The notes beneath the pieces are model-generated. The model was not told the origin of the DNA, ran no database searches, and saw only the letters and a program-made list of their open reading frames with translations. Below, in pieces: positions 1 to 64,000 of a stretch of DNA of 64,000 nucleotides. The translations under genes were made by a program, and so were the position numbers. Every line of letters begins with the position of its first letter. The stretch's first letter is position 1. This DNA is from Aquiluna borgnonia (GTDB taxonomy: Bacteria > Actinomycetota > Actinomycetes > Actinomycetales > Microbacteriaceae). The DNA is taken from the NCBI RefSeq assembly GCF_013283855.1, contig NZ_CP054056.1:620001-684000 (forward strand). The letters are read 5' to 3'.

Positions 1-1191
1 ACCAACGGCAACCTCGGATTTGTTGCCGGTTGATATCAGCAAGTAGCCCTCGGAGTTTGAAATTCCCATGAGGATGACGGCTCGAATTCTCGCCTGGATG
101 TTTTCCGACGCTAACGGGCTGAGGTCCAAAAGGTTCTCAAAGCTCTGGTGTGGCTCATCTATTTCAACCACTCGGTGTTCAATTCCAAGTCTTTCCGCCA
201 GTGCAACGGCGTCGGTAATTGAATGATCTGATGAATACCTTGATGGAAGCAGCACGCCTAAAACATTCTCTACTCCGACTGCCTCTGCGGCCAGGGCTGC
301 GCAGACAGCCGAATCAATACCCCCACTTAGTCCCAACACGATCTTCTTCTGCCCGGTCTTGCGCAGGTAATCCCGCAAGCCAATAACCAAGACGTGCCAG
401 AGTTTTTCCAGTGGATCTGACTCAGGTACTTGGTTCTGGAAGTAGAGACCGGGTTCAAGCCCCGCGCTGATTACCTCATTTCGGCCATCTAGCAGGAAGC
501 TGTCCCCGTCGAAAACCAGCTCATCCTGTCCGCCGGCAAGATTCACATAGGCGAGGGCAAGGCCTGAGCTGAACCTCTTGGCAACTTCCCTGCGCTCCTT
601 GGATTTGAGTCTCGTGTAGGGCGAACCGTTAGGAACGACAACGAGCTCTACGCCCATTGCCTCGAGTCGGACCGCTCTCTCAGAATTGGGATCCCAGATG
701 TCTTCGCAAATGGCGATTGCGCATTTGGTGTCACCAACTTCGAAGACGAGTTCACTTTGTCCGGGGATAAAATTTCGCCAGTCATCAAACACGTCATAGT
801 TTGGTAGCCGTTGTTTGTCGTAGACGCCTAGAATCTTGCCATTTCTGATGACCGAAGCGCTGTTGTGGGCAATCGCGTTCGATGCCTGCAACTGCAGTTT
901 TTCACTCCGGGCAAATCTGGCATGTCCAACCACGATGGTTAGCTCTGGAAACGAAAGACTTTCCCGTGTCAATTGTTCTAGGGCGGTTTCCCCGGCTGCA
1001 ATTACATCCCTGCGATAGCTAAGGTCCCCAAGCGGGTAGCCATTGATTGCTAGTTCGCCGAACACCACGAGATCCAGTGAGTTCTTGGCGGCCTTAGCTA
1101 AAAGTTCTTTGATTTCATCAACGTTGTGCGCGTAGTCACCCACCACCGGGTTTGTCTGGGCTAAACCGACCTTTATTCGCAACACAGCCAC
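1..1191 (-). CDS. nadE: NAD+ synthetase, glutamine-hydrolysing (partial, C-terminus off the left edge)
   Basis: Makes NAD+ from deamido-NAD+ with ATP, using ammonia released from glutamine by its own N-terminal domain. About 397 codons are present. The protein starts with a nitrilase-type amidase domain (motif FGELAINGY; the catalytic Cys lies in AICEDIWD near base 707). The synthetase domain follows, with the PP-loop LGLSGGIDSA near bases 310-330 and NKSEVAVG close to the edge. The C-terminus runs off the window. Possible starts are GTG at 1191 or GTG at 1185. A TAGGCT box (plus-strand bases 1193-1198) lies 7 bases before the second, which would suit a leaderless transcript. It diverges from glnA2 across about 29 bases. 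The family call is secure; the start is not. Confidence 0.95.
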   Translation of the reverse strand, partial: MAVLRIKVGLAQTNPVVGDYAHNVDEIKELLAKAAKNSLDLVVFGELAINGYPLGDLSYRRDVIAAGETALEQLTRESLSFPELTIVVGHARFARSEKLQLQASNAIAHNSASVIRNGKILGVYDKQRLPNYDVFDDWRNFIPGQSELVFEVGDTKCAIAICEDIWDPNSERAVRLEAMGVELVVVPNGSPYTRLKSKERREVAKRFSSGLALAYVNLAGGQDELVFDGDSFLLDGRNEVISAGLEPGLYFQNQVPESDPLEKLWHVLVIGLRDYLRKTGQKKIVLGLSGGIDSAVCAALAAEAVGVENVLGVLLPSRYSSDHSITDAVALAERLGIEHRVVEIDEPHQSFENLLDLSPLASENIQARIRAVILMGISNSEGYLLISTGNKSEVAVG

Positions 1192-1220
1192 TAGCCTATT
1201 AGCTAGTAGCAGGAGGGTTT

Positions 1221-2561
1221 ATGGACAAGCAGCAAGAGTTCGTACTTCGGACCATTGAAGAGCGCGGTGTCAAGTTCATCAGGCTCTGGTTTACCGATGT
1301 TGCCGGAACCCTAAAGTCCGTTGCTGTTGCCCCGGCTGAGGTCGAGGGTGCTTTCGCTGAAGGTATCGGTTTTGATGGCTCTGCCATCGAGGGGCTGGCC
1401 CGCACCAGTGAGGCCGACATGCTTGCGATGCCTGACCCATCCACCTTTCAAATTCTTCCCTGGCGCGGGACCGTAGACCCCGCTGCAAGGATGTTTTGCG
1501 ACATCGCGACCCCCGATGGAAAGCCTGCCAACGCGGACCCCAGAAATGTTTTGAGGCGTGCTCTGGACAAGGCAGCCAAAATGGGTTTCAGCTTCTACGT
1601 TCATCCAGAAATCGAGTTTTACCTGCTCAAGGGAACTGAGTTGGGCCCTGATGGCCAACCTGTGCCGGTCGACAATGCTGGGTATTTTGACAACGTTCCG
1701 GGTGGAACGGCACATGATTTTAGAAGGCGCGCCGTCACCATGCTCGAGCAGCTGGGCATCTCGGTCGAGTTCAGTCACCACGAGGGCGGGCCCGGTCAAA
1801 ACGAGATCGATCTACGTTATGCCGATGCGCTTTCGATGGCCGACAACATCATGACCTTCCGCACCGTGATCAAGGAGGTGGCGATTGAGCAGGGTGTCTA
1901 CGCAACTTTCATGCCCAAGCCCTTCACTAACCACCCCGGCAGTGGCATGCACACTCACTTCTCGCTATTTGAGGGAGATCGAAACGCGTTTTTTGATGCC
2001 GCTGCACCGTATCACTTGAGCATTGTGGCCAGGCAGTTCATAGCGGGAATCCTCAAGCACGCTCCAGAGCTAACTCTGGTTACCAACCAGTACGTAAACA
2101 GCTATAAGCGACTGTGGGGCGGTGGAGAGGCTCCAAGTTACGTGAGCTGGGGACACAACAACCGTTCCGCGCTAATTCGTGTGCCGCTTCACAAGCCTGA
2201 GAAGAGTCAGAGCACTCGCATCGAGTATCGAGCGATGGACTCAGCCGCAAACCCATATCTGGCTTACGCGCTGCTTTTGAGTGCCGGCCTGAAGGGAATC
2301 GAAGAGGGTTACGAGCTCGGCGCAGAAACCGAAGACGATGTGTGGTCGCTGAGCGACATGGAACGGCGAGCCATGGGCATAGAGTCTCTCCCGCAGTCTC
2401 TGGACCACGCCATTCGAAAGCTTGAAACTTCCGACTTGGCGGCAGAGGTGCTGGGAGAGTCCGTCTTCAGCTACGTTTTGGCTAACAAGCGCAACGAATG
2501 GGCTCAATACCGCTCGCAAGTGACCCCATTTGAAATTGAGCAAAACCTCCGCACTCTCTAA
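1221..2561 (+). CDS. glnA2: Glutamine synthetase, GlnA2-type (446 aa)
   Basis: Glutamine synthetase family protein that joins ammonia to glutamate with ATP, or acts on a related substrate. The 446 aa length and the position beside glnE match actinobacterial GlnA2. Visible signatures are the N-terminal beta-grasp domain (GFDGSAIEG), the catalytic EIEFYLL and GPGQNEIDL segments, the ATP-binding PKPFTNHPGSGMHTHFS and the NRSALIRVP loop. The tyrosine adenylylation site of GlnA1-type enzymes is absent: the equivalent position reads DDVWSLSD, with W375 in place of Tyr. GlnE is therefore unlikely to control it directly. An AGGAGG ribosome binding site at 1211-1216 supports this ATG. The TAA stop overlaps the glnE ATG by one base, so translation is probably coupled. 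Confidence 0.93.
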   Translation: MDKQQEFVLRTIEERGVKFIRLWFTDVAGTLKSVAVAPAEVEGAFAEGIGFDGSAIEGLARTSEADMLAMPDPSTFQILPWRGTVDPAARMFCDIATPDGKPANADPRNVLRRALDKAAKMGFSFYVHPEIEFYLLKGTELGPDGQPVPVDNAGYFDNVPGGTAHDFRRRAVTMLEQLGISVEFSHHEGGPGQNEIDLRYADALSMADNIMTFRTVIKEVAIEQGVYATFMPKPFTNHPGSGMHTHFSLFEGDRNAFFDAAAPYHLSIVARQFIAGILKHAPELTLVTNQYVNSYKRLWGGGEAPSYVSWGHNNRSALIRVPLHKPEKSQSTRIEYRAMDSAANPYLAYALLLSAGLKGIEEGYELGAETEDDVWSLSDMERRAMGIESLPQSLDHAIRKLETSDLAAEVLGESVFSYVLANKRNEWAQYRSQVTPFEIEQNLRTL

Positions 2562-5446
2562 TGGCTGAGGCAAGAAGCGGCAGTCTGTCTGAACTGGCAA
2601 GGCTCGGTTTCGAAGAGCTCTCGCAGACCATACCGAAGTTAGAGCGCCTGGTCTCATTGGTCGGAGACCGTGGACGATCCGCCATGTCTTACCTTTCGGC
2701 TGCTGCATCGCCCGACTTAGCGCTTGATGGGTTCATCAGGCTGTCTGAGATCGCCCCAAAAGAGATCTCCAAGTTGCTTGCAAAAGAGGAAAATGCAACC
2801 CGTTTGGCTCGGGTCTTGGGCTCGTCCATGGGACTTTCCGACTACTTGGTCAGGAACACCTCCTCCCTGGACACATTTCTCAATCCGGTTCAGCTTCCTA
2901 TCGAGTCTGAGTTACTTGTTCTGAAGGCCAATAGCGACGATGAGTTGAAGCGCAACTACTTTGCGAAGCTCCTTCAGATTACGGACTTTGACCTAAGCCA
3001 CACCGATTACCGGGAGCCGATCAAGGCGGTCACAGCAGCGCTAAGTGATCTCGCGGCTGGAGCCTTGGAGGGTGCTCTAAAACTTGCCAGGGAGCAAACC
3101 CTCCAAGAGGGTCGTTTCGACGCCCAGGCTATAGCCCAAACCAAGCTTGCGGTCATTGCCATGGGTAAATGTGGAGCGCGAGAGCTCAACTATGTGTCGG
3201 ATGTCGACGTTATTTACGTAGCGGACGGTGATGCTGAACAAACCATTGAAATCGCCACCAAACTAGCCACCAAGTTGGCTCGAATAATCTCTGAGCCCTC
3301 GCTTGAACCTGGATTATGGCAGGTTGATCCGAACCTCAGGCCTGAGGGAAAGTCCGGCGCGCTGGTTCGTAGAGTGGAATCTCACCTCGCCTACTACGAG
3401 AAATGGGCTGAGGAGTGGGAGTTCCAGGCATTACTCAAGGCCCGTTTTGTGGCCGGGGATAGCGAGCTTGGAGCCCGCTACGAATCCACGATTAAACCGC
3501 TCGTTTGGAGTCGAACCAACCGCTCCGCAATTGTTGAGAGCGCGAGGCATCTCAGGAAACGGGTTCTAGACCTTATCCCAGCCGGGGAAAAAGATCGTGA
3601 GATCAAACTCGGTCGCGGCGGGCTCAGGGACGTTGAATTCACGGCGCAATTGATGCAGTTGGTGCACGGGGTGACAAACGAGTCAGTCAGGGTTCCAGAC
3701 ACGTTATCGGCCCTTGAGGCACTGGCTGAAAGCGGATTTATTTCGCGAAAGGATTCGGCCGCATTCTCTCGGCACTACCAGACCCTAAGGGCAATCGAGC
3801 ATCGGGTTCAGCTCTCCAGGCTTCGGCGCGACCACTTGTTTCCCAACTCCGAAACCGAGTTACGCAGGGTCGCCAGGGGGCTGGGGCTGAAGACTCAGGA
3901 ACTCGAGCAGATCTGGCGAAGTGTCCGTCTAGAGGTTGCCGCCCTGCACGACAGTGTTTTCTATCGACCGCTGCTGATGGCCATGGCGAATCTAGAGCCA
4001 GGGGACATCTCTCTCTCGGAGCGAGAGGTCCAAGAGCGTCTAAGTGCTCTTGGATTCCGGGATCCCAAGGGCGCCCAAGCTCACATTTCCGCCCTCACCT
4101 CTGGTGTGTCAAGAAGGGCCACTATCCAGCGCACATTGCTGCCAGTTCTAATTCGCTGGATGGCAGATGGGGTTGATCCCGATCGCGCGCTAATTAGCTT
4201 CCGTAGGCTAAGTGAATCGCTGGGGGAGACCCACTGGTTCCTGAGGATGCTTAGGGACTCATCTGGGGCAGCGGAACGCTTGATGCGTGTGCTGTCTTCC
4301 TCCGAATACATTGCAAAATTGCTTGAGCACATTCCTGATTCCTCGGAGTGGTTTGGGGACGAGGAGGCGCTCAGGCCAATTCCTCTAGAGGGCATAAGCA
4401 GTGAAATGGCATCGGTCGCGGAGCGGGCTGGGGATGTCGGTTCGGCAGCGGAGGCGATAAGAAACATTCGTCGCCGCGAGGTGTTGAGAGTTTCCATTGG
4501 AGCTGTTCTCGGAGTGACAACACTGGAGGAGATTTCTCTCGGCCTTTCGGAAATCACAGACGCCTACATTACGAACATGCTCGAGCTCGCCAAATCTGAG
4601 GTCAACGCCGAGTTTGATGTGGCCGTGGTGGCAATGGGTCGCTGGGGTGGAGAGGAACTTGGATTTGGTTCGGATGCCGACGGCATGTTGGTTTACGACT
4701 CTCAGGAACTAACCTCTCAAGCTCACGGGGAGCAGATCGCCCAGCGGCTGCTAACGCTGGTGCGCGATTACCTGTTGGAGTTTGAATTAGATCTGGGATT
4801 ACGGCCTGAAGGGAAAAATGGCCCCCTGATTCGCTCTCTTCAGGGCTATGCCGGTTACTACGAGCGCTGGGCAGAGCCGTGGGAGTTTCAGGCTCTGCTC
4901 AGAGCGAGGGTTGTGAGCGGTTCGGTCAAGCTCCAGGATTCGTTCAAATCACTAATCGATTCCTATCGCTACCCAGAAAGCGTTCCGGCAAAGACTCTGA
5001 TTGAAATTCGTCGTATTAAGGCCAGGGTCGAGCACGAGCGACTGCCCCAGGGAGCTGACCCCGCCCGCCACCTCAAGCTCGGTCGAGGATCACTCTCAGA
5101 TGTTGAGTGGCTGGTCCAGCTGATGCAAATTGCTCACGCTGCCACTCACCCTAGCCTCAAGACCATTTCAACCGTCAAGGCGCTTAGAGAGCTGGGGGAG
5201 CTCGGCATCATCGACAGGGAATCCAGTGATCGGCTGCTGGCCGGCTGGATGATTGCGTCCAGGTCCAGAAGCGCCCAGGTGCTGGCATCGGATAAACGCT
5301 TGGATGTCTTACCCACTGACCTTCGTCAGTTGGAGGCCATGGCTCGGATTTTGGAGTATCAGCCAGGTGGCGCTAGTCAATTTGAGCAGGATTACCTGGC
5401 TGCCACGCGCAAATCCCGCAGTGCTTTCGAGAAGTACTTCGCGTAA
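2561..5446 (+). CDS. glnE: Bifunctional glutamine synthetase adenylyltransferase/deadenylyltransferase
   Basis: Controls glutamine synthetase by adding AMP to, or removing it from, a tyrosine of GlnA1. At 961 aa it has the usual length and two nucleotidyltransferase halves. The N-terminal deadenylylase half has metal ligands in SDVDVIYV (D214/D216). The C-terminal adenylylase half has GSDADGMLV (D705/D707). Both halves repeat an LRPEGK(S/N)G motif and an LGRG-(G/S)L-(R/S)DVE motif, the mark of the internal duplication. The gene sits between glnA2 (one-base overlap) and the convergent glnA1, which carries the target tyrosine. No PII gene is visible in this window. A hairpin terminator follows at once. 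Confidence 0.96.
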   Translation: MAEARSGSLSELARLGFEELSQTIPKLERLVSLVGDRGRSAMSYLSAAASPDLALDGFIRLSEIAPKEISKLLAKEENATRLARVLGSSMGLSDYLVRNTSSLDTFLNPVQLPIESELLVLKANSDDELKRNYFAKLLQITDFDLSHTDYREPIKAVTAALSDLAAGALEGALKLAREQTLQEGRFDAQAIAQTKLAVIAMGKCGARELNYVSDVDVIYVADGDAEQTIEIATKLATKLARIISEPSLEPGLWQVDPNLRPEGKSGALVRRVESHLAYYEKWAEEWEFQALLKARFVAGDSELGARYESTIKPLVWSRTNRSAIVESARHLRKRVLDLIPAGEKDREIKLGRGGLRDVEFTAQLMQLVHGVTNESVRVPDTLSALEALAESGFISRKDSAAFSRHYQTLRAIEHRVQLSRLRRDHLFPNSETELRRVARGLGLKTQELEQIWRSVRLEVAALHDSVFYRPLLMAMANLEPGDISLSEREVQERLSALGFRDPKGAQAHISALTSGVSRRATIQRTLLPVLIRWMADGVDPDRALISFRRLSESLGETHWFLRMLRDSSGAAERLMRVLSSSEYIAKLLEHIPDSSEWFGDEEALRPIPLEGISSEMASVAERAGDVGSAAEAIRNIRRREVLRVSIGAVLGVTTLEEISLGLSEITDAYITNMLELAKSEVNAEFDVAVVAMGRWGGEELGFGSDADGMLVYDSQELTSQAHGEQIAQRLLTLVRDYLLEFELDLGLRPEGKNGPLIRSLQGYAGYYERWAEPWEFQALLRARVVSGSVKLQDSFKSLIDSYRYPESVPAKTLIEIRRIKARVEHERLPQGADPARHLKLGRGSLSDVEWLVQLMQIAHAATHPSLKTISTVKALRELGELGIIDRESSDRLLAGWMIASRSRSAQVLASDKRLDVLPTDLRQLEAMARILEYQPGGASQFEQDYLAATRKSRSAFEKYFA

Positions 5447-5452
5447 AAAATA

Positions 5453-5474
5453 GGCGGGCCCTTTCGGACCCGCC
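5453..5474. terminator. Bidirectional terminator between glnE and glnA1
   Basis: A GC-rich hairpin: GGCGGG pairs with CCCGCC, then one C-A mismatch, two more pairs and a TTTC loop. Thymine-rich sequence follows on the plus strand, and an A-run just upstream becomes a T-run on the minus strand. It lies between convergent stop codons and can serve both genes. Confidence 0.85.
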
Positions 5475-5489
5475 TTCTCTGTTTGATTC

Positions 5490-6914
5490 TTAGACGCCGT
5501 AGTAGAGCTCGAACTCGTAAGGGTGAGGGCGCTGCGCCAGTGGCTTTAGCTCCTTCTCACGCTTGTAGTCGATCCAGGTCTCAATCAGGTCGTCTGTGAA
5601 GACGTTGCCCTGCTTCAGGTACTCGTTGTCCTGCTCTAGGGCTTCGAGAACTCCGCCTAGCGAACCTGGAACCTGAGGAATGGACTTCGCCTCCTCTGGT
5701 GGCAGCTCGTATAGGTCCTTGTCGACCGGAGCGTGTGGCTCAATGCGGTTTTTGATTCCATCTAGACCGGCCATCAGCATTGCCGCGAAAGCCAGGTATG
5801 GGTTTCCTGAGGCATCTGGAGCACGGAACTCAATGCGCTTAGCCTTCGGGTTAGATCCGGTCATTGGGATACGGATAGCAGCCGAGCGGTTACCGGCTGA
5901 GTAGACCAGGTTCACTGGTGCTTCAAAGCCTGGGACTAGACGGTGGTAAGAGTTCACGGTTGGGTTTGTGAAAGCCAGCAAACTTGGGGCGTGCTTCAGC
6001 AGACCACCGATGTACCAGCGAGCCAGGTCAGAGAGACCACCGTAGCCGGACTCGTCATAGAACAGCGGCTTGCCGTCCTTCCACAGTGACTGGTGAACGT
6101 GCATACCGGAGCCGTTGTCGCCAAAGAGTGGCTTTGGCATGAAGGTCGCAGTCTTTCCATACTGGTGAGAGACGTTCTTGACGATGTACTTAAACTTCAG
6201 GACGTCGTCAGCAGACTTCACCAGGGTGTCAAAGCGGTAGTTGATCTCGCACTGTCCAGCAGTTCCGACCTCGTGGTGGCTGCGCTCTACGTCGAGGCCT
6301 GCAGCCTCAAGCTCAAGCACGATTGCATCGCGAATGTCGGCAAGGTGGTCAACTGGAGACACTGGGAAGTAGCCACCCTTGAACGGGGTCTTGTTTCCTA
6401 GGTTCCCACCCTCTTCGTGACGAGCAGAGTTCCAGGCACCTTCAACCGAGTCCACGATGTGGAATGCGGTATTGGCCTTAGTCTCGTAGCGAACCTCATC
6501 GAAGATGAAGAATTCTGCCTCTGGGGCAAAGAATGCAGTGTCTGCAATACCAGTTGAGGCAAGGTAGCGCTCAGCCTTGTGAGCAACCTGGCGAGGGTCG
6601 CGGTGGTAGAGCTCACCGTTTCTCGGGTTGTAGATGTCGAAGGAGATGATCAGAGTCTTCTCAATGCGGAATGGGTCGATGTACGCGGTGGTGACATCTG
6701 GAATCAACTGCATGTCTGATTCGTGAATTGAAGCAAAGCCGCGAATTGACGAAGCGTCAAATAGCTGGCCATTTGCGAAGAAGTCTTCGTCAATCTGGGA
6801 AACCGGCAGGTTGAAGTGCTGCTGGACGCCTGGTAGGTCGGTGAAGCGAACATCTAGGAATTTGACATCGTTTTCCTTGATGTAGGCAAGCACCTCGGAG
6901 GCAGTTTTGAACAT
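5490..6914 (-). CDS. glnA1: Glutamine synthetase type I (adenylylatable)
   Basis: Main ammonium-assimilating enzyme, a dodecamer making glutamine from glutamate, ammonia and ATP. It is 474 aa, the normal length for the GSI-beta class. Seen are FDASSIRGF near the N-terminus, the catalytic [13 protein letters not shown]-binding [28 protein letters not shown], and the adenylylation loop [10 protein letters not shown] with the modifiable Tyr402. This marks it as the substrate of GlnE, which lies tail to tail with it. A purine-rich ribosome binding site (GAGAGGG) precedes the ATG. An inverted repeat lies 33-50 bases upstream and may be regulatory. Confidence 0.97.
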
Positions 6915-6946
6915 GAAAGTGCCCTCTCTTGGGTTTGCTTAGCGCG

Positions 6947-6964
6947 ACATTCCGGGTGGAATGT
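6947..6964 (-). promoter_or_regulatory. Inverted repeat in the glnA1 upstream region
   Basis: On the minus strand ACATTCC and GGAATGT form a perfect 7-bp inverted repeat with a 4-base spacer. A possible -10 box (TAAATT, plus-strand bases 6969-6974) lies just upstream of it, so the repeat would fall at or just after the transcription start. A third copy of the half-site is at 6991-6997. It could be an operator or a 5' mRNA hairpin. It does not obviously match the AmtR or GlnR boxes as I remember them. The function is inferred. Confidence 0.45.
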
Positions 6965-6996
6965 TCACAATTTACTGCGGTTTTGTTTCGGGAATG

Positions 6997-7689
6997 TTAA
7001 GCCTTGCGCTTTGGGGCACGCATTTTCATCGGGTCAATACCCTTTGGAATCGGCAGCGCGGAGCCGGCAAGCGCATCCAAGCGGTTTGCAACGGTGGTGA
7101 CCTCAGAGCGATTTAGCGACTTCTTCACCTTGTAAACGGTTGAAAGGAGAGCGTGCAGTCTCACCCCACCATCGATGTGGACATGCAGCTTCGTTACTGG
7201 GACTCCAGGTGCACTGCGGGAAATCTTTCTTGCCTCATCGTCCAGCATTTGCTTGATCCTGACGCCGGAACCTTCTCCGATTAGAACTACACCAGCTGGG
7301 CCAATCATTCGGTAGACGGCCTCTCTAGTTTTGGCATTCACCGCTACTGGGGTGGAAGATGCGCGCCAGCTGCGTCTGATTTGCGAATCTAGCACTGCGC
7401 CAACGGCACCTGCCTGACCCTCAATCTGCATGTAGGCGTTGCGCTCTGCACGCTTTGACATGATGATCATGAAGACCAGTGCTCCGCTGACCACGGATGT
7501 GATTACCCAAAGCCAGAACCCGAAAGTGTTGAGTCCATTGACCAACCAACCAACCAATAGACCGAGAGCAATTACTCCCAGGAAGCTCAACAGCGAGAGC
7601 CACAGGGCGGCGGGGTCATTCTTGGCAGTTATTTTGTAAACGCGCATCAACTGGCGCATTCTGCCTGGATTCTTCGGGTTCTTAGCCAT
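6997..7689 (-). CDS. DUF4191 membrane protein
   Basis: Conserved actinobacterial protein of unknown function that usually lies next to lipA. It is 230 aa. Two transmembrane segments are visible in the first third (roughly residues 28-50 and 56-78), after a short basic N-terminus. A soluble C-terminal domain follows and ends in a basic tail (KMRAPKRKA). It lies 13 bases downstream of lipA on the same strand. A TAAACT box sits 6 bases before the ATG, so it may also have its own leaderless transcript. No catalytic motif is recognised. Confidence 0.85.
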   Translation of the reverse strand: MAKNPKNPGRMRQLMRVYKITAKNDPAALWLSLLSFLGVIALGLLVGWLVNGLNTFGFWLWVITSVVSGALVFMIIMSKRAERNAYMQIEGQAGAVGAVLDSQIRRSWRASSTPVAVNAKTREAVYRMIGPAGVVLIGEGSGVRIKQMLDDEARKISRSAPGVPVTKLHVHIDGGVRLHALLSTVYKVKKSLNRSEVTTVANRLDALAGSALPIPKGIDPMKMRAPKRKA

Positions 7690-7695
7690 CCCAGT

Positions 7696-7701
7696 AGTTT
7701 A
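7696..7701 (-). promoter_or_regulatory. Likely -10 box for the DUF4191 gene
   Basis: TAAACT on the minus strand, exactly 6 bases before the ATG of the DUF4191 gene and just after the lipA stop. The spacing puts transcription start at the start codon. There is no Shine-Dalgarno sequence, which fits a leaderless mRNA. Confidence 0.45.
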
Positions 7702-7702
7702 C

Positions 7703-8695
7703 TCAGGCAATGGCGCTGGCTTGCGCGAACTCAACTTTGTCGGCGAGGTGTTTCAGCTCCTGAGGAATGGGCCTACCCTTCGCGATCATGCTTGTAGCCC
7801 ACAGGCGTCCCGCTCGGTAACTGGAGCGAACAAGGGGTCCGGATAGCACGCCGAGGAATCCGATTTCCTCGGCCTCCTTTGCCATTTCGACAAACTCCTC
7901 AGGCTTCACCCAGCGCTCAACCGGATGGTGTCGAGGGGAAGGTCTTAGGTACTGGGTGATTGTGATGATGTCCGTGCCGGCATCATGCAGGTCCTGGAGC
8001 GCCTGGGAAATTTCAGAGCGCTCCTCGCCCATGCCGAGAATTAGGTTGGACTTTGTGACCATTCCGGCATTTCTGGCTTGTGTGAGCACATCAAGCGATC
8101 GCTCGTAGTTGAAGGCCGGTCTGATTCTCTTGAAGATTCTTGGAACTGTCTCCACGTTGTGAGCGAAGACTTCGGGGCTGGCGTCAAAGACCTGCTGGAG
8201 TAGCTCTGGTTTGCCACTGAAGTCCGGAACTAAAATCTCAACGCCCGTCCCGATTGACTGCTGGTGAATTTGCCGAATGGTCTCTGCGTAAAGCCAAGCG
8301 CCTTCGTCCTCTAGGTCGTCTCTGGCAACGCCGGTCACGGTCGCATACCGCAGCTGCATGCTTTTGACTGATTCGCCAACTCGGCGAGGTTCATCAGCAT
8401 CGAAGTCGGCCGGTTTACCTGTGTCAATCTGGCAGAAATCACAGCGCCTGGTGCACTGAGATCCTCCGATTAGGAAGGTCGCCTCGCGGTCCTCCCAGCA
8501 CTCAAAAATATTTGGGCAACCTGCCTCTTGGCAAACGGTGTGGAGGCCTTGCTCCTTGACGTGAGACTGCAGCTGACGATACTCCGGACCCATCTTGGCC
8601 GTGGTCTTGATCCAGGCGGGTTTACGCTCGATGGGAGTGGAGGCGTTGCGCACCTCAAGACGGAGGAGTTTGCGCTCGGGCTTAGATTCGGACAT
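7703..8695 (-). CDS. lipA: Lipoyl synthase
   Basis: Radical SAM enzyme that inserts two sulfurs into the octanoyl group on E2 lipoyl domains and GcvH, giving lipoate. It is 330 aa, normal length. Both iron-sulfur sites are visible: the auxiliary cluster motif [14 protein letters not shown] and the radical SAM motif CTRRCDFC. The C-terminal RSSYRAG motif that supplies the cluster serine is also present. The start overlaps the lipB end by 14 bases, and a GGGAGA ribosome binding site lies inside lipB, so the two are translated together. A substrate, the lipoyl domain of the E2 protein, is encoded just upstream on the same strand. Confidence 0.98.
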
Positions 8696-9317
8696 TCGGT
8701 ATTTCTCCCAATATTTGCTTGATAAGGCTAGCCGTATCTCGCGGTGAAATGTTCCCGCCGGTTAGCTTTGAAAGTGTCGTGGTTCGAGCATCCGAGATTC
8801 CGCAGGCAATGATGTGTTCATAGGGATCTAGCGAGTTATTGCAGTTGAGTGCAAAGCCGTGCATGGTGACCTTTTCGGATACGCGAATCCCAATCGCAGC
8901 AACCTTTTCGTACTCGCCTGCAACGTCTACCCAGACGCCGGTGCGCCCGATCACCCGCTCGCCCCTAACCCCAAAGTGTGCAATGGTGTCAATTAGGACC
9001 TGCTCCATCCATCGCACGTAGTTGACGACGTCAATTGGCTGCGGGAGGTGCATGATCGGATAGCCAACAAGTTGCCCAGGGCCGTGCCAGGTAATTTTGC
9101 CGCCCCGGTTGGTTTCCACAAATTCACTGCCATCATTTGGCAGCTCGCTGGCGTCAGTCCGCTTCCCCGCAGTGTAAACCGAGGAGTGCTCCAAAAGCAG
9201 AACGGTGTTGGGCCTTTTCTCCGCAACCACATCGGCGTGAACCTTCAGCTGCAGGTCGTAGCCCTCCTGATAGCCAACAAAATCCGGGTCAAAACCTACC
9301 TCAATAAACTCAGGCAT
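8682..9317 (-). CDS. lipB: Lipoyl(octanoyl) transferase
   Basis: Transfers octanoyl groups from octanoyl-acyl carrier protein to the lysine of lipoyl domains, the step before LipA. It is 211 aa. Family motifs include [12 protein letters not shown], the substrate-pocket motif [18 protein letters not shown], the catalytic lysine in KVAAIG, and the catalytic cysteine in IACGISD. It overlaps lipA by 14 bases and lies about 70 bases downstream of the E2 gene. Together these genes form a lipoate-making and lipoate-using cluster. Confidence 0.97.
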
Positions 9318-9388
9318 TAGTGCCGCAGTCCTCTCTCGGTTAGGTTTGTGATTTCGCCAACTTCCGCCTGAACTACCAGGAGCTGTTA

Positions 9389-10753
9389 CTAGATACCCAG
9401 GTTCGCCTCGAAGGCACCAGCCTCGAGTCTCGCCTTGACGTCGGTTAGGTAGCGGGAAGCATCCGCGCCATCGATGTGGCGGTGGTCATAGCTCAGGGCA
9501 AGGTAGACCATTGAGCGAATGGCGATTGAATCGTTGCCGTCTGCATCGGTGACTACCACCGGACGCTTGGTAACGACTCCGGTTCCAAGGATTGCGCTCT
9601 GCGGCAGGAAGACCACCGGGGTGTCAAACAGAGCACCGCGGCTTCCAGTGTTGGTGAGGGTAAAGGTGCCACCGCTTAGTTCATCCGGGGTCAGTTTGTT
9701 GCTTCGGGTGCGCTCCGCTAGTTCAGCAATCTGGCCTGCAATCTGTGCGATGTTTAGCGAAGCCGCATTCCGGATAACTGGTGTCAGCAAACCGCGCTCA
9801 GTATCAACAGCAAAAGAGATGTTCTCGGAGCCGTGGTAAACGATGTTTTCACCGTCAACGGTTGAGTTGATCTTTGGGTGTGACTGCAGACCCTCAGCCG
9901 CCGCCAGGGTGAAAAACGGCATGAAGTTGAGCTTGTTGCCGGTCTTTGCGACGAATGCACCCTGAACGTTTTTACGAAGGGTCGCAATCTTGGTCACATC
10001 GACCTCCACGACCGTGGTGAGCTGTGCCGAGTTCTGCATCGAAGCAACTGCTCTTTCAGCAAGGACCTTGCGAAGTCGAGACATCGGCTCCGAGGTTCCT
10101 CGAAGGGCAGAGACGGCTGCAGGCTGGTGAACAACCGGCGCACTCGAGGCCGCGACGGTAGCAGTTGGTGCCACGTGGGAAAGTACGTCTTCCTTGCGGA
10201 TGCGTCCGCCTACGCCAGTCCCCTTTACCTGAGCAAGGTCTACACCCATGTCGTTAGCTAGCTTCCGGACGATTGGGGTCACGTAGTTTGGATCAGACTC
10301 GTCTTGAGACTCTGAAATTGCTGGTGCAGCAGGTGCCACCGCTGGTGCAGCGACGGGGACAACGACTGGCGGCGCCACTGGTGCAACTACTGGAGCCGGG
10401 GTTACCGGAGCCGCAGCCGCAGCCGCAACTGGCGGTGGAACAACCACCGGGGCTTCAACGACCGGAGCGGGGGTAACTGCGGCTGGAGCGACAGCTACTG
10501 GCGCTGAAGCAGGCGCTGCACCCTCGCCAACGACAGCTAGGACTGCTCCGACGGCAACCGTCTCGTCCTCTTGGACACGGATTTCCTGCAGGATGCCGGC
10601 GACCGGGGAGGGGATCTCGGTGTCTACCTTGTCGGTGGAGACCTCAACCAGCGGCTCATCGATGGCCACTGTGTCGCCGACCTTCTTTAGCCAGCGCGTG
10701 ATGGTTCCTTCGGTAACAGATTCTCCGAGGGCTGGAAGTACTACTTCGCTCAT
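9389..10753 (-). CDS. sucB: 2-oxo acid dehydrogenase E2 component (dihydrolipoamide acyltransferase)
   Basis: Core acyltransferase of a 2-oxo acid dehydrogenase complex; it moves the acyl group from lipoyl-lysine to CoA. It is 454 aa. One lipoyl domain occupies about residues 1-75, with the modified lysine in STDKVDTEIP. A long alanine/proline/valine-rich linker covers about 76-150. The E1/E3-binding domain is at about 155-190 (TPIVRKLANDMGVD). The catalytic domain follows and ends with the active-site motif SYDHRHIDGADA. Many actinobacterial homologues carry two or three lipoyl domains; this one has a single one. Lpd (E3) lies 11 bases upstream on the same strand. Whether it serves the pyruvate complex, the 2-oxoglutarate complex or both cannot be told from sequence. 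Confidence 0.92.
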   Translation of the reverse strand: MSEVVLPALGESVTEGTITRWLKKVGDTVAIDEPLVEVSTDKVDTEIPSPVAGILQEIRVQEDETVAVGAVLAVVGEGAAPASAPVAVAPAAVTPAPVVEAPVVVPPPVAAAAAAPVTPAPVVAPVAPPVVVPVAAPAVAPAAPAISESQDESDPNYVTPIVRKLANDMGVDLAQVKGTGVGGRIRKEDVLSHVAPTATVAASSAPVVHQPAAVSALRGTSEPMSRLRKVLAERAVASMQNSAQLTTVVEVDVTKIATLRKNVQGAFVAKTGNKLNFMPFFTLAAAEGLQSHPKINSTVDGENIVYHGSENISFAVDTERGLLTPVIRNAASLNIAQIAGQIAELAERTRSNKLTPDELSGGTFTLTNTGSRGALFDTPVVFLPQSAILGTGVVTKRPVVVTDADGNDSIAIRSMVYLALSYDHRHIDGADASRYLTDVKARLEAGAFEANLGI

Positions 10754-10764
10754 TGTTGATTCCT

Positions 10765-12138
10765 TTAGGCGTGTGCGTGGAGTGGCTTGCCAGCGATAGC
10801 AAGGTGTGCCTCGCCGATGGCTTCGTTCATGGTTGGGTGGGCGTGGATGTGAGGTGCTACATCCTCGGGGTGAGCTTCCCAGTTCACGATCAACTGTGCC
10901 TCACCAATTTGCTCCCCGGCACGAGAGCCGATCATGTGGAAACCGACCACTGGACCATTGATCTGGCGAACTAGTTTCACGATTCCGGCGGTGCCCAAGA
11001 TGTTGCTCTTCCCGTTTCCGGCGAGGTTGTACTCGTAGGTGGAAACTGATTCGGAACCGTACTTTTCGCGAGCCTGGGCTTCGGTAAGTCCAACTGACGC
11101 AATTTCAGGCTCACAATAGGTAACGCGAGGGATTCCCATCTCGTCCACCTTCATGGGCTTGAGCCCGGCGATTTCTTCCGCAACGAAGATTCCCTGCATG
11201 AAACCGCGGTGTGCGAGCTGCAGTCCCGGGACGATGTCACCGACTGCGTAAACGCCTGGAAGATTAGTTTGCAAACGCTCGTTGGTTAGTACCCAACCGC
11301 GGTCCATCTGAACGCCCTGCTCCTCAAAGCCAAAGCCGGTTGCGTTCGGGCCTCTACCAACTGCGACAAGCAATATGTCAGCCGTGATTTGGTCGCCATT
11401 TTCTAGCTCTACCTGAACCCCAGATTCGTTCTGGGACACGGTCTTGAACTTGTTTCCAAGCTTGAATTCGATGCCGCGCTTTCGGTAGGCGCGCTCGAGT
11501 ACCTTGCTGATGGCTGGGTCCTCATTTGGAACCAAGCGGTCAAAACCTTCAATAATCACCACTTCGGCACCGAATGAGCGCCAAATCGATGCAAACTCAA
11601 CACCGATTACTCCACCGCCCAGCACCGCAACCTTCGAAGGTACGAAATCCATCTGCAGGGCCTGATCACTCGTAATGACGCGGCCTCCGATCTCAATCCC
11701 CAGCGTGCGGGTGTTTGAGCCGGTCGCAAGGATGACGTTTTTACCCGTGTAGTTCTCCCCGTTTACGGTCACAGTCTTGGGACCGGTTAGCCGGCCTTCA
11801 CCCTGGACGAAAGTGATGCTCTTAGAGCTAACCAGCCCGGTGAGACCCTTGTAGAGCTTGTCGATGATGGAGTCCCGGTACTTGTTTACCTGGGTCATGT
11901 CGATCGACTGAAAAGTCGCGTTCACGCCGAACATGGCGGATTCTCGAGTTACGTCAGCGACCTCAGCGGAGTGAAGCAGAGCCTTGGTCGGGATGCAGCC
12001 GCGGTGTAAACAGGTGCCACCGAGCTTGTCCCGCTCGATTAGAGCAACACTCATGCCCAACTGAGCGGAGCGAAGGGCTGCCGCGTAGCCACCACTGCCG
12101 CTTCCGAGGATTACGAGGTCAAAATTGTGATCGGACAT
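10765..12138 (-). CDS. lpd: Dihydrolipoyl dehydrogenase (E3)
   Basis: FAD-dependent enzyme that reoxidises dihydrolipoyl groups of 2-oxo acid dehydrogenase complexes and passes electrons to NAD+. It is 457 aa. The N-terminal FAD fold has GSGSGGYAAA, followed by the redox disulfide in GGTCLHRGCIPTKA. An NAD-binding fold has GGGVIGVEFAS. The C-terminal dimer domain has the catalytic HAHPTMNE. I chose the ATG at 12138 because GGAG lies 9 bases upstream; a TTG at 12162 in frame would add 8 residues without any support. It is followed closely by the E2 gene. Confidence 0.96.
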   Translation of the reverse strand: MSDHNFDLVILGSGSGGYAAALRSAQLGMSVALIERDKLGGTCLHRGCIPTKALLHSAEVADVTRESAMFGVNATFQSIDMTQVNKYRDSIIDKLYKGLTGLVSSKSITFVQGEGRLTGPKTVTVNGENYTGKNVILATGSNTRTLGIEIGGRVITSDQALQMDFVPSKVAVLGGGVIGVEFASIWRSFGAEVVIIEGFDRLVPNEDPAISKVLERAYRKRGIEFKLGNKFKTVSQNESGVQVELENGDQITADILLVAVGRGPNATGFGFEEQGVQMDRGWVLTNERLQTNLPGVYAVGDIVPGLQLAHRGFMQGIFVAEEIAGLKPMKVDEMGIPRVTYCEPEIASVGLTEAQAREKYGSESVSTYEYNLAGNGKSNILGTAGIVKLVRQINGPVVGFHMIGSRAGEQIGEAQLIVNWEAHPEDVAPHIHAHPTMNEAIGEAHLAIAGKPLHAHA

Positions 12139-12181
12139 ATAGCTACTCCAAGTTGTCGCCAAACAGCCCCAAGTCTAATAC

Positions 12182-13567
12182 CTAGCTGCTCGCCAAAGAG
12201 TCGGCCATGTCAATCAGCGTTCTAATCATCACACCGGTCGCCCCCTGCGGGGTTATGTCGTAGGCCGCAGCGTCATTATTCGCGCTGGGTGCGATGTCCA
12301 GATGTGCCCAGCTAGTCCCCTCTGGAACAAAGTCCTTCAAGAACTGTCCGCCCACAAGCATGCCGCCAGCGCGGTTTCCGATCTTGACGTTGGCGATGTC
12401 CGCAAGTTCTGAGTTGAGGATCTCACGCAGTTCAACTGGCAACGGCATTTCCCAGAGCAGCTCCCTGCTGCGTTGCGCGGATTCCAAGGCAAGCTTCACG
12501 GCAGCACCGGTCCCCATAAGCCCGGTGTAGCGGTTTCCGAGCGCGATGGTGGCCGCACCCGTTAGCGTGGCAACATCAACAATGTGATCAGGAGATAATT
12601 CGGCCGCGAGGCTCAATCCGTCGGCGAGCACTAGGCGGCCCTCAGCATCGGTGTTTAGTACTTCTACCGTTTTTCCGTTTCGAATCCGAATGACATCGCC
12701 CGGCCTCGTCGCCTCACCTGAAGGCATGTTCTCTGCAAGGCACATGAAACCGGTGACATTGATTTTTGTTTTCTTCAGAGCAATGCCAATCATGGCTCCA
12801 AGAACGGTTGCCGATCCCGCCATGTCGTACTTCATGCCAACCATGGACTCTGCAGGCTTGAGCGAAAGACCACCCGTGTCGAAGGTAATTCCCTTCCCAA
12901 CCAGAGCGAGGTGTTTTCCGCCGCCCGAATAGCTCAGTTTGACCAGTCTTGGTGGCCTTACGGAACCCTTGCCAACCGAAAGTATTCCGCCGCAGCGTTC
13001 CTGCTCTAATTTTTCCTGGTCCCAGATCTCAACGGTTATTCCGACAGCCTCTGCAAGTTCCTTCGCCTTCTCGGCGAGTAGTTCGGGGTAGAGGTCGTTG
13101 GCTGGCTGATTAATCAGCTCACGAATTCGCACGATGGTCTGTGCTGTGGTGAGTTCAGGCTCCAAGGTCAATTTGTCTGGGTGGACAATCACGACCTCTG
13201 AGTCAACGGGTTGCTCAGATTTGTAGGCGGAGGGAGTTTTCTGGCCCAAAATTACGCCCATCACTAGCTGCTTTGCTTCGGCCTCGTCAGCTGCCCTCAG
13301 CACCAGGGGAGCACCTGGCGCCATCCCCCTGAGCGCGTTCGCTGCAAAGTTCATGGGGTTGTATGTATCTCCGCAACCAATGATGAGCAGCGAGCGGTCC
13401 TCGAGCACGATTCGGGCCACGCTTCCAGGTTTGCTGTCAGCCTTTGCCAAAGTGCGCTGTTGGTCCGAAATAGTGTGAACTTGATCCTTTAGTCCACTTT
13501 TCAGATAGGGAATAGCTTCCTGGTGGATGGAATTTGGATTAGCTGAGGCGGTGGTTATTTTGATCAC
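12182..13567 (-). CDS. pepA: Leucyl aminopeptidase (M17 family)
   Basis: Cytosolic two-metal aminopeptidase that removes N-terminal residues from peptides. It is 461 aa. The M17 signature NTDAEGRLVLADGL is present, with metal-binding KGITFDTGG and KYDMAGSATV earlier and GATIALGNRYTG later. The start is GTG at 13567. A TAAGCT box lies 6 bases before it and there is no ribosome binding site, so the mRNA is probably leaderless. It diverges from the PAC2 gene across only 31 bases. Confidence 0.96.
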   Translation of the reverse strand: MIKITTASANPNSIHQEAIPYLKSGLKDQVHTISDQQRTLAKADSKPGSVARIVLEDRSLLIIGCGDTYNPMNFAANALRGMAPGAPLVLRAADEAEAKQLVMGVILGQKTPSAYKSEQPVDSEVVIVHPDKLTLEPELTTAQTIVRIRELINQPANDLYPELLAEKAKELAEAVGITVEIWDQEKLEQERCGGILSVGKGSVRPPRLVKLSYSGGGKHLALVGKGITFDTGGLSLKPAESMVGMKYDMAGSATVLGAMIGIALKKTKINVTGFMCLAENMPSGEATRPGDVIRIRNGKTVEVLNTDAEGRLVLADGLSLAAELSPDHIVDVATLTGAATIALGNRYTGLMGTGAAVKLALESAQRSRELLWEMPLPVELREILNSELADIANVKIGNRAGGMLVGGQFLKDFVPEGTSWAHLDIAPSANNDAAAYDITPQGATGVMIRTLIDMADSLASS

Positions 13568-13573
13568 CCAAAG

Positions 13574-13592
13574 AGCTTAGGTGAGTTAGTAT
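13574..13592. promoter_or_regulatory. Back-to-back -10 boxes of pepA and the PAC2 gene
   Basis: Minus-strand TAAGCT (13574-13579) stands 6 bases before the pepA GTG. Plus-strand TAGTAT (13587-13592) stands 6 bases before the PAC2 ATG. The whole space between the two start codons is 31 bases, so each -35 region would overlap the other gene's start. Both transcripts would be leaderless. Confidence 0.5.
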
Positions 13593-13598
13593 CTGGAC

Positions 13599-14501
13599 AT
13601 GAGCAAGCTGTATCGCGTCTATGGTGAGCGCACCGAGCTCAAGGGCCTCCCGTTGGTGGCGATGCTCTCAGGGTTCACCGATTCTGGAAGCACGATTTCA
13701 CAGCTGAGCGAGCATTTCTTTGCCCACCTCGACAACGAACTTCTGATCAGGTTCGACAATGATCAACTCTTGGATTACCGCTCTCGCCGGCCGGTCCTCT
13801 ATTTCGAGAAAGATCACATCGAGTCCTACGAGCCCAACACCCTCGGTATTTACCTTGTCCAGGATGAGGCTGAACAGAGTTTTCTGTTGCTCGAGGGCTA
13901 CGAGCCAGATTTCAAGTGGGAGGCATTTACCGAGGCGATTATTGAGATCGCTAAGGATTTCGAGATTTCTTCGCTCACCTGGGTCCACTCAATTCCGTTT
14001 CCGATTCCCCACACCAGGCCAATTGGCATCACCGTGTCCGGAAATCGTGCAGACATGATTGATCGCTTCAGCGAGTGGAAGCCGCAGACCCAGGTTCCTG
14101 GCAACATCGTACACATGCTCGAGTATCGCCTCAGCGCCGAATCACTTCCAGTGGTTGGGTTTGTCCTTTTGGTTCCGCACTACCTTGCGGATAACGAAGT
14201 GCCGGCTGCCGCACTCTCTGGCCTAGAGCTGATTACCGCTGCCACCGGACTGGTCTTCCCCTCCGATGAGATTCGAGAGCGAGCCAACAAGTTCGCAGCA
14301 AAGGTAGATGCGCAAGTGGAGGAAAATCAAGAGCTCTCAAAGCTAGTTGCAACGCTGGAGCAGACCTACCAGAGTGGCACCGGACCTTCAAGGGCTCCAA
14401 TCGGAAAGCCCTCCGCCCCAACTCCCAGCGCGGATCAGATAGCCGACGAGTTGGAGAAATACCTCTCGAGCATAAGAAGGAATTCTGAAGACTCGGAATA
14501 A
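13599..14501 (+). CDS. PAC2 family protein
   Basis: Protein of the PAC2 (proteasome assembly chaperone 2-like) family, common in actinobacteria just upstream of sigA. It is 300 aa. The N-terminal part has the family pattern LPLVAMLSGFTDSGST, and a middle segment (HSIPFPIPHTRPI) is typical. The C-terminal 70 residues are charged and probably helical or disordered. No enzyme motif is visible. A role with a proteasome cannot be assumed, since no proteasome gene is in this window. It starts at an ATG with no ribosome binding site but with a -10-like box 6 bases upstream. Confidence 0.85.
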   Translation: MSKLYRVYGERTELKGLPLVAMLSGFTDSGSTISQLSEHFFAHLDNELLIRFDNDQLLDYRSRRPVLYFEKDHIESYEPNTLGIYLVQDEAEQSFLLLEGYEPDFKWEAFTEAIIEIAKDFEISSLTWVHSIPFPIPHTRPIGITVSGNRADMIDRFSEWKPQTQVPGNIVHMLEYRLSAESLPVVGFVLLVPHYLADNEVPAAALSGLELITAATGLVFPSDEIRERANKFAAKVDAQVEENQELSKLVATLEQTYQSGTGPSRAPIGKPSAPTPSADQIADELEKYLSSIRRNSEDSE

Positions 14502-14525
14502 ATTTCAGGATTCTGCTCTTTTCCA

Positions 14526-14554
14526 CTGAACTGAAGCAAATTCAATGGCATAAT
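14526..14554 (+). promoter_or_regulatory. Possible sigA promoter
   Basis: CTGAAC (14526-14531), 17 bases, then CATAAT (14549-14554). The same CATAAT hexamer occurs before the tRNA cluster. Transcription would begin near 14561 and leave a leader of about 65 bases before the proposed sigA start. Confidence 0.45.
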
Positions 14555-14563
14555 TAGCTCCTC

Positions 14564-14599
14564 AAACCCTTAGCGAGTCTTCTGACTTGACAAGGGTTT
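14564..14599 (+). promoter_or_regulatory. Stem-loop in the sigA leader
   Basis: AAACCCTT and AAGGGTTT pair perfectly over 8 bp. Inside, after a 4x4 internal loop, AGTC and GACT pair around a TTCT loop. The structure ends 27 bases before the proposed sigA start. No T-run follows, so it does not look like an ordinary terminator. A post-transcriptional role is inferred. Confidence 0.45.
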
Positions 14600-14626
14600 A
14601 AACTCTGCCCAAAAAATGAGGTCATC

Positions 14627-15829
14627 ATCGCAACCGTATCCAAAGCCACCGCAAAAGCCACCAAGCCCAAGGCAAAAGCTAAGGGCGGTGTAGAGGCTGC
14701 CGCTGAAGATGAGGTCGACCTAGAGGACGAAGTCGACATCGAGTCTGTTGAAGACATCGTGGCCGAGGTGGTTGAGGCGGCAGAGGCTGTCGTGGAGGAC
14801 CCTGCAAAGGATGAGGATTTGGATTTGGCCACCGAGGTTGTGGCTCTTCCATCTGATTTAGTGGTGCTCAGCGACGACGACGATGACATTCCGGTTCAGA
14901 ACCTAACCATCTCCGGAGCGACAGCGGACCCGGTCAAGGACTACTTGAAGCAAATCGGCAAGGTCGCCCTGCTGAATGCCGAGCTCGAGGTAGAGCTTGC
15001 AAAGCGCATTGAGGCGGGCTTGTTTGCCGAGGAGCGCCTCGCCACCGCAAAGAGCCTCTCTCCTGCTGAGCGCAGAGATCTGTCATGGGTGGTCAAAGAC
15101 GGTGCTCGAGCCAAAAGTCACCTGCTAGAGGCAAACCTTCGCCTGGTTGTTAGCCTCGCAAAGCGCTACACGGGTAGGGGCATGCAATTCCTTGACTTGA
15201 TTCAAGAGGGTAACCTCGGTCTAATTCGTGCTGTAGAGAAGTTCGACTACACCAAGGGTTACAAATTCTCAACCTACGCAACCTGGTGGATTAGGCAGGC
15301 CATCACTCGCGCCATGGCGGACCAGGCTAGAACCATTCGTATCCCTGTTCACATGGTGGAGGTAATCAACAAGCTGGCCAGGGTTCAGCGCCAGCTGCTT
15401 CAAGATCTAGGCCGCGAGCCAACCCCAGAGGAATTGGCTGCCGAACTTGACATGACCCCGGAAAAGGTTGTCGAAGTTCAGAAGTACGGGCGTGAGCCAA
15501 TTTCTCTTTCCACGCCGCTTGGTGAAGATGGCGACAGTGAGTTTGGGGACCTGATTGAGGACACCGAGGCTGTCGTGCCTGCCGATGCTGTTGGTTTCAC
15601 CATGTTGCAGCAGGAGCTTGAGAGGGTTCTAGATTCGCTTCACCCCAGAGAGGCCGGAGTTATCAGGTCTCGCTTTGGGCTTGGAGATGGAGTGCAGATG
15701 ACTCTCGACCAGATTGGTGAGAAGTTCGGCGTTACCCGCGAGCGTATTCGTCAGATTGAATCTAAGACCATGTCGAAACTGCGTCACCCGTCTCGTTCGC
15801 AACTACTGCGCGACTATCTAGATAGCTAA
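14627..15829 (+). CDS. sigA: Principal RNA polymerase sigma factor, RpoD/HrdB type (proposed ATC start)
   Basis: Housekeeping sigma factor that directs RNA polymerase to most promoters. Region 1.2 starts at [11 protein letters not shown]. Region 2 contains the [20 protein letters not shown] segment and the -10-reading [17 protein letters not shown]. Region 4.2 ends with [19 protein letters not shown]. The first standard start in frame is GTG at 14759. The frame stays open and clearly coding upstream to a TGA at 14588: a Lys/Ala-rich stretch followed by an acidic stretch, as in other actinobacterial SigA N-termini. No ATG, GTG or TTG occurs there. ATC at 14627 is 5 bases after GAGG and would give an M-A-T-V-S-K start and a 400 aa protein. 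The product is certain; the start is an inference. Confidence 0.9.
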
Positions 15830-17043
15830 TGCGCACAATCCTGGCCATGGCGGCCGGCAAGACCCTGCGGTTTTTGCTCCGTCGGGTAAGGCGCGGGGGT
15901 GGTTCTGCACTGCCAGGGACTTTGGCCTACAAGATTCAACCCCTGCTGTTAGAAAATGCCATCGCATCGGCCCCGCTCGGCCTGGTCGTTGTCAGTGGTA
16001 GTGCGGGTAAGTCCTCGACAACGAAGATTCTCGTTGAGCTGCTTAGGGCTCACGGCCTCAAGGTTTTTACTAATCCATCGACCGCAAACATCCGGCAGGG
16101 CTTCTACGCGGCAATTTTGCAGTTTGCCGACCTCAGGGGGCGGATCGATGCCGACATAGTTGTGATGGAGTGGGATGAGGGTCACGGGGCTGCTTTCTCT
16201 CAGACCCTCAAACCCAGACTTGCCGTTTTGACTAACGTCCTATCCGATCAGCTCGATAGATTCATTGATCCTGTTTACGTGGTCGAAAAGCTCGCGACCA
16301 TTGCGGGCAATTCCAGCCAAATTGTTTTCAATCGAGATGACAAAAACCTGAGTCAGTTCGCTGCTTCTCACCCAAATAGTCTCGGCTTTGGGCTGGGGGA
16401 GGAGCTAGTCAAAATTGGCCCGGACTACGCCCTGAATTTTGGCGAACATCCTGAACTTTCCAGGGATTGTCTTGTCGAATCAGCCACCGATGGGCAGCTC
16501 GAGCTTCGAGTCAAGGGCAGACTTGTGAAACTGTCGGGTGACTATGAGAGTCTTCCGAACGCCTTGAATACTGCAGCGGCTGTGCTGGCGGCTAGTGAGC
16601 TCACCTCACTTGACTTCGCCAAGGTGGTTTCCACCATTGAAACCCTTCCGCCGGTATTCGCTAGGGATGAGAATGCAATCATCAGGGGGCGAAAGGTCAG
16701 ATTGATGCTGGTTCAAAACCCGACCAGCTTTCAGCTCAACCTGGATAAGTTGAACACCACCCCAACCCCGCTGATGCTCATGGCGGGTAGGGACATTCAC
16801 GATCCGAGTTGGTTGTGGACGGTCGATTTCTCCAAACTCTCCAAAGTCGACGTCGTCGGAGGATTCAACGCCTACGAACTTGCACTCAGGCTCTTTTCTG
16901 CAGGAGTCCAAGTGAGCCAAGTAATACCTGAGATTGACAAGGCGAATGAGGCATTTTTGAGACTGGAAGGCGACAGTGCCACCATTTTGTTTTCTGCAGA
17001 TGCGATGCGAAGAACCCGCAGATACCTAGGGTTGGCCAAATGA
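15829..17043 (+). CDS. MurT-like Mur ligase family protein, divergent
   Basis: Resembles MurT, the ATP-using subunit of lipid II isoglutaminyl synthase, which activates the D-Glu alpha-carboxyl of peptidoglycan precursors. It is 404 aa. The Walker A motif GSAGKSST is at residues 57-64, a Mg-binding acidic motif MEWDEGHG at about 113, NVLSDQLDRF at about 136, FNRDD at about 167, and the C-terminal SWLW at 327-330. Differences from typical MurT: no four-cysteine zinc ribbon (only Cys214 is in the middle region), the residue after SWLW is Thr331 where I recall Asp, and the usual TYTAML motif reads FSADAM. It overlaps the sigA stop by one base and the GatD-like gene by 4 bases. I infer a Mur ligase-type reaction at the membrane, with a possibly changed amine donor. 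Confidence 0.8.
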   Translation: MRTILAMAAGKTLRFLLRRVRRGGGSALPGTLAYKIQPLLLENAIASAPLGLVVVSGSAGKSSTTKILVELLRAHGLKVFTNPSTANIRQGFYAAILQFADLRGRIDADIVVMEWDEGHGAAFSQTLKPRLAVLTNVLSDQLDRFIDPVYVVEKLATIAGNSSQIVFNRDDKNLSQFAASHPNSLGFGLGEELVKIGPDYALNFGEHPELSRDCLVESATDGQLELRVKGRLVKLSGDYESLPNALNTAAAVLAASELTSLDFAKVVSTIETLPPVFARDENAIIRGRKVRLMLVQNPTSFQLNLDKLNTTPTPLMLMAGRDIHDPSWLWTVDFSKLSKVDVVGGFNAYELALRLFSAGVQVSQVIPEIDKANEAFLRLEGDSATILFSADAMRRTRRYLGLAK

Positions 17044-17603
17044 CAAGGCTTTATTCATTTCAACCGCACTATTTCAACAACAATGGCGATCAAGGGAACC
17101 TAGAGGTTATAACTTCTGCCATCCGTGCCAGTGGTTCGAGCTTCAGCGTTGTCAATGAGCCCTCAAATGCTGATTTTGTGCTGATTGGCGATTGTTCCAT
17201 TGCTGTCGCCGCCAAGTATGAGTCGGAGCTCCGGGCGTTGGTACCCACGCTTTCTCTCAGGCTGGAATCCGGTTTGCCAACTCTGCTGGTGGGGCGAAGC
17301 TATGAGCTATTGGCCTCAGACTTGGGCATCGAACTTGATTTCACAGATCGAGTCTCAGCATTCGTATCAGAGCAAGATGGCGATAGTGAAATTTGGGGCT
17401 ACCACAACTCTTTGGTCTCAAGCCCAAAGGTTTTTCGCAAGGGAAATTTCATCGCCACCACATTATTTGGTCCGTTGCTCGCTAAGAACCCACATGTTTT
17501 GAAGAGCATGGTTGGAGCCATGGGTGTGGAGATTAAGTTGGAGCGGATGGGGGCGTTGGAGGCATTGGCCGCCAAGGCCCGAAGCAACACTACTTTTGGC
17601 TGA
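17040..17603 (+). CDS. GatD-like protein lacking the amidotransferase active site
   Basis: Resembles GatD, the glutaminase partner of MurT. The N-terminus YFNNNGDQGN matches the family's YGDRGN block, GYHN matches the GFEN block, and FGPLLAKNP matches HGPLLxKNP. The catalytic positions are changed. The nucleophile-elbow block, normally like AVCGGYQLL, reads LVGRSYELL, putting Gly85 at the Cys position. The catalytic His is Phe143. The only cysteine is Cys52, elsewhere. At 187 aa it is also shorter than the usual 230-250 aa. It cannot be a normal glutaminase. It overlaps the MurT-like gene by 4 bases (ATGA), so the two products probably form a complex. The last 14 bases overlap the convergent DUF7455 gene. 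Confidence 0.8.
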   Translation: MTRLYSFQPHYFNNNGDQGNLEVITSAIRASGSSFSVVNEPSNADFVLIGDCSIAVAAKYESELRALVPTLSLRLESGLPTLLVGRSYELLASDLGIELDFTDRVSAFVSEQDGDSEIWGYHNSLVSSPKVFRKGNFIATTLFGPLLAKNPHVLKSMVGAMGVEIKLERMGALEALAAKARSNTTFG

Positions 17604-17787
17604 GGTCCTCAGACTGGTCGTGCCAGTTGATGGTTAGCGGTTGGAGCTTCTCTTTGTTGGCATTCCCGTGATGGGCGCAAAAGAGCAGTTCGCCAGTTTC
17701 CATCTCAACTCGAATGTAGGCCTGGGCTCCGCATACATCGCAGCGGTCAGTAGCTATAAGCCGAGGGGACTCTTTTACGTTTTCCAT
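17590..17787 (-). CDS. DUF7455 small zinc-finger-like protein
   Basis: Small conserved actinobacterial protein of unknown function, found near sigA and the topoisomerase genes. About 65 aa. A CDVCGAQAYIRV segment followed by LLFCAHHGN gives two Cys pairs or Cys/His groups that could bind one zinc. I chose the ATG at 17787; a TTG at 17802 in frame would add five residues. Neither has a clear ribosome binding site. It overlaps the end of the GatD-like gene by 14 bases tail to tail. Confidence 0.8.
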   Translation of the reverse strand: MENVKESPRLIATDRCDVCGAQAYIRVEMETGELLFCAHHGNANKEKLQPLTINWHDQSEDLSQK

Positions 17788-17887
17788 GTTGCGACTATTC
17801 AACCAGCTTTAGGGTTATTGATTCCGCTATTTACCCTTTGTTTCGCTAACTGCGAAGTGGCAGCTCAAACAACTCTGGACTCTGAGT

Positions 17888-17893
17888 TAGATT
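17888..17893 (+). promoter_or_regulatory. Likely -10 box for parE
   Basis: TAGATT, 6 bases before the parE GTG, with no ribosome binding site. The transcript is probably leaderless. Confidence 0.45.
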
Positions 17894-17899
17894 TCCCAA

Positions 17900-19957
17900 G
17901 TGGAAACCTATTCAGCCAGGCACCTCTCTGTCCTAGAGGGGCTAGAGGCCGTTCGTAAGCGTCCGGGCATGTACATCGGGTCTACCGATGCGCGCGGACT
18001 CATGCACTGTCTCTGGGAAATTATCGATAACTCGGTTGATGAGGCTCTCGCAGGTCATGGAAATCAAATCGAGGTCATTGCCCATTCGGACGGTTCACTT
18101 TCGGTCGCCGATCACGGCCGTGGTGTCCCGGTTGACATTGAGCCTCGAACCGGACTCACCGGAGTTGAGGTGGTCTTCACAAAGCTGCACGCCGGTGGAA
18201 AGTTTGGTGGCGGTAGCTACGCAGCATCTGGTGGTTTGCATGGCGTTGGCGCATCTGTTGTAAATGCCTTGAGTTCGAGACTGGACGTTGAGGTTGACCG
18301 AGATGGCGCCACCTATCAGATGTCATTTCGCAGGGGGGAGCCGGGAAGGTTTTCTGGAGCTGGCCCGGATGCGAGCTTCACCGCCTTTGAGGATGGCAGT
18401 GAGCTAACCAAGATCGGCAAAGTTGCCAAAGGTGTCACGGGAACCAGAGTCAGATACTGGCCAGATCGGCAGATCTTTGAAGCATCGGCCGCTTTTTCGC
18501 TGCAGGATTTGGAAAACCGGCTGAGGCAAACAGCCTTTTTGGTTCCAGGCCTGAAGCTCCTGGCTACTGATGAATCTTCAGCCACAAAGCTTGAATACCA
18601 GTTCGAAGGCGGCATTGCCGAATACGCGGAGTTCTTGGCTAAGGATCTAGCCATCGTCCCAACCAAAAGAATTCAATTTGAGACAACTTTTGAGGAGACC
18701 GTTCCGGTTCTGGATGAAGACAGTGGGTCTATGGTTTCCAAGGCGGTCGAGCGCAATGCCAAGGTTGACATTGCCCTTCGCTGGGGTCAGGGCTTTGACA
18801 CTGAGCTCAAAACCTTTGTGAACATCATCGCCACACCCAAGGGTGGGAGTCACCAGGCAGGTTTCGAACTGGGCCTTCTAAAGTCGATTCGAGGAGCTAT
18901 TGAGGCTAACTCTAGAAAGCTAAAGGCCAACGGCCTAAAAATCGAACGTGACGACATCTTTGCCGGCATGACTGCGGTCGTTGCAGTCAGTTTTCCGGAG
19001 CCTCAGTTTGAGGGGCAAACCAAGGAAACTCTGGGTACTCCGGCGATCAAGCAAATCGTGGCCAATGGTATTGGCGCTTGGCTGGACAACTTTCTCAGTG
19101 GAGGTATTCGCGGAACCAAAACCGAGGTTGATGCCTTGTTGGACAAAGTAGTTAGCGAGGCTAAGGCAAGAATCAGCGCCCGAAGCCTGAAAGACACCCA
19201 GCGGAGAAAGAACGCCCTCGAGTCATCATCACTACCCACCAAACTCGTTGATTGTCGTGCCGATGCTACTGCGGGCAGTGAGCTATTCATTGTGGAGGGC
19301 GACAGCGCACTTGGAACTGCAAAGTTAGCCCGCGACTCAAAATTCCAGGCGTTGCTGCCGATTCGCGGAAAGATACTCAACGTACAAAAAGCGTCTGTCT
19401 CCGACATGCTTTCCAATGCCGAGTGCGCCTCTATCATTCAGGTAATCGGTGGAGGTTCGGGTCGAACCTTCGATTTAGATTCGGTGCGTTACGAAAAAAT
19501 CATCCTCATGAGCGACGCAGATGTGGACGGCGCTCACATTAGAACACTGCTGCTCACACTGTTTTTCCGATACATGCGTCCGTTAGTTGAAGCCGGCCGG
19601 GTTTACGCAGCCGTCCCACCGCTTCACCGAGTCATGGTTCAGAATGGGCGCTCGAAGGAGCCCGTTTACACCTACTCGCAATCTGAACTCAATGACCTAC
19701 TCACAAAGTTGGAGAAATCGGGCAAGACCTACCTAAATCCCATTCAGCGCTACAAGGGCCTTGGCGAAATGGACGCCGATCAGCTAGCCGAAACCACCAT
19801 GAATCCGGGAAATCGCATGCTCAGGCGGATAACTGCCGATGACGCTCAGCTCTCGGATGAGGTCTTTGAATTGCTGATGGGAAATGAAGTTGCTCCGCGC
19901 AGAGACTTCATTATCGACTCTGCTGATAGCTTCGACCGCGAGCGGATCGACGCCTAA
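17900..19957 (+). CDS. parE: DNA topoisomerase IV-type subunit B
   Basis: ATPase subunit of a type IIA topoisomerase that untangles daughter chromosomes. It is 685 aa. The GHKL ATP-binding fold has EIIDNSVDEAL and GLHGVGASVVNALS. The transducer domain ends near 390. The Toprim domain has the EGDSALG glutamate and DADVDGAHIRTL aspartates, followed by QRYKGLGEMDADQLAETTM. The location near sigA rather than dnaA favours ParE over GyrB, but sequence alone does not separate them with certainty. The start is GTG. It ends 4 bases inside the convergent parC gene. Confidence 0.92.
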   Translation: METYSARHLSVLEGLEAVRKRPGMYIGSTDARGLMHCLWEIIDNSVDEALAGHGNQIEVIAHSDGSLSVADHGRGVPVDIEPRTGLTGVEVVFTKLHAGGKFGGGSYAASGGLHGVGASVVNALSSRLDVEVDRDGATYQMSFRRGEPGRFSGAGPDASFTAFEDGSELTKIGKVAKGVTGTRVRYWPDRQIFEASAAFSLQDLENRLRQTAFLVPGLKLLATDESSATKLEYQFEGGIAEYAEFLAKDLAIVPTKRIQFETTFEETVPVLDEDSGSMVSKAVERNAKVDIALRWGQGFDTELKTFVNIIATPKGGSHQAGFELGLLKSIRGAIEANSRKLKANGLKIERDDIFAGMTAVVAVSFPEPQFEGQTKETLGTPAIKQIVANGIGAWLDNFLSGGIRGTKTEVDALLDKVVSEAKARISARSLKDTQRRKNALESSSLPTKLVDCRADATAGSELFIVEGDSALGTAKLARDSKFQALLPIRGKILNVQKASVSDMLSNAECASIIQVIGGGSGRTFDLDSVRYEKIILMSDADVDGAHIRTLLLTLFFRYMRPLVEAGRVYAAVPPLHRVMVQNGRSKEPVYTYSQSELNDLLTKLEKSGKTYLNPIQRYKGLGEMDADQLAETTMNPGNRMLRRITADDAQLSDEVFELLMGNEVAPRRDFIIDSADSFDRERIDA

Positions 19958-22311
19958 AGTGCTCCACCTAGGTAGGTGGAAATAGGTGTACCCGAGCCGT
20001 CTCGACGGTCATCAGTCTGAGGCCCTTGGATTCTTTTCTCATCTAGGTCGAATAGTCTCGCTGGAGACTTCGCGATCGTTGCGAAGTAGAGCTGGTCTTC
20101 TCCTTTGAGGAAGCGGTGGGCTCGAATGCCCATGGCAGCTCTACCCTTCCGGGGGTATGCAACAAGCCTCGTTACCTTGGCGCTTCCAGCATCCGTCCCG
20201 CCGAGTGCCATTGCGGAGTTTGCGGCAGTCACAAGCACACCATCGTCGATGGCGTTGCCGAAATAGATGGCCCGACCCTCGGAGATGTTCATTCCTGCCA
20301 TGCCGGAGGCGGGTAGCCCCTGTGGCCGAACGGTATCGGCATTGAAAATCAACAGATTTCCTGTCGAGCTCACGAATGCAATCTCGCCGCCATCGGTTGA
20401 CTCGCAGACACCAATCACCTCATCAAATTCCTTGAGGGAAATTACCGGGACCTCTTGCTTTTCGGGGAGTGGACCTGTGAATCGCTTAACTACGCCGCCT
20501 GAAGTCCCGATTGCAAATGTCATATTTGATCTCCAGGGGATGACGCCAACGACCCGGCTCGACTTTGTGCCGATGAGAGATTCTGGCTCTGGTAGATCAG
20601 GTGTTACGGCTGCAGAAATACTTGGGAGATCGGCGACGTGGACGGAGTGAGCAACGCCATCGGAGGTGATTAGTGCTAAATCGGACCTCGTAGTGGTCTC
20701 GATAATCCTCGCATCGAGGGTCTGTCTGTCAACCGGAAGGTTGCTGGTTCGGTAAAGCTTGCCAGTTGGCGTTACGCATACGAAGGTCGGCTCATCAATC
20801 AACTCTTGGACCACGACGGGCTTCTTGCTGACCACCATTCCCGCAGAATCTATCAACTGCGTTCTGCGTGGTGAACCATACTTTTCAGAGACCTCTTCGA
20901 GTTCGCGCCTAATAGTTGTCTTCATGAGACTTTCCGACTCCAGCAATGATTGAAGTTCGGAAATCTCTTTGCGGAGTTGATCCGCCTCAGTCTCCAGTTC
21001 AATCACGCTAAATCTGGTTAGCCTTCGCAGGCGCAATTCCAAAATGTGGTCCGCCTGAAGCTCACTTAGGTCAAATACCTGCATCAGCCTTGTTCTGGCT
21101 AGCTCTGCGGTGTCTGATGTCCGAATAACCTCAATGACCTCATCAATGTTGAGTACCGCAACCTGAAGCCCCTCAAGCAGGTGGAGCCTCGATCTTCTTC
21201 TCGAAAGCCTGGACTCGCTCCTTCTTCGAACGACCTCCAGGCGGTGCAGGAGATACACCTCTAGAAGTTGCTTGAGGCTGAGCTGCTGGGGACGGCCATT
21301 AACCAGGGCGACATTATTGACGTTAAAGGCCTCCTCCAGTGGTGTCAGCCGATACAGCGCCTCCATTACCGAATCAGGGTTGAATCCAGTTTTTAGTTCA
21401 ATTACCAACCGCAAACCGTTATCTCGGTCGGTAAGGTCAACCACGTTGTGGATTCCCTCAAGTTTTTTGGCACTGACCGCGTCGCGAATTCGGTCAATCA
21501 CCCTCTCGGGACCTACCAGGTAGGGGAGTTCTGTTACTACGAGGCCGGTTCGGCGAGGACCAACACTCTCAACCGATACTCGTGCGCGCATTCGGAAGCT
21601 GCCTCGTCCGGTCTCGTAGGCCTCCCGAAGCGACTCGGCCACAAGTGCAACGGCGCCGGTTGGGAGATCAGGACCAGGAATGTGTTCCATTAGCTCAGCG
21701 GTGCTTGCGTTTGGGTTTGAAATTAGGTGAACCAGAGCAGCTATCACCTCTTTGAGGTTGTGGGGTGCCATGTTGGTTGCCATACCAACTGCGATGCCGC
21801 TGGCGCCATTCACCAGAAGGTTTGGAAATGCTGCTGGTAGGACGGATGGCTCAGTCAGCTGAGCATCGTAATTAGGCTCAAAATCTACGGTGTCCTCATC
21901 GAGTGACTCGTTCAGAAGCAGTGCTGCGGGAGCGAGCCTGGCTTCGGTGTAGCGGGCCGCTGCAGGACCGTCATCTAGAGATCCAAAGTTTCCGTGGCCA
22001 TCGATCAGAGGAATCCTCAGCGTGAAAGGCTGTGACATGCGTACTAGCGCGTCGTAGATTGCACCATCACCGTGAGGGTGGAGTTTTCCCATCACCTCGC
22101 CGGTTACTCGAGCTGATTTGACATGGCCCCGATCCGGACGCAGTCCCATTTCGCCCATCTGGTAGATGATTCTGCGCTGAACGGGTTTTAGTCCGTCTCG
22201 GGCATCGGGAAGTGCTCGAGAGTAGATAACTGAGTAGGAATACTCCAGGAAGCTTTCACGCATCTCTTTGCCGACGTCAATGTCAACTATGCGCTCTTTG
22301 TTTTCGGACAT
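19954..22311 (-). CDS. parC: DNA topoisomerase IV-type subunit A
   Basis: DNA-cleaving subunit of a type IIA topoisomerase, partner of ParE. It is 785 aa from the ATG at 22311. The winged-helix domain has [17 protein letters not shown], with the catalytic Tyr121 in AARYTEARL. The coiled-coil tower follows. The C-terminal third is a beta-propeller of repeats (for example [12 protein letters not shown]). The longer open frame to 22434 has no support; the chosen start begins MSENKERIV, as expected. It lies tail to tail with parE, overlapping by 4 bases, so the two subunits are transcribed separately. Confidence 0.92.
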
Positions 22312-22319
22312 GGTTCCTG

Positions 22320-23462
22320 ATGTGTCAAACTGGTCTGGTGCCCATGACTTTACCCGTTGTTCCCAAAGCCCTGGGGAACCTGAGGCACGTGTTCTCTTCA
22401 AGCTTGCTGGCTGTTCAAAAAAAGCCAAATCCACTTGGCCTCAAACCGAAAAAGAAGATCGTTTGCATTCTGGTAGATGGGATGGGTGCGGAGAACATTC
22501 TTGCTCGAGCCGGGCATGCTCCCTATCTGGCTGCTGCTGTCCGGGCGGGGGCTGTCGGGTTCAGCGGATTTCCTTCGACGACCTCTGCAAACATTGCCAG
22601 CTTTGCAACCGGGCTGTCTCCGGGGGAGCACGGCCTGATTGGCCATGCGGTTTATGACCGCAAACACGACAGAACCTTGAATCTTCTAACCGGCTGGGAT
22701 GAGTCCACTGACCCTCTGCTTTGGCAGCCGAACACCTGCGTTTCAGAGCTTTCAACCGCTGCGGGAATTGCATGCAACGTAATAGGTCATGCGGAGTATC
22801 AACATTCCGGTTACACAATGGCCACGATGCGAACCGCTAACTACCTGGTAGCTGAGAGCATGCGGGAGCGCTTTGACAGAGCTCTAGAAGTCATGGTTTC
22901 CAAGAGCGAATCCATTAGTTACCTGTACATTCCCGAGCTGGATAAATACGGCCACAAATTTGGCTGGGAGACCGCGGGCTGGGCTGCACTGCTAGAGGAG
23001 GTTGATGGCGAGCTCAGAAGACTTGTGGGCAAACTTCCTACTGACGCAGGAGTCCTTGTGGTGGCTGATCACGGAATGATGGACTCCCCACTAGAGCGAC
23101 GCCTCTACATCGACGATTTCGTCGACCAGGGCGGGCTGGTCGACCATTTTGCTGGTGATACCAGGGCGAGTTACCTTTATCTAAAACAGCCAGATCTAGC
23201 CCAGGGCTTTACCGAACAGCTAAATAATCAACAGGAAATTTTCACTGCCGTAACCGGTACTCAGGCGCAAGCGGCGAACTGGTTCGGGCCAATTGGGCCA
23301 GAGGCGAGGGATCGATTCCCTGATGTAATTTTGCTGGCAAAAAGTAACATCACTCTTTTCCACAGTGTTTTTACCAAAAAGCGCGCCTTTGACATGACCG
23401 CCCATCACGGGGGTCTTACTTCTCAGGAAACCAGAGTGCCGTTAGTTCGGATCGGCTTCTAG
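22320..23462 (+). CDS. Alkaline phosphatase superfamily phosphodiesterase/pyrophosphatase
   Basis: Metal-dependent phosphodiesterase of the nucleotide pyrophosphatase type. The exact substrate is unknown. It is 380 aa from the first ATG. Metal and nucleophile motifs are ILVDGMGAENI (Asp), FPSTTSANIASFATG (Thr nucleophile), IPELDKYGHKFGWE, VVADHGMMD and MTAHHGGLT. No signal peptide is visible, so it is probably cytosolic. ATG at 22344 is another good start. The parC start is only 8 bases away on the other strand, so promoters for the two genes must lie inside each other's coding sequence or share a few bases. The 3' end overlaps sepH by 21 bases. Confidence 0.85.
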   Translation: MCQTGLVPMTLPVVPKALGNLRHVFSSSLLAVQKKPNPLGLKPKKKIVCILVDGMGAENILARAGHAPYLAAAVRAGAVGFSGFPSTTSANIASFATGLSPGEHGLIGHAVYDRKHDRTLNLLTGWDESTDPLLWQPNTCVSELSTAAGIACNVIGHAEYQHSGYTMATMRTANYLVAESMRERFDRALEVMVSKSESISYLYIPELDKYGHKFGWETAGWAALLEEVDGELRRLVGKLPTDAGVLVVADHGMMDSPLERRLYIDDFVDQGGLVDHFAGDTRASYLYLKQPDLAQGFTEQLNNQQEIFTAVTGTQAQAANWFGPIGPEARDRFPDVILLAKSNITLFHSVFTKKRAFDMTAHHGGLTSQETRVPLVRIGF

Positions 23463-24152
23463 GTGGGAAGCCCCAAGCACAATCTCGTCCCAGCTGGGGA
23501 GTGAGGCCCTTCCCTTGGCGGTCTGGGGCTTGATTTCCGCAGGTGCCTGCCGGCGGCTTCTGAGTTCCTGAACCAGGTCATGCACTGAAGCTGACGGGGC
23601 CTCTTCCGGAATTTCCGAAACTGGCACAGCTGGGGCCTCAAAGATTGCATCGCGCACTGCTGGATGCTTTCCGATTTTTCTCGCGGCAGAGTTTGATGGT
23701 TCAAGCAATCGCGCTTTGGGGTTGAAGAGCCAGGTGTAAGTGTCAGAGCCCTTGGCAGCAACAACCCAGCCGTCTTCGCTCTTGCTCACGCTGAATAGGG
23801 CGCCGGGATCAAATGCAAGGACTATGTCCTCAAATCGCTTCATCGAAGGACCGTCGGCCAGGGAAGTGTTAAGCGCCGTTTCGAGAACGTACTTGAGTTC
23901 ATCGAGGATCGGGAGGGCGAACGGTTCAACGGCGGAGGAGGGCACGCCAAATTTCTCAGCAACTTGCTCTACCGTGCTGCCTGAGCGAATCAGCGACTGG
24001 ACATCTTTTGGCGTGAAACCTGAAGACTCCACAACGTGATTTTTCCGGATAGCGTCCCTCAGGGATTCATCCAGGAGGGTTTGCATCCTAGTTCCGTCTG
24101 GTGCTTCAAAGATTAGAAAGTCACCTTCGCGGTTAACGAACTTTAATTCCAT
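23442..24152 (-). CDS. sepH: Septation protein SepH (DUF3071)
   Basis: Actinobacterial cell division protein that binds FtsZ and promotes ring assembly. It is 236 aa. The N-terminal domain begins MELKFVNREGDFLIFEAPDG. A helix-turn-helix-like region follows (FTPKDVQSLIRSG, TVEQVAEKFGV). The C-terminus carries the conserved LPSWDEIVLGA tail. The ATG at 24152 is preceded by AAGGGAG at good spacing; the frame open to 24182 lacks such a site. It is convergent with the phosphodiesterase gene (21-base overlap). Confidence 0.93.
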   Translation of the reverse strand: MELKFVNREGDFLIFEAPDGTRMQTLLDESLRDAIRKNHVVESSGFTPKDVQSLIRSGSTVEQVAEKFGVPSSAVEPFALPILDELKYVLETALNTSLADGPSMKRFEDIVLAFDPGALFSVSKSEDGWVVAAKGSDTYTWLFNPKARLLEPSNSAARKIGKHPAVRDAIFEAPAVPVSEIPEEAPSASVHDLVQELRSRRQAPAEIKPQTAKGRASLPSWDEIVLGASHLEADPN

Positions 24153-24315
24153 TTTGTGCTCCCTTTGATACGAGTTTGGCAAAGGGATTGGGGTTAGTTC
24201 GTTATTTGCTCGGTGAGTTGGTTAAGTGTTGGCGGACATCGGCGAGCCTTATTTGCAAAATGCGAGTTGCTAGGGGATGATACCTGCGCTACTAGATGCG
24301 AAAGGTGCGTGAGCA

Positions 24316-24597
24316 ATGGCAACTGATTATGACGCTCAGCGCAAAAATGACGACGATACCGAGTCCATTGAGGCAATCAAGGAGCGCATCCCCTCCAAGC
24401 CCTCGCTTTCTGACGATGACGCTGACAACGCGGATAGCTTCTCAATTCCTGATGTAGTGAACGAAGAGCTAGAGGTGGTCATTCTGCCTCAGCAGGAAAA
24501 TGAATTCACCTGCGTCAGCTGCTTCCTCGTAAAGCCTCAGAGCCAAATGGCTTCCAAAACTAAGCTCGGCTCAGTTTGTACGGAGTGCGCTTACTAG
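24316..24597 (+). CDS. DUF4193 zinc-ribbon protein
   Basis: Small conserved actinobacterial protein of unknown function, 93 aa. The N-terminal half is acidic and probably disordered (DADNADSFS). The C-terminus has CVSC, then 18 residues later CTEC, a likely zinc ribbon, ending in the family's CAY. The last 27 bases overlap the end of the convergent DUF3093 gene. The start is ATG with weak purine-rich sequence upstream. Confidence 0.88.
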   Translation: MATDYDAQRKNDDDTESIEAIKERIPSKPSLSDDDADNADSFSIPDVVNEELEVVILPQQENEFTCVSCFLVKPQSQMASKTKLGSVCTECAY

Positions 24598-25011
24598 TTC
24601 CTCTGCCCGACGAGTTGAAACAATTAGGTAGGGCGTTGGATCCTCGGGATCCGTAATTTCGATTCGAACCGCGCTCCTAATGTCTCCGCGAATAACCAGC
24701 GCCGCACGCGCGCTGAGTTTTGGCCCAAGTTCGTCCCGAAGATCCGATTGCGAAATTACCTTGAACTCTCCAATGGCCTCTCGCGGCAAGGACACACTTC
24801 CGGCCATAACTCGGAACTCGTCTATTACGACCAGAGGGCTCGAAAGCACTGAGATAGCGATCAAGACGATCGTTGAAAACCCGGCAAGGACTAGCGCAAG
24901 CGACCAGCCAAACGGCGCTGCCGCCAATAGCACCATAGGGAAACTAAGGCTGTAGGCAGCCAACAGGCCGACCGATGGGTAGAGTCTTTCAACAAACTGC
25001 GGGTTGGTCAC
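24571..25011 (-). CDS. DUF3093 membrane protein
   Basis: Conserved actinobacterial protein with two transmembrane segments (about residues 16-35 and 38-60) and a soluble C-terminal domain, 146 aa. The function is unknown. It is divergent from dut, as in many actinobacteria. The start is GTG at 25011, with TAATGT 6 bases upstream and no ribosome binding site. Tail-to-tail overlap with DUF4193 is 27 bases. Confidence 0.88.
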   Translation of the reverse strand: MTNPQFVERLYPSVGLLAAYSLSFPMVLLAAAPFGWSLALVLAGFSTIVLIAISVLSSPLVVIDEFRVMAGSVSLPREAIGEFKVISQSDLRDELGPKLSARAALVIRGDIRSAVRIEITDPEDPTPYLIVSTRRAEELVSALRTN

Positions 25012-25017
25012 CCAAAT

Positions 25018-25027
25018 ACATTACGCT
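25018..25027. promoter_or_regulatory. Overlapping divergent -10 boxes of dut and the DUF3093 gene
   Basis: Minus-strand TAATGT (25018-25023) lies 6 bases before the DUF3093 GTG. Plus-strand TACGCT (25022-25027) lies 6 bases before the dut GTG. The boxes share two bases. Only 22 bases separate the two start codons. This fits a symmetric bidirectional promoter making two leaderless transcripts. Confidence 0.55.
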
Positions 25028-25033
25028 CTAGGG

Positions 25034-25465
25034 GTGAGTTTGGAAGTACTGATTATTGCGGAACCAGGGTTTGAACCTGTTTACGCCAAGCCAGGAGATG
25101 CCGGCTGTGACCTGAGGTCAACTCAGTCACTTATTCTTCCCGCAGGTGAGCGCGCGCTGGTCAAGACCGGTGTTCGCATTGCGATGCCCGCTGGCTACGT
25201 GGGTCTCGTTCACCCGAGAAGCGGGCTGGCAGCCAAGCACGGCATCACCGTATTGAACACTCCGGGGACGGTTGACTCCGGTTACAGAGGGGAATTGATG
25301 GTGACTCTATACAACTCCTCAAAAGAGGATTTCAAAATCGAGACCGGTGACCGAATTGCCCAGCTGGTTTTCCAGCGTTTTGAAACAGCTCGATTCATAC
25401 CGGTTACTGAGCTTCCGGAATCCTCAAGGGGCGACTCTGGCTTTGGGTCGAGTGGAGTGAACTAA
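25034..25465 (+). CDS. dut: Deoxyuridine 5'-triphosphate nucleotidohydrolase
   Basis: Trimeric dUTPase that splits dUTP to dUMP and pyrophosphate, keeping uracil out of DNA and feeding thymidylate synthesis. It is 143 aa. All five motifs are seen: DAGCDLRS, the LVHPRSGLAAKHG block, NTPGTVDSGYRGEL, RIAQLVFQ and the flexible RGDSGFGSSG tail. I start at GTG 25034 (VSLEVLIIAE) because it gives the normal length and has a -10-like box 6 bases upstream; a TTG at 25004 would overlap the divergent gene. The stop overlaps the DUF3710 ATG by one base. Confidence 0.95.
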   Translation: MSLEVLIIAEPGFEPVYAKPGDAGCDLRSTQSLILPAGERALVKTGVRIAMPAGYVGLVHPRSGLAAKHGITVLNTPGTVDSGYRGELMVTLYNSSKEDFKIETGDRIAQLVFQRFETARFIPVTELPESSRGDSGFGSSGVN

Positions 25466-26022
25466 TGCAGAAGATTGCCCCGGAAGATAGAGCTCAAAAT
25501 GGACCATTCGATGTATCCGAAATCGGGCTTCTGACCCCCTACGTTGATTTTGGATCGATTCGCATTGCACCCACCGCTAATGTTTTGATCCGCGCGGACA
25601 TTGATGACAACTCAAAGCGAGTCGTGGCGATAACTCTTGAGCAAGACGGCCACCGCATTCAACTTCAGGCTTTTGCTGCAAGCAAAGTAGAAGGCATTTG
25701 GGCTTCGACGTTGGATGCCATTGAAAGCGCCATTGCAAACCAGGGTGGGACTTGTGAGCGAATCACCGGCTTGTTGGGTCCTGAGACCAAGGCCTCGGTG
25801 CCGGTCACTGAGGGCGACAAGAGGGCAATGCGGGAGTCACGCTTTGTTGGAGTTGACGGCCCTCGCTGGTTTCTCCGCGGGGTGATGACGGGCCCGGAGC
25901 TTTACTCTCAGACTCGTTACACAGCTCTTATCGAGCTTTTCCGATCGGTGGTCGTCAACCGCGGTGAAGTTCCTATGCCACCGGGAGACCTGCTTCCCCT
26001 GACTATTCCGGTTCAGCAGTGA
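25465..26022 (+). CDS. DUF3710 protein
   Basis: Conserved actinobacterial protein of unknown function that follows dut in many genomes. It is 185 aa, without membrane segments. The typical stretch FVGVDGPRWFLRGV is seen. The start overlaps the dut stop, and the end overlaps the DUF3159 start by 4 bases, so the three genes form one translation-coupled operon. Confidence 0.88.
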   Translation: MQKIAPEDRAQNGPFDVSEIGLLTPYVDFGSIRIAPTANVLIRADIDDNSKRVVAITLEQDGHRIQLQAFAASKVEGIWASTLDAIESAIANQGGTCERITGLLGPETKASVPVTEGDKRAMRESRFVGVDGPRWFLRGVMTGPELYSQTRYTALIELFRSVVVNRGEVPMPPGDLLPLTIPVQQ

Positions 26023-26684
26023 CAGACCCTGCAAAATCCATAGCCTCAAGGCTCGGCGTCGAGCGGGAGGGCGAGTCCATCAAACTCACCAAAGATTCCC
26101 TGCTGGCGGCGATGGGTGGAACCCTGGGAATCGCCGAATCGGTCCTCCCGGCGTTTTCTTTTTCAATCTCCTATGCCTTGGGCCGTAGTGCATTGGTCTC
26201 AGTTCTAATCGCTGCCGGTCTGGGTCTGGGTTTTATTCTCTACCGCTTGGTGCGCAAGCAGGCGCTGAGTTCAGCTGTCATCGGGGTCCTAGCTATTGCG
26301 CTCGCCGCATTCTTGGCTCTCAGAGATGGCGGATCAGCGGTGGATTACTTCGTGCCTGGTTTTTACACCAATGCCGCGTACGGATCGGTGCTTTTGCTAT
26401 CTGTTTTGGTTCGCTGGCCGATTCTTGGATTCGCCGGCAAGTTCCTATTCGGTCTTGACAATTGGAGAACTTCGAAGCCGCTCTACCGCCGATTTCAGCT
26501 TCTGACTCTCATCTGGGTCGGGTTCTTCGCTCTCCGTCTTGCAGTTCAACTTCCGCTGTATTTTGCCAATCAGGTCGAACTTCTAGCCACCTCGAGGGTT
26601 GTCATGGGGGCGCCTGCCTACGCTGGACTACTTGCCTTGACTTGGGTGGTTCTTAAGCGCATCTCCAGTACCGAAAAAGAGTAA
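26019..26684 (+). CDS. DUF3159 membrane protein
   Basis: Conserved actinobacterial integral membrane protein, 221 aa, with about six predicted transmembrane segments beginning near residue 40. The function is unknown. It starts with GTG inside the end of the DUF3710 gene (4-base overlap) and is the last gene of the dut operon. Aconitase follows 33 bases later with its own ribosome binding site. Confidence 0.88.
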   Translation: MTDPAKSIASRLGVEREGESIKLTKDSLLAAMGGTLGIAESVLPAFSFSISYALGRSALVSVLIAAGLGLGFILYRLVRKQALSSAVIGVLAIALAAFLALRDGGSAVDYFVPGFYTNAAYGSVLLLSVLVRWPILGFAGKFLFGLDNWRTSKPLYRRFQLLTLIWVGFFALRLAVQLPLYFANQVELLATSRVVMGAPAYAGLLALTWVVLKRISSTEKE

Positions 26685-26717
26685 ATTAGTCAGGTCACAC
26701 GTCAGGAGAAACAATCC

Positions 26718-29390
26718 ATGCCAGATAGCTTCAAATCAGCAAAGCAGCTGCAGGTCGGTTCTAAGAGCTACAAGTACTACTCAATGCCCGAACTCGGCGT
26801 GGAAAAGCTTCCCTTCAGCCTCAAGATCCTGCTAGAGAACATGCTTCGCACAGAGGATGGCGCGAATGTAACCGCGGATCACGTGAATGCCATTGTCAAC
26901 TGGGACCCTAAGGCCGAGCCTGACACCGAGATCCAGTTCTCTCCTGCCAGAGTGATTATGCAGGACTTCACCGGTGTGCCATGTGTCGTTGACCTTGCCA
27001 CCATGCGCGAGGCGGTTCTTGAACTTGGTGGAGATCCGCAAAAGATTAATCCGCTGGCCCCGGCTGAGATGGTGATTGACCACTCCGTTGTCATTGATGT
27101 TGCCGGTAGCGCCGATGCCGCTGAGCGCAACGTCGAATTCGAGTACCAGAGAAACGCCGAGCGTTACCAGTTCCTGCGCTGGGGGCAAACAGCCTTTGAC
27201 AACTTTAAAGTCGTTCCCCCAGGAACTGGAATTGTGCACCAGGTAAACATCGAATACCTAGCAAGGACCGTCATGGTTCGCGAGTTCAACGGTGAGCTAG
27301 TGGCTTACCCTGACTCCTGCGTGGGCACTGATTCCCACACCACCATGGTCAATGGCCTTGGTGTATTGGGCTGGGGAGTTGGAGGCATTGAGGCCGAGGC
27401 TGCGATGCTGGGTCAACCTGTTTCGATGCTCATTCCAAAGGTGGTCGGCTTCAAGCTCACGGGTCAGATTCCAGTTGGAGCAACCGCCACGGATGTGGTG
27501 CTGACCATCACCGAGATTCTCCGAAAGCACGGCGTGGTCGGTAAGTTCGTTGAGTTCTATGGATCTGGTGTTGGCAGGGTGCCGCTTGCCAACCGAGCCA
27601 CGATTGGAAACATGTCCCCGGAGTTTGGCTCCACGGTTGCGATCTTCCCAATCGATGAGGTCACCCTTGACTATCTTCGAATCACCGGTCGAAGTGATGA
27701 GGAAGTAGCTCTTGTCGAGGCTTACACCAAGGCACAGGGTCTATGGCACGACCCAAGCATTGAGCCGGTTTACAGCGAATACCTAGAGCTTGATCTGAGC
27801 ACTGTGGTTCCATCCATTGCCGGTCCTAAAAGGCCTCAGGATCGCATTGAACTCTCAAACTCTAAGAATGCGTTCGAGAAGGTCCTACCCTCTTACGCAA
27901 GCGTTGCATCGAAGCCGACCAAGGTCGCGGGTCACGATTACCTGATTGACAACGGTGCAGTCACCATCGCATCCATTACTTCCTGCACCAATACCTCGAA
28001 CCCATCTGTGATGTTGGCTGCCGGTCTAGTAGCCCGAAACGCAGTAAAGCGCGGCCTGAAGGCTAAGCCATGGGTAAAGACTTCGCTCGCCCCAGGGTCC
28101 AAGGTTGTGACCGAGTACTACGAGAAGGCTGGTCTGACGAAAGACCTGGATGCGCTCGGTTTCAACTTGGTTGGATACGGCTGCACCACCTGCATCGGCA
28201 ACTCAGGCCCGCTGGCGCAAGAAATTTCTAACGCGATCAATGAAAACGATCTTGCCGTTACTGCCGTGCTGTCCGGAAACCGCAACTTCGAGGGTCGAAT
28301 CAACCCTGACGTCAAGATGAACTACTTGGCATCGCCACCGCTGGTTATTGCCTACGCACTTGCCGGAACCATGGACTTTGATTTTGAAAATCAACCCCTA
28401 GGACAGGACAGCTCTGGAGCTGACGTATTCCTGAGGGATATTTGGCCCACCCCGGACGAGGTTCAGCAGACTATTGATTCGTCCATCAACTCCGAAATGT
28501 TCAAATCTCAGTACGCGTCGGTGTTCGACGGCGATGAGCGCTGGCGTTCGCTTCCAACTCCAAAGGGTGCAATCTTTGAGTGGGACGAGAAGTCAACCTA
28601 CGTAAAGAAGGCGCCGTACTTTGACAACATGCCTTTGCAACCAACTCCGGTGAGCGACGTTCACGGCGCCAGGGTCCTGGTAAAGCTTGGGGATTCCGTT
28701 ACCACAGACCACATTTCGCCTGCGGGTTCCATCAAGGCAGACTCACCAGCCGGTAAGTACCTCAGCGAGCGCGGTGTATCCAGGGTTGACTTCAACTCTT
28801 ACGGATCTAGAAGAGGTAACCACGAGGTTATGATTCGCGGCACCTTCGCGAACATTCGCCTTCGTAACCAGCTGCTAGACAATGTTGAGGGCAGCTACAC
28901 TCGCGATTTCTCAAAGGCCGACGGCCCTCAGGCCTTCATCTTCGACGCTTCTGAGTCTTACCGCGCGGATTCCACCCCTCTAGTAGCCCTTGCGGGCAAG
29001 GAGTACGGTTCCGGCTCCTCTCGTGACTGGGCTGCCAAGGGCACCAGCCTGCTGGGAATCAAGGTAGTAATCGCTGAGAGCTTCGAGCGCATTCACCGCA
29101 GCAACCTCATTGGAATGGGAGTCCTGCCGCTGCAGTTCCCTAAGGGTGAAACGGCTGATTCGCTGGGTCTTGACGGCACTGAAGTATTCGACGTCACGGG
29201 CATTGAGGCGCTAAACGCCGGAACGACTCCAAAGACCGTTCGGGTGGTTGCAAAGCCCTCGGCTCACTCGCCTCAGGGCAAGTCGGTTGTCGAATTCGAC
29301 GCCGTCGTCCGAATCGACACACCCGGTGAAGCGGACTACTTCCGCAATGGAGGAATTCTGCAGTACGTACTCCGTAGCTTGGTTGCCTAG
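26718..29390 (+). CDS. acnA: Aconitate hydratase A
   Basis: TCA cycle enzyme that interconverts citrate and isocitrate using a 4Fe-4S cluster. It is 890 aa, usual for the AcnA/IRP1 class. Cluster cysteines are in [12 protein letters not shown] and [30 protein letters not shown] and the C-terminal swivel-domain motif [16 protein letters not shown] are present. CAGGAG precedes the ATG at good spacing. Homologues can bind RNA when the cluster is lost; nothing here shows whether this one does. Confidence 0.98.
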
Positions 29391-29424
29391 GAAGCTAACG
29401 GCCGTTTAGGTTGTTGGTATTGCC

Positions 29425-31365
29425 ATGAGCATTCTTGAAGGCATCTCAGAGCCGAGAGACCTAGATTCGCTGTCAGTAGCCCAGTTGCAAGAATTATGCG
29501 GCGACATCAGGGAGTACCTGGTTGAGTCGGTTTCGAAGACCGGTGGCCACCTGGGTCCAAACTTGGGCGTCGTGGAAATCTCTGTAGCCATCCACCGGGT
29601 TTTTGATTCTCCCAATGACGCCATCGTTTTTGATACCGGCCACCAGAGCTACGTCCACAAGCTACTAACTGGACGAAAGGATTTCTCCAAGCTCCGCCAG
29701 AAGGATGGAATCGCTGGATATCCGCAGCGTTCTGAGTCGGTGCACGACATTGTTGAGTCATCGCACGCTTCCAGCTCGCTCTCTTGGGCGGACGGTATAT
29801 CTAGGGCCTTCAAGGCAACCGGCCAAACATCTAGGCACGTTGTTGCGGTAATCGGCGACGGTGCGCTCACCGGTGGTATGGCTTGGGAGGCTCTCAACAA
29901 CATCACTGATGACAACGACAGAAACTTGGTCGTCATAGTCAATGACAATGGCCGCTCATACGCCCCAACCATCGGTGGTCTGGCGCGATCGCTAAACGCT
30001 ATCCGAACTGAATCCTGGTATCGAAAGGGCTATTCACTCTCTCGTCGAATCTTCTCAAAGTTTGGCCCCCTCGGTAGGTTGCTGTTCCGAGCCGCCCACG
30101 CCGCCGGGCAGTCTGTAATTGTTGAGGCAAGTCCGAACGCTATGTTCCCGAATCTTGACCTGAAGTACATCGGACCTATCGATGGCCACAACCTCCAGGA
30201 GCTAGAAACTGCCCTGCGGCAAGCCAAGGATTATGGCGGTCCGGTTATTGTTCACGCAGTGACCCAGAAGGGCAAAGGCTACGACCCAGCGGTTTCCGAT
30301 GCGGCCGATCAATTCCACGCGGTTGGAAAGATTAATCCCGAAACTGGCCTACCCCTCAGCAGCGGTTCTGGTCAAAGTTGGACCGGTGTGTTTTCAGAGG
30401 AAATAGTCAAGATCGCTGATGCCAACCCCAGGGTGGTTGGCATCACGGGCGCGATGCTAATCCCGGTTGGGCTCGATAAATTCGCAGAGAAGCATCCAGG
30501 TCGAGTTTTCGACGTTGGTATTGCCGAGCAGCACGCCGTGACCTCAGCGGCGGGCATGGCATTCGGTGGGCTACACCCTGTGGTTGCAATTTATTCAACG
30601 TTCTTGAATAGAGCATTTGATCAGGTGCTGATGGATGTCGCCCTCCACAAAGCTGGTGTGACATTTGTGCTCGACAGAGCTGGGATCACGGGTCCCGATG
30701 GGGCTTCTCACCATGGTGTATGGGATCTTTCTATGCTCCAGGTTGTTCCGGGAATGCAGCTCGCTGCTCCAAGAGACGGTCAAAGGCTAAAGGAGCTGTT
30801 GTCGGAGGCAATCGGTGTGGACGATGCGCCAACTGCGGTCCGCTTCCCCAAGGGCAACATCCCATCGGCAATCGATGCCATCGTGATGACAGATGATGGC
30901 GTTGACATCCTGCACCAGTCGCCCAGCAAAGATGTTTTACTGGTAAGCGTCGGAGCTTTCGCCCACACCGCAGTTCAAGTTGCCCAGCTGCTGGCAGCCC
31001 AGGGAATTGGAACAACGGTTGTTGATCCGCGCTGGATCCTTCCAATTCGCTCGTCCCTGGTGGATATGGCGAGAGAGCACAGGCTCGTGGTGACTCTTGA
31101 GGATGGCGTTAGGGTTGGGGGATTTGGATCCAGGTTGCGTCAGGAGCTGCGTGCTCAGGGTGTGGACACGGGCCTCAACGAGGTTGGCGTTCCAGCTGAG
31201 TTCCTGGAGCACGCCGAGCGAGACCAGATATTGGACAGACTCGGGTTAAATCCACGGGCAATTGCGATAGACATCGTTGCCCAAGTGGTGGGAACCAAAG
31301 TTCCTCACGCTAAGCCGCTGGATCAGACTCCGTTTGATTCAAGCATTCAAGAATCGGCCCAGTAA
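29425..31365 (+). CDS. dxs: 1-deoxy-D-xylulose-5-phosphate synthase
   Basis: Thiamine diphosphate enzyme that joins pyruvate and glyceraldehyde 3-phosphate, the first step of the MEP isoprenoid pathway. It is 646 aa. Motifs include HLGPNLGVVE, DTGHQSYVHKLLTGR, VIGDGALTGGMAWEALN (ThDP/Mg site), the catalytic glutamate region FDVGIAEQHAVTSAAG, and DRAGITGPDGASHHG. There is no clear ribosome binding site. The last 56 bases overlap the end of the convergent RNase D-like gene, the longest overlap in the window. Confidence 0.97.
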   Translation: MSILEGISEPRDLDSLSVAQLQELCGDIREYLVESVSKTGGHLGPNLGVVEISVAIHRVFDSPNDAIVFDTGHQSYVHKLLTGRKDFSKLRQKDGIAGYPQRSESVHDIVESSHASSSLSWADGISRAFKATGQTSRHVVAVIGDGALTGGMAWEALNNITDDNDRNLVVIVNDNGRSYAPTIGGLARSLNAIRTESWYRKGYSLSRRIFSKFGPLGRLLFRAAHAAGQSVIVEASPNAMFPNLDLKYIGPIDGHNLQELETALRQAKDYGGPVIVHAVTQKGKGYDPAVSDAADQFHAVGKINPETGLPLSSGSGQSWTGVFSEEIVKIADANPRVVGITGAMLIPVGLDKFAEKHPGRVFDVGIAEQHAVTSAAGMAFGGLHPVVAIYSTFLNRAFDQVLMDVALHKAGVTFVLDRAGITGPDGASHHGVWDLSMLQVVPGMQLAAPRDGQRLKELLSEAIGVDDAPTAVRFPKGNIPSAIDAIVMTDDGVDILHQSPSKDVLLVSVGAFAHTAVQVAQLLAAQGIGTTVVDPRWILPIRSSLVDMAREHRLVVTLEDGVRVGGFGSRLRQELRAQGVDTGLNEVGVPAEFLEHAERDQILDRLGLNPRAIAIDIVAQVVGTKVPHAKPLDQTPFDSSIQESAQ

Positions 31366-32488
31366 CCAGACCAATCTGCCACGGCCTTGCTCCGTAACTC
31401 CTTAGCTGGCCAGCAATGTCATCAAGCGGCTCGAAGGCAACTCTTCTGAGGTAGTCAGGGGTAAGTAGGTTTTCCGTCGGGAGGTTTAGCTCTGAGGCGA
31501 GTTTTTGAACCACTGGGCGCAATTGCTCAAGTCTCTTGTGAGCATCGGGGAACCTGCGCTCCCAGCTCTTATGGTTCGGGATGCCATTCGACTTATCCAG
31601 TGGCTCAGCTGAAATCTCTAAGTCTGGAGACTCCTGAATCGCCTGCCACCAGGTGGATAACAGTGACCTTGAAGCTCGCCCCTGGAAATCTGGGTTCTTC
31701 GCCAGCTCGGAGCGTGTAGTCGGCGCTGCGAGGGCAGCAGCGACTATCGAGCGATCTGGAATAAGGCGACCAGGAGCGATGTCTTGATCTCTTGCGAGCT
31801 GGTCCCTCTTGGCATGCAGGGCCGCTGCAATCTTTAGCTTGCTGATGTCCTTGACCTTGATCATCCCGGGTAGGTGGCGCCACGGTTCGATTAGAGCAGG
31901 CTTAGGAGAGAAGCCAACCAGGTTTGCAAACTCCTGCAGTGCCCATTCAAGTTTTTCCTGCTCTCTAAGCAGGGCGGAAATGGCATCCCAGAGCTCAAAC
32001 ATCACGTCAACGTCCAAAGCGGCGTAGTCGATCATTTCCTGGGGGAGTGGTCGCTTGGACCAGTCGGCGGCAGAGTGCTCTTTTGCCAGGTCCAGTTCCA
32101 GAAGAGATTCACTCAGAGAACCCAAACCGACGCGCTCGCAACCTGCCAATCTCGCAGAAAGCTCAGTGTCGATAATTCCAGAGGGCTTAAGGTTTAGCTC
32201 TGCCAGGCACGGGAGATCTTGGGTTGCAGCGTGTAGCAGCCAGGTTTTTTTGTTGAGCTCGAGGGAAAGACCCGATAGGTCTATGTCTTCAGCAGTATCA
32301 ATCAGCCAGATTCCAACGTCGCGAATTGCTATTTGGATCAGGTATGCGCGCTGGCTGTAGCGAAAGCCTGACGCGCGCTCGGCATCAATGGCTACTGTGT
32401 CGGTTCCAGGAAGCGCCTCAAGCAGGCTATGCAATTCGCCGGCTTGCTCAACTAAACGAACAGGCAGGCGCGGTTTATCGAGCCTCAC
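31310..32488 (-). CDS. Ribonuclease D-like 3'-5' exonuclease with HRDC domain
   Basis: DEDDy-type exonuclease family, probably acting on RNA 3' ends such as tRNA or rRNA precursors. It is 392 aa. Exonuclease motif I is VAIDAERASG, motif II LLHAATQDLPCL, and motif III DYAALDVDVMFEL (YxxxD). A central helical region of HRDC type is at about 210-290, then a second helical domain. It starts at GTG inside the end of the DUF3000 gene (14-base overlap), so it is coupled to it, a common actinobacterial pairing. The end overlaps dxs by 56 bases. Confidence 0.9.
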   Translation of the reverse strand: MRLDKPRLPVRLVEQAGELHSLLEALPGTDTVAIDAERASGFRYSQRAYLIQIAIRDVGIWLIDTAEDIDLSGLSLELNKKTWLLHAATQDLPCLAELNLKPSGIIDTELSARLAGCERVGLGSLSESLLELDLAKEHSAADWSKRPLPQEMIDYAALDVDVMFELWDAISALLREQEKLEWALQEFANLVGFSPKPALIEPWRHLPGMIKVKDISKLKIAAALHAKRDQLARDQDIAPGRLIPDRSIVAAALAAPTTRSELAKNPDFQGRASRSLLSTWWQAIQESPDLEISAEPLDKSNGIPNHKSWERRFPDAHKRLEQLRPVVQKLASELNLPTENLLTPDYLRRVAFEPLDDIAGQLRSYGARPWQIGLVTGPILECLNQTESDPAA

Positions 32489-33044
32489 TAAGTCTCACTA
32501 CCTTTGAATCTTTCGGGGGCAGACCTGAAATGAGGGCCAGGAGCTCGATCCATCCGGTCAGGTGGGGGAGTAGTTCAAAATTGATGGGTGCCCAGGATGC
32601 TCGAATTTCCAATTCTGCATGTTGCGGCTGAGTGATGAGCGAACCGTGACCCGTTGAAATCACGGTTGTGGTGGTGCCGGCGTCGTGTGCGAACTGGGCG
32701 CCAGATTGGGTGAGAGAGTCTCTTAGCCATTCCCAGGGCATTGAGGAGAGATATTCATCCTTCGCCATGTCAAGTTCGATTGGACTCTTCGCGTAGCCAA
32801 TCACTCGGAATTCGCTATTCCAACCCTCTGGCATAGAACTGTCTCTGCAAAAAACCAAACGAGACACCCCATGGTCGCTCGCAATTTCGTGGTCTATTTC
32901 GGCTGCAATTGCAATAGCTTCTGGGGCGATGCCTTTAGGGGAAGGAATTTGCGTGAGAGTGATCTCTGGTCGAACCTGGATGCTGGAAAGGGAAGTGAGC
33001 ATGCCTTTGAAGGGCTCTGAGATTCCGTCTAGGTCCAATTCCAC
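32475..33044 (-). CDS. DUF3000 protein
   Basis: Conserved actinobacterial protein of unknown function, 189 aa, regularly found just before the RNase D-like gene, as here (14-base overlap). No membrane segment or catalytic motif is evident. Typical stretches are SMPEGWNSEFRVIGYAKSP and SMPWEWLRDSL. The start is GTG with TAAATT 6 bases before it; that box overlaps the stop of the upstream RibD-like gene. Confidence 0.85.
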   Translation of the reverse strand: MELDLDGISEPFKGMLTSLSSIQVRPEITLTQIPSPKGIAPEAIAIAAEIDHEIASDHGVSRLVFCRDSSMPEGWNSEFRVIGYAKSPIELDMAKDEYLSSMPWEWLRDSLTQSGAQFAHDAGTTTTVISTGHGSLITQPQHAELEIRASWAPINFELLPHLTGWIELLALISGLPPKDSKVVRLSEAR

Positions 33045-33050
33045 CTCGTA

Positions 33051-33056
33051 AATTTA
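33051..33056 (-). promoter_or_regulatory. Possible -10 box for the DUF3000 gene
   Basis: TAAATT on the minus strand, 6 bases before the GTG start, overlapping the TAA stop of the preceding gene. It would allow a leaderless transcript separate from the upstream operon. Confidence 0.4.
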
Positions 33057-33614
33057 CCCCCGAGCCGGTCTAATTTTTGAGTGCCACGCCACCACGGCGA
33101 GGAACAGGTCAGCCAGTTCAAACCTGGCCCCATCGAGACCCTCTCGACCCAGGTAAGCCTCGACTCCGTCGGCCGAGGTGGATGAGATAAAGAGTGCGTC
33201 CAAATTTCGATTTGAAACCAGCTCACGGATACCGGTCTCTCCAAACTCGACGTGGACGGCGCCGTAGGCGTCACGGAGCTCTTCAAAAGAACTCTGGTAG
33301 CCACCAGATAGTAAAAGCAGACGCCTGTCCTCGGGAACAGTAATCGAAACCCCTTCTCTGGTGAGCACAGCTAGGTCAGCAGCTCTGGGAAAACGATATT
33401 GGTCGGCTCGAAACGTCCTCCCCGAGGTCAGCACCACCTTGGAATTTCTTCGCAGCGCCTTGAGTAGTTCAAGATCCGTGGCGTTGCCTAGGCCCTTTGA
33501 ATTTCCAATTGGCCCGATACTCGAGCCTTTTGGGTCAACCACCAGTGACGCGGTGAATCGAAAGCCAGAAATCAGGGCTTCCAGCAAACTTGGGAGATTG
33601 CCAGTTAGTTTCAA
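33054..33614 (-). CDS. RibD C-terminal/dihydrofolate reductase-like domain protein
   Basis: Looks like a stand-alone reductase domain of the RibD-C/DHFR superfamily, 186 aa. The N-terminus FTASLVVDPKGSS sits where the family has a substrate-binding SLDG-type motif, followed by a probable NADPH-binding block KVVLTSGRTFRADQY. There is no deaminase domain. The SLDG motif is degenerate, so a true riboflavin pathway role is doubtful. The TTG start overlaps the sufE stop (TTGA), so the gene is translated after sufE. The family call is moderate and the substrate unknown. Confidence 0.6.
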   Translation of the reverse strand: MKLTGNLPSLLEALISGFRFTASLVVDPKGSSIGPIGNSKGLGNATDLELLKALRRNSKVVLTSGRTFRADQYRFPRAADLAVLTREGVSITVPEDRRLLLLSGGYQSSFEELRDAYGAVHVEFGETGIRELVSNRNLDALFISSTSADGVEAYLGREGLDGARFELADLFLAVVAWHSKIRPARG

Positions 33615-34030
33615 CTATTTAGCTCGCGAGTTTTGCGCTTGATTCTGGCTAGCATCCCCCGCATGCCTCTGACCCTAAGAGGTGAGATCAGCTTGTCTAG
33701 GCCAAGGGCGCTTGGAAAGTCATCTGAGGTATCAAGAATTTCCTGAGCGCTCAAACCATCAAGAGCGGAATGCAGCACGCTCGCGAAACCACGAGTGGTG
33801 GGAGCTTCCTGCGGGGCCGAAAAATGCAGTCGAATCTGGTCGGCGGTCCCATCAACGGCAATAAAAACCGGTGACTGGCACTCTTCAACGCGCTCCAGAA
33901 GTTCTGGATGCTCGCCATACTTCGGGTCCAAGGGGGGAAGGTTTTCACTGAATTCAAGCAGGAGCTGCAGCCGGTCCTTCTCGGGCAAGAAGTTGAAGTC
34001 CTCGGCTATTTCCGTGGCTCTTAGGTTCAA
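33611..34030 (-). CDS. sufE: SufE family Fe-S cluster assembly protein
   Basis: Accepts persulfide sulfur from a cysteine desulfurase such as SufS for Fe-S cluster assembly. It is 139 aa from TTG at 34030. The sulfur-accepting cysteine is in [13 protein letters not shown]. The later [19 protein letters not shown] helix is typical. I chose the TTG because it overlaps the sseA stop as TTGA, has GGAG upstream, and gives the usual length; the longer frame to 34090 runs through sseA. The pairing with SseA (sulfurtransferase) is common in actinobacteria. No suf operon is visible here. Confidence 0.88.
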
Positions 34031-34905
34031 CGTGAGACCACTCCGGGCTCTTCGCCCACCGCCACTGGAACTCCGACTAGGTTTCCCCACTCCGTCCAGG
34101 AGCCGTCGTAGTTTCTGACATCCGATACGCCAAGAAGGTACTTGAGTACGAACCAGGTGTGGCTCGAGCGCTCACCAATTCGGCAGTAGGCAACGAATTT
34201 ATCCGCAGGGTTGAAGCCGGTGTTCTCAAAATAAATGGCCTTTAGCTCATCAACCGGCTTGAAGGACTCATCGGCAAGAATCGCGGACGACCACGGAATG
34301 GATGCAGCAGTCGGGATGTGGCCACCACGGGAAGCGCCCTCGTTTGGGTAGTCCGGCATGTGTAGCCTCTCGCCGGTGTATTCAGGTTTTGAACGAACAT
34401 CAACCAGAGGGAGGCCTAGGTGGTCTAGGACGTCATCACGGAACGCCCTGATGGTTCTGTCGTCCCGCTCTACGACGGGATAAGCCTTACTTTGGGGCGT
34501 AGGAACTTCCTTCGTTAGCTCTCTGCCCTCCGCAATCCACTTGGCCCTGCCACCGTTGAGGATTCGAACATCCTCATGTCCGAAGAGCTTGAACACCCAA
34601 AAGGCATAAGTTGCCCACCAGTTCGACTTGTCTCCGTAGATGACGACGGTGTCGTTGCGCCCAATCCCTTTTTCATTCATTAGCTCGGCAAATTGTGGAC
34701 CGGTCAAGTAGTCGCGCTTGTGCTCATCATTGAGTTCGGTGTGCCAGTCGAGCTTCACTGACCCTGGGATGTGACCGGTTTCGTAAAGCAGAACGTCTTC
34801 GTCGCACTCCACGATCACAACCGATGAGGAATTTTCCTCGAGCCAGGCAGTTGTTACAAGGGAATTCGGGTGAGCGTACTGTGCGATTCTCTGGTCTTCC
34901 GACAT
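34027..34905 (-). CDS. sseA: Sulfurtransferase (thiosulfate/3-mercaptopyruvate type)
   Basis: Tandem rhodanese protein that moves sulfane sulfur to acceptors. It is 292 aa. The first rhodanese domain (about 15-140) lacks an active cysteine. The second (about 160-285) has the active-site loop [15 protein letters not shown]. The CRxGxRSS form points to thiosulfate rather than mercaptopyruvate as donor, by family rule. The ATG is preceded by AAGGAAG. It leads a coupled sseA-sufE-RibD-like operon and diverges from zapE. Confidence 0.93.
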
Positions 34906-34951
34906 TGGTATCTTCCTTGTTGCCTAGAATTTGTTGCTTGGAGGTAGCAAA

Positions 34952-35953
34952 ATGCTCGAACAGCGCATCGTGGGTGCTAATTCCCTCCCGAGTATTGTCC
35001 CAGACTTATCACCTGAAGAACTAATTAGGCAGCTCTTACCTCCACCGGAATTTACCGCCGCTCGGTTCGAGAACTACCGTCCTGACGCCAATTTCCCCTC
35101 CCAGAAGGCGGCTGTGGAGATTTCGCAACAGTTCGTAACAGGCAAAAAGGGGAAGTTATTTTCCAAAACCGAGCCGACGCCTGGGGTTTACCTAGACGGC
35201 GGTTTTGGCGTGGGGAAAACGCACCTGCTGGCATCAATCTGGCATGCATATTCTGGGAAGAAGGCTTTTGGTAGCTTCCTGGAGTACACCAGCTTGGTTG
35301 GATACATCGGCTTTCAGACGGCAGTTTCTGAGCTTTCAAAATTCGCCCTGATATGCATCGATGAGTTTGAACTCGATGATCCGGGAGACACAATGCTGAT
35401 GTCTCGACTTCTCAAAGAACTCAGCATCAAGGGGGTGAGGTTTGCCGCCACGTCAAACACTCCGCCGAACGCCTTGGGTCAGGGAAGATTCGCTGCCGAA
35501 GATTTCAAGCGAGAAATTCAAGGCTTAGGCGAGCGTTTTGAAATTGTTAGTGTCGACGGCGAAGACTATCGTCACCGCGACACTCACGCGGACTCCCGCA
35601 ATCTCACTGTGGCGGAGCTGCAGGATTGGCTGGGAATACAGTCCGACCTATACACCTCAGATTTTCCAGAGCTACTAAAGCTTTTGTCTACGCTTCACCC
35701 GACAAAGTTCCGCAGGCTCATCGCTTCGGTTGGAGCATTCGCACTAACTAACGTCTACCAACTTGAGGATCAGGTTGCAGCCTTGCGACTGGTCGCGTTT
35801 GTCGACCGGATGTATGAGCAGCAGATACCGATTCGGACCAGCGGGACAGTTCCGCTCACCAAGGTTTTCTCAGAAACCATGCTCCAAGGCGGCTATCGCA
35901 AGAAGTACCTCCGCGCGATTTCGCGCATAGGTGCGCTTTGCGAGCTCTACTGA
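34952..35953 (+). CDS. zapE: ZapE/AFG1-like ATPase
   Basis: P-loop ATPase of the AFG1/ZapE family. In proteobacteria ZapE acts at the division ring; the actinobacterial role is not established. It is 333 aa. Walker A is GGFGVGKTHLLAS, Walker B is LICIDEFELDDPGD, and the sensor region is FAATSNTPPNALGQGRF. I start at ATG 34952 because GGAGG precedes it; the TTG at 34931 lacks support. It is divergent from sseA and overlaps the end of nhaA by 7 bases. Confidence 0.9.
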   Translation: MLEQRIVGANSLPSIVPDLSPEELIRQLLPPPEFTAARFENYRPDANFPSQKAAVEISQQFVTGKKGKLFSKTEPTPGVYLDGGFGVGKTHLLASIWHAYSGKKAFGSFLEYTSLVGYIGFQTAVSELSKFALICIDEFELDDPGDTMLMSRLLKELSIKGVRFAATSNTPPNALGQGRFAAEDFKREIQGLGERFEIVSVDGEDYRHRDTHADSRNLTVAELQDWLGIQSDLYTSDFPELLKLLSTLHPTKFRRLIASVGAFALTNVYQLEDQVAALRLVAFVDRMYEQQIPIRTSGTVPLTKVFSETMLQGGYRKKYLRAISRIGALCELY

Positions 35954-37071
35954 GCACGAATCTTGCGGTAGTGCCTGCCCCGCAGCTGGGCTAACCAAGC
36001 TCCCAGCGTCATGGAGATGACAGAGCCCAGAAGCACGGCAAGCGTCCCCTCGGCCAGGAGTTGTGGGTGATCTTCAAAAGCAAGTTTGGTCATCAAGAGT
36101 GACACCGTGAAACCCACTCCGGCCAGTGCAGCAATCGCGAGAAAATCAAGGGTTTCAAGCGGCAATCGTGACTTCGGATCCGCCATGCGATTGGCAATGG
36201 CTGCAAAGGCGGTGATGCCGATGAGTTTTCCAAATGGAAGAGCAATCAGGACGCCCAGGAAAACCATGGAAGTCTGGGAGCTGAAGCTCGGCAGGGTGAT
36301 TGCAACGGAGAAAAACGCAAATAGCGGTAAGACGAGCGTGTTCGTCCATGGCTGCAGCTTTGAGACCAGCTGGTGGGTTTTTTTGGCGGGTATGAGTAGC
36401 CCAAGCAAAACACCTGCGATCGTGGCATGGACCCCTGATTGAAACACTAGGTACCAGAGCGCGAAAAAGGCCAGGATTCGAATCAAGTTGTGAGGCGCTT
36501 TACGAATTCGCTCTGCTATAACAACCGCTGCAGCGACCACAGCAGCAGCCAAAAGCCACAGCGCCTCGAGGTCATCGGTGTAGAAGACAGCGATGATGAG
36601 GATGGCGACTAGGTCGTCAAAGATCGCCAGAGCTAGAAGAAAGATCCGAGCGGCCTTAGGAAGTCCAGTTCCAAATATGGCCAGCACCCCGAGTGCAAAA
36701 GCAATATCGGTTGCGGTTGGGATCGGCCAGCCCGAAGCCTCGACGCCCTCCGTGTTGAACGAGTAATAAATCAGGGCAGGGACAATCACTCCGCCCAGGG
36801 CGGCAAGAATCGGTACAAGCGCTATCGATGGCTTTGAAAGTGCACCGAGCCTCAGCTCGTATTTGAGTTCTAGGCCAGCGACAAGAAAGAAGGTTGCCAA
36901 AAGCAAATCGCTCACCCAGTGCTCGACTGTGAGCTTCAAACCAATTTGCTCGAGGCCGAAGTAGGTCTCCTTGAATCCCAACAGCGCGGGTCCGATAGGG
37001 CTGTTAGCGAGCACCAGGCCAAAAATTGCAGCGCCAAGCAGAGCGAACGCTGCAGACTTGTCACTTTTCAT
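35947..37071 (-). CDS. nhaA: Na+/H+ antiporter NhaA
   Basis: Membrane antiporter that expels sodium in exchange for protons. It is 374 aa with about 12 transmembrane segments. The family's ion-binding pair lies in AIFDDLVAI, and the neighbouring helix has TDIAFALGVLAIFG. The N-terminus NSPIGPALLGF and FFLVAGLELKYEL are typical. The C-terminal tail is short and basic. It is divergent from amt1 across about 120 bases, which hold no obvious gene. Confidence 0.95.
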   Translation of the reverse strand: MKSDKSAAFALLGAAIFGLVLANSPIGPALLGFKETYFGLEQIGLKLTVEHWVSDLLLATFFLVAGLELKYELRLGALSKPSIALVPILAALGGVIVPALIYYSFNTEGVEASGWPIPTATDIAFALGVLAIFGTGLPKAARIFLLALAIFDDLVAILIIAVFYTDDLEALWLLAAAVVAAAVVIAERIRKAPHNLIRILAFFALWYLVFQSGVHATIAGVLLGLLIPAKKTHQLVSKLQPWTNTLVLPLFAFFSVAITLPSFSSQTSMVFLGVLIALPFGKLIGITAFAAIANRMADPKSRLPLETLDFLAIAALAGVGFTVSLLMTKLAFEDHPQLLAEGTLAVLLGSVISMTLGAWLAQLRGRHYRKIRAQ

Positions 37072-37194
37072 TCGGACCTTATCTTTTACAAACTCGAAAC
37101 AAAACAGGGCACCTGCATGAAATCTTCGTTGACCAGACTCTCAGTCAAGAGCCCCAGCGGGTGGGTTCGTTTAACTCTACGAGAGGGAGAGACT

Positions 37195-38451
37195 ATGGAT
37201 CAGGGAAACACAGCCTTTGTGCTGTTTTCAGCGGCCTTTGTGTTGCTAATGACTCCGGGACTGGCATTTTTCTATGGCGGCCTAGTGAAGGCAAAGAGCG
37301 TCGTGAGCATGATGATGCTGTCTTTTGGATCGCTTGGGCTTATCGCAGTGCTTTGGGTGCTCTACGGATACGCAATTACTTTTGCCGACATAGATGACGC
37401 AGGCTGGGTCGGAATTCCCCACATCATCGGAATAGACACCAACGCTATTGGTCTTGCGGCACAGGTCGCGGACGCTGCAGATCCTGCTGGTGCGTTCCCT
37501 GAACTTGCGTTTGTTTCCTTCCAGGCTACTTTTGCCATCATCACAGTTGCTCTGATCTCGGGTGCTATCGCCGACCGTGCAAAGTTTGGCGCATGGATGG
37601 TCTTTGCCGGACTCTGGGCCACCCTGGTGTACTTCCCGGTTGCGGGTTGGGTGTTCAACTTCATCCCATCGGACCAGGGCGGTTGGATTGTGGACAAGCT
37701 TGGAGCGATCGACTTCGCCGGCGGAACCGCCGTTCACATCAACGCCGGCGCTGCTGCACTGGCTCTTGCAATTGTGCTGGGTAAGCGATTTGGATTCTCC
37801 AAGGGAATCATGCAGCCACACAACGTGCCGCTGACCCTAATTGGAGCAGCTCTTCTTTGGTTTGGTTGGTTTGGCTTCAACGCCGGCAGTGAACTTGCTG
37901 CCGATGGCGTGGCGACCGTGGCCTTCATCAACACAATTGCCGCCCCTTCGGCTGCGATGCTCGGTTGGATCATCATCGAAAAGATCAAGCACGGCAAGGG
38001 CACCTCGGTCGGTGCTGCCTCAGGTGTGGTTGCGGGTCTAGTCGCGATTACCCCCGCCTGCGCCTCGGTAGACCCAATCTGGGCGATTGCCCTCGGACTA
38101 GTGGCGGGTGTGATTTCCGCACTGGCAATCGACCTCAAGTTCGCACTGGGCTTTGATGACTCGCTGGATGTTGTAGGCATCCACCTGGTTGGCGGTCTGA
38201 TTGGAACCCTATGGATTGGCCTGTTTGGCAACGGAGTCGGACTTGCGTTCGGCTACGGTTTCGAACAACTTTGGATTCAGACTGTTGGATCTCTTGCCGT
38301 TCTCGCCTACAGCTTCGTGGTTGCGCTACTGCTGGGTCTAATCATCGAGAAAACTATGGGCTTCAGAGTCAAGGCTGAGGATGAGATTGCGGGTATTGAC
38401 ACTGTCGTACACGGCGAACTTGCCTACAGCTTCGGAAGTGACAAAGACTAA
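37195..38451 (+). CDS. amt: Ammonium transporter, first of a tandem pair
   Basis: Trimeric channel-like ammonium transporter, 418 aa, about 11 membrane segments. It has the ammonium-binding and phenylalanine-gate motifs (FQATFAIITVALISGAIADR) and both pore histidines: His181 in GGTAVHINAG and the second in DVVGIHLVGG. The ATG at 37195 follows a GAGAGGGAGA ribosome binding site; the long frame upstream to 36919 overlaps nhaA antisense and is not coding. No PII gene is beside it. A strong hairpin separates it from the second copy. Confidence 0.96.
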   Translation: MDQGNTAFVLFSAAFVLLMTPGLAFFYGGLVKAKSVVSMMMLSFGSLGLIAVLWVLYGYAITFADIDDAGWVGIPHIIGIDTNAIGLAAQVADAADPAGAFPELAFVSFQATFAIITVALISGAIADRAKFGAWMVFAGLWATLVYFPVAGWVFNFIPSDQGGWIVDKLGAIDFAGGTAVHINAGAAALALAIVLGKRFGFSKGIMQPHNVPLTLIGAALLWFGWFGFNAGSELAADGVATVAFINTIAAPSAAMLGWIIIEKIKHGKGTSVGAASGVVAGLVAITPACASVDPIWAIALGLVAGVISALAIDLKFALGFDDSLDVVGIHLVGGLIGTLWIGLFGNGVGLAFGYGFEQLWIQTVGSLAVLAYSFVVALLLGLIIEKTMGFRVKAEDEIAGIDTVVHGELAYSFGSDKD

Positions 38452-38464
38452 CTAAATACAAAGA

Positions 38465-38508
38465 CACCAAACGCCCTTCGAGTCCATGACTCGGTGGGCG
38501 TTTTGGTG
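38465..38508 (+). terminator. Hairpin between the two ammonium transporter genes
   Basis: A long stem: CACCAAACGCCC pairs with GGGCGTTTTGGTG with one bulged base, and an inner CGAGT/ACTCG stem caps it. T-rich sequence lies within the 3' arm. It ends 16 bases before the second amt start, so it is either a plain terminator with the second gene transcribed separately, or an attenuator that limits read-through. Confidence 0.7.
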
Positions 38509-38524
38509 CGTAATGGAGAGAGCT

Positions 38525-39796
38525 ATGAACCACGACCAGATCTACTTTTTGATTACCTGCATTGCCATGGTGCTTTTTATGACCCCTGGGCTTGCATTCT
38601 TCTATGGGGGTCTAGTTAGAGCATCCTCTGTCATCTCGATGATGATGATGTCTTTCGGCGCCCTCGCGTTGATTTCGCTGCTCTGGATTGCCTTTGGTTA
38701 TGCCATGGCCTTTTCAGGCTCCGGAGCAGGAAACTACATCGGAATTGACGGTGTCTTGGGAATCAACCTTTCAAACCTGTTCTTGGATTCGCTTCTTGAT
38801 GAGCGAATGTCCTTCGACCTAGTTTTTGCAGCATTCCAGGGAACGTTCGCGGCCATAACGGTCGCGCTGATCTCGGGAGCCATTGCCGATCGGGCAAGGT
38901 TTGGATCTTGGATGATTTTTGCGGCGCTCTGGGGAAGCGTGGTCTATTTTCCGGTAGCTGGCTGGGTATTCAATTTCACGCTTGACGACCAGGGCAAGGT
39001 AATTGATGGCGGCTGGTTGGTCAAAGACATAGGTCTACTCGACTTCGCAGGTGGCACCGTTGTTGAGGTTGGTTCGGGCGCGGCAGCGCTTGCTGTGGCA
39101 CTTGTGCTTGGCAGACGGTTTGGGTTTCGAAAGGGCATGTACGCTCCCCACAATGTGCCGCTAACGCTGATTGGTGCAGCTATCCTCTGGTTTGGTTGGT
39201 TCGCATTCAACGCGGGCAGTGAACTCGCAGCCGATGGTATTGCCTCGTTGGCTTTCCTGAATACCCTCATTGCGCCAGCGGCAAGCATGCTCAGCTGGGC
39301 TGCCTTTGAGAGAATTACGGCAGGCAAGCCAACTGCAGTCGGAATTGCGTCTGGCGCCATCGCCGGAGCTGTAGCCATTACTCCGGCCTGCGCATTTCTC
39401 GATCCGATCTGGGCCATTGTTTTAGGTCTTGTCGTTGGCGTGGTTTGCGCCTGGGCAATTGAGTTGAAGTTCGCCCTTGGCTTTGACGACTCTCTAGATG
39501 TAGTTGGAATCCACTTGGTTGGTGGAATCGTGGGAACCTTATTCATTGGCGTGTTTGGTAGGGGAGTGGGGCTGGCCTTTGGGCACGGATTTGATCAGCT
39601 TTTTGCTCAATTAATCGGGGTGCTCGCGGTCGGACTTTATAGCTTCGCAGCAGCTTGGATAATTGCGTATGTCCTTGAGAAGACGATTGGCTTCAGGGTC
39701 CAGTCAACGGATGAAATGGCCGGAATTGACCCAATTTTGCATGGACAGCTTGGTTACCACGACAAGGATCCACGCTGGAAAGGCGCACTTGACTAG
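38525..39796 (+). CDS. amt: Ammonium transporter, second of a tandem pair, with Glu at the first pore-His position
   Basis: Ammonium transporter, 423 aa, closely similar to the copy just upstream across its length (FQGTFAAITVALISGAIADR, LTLIGAAILWFGWFAFNAGSE). The first pore His is replaced: GGTVVEVGSG has Glu181, where the upstream copy has His181. The second is kept in DVVGIHLVGG. Glu at the first position is known from the fungal Mep1/Mep3 group. The start at 38525 is supported by GGAGAG; the frame reaching 38486 runs through the hairpin. It probably arose by tandem duplication and then changed function. Confidence 0.95.
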   Translation: MNHDQIYFLITCIAMVLFMTPGLAFFYGGLVRASSVISMMMMSFGALALISLLWIAFGYAMAFSGSGAGNYIGIDGVLGINLSNLFLDSLLDERMSFDLVFAAFQGTFAAITVALISGAIADRARFGSWMIFAALWGSVVYFPVAGWVFNFTLDDQGKVIDGGWLVKDIGLLDFAGGTVVEVGSGAAALAVALVLGRRFGFRKGMYAPHNVPLTLIGAAILWFGWFAFNAGSELAADGIASLAFLNTLIAPAASMLSWAAFERITAGKPTAVGIASGAIAGAVAITPACAFLDPIWAIVLGLVVGVVCAWAIELKFALGFDDSLDVVGIHLVGGIVGTLFIGVFGRGVGLAFGHGFDQLFAQLIGVLAVGLYSFAAAWIIAYVLEKTIGFRVQSTDEMAGIDPILHGQLGYHDKDPRWKGALD

Positions 39797-39810
39797 CTAG
39801 TTTCAAGCTT

Positions 39811-39841
39811 TTGAACATAACCGAAGAATTTGTGGCATAAT
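39811..39841 (+). promoter_or_regulatory. Promoter of the tRNA cluster
   Basis: TTGAAC (39811-39816) and CATAAT (39836-39841), 19 bases apart, 22 bases upstream of tRNA-Gly. The CATAAT matches the proposed sigA -10 box. Confidence 0.5.
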
Positions 39842-39863
39842 CTTCTAGTTCTGTTTAGAGCAT

Positions 39864-39936
39864 GCGGATGTAGCGCAGTTGGTAGCGCACAACCTTGCCA
39901 AGGTTGGGGTCGCGAGTTCGAGTCTCGTCATCCGCT
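39864..39936 (+). tRNA. tRNA-Gly (GCC)
   Basis: Full cloverleaf of 73 bases. The acceptor arm GCGGATG pairs with CATCCGC, and the T arm contains GTTCGAGTC. The anticodon stem CAACC/GGTTG holds the loop TTGCCAA, so the anticodon is GCC. CCA is not encoded and must be added. Confidence 0.97.
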
Positions 39937-39951
39937 CTGAACACCACACAC

Positions 39952-40025
39952 GGTGGAGTGGCCGAGAGGCGAGGCAGCGGCCTGCAAAGCCGTGTACACG
40001 GGTTCGAATCCCGTCTTCACCTCCA
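39952..40025 (+). tRNA. tRNA-Cys (GCA)
   Basis: Cloverleaf with acceptor GGTGGAG/CTTCACC, discriminator T and an encoded CCA end. The anticodon loop CTGCAAA gives GCA. The T at position 73 is the cysteine identity base. Confidence 0.97.
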
Positions 40026-40036
40026 TACCACGACAT

Positions 40037-40111
40037 GGGCGATTGGCGCAGTGGTAGCGCGCTTCCCTGACACGGAAGAGGTCACTGGTTCGAACCCAGT
40101 ATCGCCCACCA
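40037..40111 (+). tRNA. tRNA-Val (GAC)
   Basis: Cloverleaf with acceptor GGGCGAT/ATCGCCC, discriminator A and an encoded CCA end. The anticodon stem CTTCC/GGAAG holds the loop CTGACAC, so the anticodon is GAC. Confidence 0.97.
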
Positions 40112-40183
40112 GGTTTGTCCCCAGTTCATCGATTTCTTGTCGGTATGTAATTAGGCGTTCACTCATTGGTAATGCTTCCTACC

Positions 40184-40189
40184 TAACTT
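40184..40189 (+). promoter_or_regulatory. Possible -10 box for the 5'-nucleotidase gene
   Basis: TAACTT, 7 bases before the ATG at 40197, with no ribosome binding site between. It fits a leaderless transcript. Confidence 0.35.
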
Positions 40190-40196
40190 GCTCGGC

Positions 40197-42158
40197 ATGA
40201 ACCCAACATTGAAGAAGGCCTTCGGGGCTATAAGCTCTCTCGCCATTGCATCTGCACTTCTCCTCGGCACTGCCCCAGTGGCATCCTCCGCCGAGACATA
40301 CGCCGCTCCGGCTGCTCCAACCAAAGTGTCCGTCGTTCCCGCAAAGGGTGGCTTCAAGGTTTACTGGAATTCGGTCGTCGCGACCCCAGCGGTTACGAAC
40401 TTTATTGTCACCGGTGGTGCAAACAGCTGCCCAGTGATCGTTTCGGGAAATAAGACATCTGCGTTTGTTCCCGCTACCTCGATGGATTTCCAGGAGCTTC
40501 AAGTTCAGTCTGTAAACGAGTATGGAATTTCTGCACCCTTCGGTAATGGAGAGCTAGTAAGTCCCATCTCCAAGGGAAGTAGCACCATCAAGACCGTTCA
40601 GATCTTGCAGTTGAGCGACCTACACGGCCAAATTGAAGCGAACCGCTCTTTTGGGGCCGGGCTTTTAGCTGCAAACTTTGATGCTGAGCGAAAAATGAAT
40701 CCAACTACTGTTGCAGTTTCAGTGGGAGACGCCATTGGAGCAGCTCCACCAATCAGCAGCCAGTTCAACGAGCTTCCAACAATTGAAGCCATGAACGAGA
40801 TTGGCTTTGACGTTGCAACCTTTGGAAACCACGAGCACGACCGCGATCTGAAGCACCTGAGGACGATGATCGCCGCCTCTGACTTCCAGTGGGTCGCCTC
40901 AAACTACTCAAGCCTTCGACCACTGAACGCAGGCACCGGAAAGTCCGCGAAGTCATTCGCTATCGTCTCTAAAGGTGGTGTAAAGATTGGGTTCGTCGGC
41001 ATGAACACCGCTCAGACCGCAGAGCAGGTTATGCCCGGCAATCTCGACTACACCTACGCTGGAAAGAATTACACCCTGGAAATTCTCGACAGCGAAGAGC
41101 GGGTGGAAGCTGCTGCCAAGGCTGCTCGCAAAGCTGGTGCAGACATGGTGGTCGCCCTGATCCACGAGGGTTGGAACACCAACCGCGATGGTAAGGCTGT
41201 AGGGCCGCTGGTTGACTACGCCAAAGGCATCGCTGGCGTTGATGTGTTCTACGGCGGCCACTCGCACCTGACTTACTCATCGGTACTGAACGGTCACCTC
41301 ACCGCAATGGTTGCTAATGCTGGGTCCCAGTACAACAGGACCCAGGTTTGCGTTGACACAAAAACCAATAGGGTGCTTGGGGCCTCCAATGAGCTCGTAA
41401 CAACAGCTAACGCCAAGATCACAGCAACGACTCAGGCTGACCCTGGGGCCACGGCTGTGGTGAACAAGTACAAGACCGATTTGAACGCCAAGTTCGATGT
41501 CAAGGTTGGAACTGTTGCCCAGCAGACGCCAATTGGTGGAACTGTTCCAGTTCAGCGCTCGGGCGAGCACGCCTTCGGCAACTGGTCGGCTGACGTGATT
41601 CGGGCGAAGTACGGTACTGACTTCGCCCTGGTAAACGGTGGTGGAATTCGCGACACTTTCCCGTCCACCAACTACAAGGTCGCAGATGCTTCGTTGCGCC
41701 GTCCCGGAGCTAGCAGCTCAAGTTCGGTCTTCGATGTGACCCTGGGTGACGTTTACACGGTGCAGCCTTTCGGAAACACATTCAGCACAATCGAGGTAAC
41801 CGGAACGACTCTCTGGGCAGCTCTTGAGAATGGTGTCTCGAACTACCCCGCAGATGGTCGCTGGCCACACGTTTCCGGATTGAAGTTCACGGTTGACGTT
41901 ACCAAGCCTGCAGGCTCAAGAATCGTCAGTGTCACGGATTCTTCAGGTAAAGCAATCGCGAAGGATTCAAAGGTCTTCTCCCTGGCGACAACTGACTTCA
42001 TCGCTAAGGGTGGGGATGGTTACAGCATGTTTGACGTGCTGAAGCTCAGCGTCAGGGACATTGACGCCCTCGTGCTAATCGATGCCCTGAAGGCTGATCT
42101 AGCCGCTGGAAAGACAACCGTTATGGCACTTGACGGTCGAATCACTGTTATCAAATAG
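40197..42158 (+). CDS. Secreted 5'-nucleotidase/metallophosphatase
   Basis: Likely extracellular enzyme that removes phosphate from nucleotides or related esters, 653 aa. A signal peptide fills about residues 1-34 (basic MNPTLKKAF, a hydrophobic stretch, then APVASSAE). Next comes a fibronectin III-like domain (about 38-125). The metallophosphatase domain follows, with LSDLHGQIE, a metal site near VSVGDAIGAAP (Gly-Asp), and FGNHEHD. The 5'-nucleotidase C-terminal domain is at about 425-620 (LVNGGGIRDTFP, TTDFIAKGGDGY). There is no sortase motif or C-terminal anchor. It is probably used to scavenge phosphate or nucleosides. I start at the ATG rather than a TTG three codons earlier. Confidence 0.9.
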   Translation: MNPTLKKAFGAISSLAIASALLLGTAPVASSAETYAAPAAPTKVSVVPAKGGFKVYWNSVVATPAVTNFIVTGGANSCPVIVSGNKTSAFVPATSMDFQELQVQSVNEYGISAPFGNGELVSPISKGSSTIKTVQILQLSDLHGQIEANRSFGAGLLAANFDAERKMNPTTVAVSVGDAIGAAPPISSQFNELPTIEAMNEIGFDVATFGNHEHDRDLKHLRTMIAASDFQWVASNYSSLRPLNAGTGKSAKSFAIVSKGGVKIGFVGMNTAQTAEQVMPGNLDYTYAGKNYTLEILDSEERVEAAAKAARKAGADMVVALIHEGWNTNRDGKAVGPLVDYAKGIAGVDVFYGGHSHLTYSSVLNGHLTAMVANAGSQYNRTQVCVDTKTNRVLGASNELVTTANAKITATTQADPGATAVVNKYKTDLNAKFDVKVGTVAQQTPIGGTVPVQRSGEHAFGNWSADVIRAKYGTDFALVNGGGIRDTFPSTNYKVADASLRRPGASSSSSVFDVTLGDVYTVQPFGNTFSTIEVTGTTLWAALENGVSNYPADGRWPHVSGLKFTVDVTKPAGSRIVSVTDSSGKAIAKDSKVFSLATTDFIAKGGDGYSMFDVLKLSVRDIDALVLIDALKADLAAGKTTVMALDGRITVIK

Positions 42159-42171
42159 CTAAATCGAATAG

Positions 42172-42197
42172 GAGAGGGAGGCAAGAGCCTCCCTCTC
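42172..42197 (+). terminator. Terminator after the 5'-nucleotidase gene
   Basis: A perfect 11-bp stem (GAGAGGGAGGC with GCCTCCCTCTC) around an AAGA loop, followed by TTT. It sits between convergent stop codons and serves the plus-strand gene. Confidence 0.88.
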
Positions 42198-42202
42198 TTT
42201 GA

Positions 42203-43672
42203 TTAAGCCCTAAGCCCCAGAGTTTTGGCGGTTTTTGCCAGAGTCCTCATGGCGAGAGCCGAATTGGTATTCAGGGATTTGTTGTGTGCTGGGATGAACT
42301 CGGCGAGTTTTTTATCGTGCTGTTCACGACTTTCGGGGTAGAACTTTCTTAGAACGTCAATCATCACGCTCACCGACACCGAAGCTCCGGGGCTAGCTCC
42401 GAGCAATCCTGCGATGGTTCCATCCTTGGAGGCGATGACCTCGGTGCCGAACTGTAATGTGCCACCGCCCTTGGCTGGCTTGATAACTTGCGCGCGCTGA
42501 CCTGCCTCATAGAGAGACCAATCCTCTTGCTTTGCTTGGGGAACAAACTCCTTCAGGCTTTCAAACTTCTTGGCGCTTGACTTTGTGACCTCCGTGATGA
42601 GGTATTTTAGCAGGTCGAAATTCTTCAGGGCGACAGAGAGGTAGGGGATGATGTTTGCCGGGCGAATTGATAGCGGCAGGTCTAGAAGCGAACCGTGCTT
42701 CAAAAACTTGGGGTTCAGTCCGGCGAATGGGCCAAAAAGCAGTGACTGCTTGCCGTCTACCACACGAGTGTCAAGGTGAGGGACAGACATTGGGGGAGCC
42801 CCGACTTGGGCCTGAGAATAGACCTTGGCCTGGTGCTGACTGACGATCTCTGGATTATCGGTCCTGAGGAAGTGTCCGCTCACCGGGAAGGTGCCGTAGC
42901 CGGAGATTTCAGGGATGCCGGATCGTTGCAGTAGCTTCAGTGCCCAACCGCCGGCGCCAACAAATACGCGATCAGCTTTGACAATTCTTTGGTAGTCGGC
43001 CCCTCCAAGGGATAGTTCCCAGGAGCCGTCTGGATACTGGTTGAGATTCTTCACCTCCGTGGAGGTCTGCACCTCGGCGCCAGCATTCTTTAGCCACGCA
43101 ATCATTTGCTTTGTCATGGTTCCATAATCAACGTCCGTGCCTTGCATTATGCGGGTGGCGGCAATTGACTCTGATCCTCTTCCACTGATTATGAGCGGCG
43201 CCCACTTTTTAATTTGCTCGGGGTCCTCGCTGTACTCAAGGCCGGCAAACAACGGTTGGTCCTTCAGGGCCTGGAATCTTCTTCGCAGGTAATCAACATC
43301 TTTTTCACCGCGCACAAATGTCATGTGGGGAACAGTCCGGATGAAACTCTCTGGCTCTCCCAGAATTCCAAGCTCAACAAGGGCGCTCCAGAACTGGCGA
43401 GAGACTTGAAATTGCTCATTGATCGCGATCGCCTTGGCTGGCGAGGGGAGCGAGCCATCTGTGCTGTCCGGCATGTAATTCAATTCGCAGAGTGCAGCAT
43501 GGCCAGTACCGGCATTGTTCCAGGGGTTCGAACTCTCGAGGGCAAAATCATCAAGGCGTTCAAATAGCGCGATTGAAGCCTTGGGGTTGAGGAGCTTAAC
43601 GATTACACCAAGGGTTGCGGACATGATGCCGCCGCCAATTAGGCCAAGATCAAAACGTTCTACGTTGGACAC
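42203..43672 (-). CDS. mqo: Malate:quinone oxidoreductase
   Basis: Membrane-associated FAD enzyme that oxidises malate to oxaloacetate and passes electrons to quinone, replacing or adding to NAD-linked malate dehydrogenase. It is 489 aa. The FAD fold GLIGGGIMSATLG is N-terminal. Other family stretches are NAGTGHAALCELNY, VGAGGWALKLL and LLFGPFAGLNPKFLKHGS. The start is GTG at 43672 with TAGCCT 6 bases upstream. It follows the VIT-family gene by 17 bases on the same strand but probably has its own leaderless promoter. Confidence 0.96.
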   Translation of the reverse strand: MSNVERFDLGLIGGGIMSATLGVIVKLLNPKASIALFERLDDFALESSNPWNNAGTGHAALCELNYMPDSTDGSLPSPAKAIAINEQFQVSRQFWSALVELGILGEPESFIRTVPHMTFVRGEKDVDYLRRRFQALKDQPLFAGLEYSEDPEQIKKWAPLIISGRGSESIAATRIMQGTDVDYGTMTKQMIAWLKNAGAEVQTSTEVKNLNQYPDGSWELSLGGADYQRIVKADRVFVGAGGWALKLLQRSGIPEISGYGTFPVSGHFLRTDNPEIVSQHQAKVYSQAQVGAPPMSVPHLDTRVVDGKQSLLFGPFAGLNPKFLKHGSLLDLPLSIRPANIIPYLSVALKNFDLLKYLITEVTKSSAKKFESLKEFVPQAKQEDWSLYEAGQRAQVIKPAKGGGTLQFGTEVIASKDGTIAGLLGASPGASVSVSVMIDVLRKFYPESREQHDKKLAEFIPAHNKSLNTNSALAMRTLAKTAKTLGLRA

Positions 43673-43678
43673 CAGTAA

Positions 43679-43684
43679 AGGCTA
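43679..43684 (-). promoter_or_regulatory. Possible -10 box for mqo
   Basis: TAGCCT on the minus strand, exactly 6 bases before the mqo GTG, in the short gap after the VIT-family gene. There is no ribosome binding site. Confidence 0.45.
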
Positions 43685-43689
43685 CCGAA

Positions 43690-44250
43690 CTACAGGACCG
43701 TTACCCCTAGAAGCTGGCCAATTCCCCACGAAATTGTGACCGTTGCCAGTGACACCAACACGTTTCTGAGGATTCCCCGGGTAATCGAAGATCTTCCTGC
43801 AAAAGCGGCCCACCAGCCGGTTGCGGCAAGTGCCACAACTACCGCTGCGCTGGTGACCAGAATCCGCTGCTGCTCCCAGGGCCCAATCATTGCAAATAAT
43901 GGCAACAGGGCCCCCAGGGTGAATGCGACAAACGAGGACCAAGCTGCCTGCCAGGGATGGGCAGCGGATTTGTTTGGGTCTTTACCGTGGGAGAGTTCCG
44001 TGTCACGTTGGGCGCTTACCGAGGTGTATTCCCCGCCAGCCATAGACACTGCACCTGCCACCACAGCAGCGACACCGGCCAGGAGTATGGTCTCCCGTTG
44101 AGCACCAGCACTGGCAACACCAATCACCACACCGGCCACGGATACGATTCCGTCGTTGGCGCCAAGTACAGCAGCGCGAAGCCAATTGAGCTTGAGCTCC
44201 AAAGCAGCTGTGTCGGTTTTCACGGCTAAAGTCAATCGTCCATTTGGCAC
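43690..44250 (-). CDS. VIT1/CCC1-family metal transporter, short form
   Basis: Membrane protein of the VIT1/CCC1 family, which usually moves Fe2+ or Mn2+ out of the cytosol or into stores. It is 186 aa, against about 230-240 for common bacterial members. The N-terminal signature LRAAVLGANDGIVS and the metal-path motif AGAVSMAGGEYTSVSAQRDTE are kept. After QRDTE only about a dozen residues (residues 86-97) separate it from HPWQAAW, where the family normally has a cytosolic metal-binding segment of about 50-60 residues. About five membrane helices remain. The start is GTG. The transport direction and metal are inferred. Confidence 0.85.
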   Translation of the reverse strand: MPNGRLTLAVKTDTAALELKLNWLRAAVLGANDGIVSVAGVVIGVASAGAQRETILLAGVAAVVAGAVSMAGGEYTSVSAQRDTELSHGKDPNKSAAHPWQAAWSSFVAFTLGALLPLFAMIGPWEQQRILVTSAAVVVALAATGWWAAFAGRSSITRGILRNVLVSLATVTISWGIGQLLGVTVL

Positions 44251-44309
44251 TGTGTCCAGTAAGGCAAGCCTTGATAGCTAAGGGATAGACTTTGCGGGTT
44301 AGGAGCCAA

Positions 44310-46295
44310 GTGGACATCAAACTTTCAGGCCAGCCTCACCAGGTAAGTGAGGGAGCCGATGGATTCAAACTCTTTGAGGATCGATCAGTAGTTGCTCTTC
44401 GCGTAAATGGCGAATTGAAGGACCTGAGTTATCAACTTGCTCCGGGTGACGATGTAATGCCGGTGACTATTGATTCAGAGGATGGCCTGGCTATTTTGCG
44501 CCACTCAACCGCGCACGTTATGGCCCAGGCTGTGCAGGAGCTTTTTGACCCGGCAAAGCTAGGAATTGGACCGCCGATTAAGGACGGCTTCTACTTTGAT
44601 TTTGATGTCCCCGAGGCCTTCAAGCCCGAAGATCTGAAGCGCATTGAAAAGCGAATGAAGGAACTTGTTGGGAAATCCCAGCGGTTCGTAAGGCGCGAGG
44701 TCTCCGATTCCGAGGCTCGTGAGGCAATGGCCGATGAGCCTTACAAGCTTGAGCTGATTGGCTTGAAATCTTCCGATGTCGGCGAAGGTGCCGCTGAGGT
44801 TGGCGAGGGAACTCTCTCTATCTATGAGAACGTCAATCCGGACGGCAGTGTCGCCTGGAGAGACCTTTGCCGCGGACCTCACCTGCCAAACACCAGGAGC
44901 ATCGGCAAGGGATTTTCGCTCACCAGAAGCGCAGCTGCGTATTGGCGAGGAAACGAAAACAATAAGCAGCTGCAGCGTATTTACGGCACCGCTTGGCCAA
45001 CCCAGGAGCAGCACGACGAGCACCTGCAGCGCCTCGAGGAGGCCGCCAGGCGAGACCACCGGAAGCTCGGGGTTGAATTAGATCTGTTTAGCTTCCCCGA
45101 CGAGATTGGCTCAGGACTGGCAGTTTTCCACCCCAAGGGCGGAATCCTCAGGCGGGTTATGGAGGATTACAGCCGCAAGCGTCACGAGGAGGCGGGATAC
45201 GAATTCGTGTACTCGCCACACATCACTAAGAGCAATTTGTTTGAAACCTCCGGACACCTGCAGTGGTACTCCGACGGCATGTTCCCGCCGATGAAGCTCG
45301 ATTCCGAATTTGATGAATCGGGCGCCTTGAAAAAGAGTGGTGCTGACTACTACCTCAAGCCCATGAACTGTCCGTTCCACATCTTGATTTTCCGCTCACG
45401 GGCTCGAAGCTACCGAGAGCTTCCGCTTCGGATGTTTGAATTCGGCTCGGTATACCGCTATGAAAAATCCGGAGTTCTGCACGGTCTAACGCGCGTCCGG
45501 GGAATGACTCAGGATGATGCTCACCTTTTTGTTACCGAAGAGCAGATGGAGCAGGAGCTCACATCGGTTCTGGAATTCGTGCTTGGGCTACTCAGGGATT
45601 ATGGACTAAATGATTTCTACCTTGAGCTTTCGACCAGGGACCCCGAAAATCCAAAGTTTGTGGGCTCGGATGCGCTATGGGAAAAGGCCACCAACACTCT
45701 TGCCAAGGTTGCCGAAAAGTCCAAGTTGAATCTGTTCCCAGACCCGGGCGGAGCGGCTTTTTACGGTCCGAAGATTTCGGTTCAAGCCAGGGATGCCATT
45801 GGCCGAACCTGGCAAATGTCCACAATTCAGCTGGATTTCAATCTTCCTGAGCGATTCGATCTTGAGTACATCGGTTCAGATGGTGAGCGTCACCGGCCAA
45901 TCATGATTCACAGAGCGCTGTTTGGTTCGATTGAACGCTTCTTCGGAGTATTGACTGAGCACTATGCCGGTCATTTCCCACCGTGGCTTGCGCCGGTTCA
46001 GGTGGTTGGTGTTCCTATTGCTGACGAATTTGCGGATTACCTGGAGCAGTTCGCTGCTGAGCTTCGCCCTCACTCAGTTCGCATCGAGGTCGATAGAAGT
46101 GACAATCGAATGCAAAAAAAGATTCGTGATCACACTTTGGCCAAAGTTCCCTTCATAGTTATCGCAGGAGCTAGGGACGTTGAGCAGGGAACTGTCGCAT
46201 TCCGCTTCCGAGATGGCTCTCAGGAGAATGACCTGACTCTCGAAGAGGCAAAGGCTCGAATCCTCAGTGCTATCGCTAACAAGGAACAGGTCTAA
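44310..46295 (+). CDS. thrS: Threonyl-tRNA synthetase
   Basis: Charges tRNA-Thr. It is 661 aa from GTG at 44310, which has AGGAG 4 bases upstream; a TTG at 44292 is less likely. The TGS domain occupies about residues 1-60. An editing domain with [11 protein letters not shown] (HxxxH) comes next. The catalytic core has the zinc Cys in MNCPFH, motif 2 around [20 protein letters not shown], and motif 3 near [16 protein letters not shown]. The anticodon domain is C-terminal. The HIT gene starts right after its stop. Confidence 0.97.
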
Positions 46296-46829
46296 TTGAC
46301 CGAGTTTCTTGATCGTTTTTCTCCGATGGCCGATGATTTTGAGCGGCTTTGGACGCCGCACCGTTTGGTCTATCTCCAGTCGGGTCAGCAGCCGCCAGAT
46401 GACGAGTGTCCTTTTTGCCTAGCTCCAGGCAAATCGGATGAGGATGCGCTAATCGTCTTTCGAGGCAAGAGCTGCTTTGTCCTTTTGAATCTGTTTCCCT
46501 ATAACACCGGCCACTTGCTGGTGTGTCCATACCGCCACGTGGATACCTACGACAAGGCCACTGAGGAGGAAACAGCTGAGATTGCTCTTCTCACCCAGCA
46601 GGCCATGAAAACTCTAAGGAAGGTTTCCGGGACTCACGGGTTTAACATCGGGATGAATCAGGGAGAACTGGCAGGAGCAGGAATTGCCGGGCATCTTCAC
46701 CAGCACATAGTTCCGCGCTGGCTACATGACTCAAACTTCTTTCCGATCATCGCCAAGACCAAAGCGCTTCCTAGGCTTCTTGGTGAGGTTCGCGAAACAA
46801 TTGCAAACAACTGGATAACCGATAAATAG
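46296..46829 (+). CDS. HIT family hydrolase/phosphorylase
   Basis: Histidine-triad nucleotide-binding protein, 177 aa, of the actinobacterial type related to AP4A phosphorylase. The active-site triad is in AGHLHQHIVPRW. An N-terminal CPFC motif may contribute a zinc site. The start is a TTG directly abutting the thrS stop with AGGAACAGG upstream, so it is coupled to thrS. The substrate is unproven. In many actinobacteria this gene lies between thrS and phospholipid genes; here pdxS follows instead. Confidence 0.87.
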   Translation: MTEFLDRFSPMADDFERLWTPHRLVYLQSGQQPPDDECPFCLAPGKSDEDALIVFRGKSCFVLLNLFPYNTGHLLVCPYRHVDTYDKATEEETAEIALLTQQAMKTLRKVSGTHGFNIGMNQGELAGAGIAGHLHQHIVPRWLHDSNFFPIIAKTKALPRLLGEVRETIANNWITDK

Positions 46830-46832
46830 GAT
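46827..46832 (+). promoter_or_regulatory. Possible -10 box for pdxS
   Basis: TAGGAT, 6 bases before the pdxS ATG and overlapping the end of the HIT gene. The same bases contain AGGA, so it could be a ribosome binding site instead. Confidence 0.3.
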
Positions 46833-46838
46833 TGATGA

Positions 46839-47729
46839 ATGTCAACTAACGAAAACGCAACCCCATTAGTCAAGCGCGGCCTAGCAGAGATGCTAAAGGG
46901 CGGCGTGATCATGGACGTCGTTACCCCTGAGCAGGCTCGCATCGCCGAGGATGCCGGAGCGGTGGCGGTTATGGCTCTCGAGCGCGTCCCAGCCGACATC
47001 AGGGCGCAGGGTGGCGTTGCCCGCATGAGCGACCCAGACTTGATCGACGCAATCATCAACACCGTTTCCATTCCAGTTATGGCCAAGGCGCGTATCGGTC
47101 ACTTCGTGGAGGCGCAGATTCTGCAGTCACTAGAGGTGGACTACATCGACGAATCCGAAGTTCTCAGCCCTGCCGACTACGTGAATCACATCGACAAGTG
47201 GAAGTTCGACATTCCGTTCGTTTGCGGTGCCACCAACCTAGGCGAGGCACTTCGCAGGATCACCGAGGGTGCTGCCATGATTCGCTCAAAGGGTGAGGCC
47301 GGTACCGGTGATGTTTCTGAGGCGACCAAGCACATCAGAACAATTTCCTCGGAAATCCGTGCCCTCGCTGCCAAGACTGAAGACGAGCTTTACGTGGCCG
47401 CAAAGGAACTTCAGGCGCCTTACGCTCTGGTCAAGGAAGTTGCAACCACCGGCAAGCTCCCAGTCGTTCTGTTTGTTGCAGGTGGTGTTGCAACTCCAGC
47501 TGACGCCGCCATGATGATGCAGCTGGGTGCTGACGGAGTCTTCGTCGGTTCCGGAGTTTTCAAGTCCGGCAACCCAGCTGCCAGAGCAGCCGCCATTGTG
47601 AAGGCCACCACCTTCTACAACGACCCAAAGATCGTTGCAGAGACCTCACGAGGACTGGGCGAGGCCATGGTTGGAATCAATGTCAACGACCTGCCCGCCC
47701 CGCACCGCCTTTCGGAGCGTGGCTGGTAG
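46839..47729 (+). CDS. pdxS: Pyridoxal 5'-phosphate synthase lyase subunit
   Basis: Builds PLP from ribose 5-phosphate, glyceraldehyde 3-phosphate and ammonia supplied by PdxT. It is 296 aa, highly conserved. Catalytic lysines are in [10 protein letters not shown] and [11 protein letters not shown], and the phosphate-binding loop is [12 protein letters not shown]. pdxT follows with no gap. Confidence 0.98.
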
Positions 47730-48287
47730 TTGCTAGTTGGAGTTTTAGCCCTTCAGGGGGATTGGCGTGAGCATAAGGTAACCCTCGAAAGCTTGGGCGC
47801 CGAGGTCCTGCCGGTGAAGACTAAAGAAGATCTCGAGAGAGTTTCCGGCTTGGTGATTCCCGGAGGCGAGTCAACGACAATATCAAACCTCGCAAAAAGC
47901 TTCGGTCTGTTCCCTCACCTGCGAGAGTTCGCCAGGTCAAAGCCTGTGCTTGGAACCTGTGCTGGGCTAATTATGCTCAGCAATGAGGTTGAGGGTGCGG
48001 CACCCGGCCAAGAGTTTGTTGGGGGGCTTGATGTGAAAGTGTCTCGAAATGCGTACGGCGGTCAAACACACAGTTTTGAGGCAGAAGTTTCCTTTGGTGC
48101 AGAAAAAGAGCGGGTGGCGTTCATCCGTGCCCCTAGAATTTTGGCGGTAGGAAGCGCTGAAGTAATCGCCAAGCTAGGGGATGAACCGGTGGCAGTGCGG
48201 CAGGGAAAGTTGCTAGGTGCAACTTTTCACCCGGAGATAACCGGAGGCACACTGCTTCACAAGCTGTTCCTCGAAAGCATTCACTGA
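47730..48287 (+). CDS. pdxT: Pyridoxal 5'-phosphate synthase glutaminase subunit
   Basis: Class I glutaminase that feeds ammonia to PdxS. It is 185 aa. The oxyanion motif IPGGESTT, the nucleophile in VLGTCAGLIML, and the His-Glu pair in ATFHPEITGG are all intact, unlike the GatD-like protein elsewhere in this window. The start is TTG abutting the pdxS stop; MLVGVLALQGDWREH matches the family N-terminus. Confidence 0.97.
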   Translation: MLVGVLALQGDWREHKVTLESLGAEVLPVKTKEDLERVSGLVIPGGESTTISNLAKSFGLFPHLREFARSKPVLGTCAGLIMLSNEVEGAAPGQEFVGGLDVKVSRNAYGGQTHSFEAEVSFGAEKERVAFIRAPRILAVGSAEVIAKLGDEPVAVRQGKLLGATFHPEITGGTLLHKLFLESIH

Positions 48288-48302
48288 GAACAAAGGGCAC
48301 TC

Positions 48303-49052
48303 ATGTCAGGCCACTCCAAATGGGCAACCACCAAACACAAAAAGGCAGCCAACGACGCTAAGCGCGCCAAGCTCTGGGCCAAACTCATTAGAAACATTGA
48401 GGTTGCTACGCGAACCGGCGGTTCGGACATAGAGGGCAACCCAACCCTGTATGACGCGGTTTACAAGGCTAGAAAGAATTCAGTCCCCAACGACAACATT
48501 GAGCGTGCTATCAAGCGCGGTTCCGGTGCGCTTGGAGATGGCGCCGAATACATGGGAATCATGTATGAGGGTTACGGGCCAAATGGAATTGCGATTCTGA
48601 TTGAGTGCCTCACGGACAACAAGAACCGCACGGCTGCAGAGGTTAGGACTGCCGTCACTAAAAATGGTGGCACCATGGCCGATCCCGGATCAGTGTCCTA
48701 CCAGTTTGCCCGCAAGGGAGTAATCGTCTGCACCGCAGGTAGCAGTGAGGACGCCATCTTGGAGGCGACCCTGGAACACGACGCAGAGGATGTCTCTTCG
48801 AATGGTGAGGGCTTTGTGGTCACAGTTGACCCTTCCTCCATGGTTGCTGCAAGAGCTGCACTTCAGGCGGCCGGAATCGATTACGAATCCGCGGATGTTG
48901 AGTTTGTGTCCTCTATGAAGATTCAAGCCGACCTGGAAACTGCCTCAAAAGTAATCAAAATGATTGACGCAATTGAGGATCTTGACGATGTCCAAAATGT
49001 TTACACCAACATGGACATCAGTGCAGAAGTCCTAGAGCGACTCGAGGCCTAG
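48303..49052 (+). CDS. yebC: YebC/PmpR family protein
   Basis: Conserved protein of the YebC family. Members have been described as transcription regulators and, more recently, as helpers of translation at proline stretches. It is 249 aa. The N-terminus [20 protein letters not shown] and the [20 protein letters not shown] block are diagnostic. AAAGGG precedes the ATG. It opens the ruvCAB stretch and overlaps ruvC by one base. Confidence 0.96.
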
Positions 49053-49585
49053 TGGCTTTGATCCTTGGAGTTGACCCCGGGCTCACCCGCTGTGGATTTG
49101 GTTTGGTCGACTCTGAGAAGAACTCGGCAATCAGGTACGGAATGTTTCAATCAACGCCAGATCAGGACCCGAGTGAGCGAGTCGGACGGATTTCGCAGCA
49201 GCTCGCGGCGCTTTTGGATGAGCATCGGCCGGAGCTGATTGGCCTCGAGAGGGTTTTCGCTCAGGCCAACCTTCGGTCAGTTATGGGTGTGGCCCAAATC
49301 TCCGGAGCCTTGATGGCACTGGCTTTCGAGCGCAACATTCCCCTTCAGTTCTTCACGCCGAGCGAAGTAAAGGCAGCGGTAACGGGCAATGGAAGGGCTA
49401 CCAAGGATCAGGTTGGCATGATGGTGACCCGAATCCTCCAACTTGATAGCCAACCCAAGCCCGCCGACGTTGCAGACGCTCTAGCTGTGGCCATATGCGC
49501 TTCTAAACGTGGTTTCAATGTGGGGACTTCTGCACAGCAAGCGTGGGTTGCGGCGGCAAAAAAGGCATCGCGGCGATTAGGTTAG
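49052..49585 (+). CDS. ruvC: Holliday junction resolvase RuvC
   Basis: Endonuclease that cuts Holliday junctions with RuvAB. It is 177 aa. Acidic catalytic residues are in LGVDPGLTRCGFG, IGLERVFAQAN and KPADVADALAVAI. The GTG start overlaps the yebC stop by one base. Confidence 0.97.
   Translation: MALILGVDPGLTRCGFGLVDSEKNSAIRYGMFQSTPDQDPSERVGRISQQLAALLDEHRPELIGLERVFAQANLRSVMGVAQISGALMALAFERNIPLQFFTPSEVKAAVTGNGRATKDQVGMMVTRILQLDSQPKPADVADALAVAICASKRGFNVGTSAQQAWVAAAKKASRRLG
49578..49583 (+). promoter_or_regulatory. Possible -10 box for ruvA
   Basis: TAGGTT, 6 bases before the ruvA GTG, lying on the last codons of ruvC. It would let ruvAB be expressed apart from ruvC. Confidence 0.35.
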
Positions 49586-49589
49586 CTTC

Positions 49590-50156
49590 GTGATTGAACT
49601 TCTAACGGGTCAAGTAGCAAGACTCGGCACTGATTCGCTAACCCTTCTGGTTGGGGGAGTCGGATTCCGAGTTGCGGTTACCCCGCGGCATGGGCTCTCC
49701 CTCCGGCTAAACCAAGACGCAACGTTGGTCACGAAGATGGTTGTCAAAGAGGATGACATTTCGCTTTATGGCTTTGAGAGCTCTGCCGAACTTGAGATTT
49801 TTGACCTACTTTGCTCGGTCAGCGGCATTGGGCCGAAGCTCGCGATGACGGTGCTGTCTGGTATGGATGCCGATGGCGTGAGAAACGCCGTCAATGCCTC
49901 CGACGATGCCGCATTCAGGGCGATCTCGGGTATCGGGCCAAAGACGGCCAAACTGATTGTGATTTCACTCTCCAACAAGGTTGGACTATCGGTTCACCTG
50001 CCCCACGCCAACGTCATTCAAGCGCTAGTGCAGTTGGGAACTGACGAAGCGCGCGCTCGAGCCGTTATCTCGGAAATCCCCGTGGGGCTTGATGATTCCG
50101 CGGCGCTCAAGGCGGCACTCTCTCTCCTTGGTAGCAGCAAACTAGGTGAAGCTTGA
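49590..50156 (+). CDS. ruvA: Holliday junction branch migration protein RuvA
   Basis: Tetramer that binds the four-way junction and recruits RuvB. It is 188 aa. The OB-fold is N-terminal ([19 protein letters not shown]). Two helix-hairpin-helix motifs follow ([15 protein letters not shown] and [13 protein letters not shown]), and a small C-terminal domain binds RuvB. The start is GTG. The stop overlaps the ruvB TTG. Confidence 0.96.
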
Positions 50157-51130
50157 TCGAGCCAACCTCCGACGAGCGGGAGGTTGAAGCAAAACTGCGG
50201 CCAACCTCTCTGACCGAATTCGTGGGTCAAGAGAAAGTCGTCAACCAGCTCAACCTGATTCTTGACGCTGCGAAGCTGCACAACCGCGCCCCCGATCACA
50301 TTTTGCTGGCGGGACCGCCCGGACTTGGTAAGACCACCCTCGCCATGATTGTCGCTCACGACTCCGGGAAACCACTGCGGCTTACCTCCGGTCCAGCCAT
50401 ACAGTCGTCAGGGGACTTAGCATCCATGCTCTCGGCACTGCAGAGCGGAGACGTTTTATTCATAGACGAGATCCATCGAATGTCTCGCAGTGCCGAAGAG
50501 ATGCTCTATTTGGCGATGGAAGATTTTCGAGTAGATGTGATGGTCGGCAAGGGCCCGGGAGCCGCTTCGATCTCACTGGAAATCGCTCCCTTTACCCTGG
50601 TTGGAGCCACCACCCGGAGCGGAATGCTACCCACGCCACTAAGGGATAGGTTCGGGTTCACTGCCTTTCTGGAGTACTACGAACCCGCGGACCTGGTTTC
50701 GGTCGTAACGAGGGCGAGTCAGAAACTCGGGATAGAAATCGAGTCAGACGCGGCCAATGCGCTAGCAACTCGCTCTCGTGGCACACCGCGAATCGCAAAT
50801 CGCCTGCTGCGCAGGGTCCGAGATTTCGCGGCAGTCAATAGACAACCAGTCATCACCATGGATTCAGTTCTAAGCGCTATGGAACTGTTTGAGGTTGATG
50901 CCCTCGGGTTAGACCGAGTTGATCGACAAATTCTGACTCTGCTTGCCACTCAATTCAGTGCAAAGCCGGTGGGTTTAAGCACTCTGGCCGTTGCTATTGG
51001 CGAGGAACCAGACACGATTGAGGCCGTTATCGAGCCTTACCTGATTCGAATTGGATTTATCCAGCGTACTCCGCGCGGTAGAGAGATAACTCAGCACGGC
51101 ATCGCCCACCTGACGCAAGCTAAGCGCTAA
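50153..51130 (+). CDS. ruvB: Holliday junction branch migration helicase RuvB
   Basis: AAA+ motor that drives branch migration. It is 325 aa. Walker A is [12 protein letters not shown], Walker B is [10 protein letters not shown], sensor 1 is LVGATTRSG, the arginine finger is in TPLRDRFGF, and a winged helix is at the C-terminus. It starts at TTG overlapping the ruvA stop (TTGA), so the two are translation-coupled. Confidence 0.97.
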
Positions 51131-51146
51131 TTGAGTAACTTGCACC

Positions 51147-51152
51147 TATAAT
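51147..51152 (+). promoter_or_regulatory. -10 box upstream of yajC
   Basis: A consensus TATAAT 31 bases before the yajC start. No good -35 box is visible at the usual distance. AAGGA follows at the right place as a ribosome binding site, so this transcript has a leader. Confidence 0.5.
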
Positions 51153-51182
51153 TTCGGGGTACCTAGTCGGTAAGGAAAACTC

Positions 51183-51443
51183 TTGGACTACATTCTGCTT
51201 GGCGTGCTCGCCGTGATGATTCTGCTTTTGGTTCAGCAAAATCGCAAGCGCAAAAAGGATGCCGAAACTCTCCTAAGTTCTTTGGAGGTTGGCTCCGAGA
51301 TTATTCTCCACTCCGGCATCAAAGGTGTTATCACGGAGATTAGCGGCGACGATTTAGTCGTGGAGAGCACTCCAAAGACTAAGTTGCGAGTGGTCAAGCA
51401 AGCCGTTCGCGGTGTAGTGCCGACGCCAGCTGAGGGGAACTAG
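51183..51443 (+). CDS. yajC: Preprotein translocase subunit YajC
   Basis: Small membrane protein that associates with SecDF. It is 86 aa, with one N-terminal transmembrane helix (YILLGVLAVMILLLVQQ) and a cytosolic domain with the family's GSEIILHSGIKGVI. The start is TTG with AAGGA 7 bases upstream. secD starts two bases after the stop. Confidence 0.93.
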   Translation: MDYILLGVLAVMILLLVQQNRKRKKDAETLLSSLEVGSEIILHSGIKGVITEISGDDLVVESTPKTKLRVVKQAVRGVVPTPAEGN

Positions 51444-51444
51444 C

Positions 51445-53121
51445 GTGTCAGAAAGAACAACCGAGCAATCCGCTAAGCGGAAGCTGGGATGGCTTGGAGC
51501 CGTTGCTGCTTTTTTCACAGGTCTAATCATCTGGGGCGTGGTAACCGTTCAGCCAGGTGCAAGTTTTGCCCCTGAGCTAGCCCTTGACCTTCAGGGTGGA
51601 ACGCAGATCATCCTCACCCCAACTCTCGCCGATGGCCAGGTTGTTGAGCAGGAGCAGCTAGACCAAGCCGTCACAATTATTCGTCAACGAATCGACGGCT
51701 CCGGTGTTGGTGAAGCTCAGGTTTCGGTCCAGGGAAATCAAAATATCGTGGTCTCAATCCCTGGAGCTCCTGACGCCAACACTCTTCAGCTGATCAAGGC
51801 CAGCGCTTTGCTGGAATTCCGGCCAGTTATCACCTACGCGGCCTCGGCAGCGCCAAGCACTGAGTCTGCCGCTGTAGACATTTCAACCCTGAATGACACC
51901 CCGGCGACCACTCCGGTAAATGCCTCGGACGCAGCGTGGATTACTGAAAAGGTGCAGGCCCAGTTCGACCAGCTGGACTGCTCAACAGAATTTAGAAGTG
52001 CAGGGCAGGTTGATGATCCAACCAAGCCATTGGTTACCTGTGACGACTTTTACCTTTACAAGTACATCCTCGGTCCCGTCGAGGTCAATGGACTCAACAT
52101 TTCCAATGCCTATGCCGGTACGGTTACTACCACTACCGGTGCAAGCACCAACGACTGGGCGGTAAACCTAGAGTTTGACGCAACCGGAACAGAGTCATTT
52201 GGACAGGTAACCGCTCGCCTTTTCGGTTTGCCATCGCCACAAAACCAGTTTGCTATCACCTTGGACGGATTGGTAATCACCGCTCCTGCAACCAACGCAG
52301 TGATTACCAACGGTCAGGCTCAAATCACTGGAAACTTCACCCAGGAATCCGCTACCGCACTGTCGGATCAGTTGAAGTATGGAGCTTTGCCTATTGGCTT
52401 CGAAGTCCAGTCGCAAGAGAACATTTCAGCCACCTTGGGTGAGGAGTCACTTCGTAGCGGTTTGATTGCCGGTGTTATCGGCCTCATTGTAGTCGTGGTC
52501 TACATGACTTTCCAGTACCGCGGCCTCGCATCCGTGGTTCTGGGATCCCTGATTGTCGCTGCCATCCTGGTCTACCTCGCGGTGGCCTTCTTGAGCTGGC
52601 GCCAGGGCTACAGACTTTCGCTAGCCGGAGTTGCCGGATTGATTGTGGCAATTGGTATCACGGCTGACTCGTTCATTGTTTACTTCGAAAGAATTCGAGA
52701 CGAGCTTCGCGAGGGTCGAACCCTTGAAACTGCGGTTGAAGCCGGCTGGAAGCGTGCCCTGAGGACCATCTTGGTTTCAGATGCCGTGAGCCTTACGGCC
52801 GCAGTTGTGCTCTACCTCCTAACCAGTTCTTCGGTTCGAGGGTTTGCCTTCACCCTCGGTCTCACGACCCTCATCGACTTGATGGTAGTTACCCTGTTTA
52901 CCCACCCGCTTGTTCAGGTACTGGCAAGAAAGAAGTTCTTTGCCTCAGGTCACAAGTGGTCTGGCTTTGACCTGAGTGCATCCAAGGCTGCCTACCTAGG
53001 TCGCGCTCAATTTAGAGTTTCCGAGAAGCTGGCTGAGGGCAAGGCTGAGAAGGCCTCCAAGGAAGCGCGCAAGCGTCAAACAATTGCAGAGCGTAAGGCT
53101 CAGGAGGTCACAAATGACTAG
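51445..53121 (+). CDS. secD: Protein translocase subunit SecD
   Basis: RND-type membrane protein that uses the proton gradient to help pull proteins through SecYEG. It is 558 aa. One N-terminal helix is followed by a large external region (LDLQGGTQIILTP; VTIIRQRIDGSGV; GNFTQESATALSDQLKYGALP) and five C-terminal helices with ITADSFIVYFERIRDE. A low-complexity Ala/Thr/Ser stretch lies near residues 130-155. The charged C-terminal tail overlaps secF by 8 bases. Confidence 0.96.
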   Translation: MSERTTEQSAKRKLGWLGAVAAFFTGLIIWGVVTVQPGASFAPELALDLQGGTQIILTPTLADGQVVEQEQLDQAVTIIRQRIDGSGVGEAQVSVQGNQNIVVSIPGAPDANTLQLIKASALLEFRPVITYAASAAPSTESAAVDISTLNDTPATTPVNASDAAWITEKVQAQFDQLDCSTEFRSAGQVDDPTKPLVTCDDFYLYKYILGPVEVNGLNISNAYAGTVTTTTGASTNDWAVNLEFDATGTESFGQVTARLFGLPSPQNQFAITLDGLVITAPATNAVITNGQAQITGNFTQESATALSDQLKYGALPIGFEVQSQENISATLGEESLRSGLIAGVIGLIVVVVYMTFQYRGLASVVLGSLIVAAILVYLAVAFLSWRQGYRLSLAGVAGLIVAIGITADSFIVYFERIRDELREGRTLETAVEAGWKRALRTILVSDAVSLTAAVVLYLLTSSSVRGFAFTLGLTTLIDLMVVTLFTHPLVQVLARKKFFASGHKWSGFDLSASKAAYLGRAQFRVSEKLAEGKAEKASKEARKRQTIAERKAQEVTND

Positions 53122-54085
53122 TCTCAAGACAATTGGAAATCAGCTCTACTCAGGCGAGCGTTCGTTTGACTTTGTTGGTAAGCGGAAGCTTTGGTACACC
53201 ATTGCCGCACTCGCAGTAATCCTCTCGGTCCTACTTCCAATCCTCAGAGGCGGATTCAACTTTGGAATCGAATTCCGAGGTGGATCTGAATTTCGTTTGA
53301 CGAATTCACAAGAGCTTCCGCTAACCCTCGCCGAGGATGTTGTTTCGGGCATTGTTGCCGGAGCTCAGGTCTCTGTAACTGAGGTTGGAACCTCTGACAT
53401 TCGCATCCAAACCGAGCAGCTGGCCGATGTCGAGTCTGAAGAGGTGCGCCTAGCGCTCGCCGAAGCCTACGGCGTACAGGACAGCGAGGTCGCATCGAGC
53501 TTTATCGGTCCGAACTGGGGAGCCGATGTCACACAGCAGGCCATCACCGGACTGATTGTGTTCTTGGCTCTGGTTTCGCTCCTCATGGCCTTTTACTTCA
53601 GAAGCTGGAAGATGTCAGTGGCAGCATTGGTCGCCCTTGCCCACGACCTCATCTTGACCGCTGGCGTTTACGCTGGAGTCGGCTTCGAGGTGACTCCCGC
53701 GGCAGTCATTGGCTTCCTCACCATTCTCAGCTACTCTCTCTACGACACGGTGGTGGTATTCGACAAGGTTCGCGAGAACACTCTTGAAATTGAATACAGC
53801 GAGACTAGGACGTTTGCCGAGATGGTAAACCTCGCCGTGAACCAGACCCTGGTGCGCTCTATCAACACTTCCGTCGTGGCGGTTTTGCCAGTAGCGGCCA
53901 TTCTGTTCATTGGGTCTGTTTTGCTCGGGGCTGGAACACTGCGTGACATCGCTCTGGCGCTGTTTGTAGGAACCATCGTCGGCACCTACTCGTCCATCTT
54001 CCTAGCGGCTCCGGTTTATGTTCACCTTCGTGAAAATGAGGCACAACTCAAGGCTGCGGCTGAAAAGGTCGAGGCAAACCGCTAA
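53114..54085 (+). CDS. secF: Protein translocase subunit SecF
   Basis: Partner of SecD. It is 323 aa with six helices. Seen are GIEFRGGSEFRL, the YDTVVVFDKVREN motif in helix 4, and VNQTLVRSINTS. The ATG at 53114 follows CAGGAGG at good spacing inside the end of secD; the frame open from 53084 is a shadow. Confidence 0.96.
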   Translation: MTSLKTIGNQLYSGERSFDFVGKRKLWYTIAALAVILSVLLPILRGGFNFGIEFRGGSEFRLTNSQELPLTLAEDVVSGIVAGAQVSVTEVGTSDIRIQTEQLADVESEEVRLALAEAYGVQDSEVASSFIGPNWGADVTQQAITGLIVFLALVSLLMAFYFRSWKMSVAALVALAHDLILTAGVYAGVGFEVTPAAVIGFLTILSYSLYDTVVVFDKVRENTLEIEYSETRTFAEMVNLAVNQTLVRSINTSVVAVLPVAAILFIGSVLLGAGTLRDIALALFVGTIVGTYSSIFLAAPVYVHLRENEAQLKAAAEKVEANR

Positions 54086-54117
54086 TAGACTTCTCACAAC
54101 CATTAGGGAGTGACTAG

Positions 54118-56349
54118 TTGACTGACAGCTTTGCATCGTCGCTGAGGTCTCGCCTGCCGAGAATCTTTACTAGATCCTCTACGGCCTATGGAGCCGATCT
54201 AAGTGAACTCATCAAGATTGTGAGAATCAACCACCCCAAAAGCGACTACCAGGTAATTGAACGTGCCTACAAGACAGCAGAGCACTATCACGAAGGTCAA
54301 AAGCGCAAGTCTGGAGAGGACTACATAACCCACCCGCTTGCGGTTGCACGAATCCTTGCCGACCTCGCTTCCGGGCCCGCAACCATTGCCGCCGCACTGC
54401 TGCACGATACGGTCGAGGACACAGAGTACTCGATTGATAAGTTGCGCAGTGACTTCGGTGAGGAAGTGGCTCTTCTGGTAGACGGCGTGACCAAGCTAGA
54501 CAAGGTCAAATTTGGTGACAGCGCCCAGGCAGAAACCATGCGCAAGATGGTTGTAGCCATGAGCAAAGATGTCAGGGTTTTAGTCATAAAGCTGGCCGAC
54601 CGTCTGCACAACGCCAGAACCTGGGGCTTTGTAAACCCTGAGTCGGCTAAGCGTAAGGCTCAGGAGACTCTCGAGATTTATGCCCCCTTGGCACACCGTC
54701 TCGGAATCAGCACCATAAAGGTTGAACTTGAGGACATCAGTTTTGCCGTCCTTTATCCAAAGGTTTACGAAGAAATAGTCAGCTTGGTGTCGCAGCGCAA
54801 TCCCTCTCGCAGTGAATACACCGAGCGAGTAATAGACGCCATCGAAACAGAACTTCGAGATAACCGCGTCAAGGCAAGAATTTCAGGGCGCCCCAAGCAG
54901 TACTACAGCATCTATCAAAAGATGGTTATGCGCGGTCGTGAGTTTGATGACATTTACGACCTAGTTGGAATCAGGGTAATTGTCTCCAGTGTCAGGGATT
55001 GTTACGCCGCACTGGGAGCACTGCACGCTAAGTGGTCCCCGTTGCCAGGCCGATTCAAGGACTACATCGCCATGCCGAAGTTCAATCTCTATCAGTCGCT
55101 TCACACCACCGTGGTGGGGCCGGATGGCAGAGCGGTAGAGATTCAGATTCGCACTCAAGAGATGCACCAGAGAGCGGAATTTGGTGTTGCAGCTCACTGG
55201 AAGTACAAAACCAACACCGGTAAAGACGGGGACCAAGAGGTAGATTTCGCGTGGCTAAAGCAGCTGAGCGATTGGCAAGAGGAAACTGCAGATCCAGGGG
55301 AGTTCCTAGACAACCTGCGGTTTGAAATTGGAGCCAAGGAACTCTACGTCTTCACTCCAAAGGGCAAAGTGGTTGGTCTGAGCGCCGGTTCAACTCCGGT
55401 CGACTTCGCCTACGCCGTCCACACCGAGGTTGGTCACAAGACCATTGGTGCAAAAGTGAACGGCCGTCTCGTCCCACTTGAGAGCAAGCTTCAAGCCGGT
55501 GATGTGATTGAAATTCTCACGTCAAAGAGCGAGTCAGCTGGCCCTTCCAAAGACTGGCTAAACTTCGTTGGCTCACCAAGGGCACGAGCAAAGATCAAAC
55601 ACTGGTTTACCCAGGAGCGCAAAGAACTCGCAACCGAAGAGGGTCGAGAAGCCTTGGCAAAGGCCCTCAGACGCCAGGGTCTTCCAATTCAGTCGCTGCT
55701 GAGCTCAGAGAGCCTGAATCAGGTTGCTCAGGAACTGCGACTGACAGACATCAATGGACTATTCACTGCGGTGGGGCAGGGCCAAGTATCTGCCATAACC
55801 ATCATCGAGCGAATCAAACAGCTGCAAGGGCTTGGAGGAGATCCAGACACTGAAGAGATTCCGGTTCAGCAAATTCCGAAATCCCTACGAGGTCCGCGTC
55901 ACCGTTCGCAGGGCGTGCTGGTCAAAGGTTCACCAGATGTGCTCACCAAAATGGCACGTTGCTGCACTCCGGTTCCAGGTGATGGGATTATCGGATTTAT
56001 CACCAGGGGAGACGGTGTTTCTGTTCACCGCTCCGACTGCAAGAACGTCAAGAGTCTCAACGCTGAACGAGTCGTTGAGGTTAGCTGGGCGGAGGATTCC
56101 AGGGGGGTATTCATGGTTCAGATCCAGGTTGAGGCTTTGGACCGATCTGGATTACTTTCCGACGTCACCAGGGTCCTGAGTGAAAACCACGTCAACATTC
56201 TCAGTGCCACCGTCTCAACCTCAAGAGATCGTATTGCGCTCAATAAGTTTGTCTTTGAGATGGCAGACCCATCTCATCTCGACCACCTGCTAAATCAAGT
56301 TAGACGCATCGAAGCCGTCTACGACGTCTATCGAGTAAAAAGCACCTAG
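54118..56349 (+). CDS. relA: (p)ppGpp synthetase/hydrolase (Rel)
   Basis: Makes and breaks the stringent-response alarmone. It is 743 aa. The HD hydrolase domain is at about 60-165, with ALLHDTVEDT intact. The synthetase domain is at about 240-370 (DYIAMPKFNLYQSLHTTV). The TGS domain is at about 400-460 (YVFTPKGKVVGL), and the zinc-finger/ACT region is C-terminal (ARCCTPVPGD, then VDRSGLLSDV-like QVEALDRSGLLSD). Both activities should work. The start is TTG with AGGGAG 7 bases upstream. It overlaps the convergent DUF349 gene by 4 bases. Confidence 0.97.
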   Translation: MTDSFASSLRSRLPRIFTRSSTAYGADLSELIKIVRINHPKSDYQVIERAYKTAEHYHEGQKRKSGEDYITHPLAVARILADLASGPATIAAALLHDTVEDTEYSIDKLRSDFGEEVALLVDGVTKLDKVKFGDSAQAETMRKMVVAMSKDVRVLVIKLADRLHNARTWGFVNPESAKRKAQETLEIYAPLAHRLGISTIKVELEDISFAVLYPKVYEEIVSLVSQRNPSRSEYTERVIDAIETELRDNRVKARISGRPKQYYSIYQKMVMRGREFDDIYDLVGIRVIVSSVRDCYAALGALHAKWSPLPGRFKDYIAMPKFNLYQSLHTTVVGPDGRAVEIQIRTQEMHQRAEFGVAAHWKYKTNTGKDGDQEVDFAWLKQLSDWQEETADPGEFLDNLRFEIGAKELYVFTPKGKVVGLSAGSTPVDFAYAVHTEVGHKTIGAKVNGRLVPLESKLQAGDVIEILTSKSESAGPSKDWLNFVGSPRARAKIKHWFTQERKELATEEGREALAKALRRQGLPIQSLLSSESLNQVAQELRLTDINGLFTAVGQGQVSAITIIERIKQLQGLGGDPDTEEIPVQQIPKSLRGPRHRSQGVLVKGSPDVLTKMARCCTPVPGDGIIGFITRGDGVSVHRSDCKNVKSLNAERVVEVSWAEDSRGVFMVQIQVEALDRSGLLSDVTRVLSENHVNILSATVSTSRDRIALNKFVFEMADPSHLDHLLNQVRRIEAVYDVYRVKST

Positions 56350-57560
56350 TCGACAGCCTTGATTGCAGCCTCTAGCCAAGACTTTCTGGCGTCAATCTGA
56401 GCTTGGATGTCCTTCTTCTTTGCAGCTGGTGCTGCCTTCAGCTCGGCCTCAAGGCTCTCGATAGCAGATTCGAGTTGAGAAACCAACGAGTTGCTTCTGG
56501 CCTTTGCGGCTGGGTCTGATCTTCTCCAAGCGTCAGCCTGGGCGTCCTGAACGAGCTTTTCGACCTTACGAAGTTCCGACTCAATGTCTCGGACCTTGTC
56601 CTTTGCCACGTGACCGATCTTGACCCATTCTGCCTGGATCTCAGAGAGCGCTCGCTTGGCGCTGTCGAGGTCTTTGACGTCAATCTTCTTAGCCTTTGCA
56701 ATGAGTTCTTGCTTGGCCTTGAGGTTAGCGGTGTGCTCGGTGGCTAGCTCAGCGTCCTTTTCCTTCTTGGCCGCAAAGATCGCGTCACCGGCTGCTCTGA
56801 ACTTGGCCCATAGGACATCCTCGGCCTTGCCCGCTCTTGGAGCGAGTTTCCAGTCATCCTGAAGCTTGCGGTAGTCGGCTGCTGCATCTCCACCCTTGGC
56901 GACAAGCGCCTCAGCTTTTTCAACAAGCTGTGATTTGGCACTTTTAGCCTCTTTGAACTTAGAGTCAAGCGTTGCAAAGTAGGTTCTGCGACCGGCCTCA
57001 AACTTGGCACGTGCCTGTGAGAAGCGCTTCCAGATGGGGTCAGTCTTAGCCTTGGGGACCTTCACTCCATCCTTCTGAAGGCTTTGCCACTGATTGAAGA
57101 GGTCGTTCATCTCCTGGGCAGACTTCTTCCAGTTGATTCCCCCTAGGTTGCCTACCAGAGCCTCAGCTCGGGCGGCAATCTGCTCTTTCTGGGCCATGGC
57201 TGCCTCAATGGCTGCGTCACGCTCGGCAGCAAGCTTTGCCGATGCGGCTTCAATAGCGGGGGAGACTTTGGCTAAACGGTCTCGGAGTCCCTTGACATTT
57301 CCCACGGCCTTTGGCTCGGCGAGCTCTGAGGTCAGGTGGTCAAAAGTGGTCTTGAGGCTCTTGGAATCGGTTATGCCTGAGGCCAATCGCTGCTCCAGAA
57401 TGCGCACCTGAGCCTCAAGGTCCTCGAACTTGCGAACGAAGTAAGCCAAAGCCTCATCGGGAGTAACGTTTGGGTACTGGCCAACCAATCTCTCGGTGCC
57501 TTCCTCGATGACGTAAACGTTGTTTTCGCTGTCGACGCGGCCGAATGCATTGTTGGACAC
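56346..57560 (-). CDS. DUF349 repeat protein
   Basis: Coiled-coil-rich protein with several DUF349 repeats, 404 aa, common next to rel in actinobacteria. It is strongly alpha-helical and rich in Ala, Lys and Glu. Repeats carry the pattern LxxxWK or FNQWQSL-like turns (DLFNQWQSLQ; LQDDWKLAPR; IQAEWVKIG). The function is not established. The start is GTG with AGGAG 7 bases upstream. The 3' end overlaps relA by 4 bases. Confidence 0.9.
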   Translation of the reverse strand: MSNNAFGRVDSENNVYVIEEGTERLVGQYPNVTPDEALAYFVRKFEDLEAQVRILEQRLASGITDSKSLKTTFDHLTSELAEPKAVGNVKGLRDRLAKVSPAIEAASAKLAAERDAAIEAAMAQKEQIAARAEALVGNLGGINWKKSAQEMNDLFNQWQSLQKDGVKVPKAKTDPIWKRFSQARAKFEAGRRTYFATLDSKFKEAKSAKSQLVEKAEALVAKGGDAAADYRKLQDDWKLAPRAGKAEDVLWAKFRAAGDAIFAAKKEKDAELATEHTANLKAKQELIAKAKKIDVKDLDSAKRALSEIQAEWVKIGHVAKDKVRDIESELRKVEKLVQDAQADAWRRSDPAAKARSNSLVSQLESAIESLEAELKAAPAAKKKDIQAQIDARKSWLEAAIKAVD

Positions 57561-57585
57561 GGGGGATCTCCTATGTTTTGAGGTT

Positions 57586-58329
57586 TTACTCTACCGAAAT
57601 ACCGCTTAGCGAGACGGCGTTCAGCGGAGAGCCATCACTTCCGTCATCAGCTGTTCCTGCTGCCGCAATCGCGGTCACAGCCTCGAGGTTTGAGGTGATT
57701 CGGCCAAACACCGTGTAGCCGCCCGCAGCGTCCGATGGAATCTGCGAGTCCTTGTAGACGATGAAGAACTGAGAGCCCATTGAGGCTGCATCGCCGCCTC
57801 GACGTGCCATTGCAAGTGTTCCAGCAGGGTAAATGTCGTCTGCCGGAGCATTCTCAATCGGGCCAAAGCTATAGCCTGGACCGCCGGTTCCATCGCCGCT
57901 GGGGTCTCCGCACTGAAGCACAAAGATTCCCTCGGTGGTGAGTCGGTGGCAATTTAGAGATTCGAAGTAGCCAGCTTGGGCAAGGGAGATGAAGTTTGCT
58001 GAGGCCTGGGGTGCCAGGTCACCGAATAATTCCAGTCCTAGAGGTTGATCGTTTAAGTTCAGGGATCCGTTCCAAGTTCGATTCTCAGCCAACGCCGGGT
58101 CTGGAACCATCGACTCAGATTCCTCGACAACTTCCTCTGCAACCACTTCTTCGGCCGGAGCGGATCCAGGGCCAATGCCGAAATAGGCCAACTGTCCGAG
58201 AAATGCAAGAGCCAGCGCACCAGCGCCGACGAGGAGAGCGAGTCGATTGTCCTTTTTGCGAACCAGCTCCCGCTCATTCTTTAGGTTTTGTTTTGCTTGG
58301 TAGTTAGCAAGCTTGTCGGTGTTTCCCAT
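57586..58329 (-). CDS. Peptidyl-prolyl cis-trans isomerase, cyclophilin type, membrane-anchored
   Basis: Cyclophilin-like isomerase probably acting outside the membrane, 247 aa from the ATG at 58329, preceded by GAGGG. A cytosolic basic N-terminus (about 1-30) is followed by one helix (LALLVGAGALALAFLGQL), an acidic linker (about 60-80), and the cyclophilin domain (about 90-247) with LFGDLAPQASANFISLA, LNCHRL, GDPSGDGTGGPGYSFG and MGSQFFIVY. The usual FHR motif reads NCHRL, so activity may be changed. The open frame to 58401 crosses the divergent rarA promoter and is not supported. Confidence 0.88.
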   Translation of the reverse strand: MGNTDKLANYQAKQNLKNERELVRKKDNRLALLVGAGALALAFLGQLAYFGIGPGSAPAEEVVAEEVVEESESMVPDPALAENRTWNGSLNLNDQPLGLELFGDLAPQASANFISLAQAGYFESLNCHRLTTEGIFVLQCGDPSGDGTGGPGYSFGPIENAPADDIYPAGTLAMARRGGDAASMGSQFFIVYKDSQIPSDAAGGYTVFGRITSNLEAVTAIAAAGTADDGSDGSPLNAVSLSGISVE

Positions 58330-58367
58330 AAAACCCTCAACTTTCCGCAGTAATTCTAGGTGTTGCA

Positions 58368-58373
58368 TACAAT
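58368..58373 (+). promoter_or_regulatory. -10 box for rarA
   Basis: TACAAT, 6 bases before the rarA GTG, with no ribosome binding site. It is the best-formed case of the leaderless arrangement in this window. Confidence 0.6.
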
Positions 58374-58379
58374 CAGCTT

Positions 58380-59606
58380 GTGGCTTCAATACCTTTGGCA
58401 AACAGGCTCAGACCCAAGAGCATCGACGACGTGCTTGGGCATGAATCCTTACTAAAGAATGGCTCGCCGCTTCAAAGGCTGATATCAGGGAGCGAGACAC
58501 AGAAAAGCTCCGTAATCCTTTTTGGACCCCCCGGAAGCGGTAAGACCACGCTCGCAAGGCTGATATCGCAGGGAACCGGCTCGGACTTTGTTGAACTCAG
58601 TGCTGTTTCAGCATCGGTTGCAAATGTTCGCGAGGTGGTTGAGAGCGCTAAACGGCAAAGAGAGGTTTTTGACCGCGATACGGTGCTGTTTTTAGATGAG
58701 ATTCATCGCTTCAGTAAATCCCAGCAGGATTCCCTGCTGGCGGCTGTGGAATCTGGTGTGATCACACTGATTGCAGCCACCACTGAGAACCCAGCTTTCT
58801 CAGTGATTCGCCCACTGATCTCGAGATGCCTGGTAATCAAATTAGAACCGCTCACGCAACTTGAAACTAAAACGCTCCTCGAGAAGGCGCTCAACGATCC
58901 CAATGGCGTTCGCCTTGAAATCGAAGAAGACGCCCTTGAATACATAGCCAGCGTCTCGGATGGAGACGCGCGAAGAGCCCTAACCCTTTTGGAGGCTGTT
59001 GCGCTGGGCTCTGAGGCTGCCACTCTGGAAAACGTGAAAGAAGTTTGCAGTCGAGTCCAGGTTTACGATGCCACTGGCGACCAGCATTACGACACGATCA
59101 GCGCTTTTATAAAGTCTGTGAGGGGTTCTGATGTAGCAGCGGCAATCCACTACTTAGCCAGGATGATAGCCGGGGGAGAGGATCCTCGCTTCATCGCAAG
59201 AAGGCTAATGATTCTGGCCGCCGAGGACATCGGCCTTGCCGATCCAAACGCCCTGTCCATCGCTCATGCTTGTGCTGGAGTGGTCGAGAAGATTGGCATG
59301 CCAGAGGGGAGAATCCCACTAGCCGAGGCAACTATCTACCTTGCAACTGCGCCCAAGTCGAACCGGGCGTACCTCGCAATAAATCAGGCTCTTGAAGACC
59401 TCGAGAGCGGCGGACAGCAGCCCGTTCCCGCCCACCTGCGCTCCACCGGAGCCGTGGGCTATAAGTATCCGCACGATTTCCCAGCCGCTGTGGTTCGACA
59501 AACCTACGCTGAGGGAATACCGAACTACTACGAGCCCTCTAATCACGGGTTCGAGAGAACCATCGCCGAGCGCATGAAGGGTATCGGCGATATTCTGGGC
59601 AAATAG
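58380..59606 (+). CDS. rarA: Replication-associated recombination protein RarA (MgsA)
   Basis: AAA+ ATPase related to clamp loaders that acts at stalled replication forks. It is 408 aa. It begins IPLANRLRPKSIDDVLGHE. Walker A is FGPPGSGKTTLA, Walker B is LFLDEIHRFSKSQQD, and sensor 1 is LIAATTENPAFSVI. The C-terminal tetramer domain has KSVRGSDVAAAIHYLARM and YKYPHDFP. The start is GTG. It is divergent from the cyclophilin gene. Confidence 0.95.
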   Translation: MASIPLANRLRPKSIDDVLGHESLLKNGSPLQRLISGSETQKSSVILFGPPGSGKTTLARLISQGTGSDFVELSAVSASVANVREVVESAKRQREVFDRDTVLFLDEIHRFSKSQQDSLLAAVESGVITLIAATTENPAFSVIRPLISRCLVIKLEPLTQLETKTLLEKALNDPNGVRLEIEEDALEYIASVSDGDARRALTLLEAVALGSEAATLENVKEVCSRVQVYDATGDQHYDTISAFIKSVRGSDVAAAIHYLARMIAGGEDPRFIARRLMILAAEDIGLADPNALSIAHACAGVVEKIGMPEGRIPLAEATIYLATAPKSNRAYLAINQALEDLESGGQQPVPAHLRSTGAVGYKYPHDFPAAVVRQTYAEGIPNYYEPSNHGFERTIAERMKGIGDILGK

Positions 59607-59707
59607 TGACAGGTCCACCCTCAACTGCTAAGCTTTCGGGGTTACTCTGCTCCAGCGGCTGGGACGTAGGGTGAGAATCCAACCTAAGACATTTGAAAGG
59701 TACCTTT

Positions 59708-60337
59708 TTGTCAAAGACAACTAGAACCCGCAGCAAGACTCGTCTGTCGCGTGCACTCGGCATCGCACTGACTCCAAAAGCTGCAAAGTACATGGAAAAG
59801 CGCCCGTATGCACCGGGCCAGCACGGCCGCACCAAGCGCAAGTCTGACTCCGACTACGCAGTACGTCTTCGCGAGAAGCAGCGCCTGAGGGCCCAGTACG
59901 GCATTCGTGAGGCACAGCTTCGCAAGACTTTCCAGGAGGCAAAGCGCACCGAGGGTCTAACCGGTGAGAACCTAGTAGAGCTCCTAGAGATGCGCCTCGA
60001 CGCTCTGGTATTGCGTTCGGGCTTCGCTCGCACCATGGCCCAGGCTCGTCAGATGGTAGTCCACCGCCACATTCTCGTTGATGGAGAACGCGTTGACCGC
60101 CCATCCTTCCGCGTGAAGCCAGGTCAGATGATTCACGTTCACTCCAAGAGCGAGAAGACCGAGCCATTCCAGGTTGCAGCTGCCGGCGGACACAGCGATG
60201 TCCAGGCCAAGACCCCTGAGTACCTGTCAGTAGATCTAGACAAGCTCCAGGCCACCCTAGTGCGTCGTCCAAAGCGCGTTGAAGTTCCAGTCACCTGTGA
60301 AGTTCAGCTCGTGGTCGAGTACTACGCAGCAAGGTAG
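59708..60337 (+). CDS. rpsD: 30S ribosomal protein S4
   Basis: Primary rRNA-binding protein of the small subunit, 209 aa. I start at TTG 59708 (LSKTTRTRSKTRLSRALG) with GAAAGG 7 bases upstream; the frame open from 59693 adds five unlikely residues. The S4 RNA-binding domain is at about 95-160 (MRLDALVLRSGFARTMAQAR). It is the zinc-free form: the N-terminus lacks the CxxC motifs. About 100 bases of leader lie between rarA and the start and could hold S4 autoregulation, but I see no clear structure. Confidence 0.97.
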   Translation: MSKTTRTRSKTRLSRALGIALTPKAAKYMEKRPYAPGQHGRTKRKSDSDYAVRLREKQRLRAQYGIREAQLRKTFQEAKRTEGLTGENLVELLEMRLDALVLRSGFARTMAQARQMVVHRHILVDGERVDRPSFRVKPGQMIHVHSKSEKTEPFQVAAAGGHSDVQAKTPEYLSVDLDKLQATLVRRPKRVEVPVTCEVQLVVEYYAAR

Positions 60338-60342
60338 TTCTA

Positions 60343-60690
60343 ATGAGCGGCGGCGAAGTTGTCGGCATAATTTTTGCCCTCAGCTTCGCCGTTCTCGTTC
60401 TATTCATCGGTTTCCCTCTGGTCAAACTCGGGAAAGTTCTCGACGAGTCGGCAAGAACCATCAAGTCTCTAAATGCGGAGCTTGAGCCCATGCTTCAAGA
60501 GGCCAGGGTCACCATGGCCGAGGCGAACAAACAGCTCAAGCGCATAGATGCGATCACCGAAGACGTCGAGCAGGTAACCGAGAACATCAATGGCCTGGTA
60601 GCAGTTTTTACAGCTTCCATAGGTGGTCCGCTGACTAAACTTTTTGGTGTCACCAAGGGCCTGTTTACGGTCATGGGAAAGCGGAGGTAG
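60343..60690 (+). CDS. DUF948 membrane protein
   Basis: Small conserved protein of unknown function between rpsD and alaS, a common actinobacterial arrangement. It is 115 aa, with one N-terminal transmembrane helix (about residues 5-27), a helical, possibly coiled-coil region (LNAELEPMLQEARVTMAEAN) and a basic C-terminus. It is only 5 bases after rpsD. Confidence 0.87.
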   Translation: MSGGEVVGIIFALSFAVLVLFIGFPLVKLGKVLDESARTIKSLNAELEPMLQEARVTMAEANKQLKRIDAITEDVEQVTENINGLVAVFTASIGGPLTKLFGVTKGLFTVMGKRR

Positions 60691-60692
60691 AA

Positions 60693-60938
60693 ATGTCTAA
60701 ATTGGGTTGGTTTGCCGCGGGACTAGGTCTTGGCGCACTCGCCGTGATTCAGCTCAGGGATAACCCAAAGGCCCAGGCGGCCCTGGATGACGCGATTGCG
60801 GCTGCCAAAGACTTTTCCTCGGCCGTCGCCGCCGGATACCAGGAACGTGAGGCTGAGCTATCTAAGCCCGCCCCTAAGGCTGCTGCCAAAGTTTCAACCC
60901 CTAGACCTGCCGCTAAGCGTCCTGCAACCAAGAAATAA
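60693..60938 (+). CDS. Small membrane-associated protein upstream of alaS (DUF6167-like)
   Basis: Small protein, 81 aa. A hydrophobic N-terminal segment (LGWFAAGLGLGALAVIQL) may be a membrane anchor. A helical middle follows, then an Ala/Lys/Pro-rich tail. Similar small genes lie here in many actinobacteria. GGAGG directly before the ATG shows that it is translated. The function is unknown. Confidence 0.8.
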   Translation: MSKLGWFAAGLGLGALAVIQLRDNPKAQAALDDAIAAAKDFSSAVAAGYQEREAELSKPAPKAAAKVSTPRPAAKRPATKK

Positions 60939-60941
60939 CTC

Positions 60942-63575
60942 ATGAAGACTGCCGAAATCAAACGGCGGTGGCTCGACTACTTCGAATCGAAGGGTCACAC
61001 CGTTGTACCCAGTGCTCCACTGATCAGCCAAGACCCAACTCTGATGTTCGTGGTCGCCGGAATGGTCCCCTTCATTCCATACATGACAGGTGTACTTCCG
61101 GCACCGTACTCGCGCGCCACGAGCGTTCAAAAGTGCGTTCGCACCCTAGACATAGACGAGGTCGGAAAGACCACACGTCACGGCACCTTCTTCCAGATGA
61201 ATGGCAATTTCTCATTTGGCGACTACTTCAAAAAGGAAGCCATCGGATTCGCCTGGGAACTCCTTACAAATCCTGTTGAGCAGGGTGGTCTTGGGTTTGA
61301 TCCGAAGCGTCTCTGGGCAACTGTCTACCAGGATGATGACGAGGCAATCGGTTATTGGCTTGAGCAGACCAGCATTCCTGCAGAACGAATCCAGCGCCGC
61401 GGCATGCGCGACAACTACTGGTCCACCGGACAGCGTGGCCCAGCAGGTCCCTGCTCAGAGATCTATTTCGACCGCGGCCCTGAGTACGGGGCCGAGGGTG
61501 GCCCTGAGGCAGATGAAGATCGCTATATCGAAATCTGGAACCTCGTGTTCATGCAGTATGAGCGCGCCGACGGCGGCACCAAAGATCACTTCGAAATCCT
61601 CGGCGAACTTCCAAAGAAGAACATTGACACTGGAATGGGTCTTGAACGAGTCGCATTCTTGCTTCAGGGCGTTGAGAACATCTACGAGATAGATCAGGTC
61701 CGCCCGCTGATTGACGCTGCAGCCAAGCTTTCCGGAAAGCGCTACGGAGCAGTCGAGGCGGACGACGTCCGAATGAGGGTAATTGCCGACCACATTCGAT
61801 CGGCACTGATGCTGATGTCCGACGGAGTCACCCCGTCAAACGAGGGACGCGGGTACATCCTCCGAAGGCTTCTTCGTCGCTCAGTGCGATCACTGCGACT
61901 TCTAGGAGTGCAGCGCCCCTGCTTTGAAGAACTTTTCACGATCAGCAAGAATGCAATGGTCGAGGCATACCCAGAGCTCGAGGAATCCTTCGAGCGGGTT
62001 CTGCGGAACGCCCTAGCCGAAGAGGCAGGATTCACCAGAACCCTGGACACCGGACTGCAGGTGCTGTCTGAGGCGATCTCTCAAAGCGCAAAGGAGCTCT
62101 CTGGGGAAGTTGCATTCCAACTTCACGACACCTTCGGATTCCCCATCGACCTAACGGTTGAAATTGCCGAGGAAAACGGTCTCGGAGTTGACAGAGCGAA
62201 GTTTGACTTGCTCATGCAGGAGCAAAAGCAGCGAGCTAAGTCTGATGCGAAGGCAAAAAAGGTCGGCGGAGCAGGGCTCCAGGTCTATTCAGAGTTCCGC
62301 GCCCTCGGCGAGACTCGATTCCTTGGTTACCAGTCCCTGGAAACTTCGGGTTCGGTTCTGGGACTTCTGCACGAGGGTGAATCGGTTTCTGCACTATCCC
62401 AAGGTCAGCTCGGCGAGGTTTTCCTAGACCAGACCACGCTTTATGCGGAATCCGGTGGTCAGAGCGCCGATGCCGGATGGATTCGTGGCGATGGTTTTGA
62501 GCTTGAGGTTCTGGATGTGCAAAAGCCCGTGAAGGGACTGTTTGCCCACCGAGTCAGGGTTACTCGCGGTCAAGTAGTAGTAGGCGCTGCCGCGCAGACT
62601 CAAGTTGATGCGGACTGGAGACTCGGTGCCGCACAGGCTCACTCAGCCACCCACGTAGTTCACGCCGCCCTCAGGCAGGTGCTGGGACCAGAGGCCTTGC
62701 AGTCCGGTTCGTTCAACAAACCCGGCTACATGCGGCTCGACTTCTCTTGGACCGCTGCACTTTCAGAGGAAACCAAAAGTGAAATTGAGGAGGTCTCTAA
62801 CCTCGCAATACGCGCCGACCTCGCCGTTAGCGCCCAATTCATGAGCCTTCCCGAAGCCAAAAAATGGGGAGCGGTAGCACTGTTCGGCGAGACCTATGAC
62901 GAAGAGGTTCGTGTTGTCCAAGTTGGTGGCCCCTGGTCAAGGGAGCTTTGCGGTGGAACACACGTGTCCAGATCCTCGCAAATTGGTCTGGTTTCCGTAA
63001 CTTCCGAATCTTCGGTCGGTTCGGGCTCCAGAAGAATCGAAGCATTGGTTGGGCTTGATGCGCTTCACTCGCTATCGGCTGAGAGAGATCTAGTGAGACG
63101 ACTTTCGGTCAATCTCAAGGCTCCGGTTGCTGAAGTCGAGGCAAGAATCATGTCCTCCCTGGAAGAGTTAAGGAGTGCTCAGCGCAGAATTGCAGAGCTG
63201 GAGTCCGCTCAAGCCCTCGCGCTCGCGCCGGCTCTGGTTACGACCGCAACCAAGATTGCGGGCCTAAATGTGGTTTCACAAGAACTTACAAATCCCATTT
63301 CTACTGATCAGCTAAGGGCTTTGACGCTTGAAGTCGCTAGGCAGCTGCCCGATTGTGTAGTGATTTTAGGTGCCTCGCTGGAAAAGCCCGTCGTCATGGT
63401 CTCCTCGTCTCAAAAAGCTCAGCAACAGGGCATTAGGGCGGGAGAGCTGGCAAAAGTAGCATCTGCTGTGCTGGGCGGTGGCGGCGGCGGCAAGGCTGAC
63501 TTCGCTCAGGGCGGTGGAGTCGATTCGGCCAAAATGTCTGCGGCCCTTCACGCTGCGGTCTCCGCAATCGGCTGA
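60942..63575 (+). CDS. alaS: Alanyl-tRNA synthetase
   Basis: Charges tRNA-Ala and corrects Ser/Gly mischarging. It is 877 aa. The class II core is N-terminal (RRWLDYFESKGHTVVPSAPL; GTFFQMNGNFSFGDYFK). The editing domain has HSATHVVHAALRQVLG and CGGTHVSRSSQIG. The C-Ala domain ends with GGGGGKADFAQGGG. It follows the small membrane gene by 3 bases and overlaps ruvX by one base. Confidence 0.98.
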   Translation: MKTAEIKRRWLDYFESKGHTVVPSAPLISQDPTLMFVVAGMVPFIPYMTGVLPAPYSRATSVQKCVRTLDIDEVGKTTRHGTFFQMNGNFSFGDYFKKEAIGFAWELLTNPVEQGGLGFDPKRLWATVYQDDDEAIGYWLEQTSIPAERIQRRGMRDNYWSTGQRGPAGPCSEIYFDRGPEYGAEGGPEADEDRYIEIWNLVFMQYERADGGTKDHFEILGELPKKNIDTGMGLERVAFLLQGVENIYEIDQVRPLIDAAAKLSGKRYGAVEADDVRMRVIADHIRSALMLMSDGVTPSNEGRGYILRRLLRRSVRSLRLLGVQRPCFEELFTISKNAMVEAYPELEESFERVLRNALAEEAGFTRTLDTGLQVLSEAISQSAKELSGEVAFQLHDTFGFPIDLTVEIAEENGLGVDRAKFDLLMQEQKQRAKSDAKAKKVGGAGLQVYSEFRALGETRFLGYQSLETSGSVLGLLHEGESVSALSQGQLGEVFLDQTTLYAESGGQSADAGWIRGDGFELEVLDVQKPVKGLFAHRVRVTRGQVVVGAAAQTQVDADWRLGAAQAHSATHVVHAALRQVLGPEALQSGSFNKPGYMRLDFSWTAALSEETKSEIEEVSNLAIRADLAVSAQFMSLPEAKKWGAVALFGETYDEEVRVVQVGGPWSRELCGGTHVSRSSQIGLVSVTSESSVGSGSRRIEALVGLDALHSLSAERDLVRRLSVNLKAPVAEVEARIMSSLEELRSAQRRIAELESAQALALAPALVTTATKIAGLNVVSQELTNPISTDQLRALTLEVARQLPDCVVILGASLEKPVVMVSSSQKAQQQGIRAGELAKVASAVLGGGGGGKADFAQGGGVDSAKMSAALHAAVSAIG

Positions 63576-64000
63576 TGGCTTTTGTCGCGCTCGACGTTGG
63601 GGATGTCCGGATCGGGCTTGCCTTCAACCAAGGCGAACTAGTCCTTCCAAAAGAGGTCTTTCAAAATACTGAACCCGGGCTCGTCGCGCTCACGGAAGAC
63701 CTCACCAGGCTCAAACCCGAGGTTGTTTACGTGGGTCTTCCACTTAGTCTCTCCGGTGGGCACACTGCCTCGACATCAAAGGCGATAGAGTTTGCGCGCA
63801 AAATTCAAAACCTCGGCTTTACTGTTCGCCTTGTGGACGAGCGAATGACCACCAGGGGAGCGCAGGCAAAGCTGACGGCTGCAGGTAAATCAACAAGAGA
63901 TTCACGGTCCATCATCGATTCGGTTGCAGCTATGGCTATTCTCGAACTGGCTCTTGCCAATCCCCAGATAGGTTTAGCACTGGAGGATTTGGATGCTTGA
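63575..64000 (+). CDS. ruvX: Putative pre-16S rRNA nuclease RuvX (YqgF)
   Basis: RNase H-fold protein thought to process pre-16S rRNA. It is 141 aa and complete: the TGA is the last three bases of the window. Motifs are ALDVGDVRIGLAF, VYVGLPLSLSGG, LVDERMTTRGAQ and the C-terminal RSIIDSVAAMAILE. The ATG overlaps the alaS stop by one base. Confidence 0.95.
   Translation: MAFVALDVGDVRIGLAFNQGELVLPKEVFQNTEPGLVALTEDLTRLKPEVVYVGLPLSLSGGHTASTSKAIEFARKIQNLGFTVRLVDERMTTRGAQAKLTAAGKSTRDSRSIIDSVAAMAILELALANPQIGLALEDLDA
63993..64000 (+). CDS. First codons of the next gene (probably mltG), cut by the window edge
   Basis: GGAGG at 63982-63986 lies 6 bases before an ATG at 63993, which overlaps the end of ruvX. 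Only two and two-thirds codons are in the window. In related genomes the endolytic transglycosylase gene mltG follows ruvX, so that is the likely identity. It is inferred from gene order only. Confidence 0.4.

Follow-up and report, generated by a model that had tools for sequence, protein, structure and literature searches.

The window analysed here is a stretch of 64,000 nucleotides, corresponding to positions 620001-684000 of a genome that consists of one contig of 1.36 Mb. It contains a divergent gene pair in which dut, encoding a dUTP diphosphatase, is read from the plus strand and a gene of the DUF3093 family is read from the minus strand (Table 1). In addition to its Pfam assignment, dut matches the NCBIfam model NF001862 with 173.9 bits (cut-off 103), and the genes downstream of it are associated with DUF3710 and DUF3159. 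The two GTG start codons (25011-25009 on the minus strand and 25034-25036 on the plus strand) are separated by only 22 bases, and the sequence of positions 25009-25036, which includes both codons, is CACCCAAATACATTACGCTCTAGGGGTG. This region is ordered as the GTG of DUF3093 on the minus strand, six bases, two TANNNT boxes that share the bases TA, a further six bases, and the GTG of dut on the plus strand.

Table 1. Features of the dut/DUF3093 intergenic region and the two related sites elsewhere in the same genome (window coordinates unless stated otherwise).
Feature	Position	Strand	Evidence or remark
Entire gap between the genes, interpreted as a single bidirectional promoter	25012-25033	.	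Geometry, genome count, genus conservation
-10 box TAATGT of DUF3093 (putative)	25018-25023	-	6 bases from GTG; TAATCT or TAATGT in 20/20 genus strings
-10 box TACGCT of dut (putative)	25022-25027	+	6 bases from GTG
Nested plus-strand candidate box TACATT (18-bp geometry), mirroring the minus box	25017-25022	+	TANATT in 20/20 genus strings
DUF3093 gene, 146 aa, GTG start	24571-25011	-	PF11292, E 1.1e-28
dut, dUTP diphosphatase, 143 aa, GTG start	25034-25465	+	PF00692, E 9.3e-37
Second 23-bp site, pfkB-family kinase (325 aa) / 341-aa protein	L090 1501-1528 = G000:C1:1193239-1193266		
18-bp site, menB (294 aa) / menC (324 aa), gap 17 bases	L114 1501-1523 = G000:C1:1238033-1238055		

The bases common to both boxes (25022-25023) are the self-complementary dinucleotide TA, and the -10 elements of the opposite strands thus overlap reciprocally. 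An earlier note on this DNA had described two -10 boxes overlapping by two bases, each located six bases from its own GTG. The overlap is exact, and the spacing can be read directly off the sequence on both sides; a TANNNT box at the distance appropriate for a leaderless ATG or GTG start is therefore present in both directions. From the positions of the boxes and codons, the predicted leaderless starts of dut and DUF3093 would be 23 bp apart, which corrects the separation of about 20 bases given previously. A second plus-strand box, TACATT, is nested within the same core and had been overlooked. Inspection by eye of the bases before the dut and DUF3093 starts of the window revealed no Shine-Dalgarno motif. 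The proposal that both transcripts are leaderless appears probable given the box spacing, its conservation, and the sister-genus starts described below, none of which has a Shine-Dalgarno-like motif.

To count similar arrangements we used a 23-bp pattern (CAY-N6-ANNNTANNNT-N6-RTG) and an 18-bp pattern (CAY-N5-TANNNTA-N5-RTG). The window contains one match to the 23-bp pattern against 0.10 expected, and this within-window evidence is modest because 9 of 100 shuffled sequences gave at least one match. Across the whole 1.36-Mb genome the 23-bp pattern has two matches and its reversed control none, while the 18-bp pattern and its reversed control have one each; all three matches (two of 23 bp and one of 18 bp) are positioned exactly between divergent ORFs. 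Among the 58 window ORFs left after an overlap filter, 11 have a TANNNT ending six bases before a candidate ATG or GTG start, compared with 12 for 20 other distances together, so leaderless starts appear to be common in the window. This signal is seen at gene starts only, as TANNNT-N6-RTG taken anywhere in the window is not enriched (17 against 24 expected). Counts across the genus reach 49 for the 23-bp pattern against 22 for its reversed control, and 31 against 20 for the 18-bp pattern, where the 31 include three dut sites (G398, G157 and G406) that match through the inner box. No clear enrichment was found among 60 genomes of the phylum (110 against 81 and 81 against 104, respectively), and we therefore confine the claim to this lineage. 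When the genus and phylum loci are taken together, frames of at least 80 codons occur on both sides of 20 of the 56 tested 23-bp sites and 16 of the 48 tested 18-bp sites. The sites with such two-sided frames comprise the pairs named in this report and others, including L170, L199, L235, L236, L237, L240, L246, L263, L274 and L290; several fall inside longer open frames.

It is the conservation of the arrangement that we regard as decisive evidence against chance. The complete 23-bp pattern is present at the dut/DUF3093 site in 20 of the 22 genomes of the genus and was not found in G399 (64% complete) or G401 (77% complete). For 12 of these 20 matches (the window and 11 loci) similarity confirms both proteins; for G207, G290, G322 and G375 the dut gene matches and, on the minus strand, an open frame begins where expected, and for G400, G404, G406 and G408 the evidence is the string itself. 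Counting also the letters that the pattern leaves free, the core TA[G/C]ATTACGCT occurs in all 20 strings. The dut box TACGCT is retained in 20/20 genus strings and in 45/45 loci of the 23-bp form in the sister genus, and the same arrangement is seen in named relatives (the Aquiluna records L006-L009 and Rhodoluna limnophila, L012). The earlier note had proposed examining whether both boxes are kept in relatives; boxes and spacings are conserved in 20 of 22 genomes of the genus, and the core in all 58 usable loci of the sister genus.

This sister genus (g11) is presumably Rhodoluna, since the L012 and G454 loci agree across the gap. We searched 60 of its genomes, a sample of a larger group, and retained 58 with a usable dut start after dropping G419 (C-terminal part of dut only) and G460 (weak match). 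The string TA[G/C]A.TACG lies upstream of dut in all 58 loci, and in 45 of them the boxes are arranged in the 23-bp form; across these 45, 10 of the 11 core letters never vary and the eleventh is T in 34 and C in 11. When measured to the nearest in-frame ATG or GTG at least four bases away, the distance from box to start is six for dut in 38/58 loci and four to ten in the other 20, so that some dut mRNAs may carry a leader of a few bases. For DUF3093 the distance is six in 50/57 loci (one contig ends too early) and seven or nine in the others. None of the motifs GGAG, GAGG or AGGA was found 4-16 bases upstream of any of these 58 dut or 57 DUF3093 starts. Both genomes examined from a third genus (g81) also carry the core, at a distance of six bases on the dut side and seven on the DUF3093 side. 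Beyond these genera, the shared geometry at dut was seen in none of 19 regions representing 18 other genera of the family, none of 9 additional loci from the family (three belonging to genomes already represented among the regions) and none of 45 named loci outside the family (L014-L058). By eye, other genera of the family (L103, L084, L109 and similar loci) have an ATTCGACCA-like element upstream of dut and near the DUF3093 start, which is absent from the gap in the window.

The inner box is implicated by two observations of different weight. The first T of TANATT is not demanded by the pattern and is invariant in 20/20 genus strings, which is weak evidence alone because the preceding A is invariant as well. 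Stronger evidence for an inner plus-strand box comes from the remaining 13 of the 58 sister-genus loci, in which the core is TAGAATACG and the ATG of dut lies six bases after TAGAAT. These loci have the 18-bp geometry with a gap of 17 bases and still six bases on the DUF3093 side. A 68-row tree built from DUF3093 plus the N-terminus of dut groups them in a single clade (ultrafast bootstrap 100, SH-aLRT 99). In this tree, which was drawn with a midpoint root, rows of the genus and of g81 are nested within those of the sister genus, so deep branching is not settled by it. As rows with the 23-bp form surround the clade on all sides, a single change from 23 to 18 bp is the simplest reading. Four of the 13 loci (L204, L206, L208 and L209) have TACGAC or TACGTC in place of TACGCT, as would be expected of a box that has fallen out of use. 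The C and G of TACGCT (25024-25025 in the window) are invariant in 13/13 clade loci, beyond what TANNNT needs.

Related arrangements occur at two other gene pairs of the same genome (Table 1). The second 23-bp site separates a pfkB-family kinase from a protein that has no Pfam match and, by eye, the look of a membrane protein; the pattern recurs at this pair in 12 of the 22 genomes of the genus, all protein-checked. The 18-bp site separates menB and menC, genes of menaquinone synthesis, and this form was protein-checked in 14 of 22 genus genomes (including L172, where menC matches in two pieces) and found by core string only in four more (G157, G398, G399 and G405). A string containing TAGGCTA is found at an 18-bp match in four genus genomes (L181 1501-1523, G252, G409 and G410), and L181 does not have 80-codon frames on both sides. 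Two-sided leaderless patterns with separate boxes (gaps of 24-54) gave 10 matches in the window's genome, eight of them with gaps of 31-47 and flanked on either side by frames of 89 codons or more, indicating that double-leaderless pairs are not restricted to shared boxes. One divergent pair within the window, at 13568-13598, has TANNNT-N6-RTG on both strands with separate boxes and a gap of 31. Three shared-box pairs at two gap lengths, set against eight distributed over 31 lengths, hint that box sharing is preferred, although the numbers are small.

We consider it probable (approximately 0.8) that the 22-base gap is a bidirectional promoter cut to its core, from which both mRNAs would be leaderless. 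This reading draws on sequence, geometry and conservation, on sister-genus gene starts that have no Shine-Dalgarno-like motif, and on the recurrence at two further pairs and the change of geometry in one clade. RNA polymerase, presumably with the housekeeping sigma factor, would recognize a -10 box without an evident -35 element and could open the same DNA in either orientation, one DNA step serving both because TA is its own complement. The predicted start of each transcript is the first base of its GTG, seven bases beyond the box, and with both starts so placed there would be two leaderless mRNAs and a promoter that fills the gap. Several points count against this reading, namely that the dut distance varies, that TANNNT-N6-RTG is unenriched across the window, that 2 of 22 genomes have no pattern, that there is no clear enrichment in the phylum, and that the core is kept beyond the needs of TANNNT. 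One core presumably could not hold two polymerases at once; the relevance of such exclusion, and any effect on expression, would depend on promoter strength. Coupled expression of dut and DUF3093 through polymerase exclusion is only possible, because the basal activity of five tested E. coli bidirectional promoters is reported as too low for competition; in the same organism, activating one side of a bidirectional promoter could repress the other (PMC12825309).

The extended conservation could also be explained if the core were mainly the binding site of a regulator controlling both genes, with its likeness to -10 elements being secondary. Ten of 11 letters are invariant in 45 loci, beyond TANNNT, and the same C and G persist even where dut uses the other box. 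However, it is within three overlapping TANNNT boxes, set at a fixed distance from the starts, that the conserved letters lie, and we consider a regulator improbable. A regulon site was rejected as a candidate: the core of the relatives, GATTACGCT, is matched three times in the window's genome, none of them at a site arranged like this one (exact matching only). Alternatively, dut alone might be promoted in the gap, the minus box being a by-product of -10 symmetry and DUF3093 having its promoter inside dut. Several loci of other genera without the shared geometry do have a TAC.CT-like box before dut and a DUF3093 start farther away (by eye), which suggests that the dut promoter predates the shared form. 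We find this version very unlikely given the DUF3093 starts placed six bases from the minus box in most sister-genus loci, the same spacing in 20/20 genus matches (albeit selected for it), and the uniform lack of Shine-Dalgarno-like motifs before DUF3093. Transcription of both genes from inside the opposite gene, yielding mRNAs with leaders and a gap without a promoter, would agree with the several starts that some actinobacterial genes have (PMC3898074) and is highly improbable in view of the six-base spacing on both sides, the conserved boxes and the missing Shine-Dalgarno-like motifs.

Returning to the bidirectional promoter, a more elaborate and tentative proposal, which we hold to be possible and rather doubtful, is that three boxes are nested (plus TANATT, minus TAATNT and plus TACGCT) and that the geometry depends on where the start codon lies. 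In the Rhodoluna-like clade, a shift of the dut ATG to a point six bases downstream of the inner box would have turned the 23-bp form into the 18-bp form, and the outer box would then have begun to decay. Selection might hold two genes on one polymerase landing site, where each would limit the output of the other, in small genomes with perhaps few regulators. The dut/DUF3093, pfkB/341-aa protein and menB/menC pairs would then represent three such devices.

Bacterial bidirectional promoters have been described in which a pseudo-symmetrical -10 is used from both strands (PMC12825309; on a Salmonella plasmid, PMC10268837), with 7-25 bp between the divergent starts and 18, 10 and 23 bp as common values. 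The predicted distances of 23 bp for dut/DUF3093 and of 18 bp for menB/menC and the sister-genus clade coincide with these common spacings, and as both have been published the mechanism is of a known kind. The earlier note had pointed out that both products are protein-coding; this is not exceptional, since mRNA synthesis is described as the most frequent association of bidirectional promoters (PMC12825309; Warman et al., NAR 2026), and mRNA on both sides is the usual case. Unlike the known examples, the messages predicted here are leaderless on both sides, so that start codons bound the promoter, and the geometry, at predicted starts, is maintained between species and shifts in one clade from 23 to 18 bp. 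Neither PMC12825309 nor PMC10268837 uses the word "leaderless" in its main text. With regard to leaderless promoters, TANNNT is reported at 73% of primary starts in Mycobacterium tuberculosis with no -35 motif identified (PMC3898074), and ATG or GTG at 1098 of 4979 starts was taken as strong selection (PMC4633059). The present boxes resemble these actinobacterial promoters of M. tuberculosis and other mycobacteria in having TANNNT, no -35 consensus and a predicted start on the first base of ATG or GTG, and differ in that two such promoters share bases. The closest case found is the double-leaderless divergent pair Rv1129c/Rv1130 of M. tuberculosis, where the starts at 1254510 and 1254630 are 120 bp apart. 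Within a partial literature search, by title and abstract, we found no description of a -10 shared between two leaderless genes, nor of a bidirectional promoter that combines leaderless transcripts on both sides with conservation and a change of geometry. The arrangement is a known kind of promoter in an extreme form, in which promoter and intergenic region coincide.

This locus offers a natural, conserved example of a single -10 core that apparently serves two protein genes, and with no leader on either side the control region is reduced to only 22 letters. As the 23-bp and 18-bp forms of one promoter exist in living relatives, the preference for particular spacings becomes directly testable, and the same relatives bear on whether polymerase competition is selected for. 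Arrangements of this type also aid in correcting start codons in small actinobacterial genomes of this sort.
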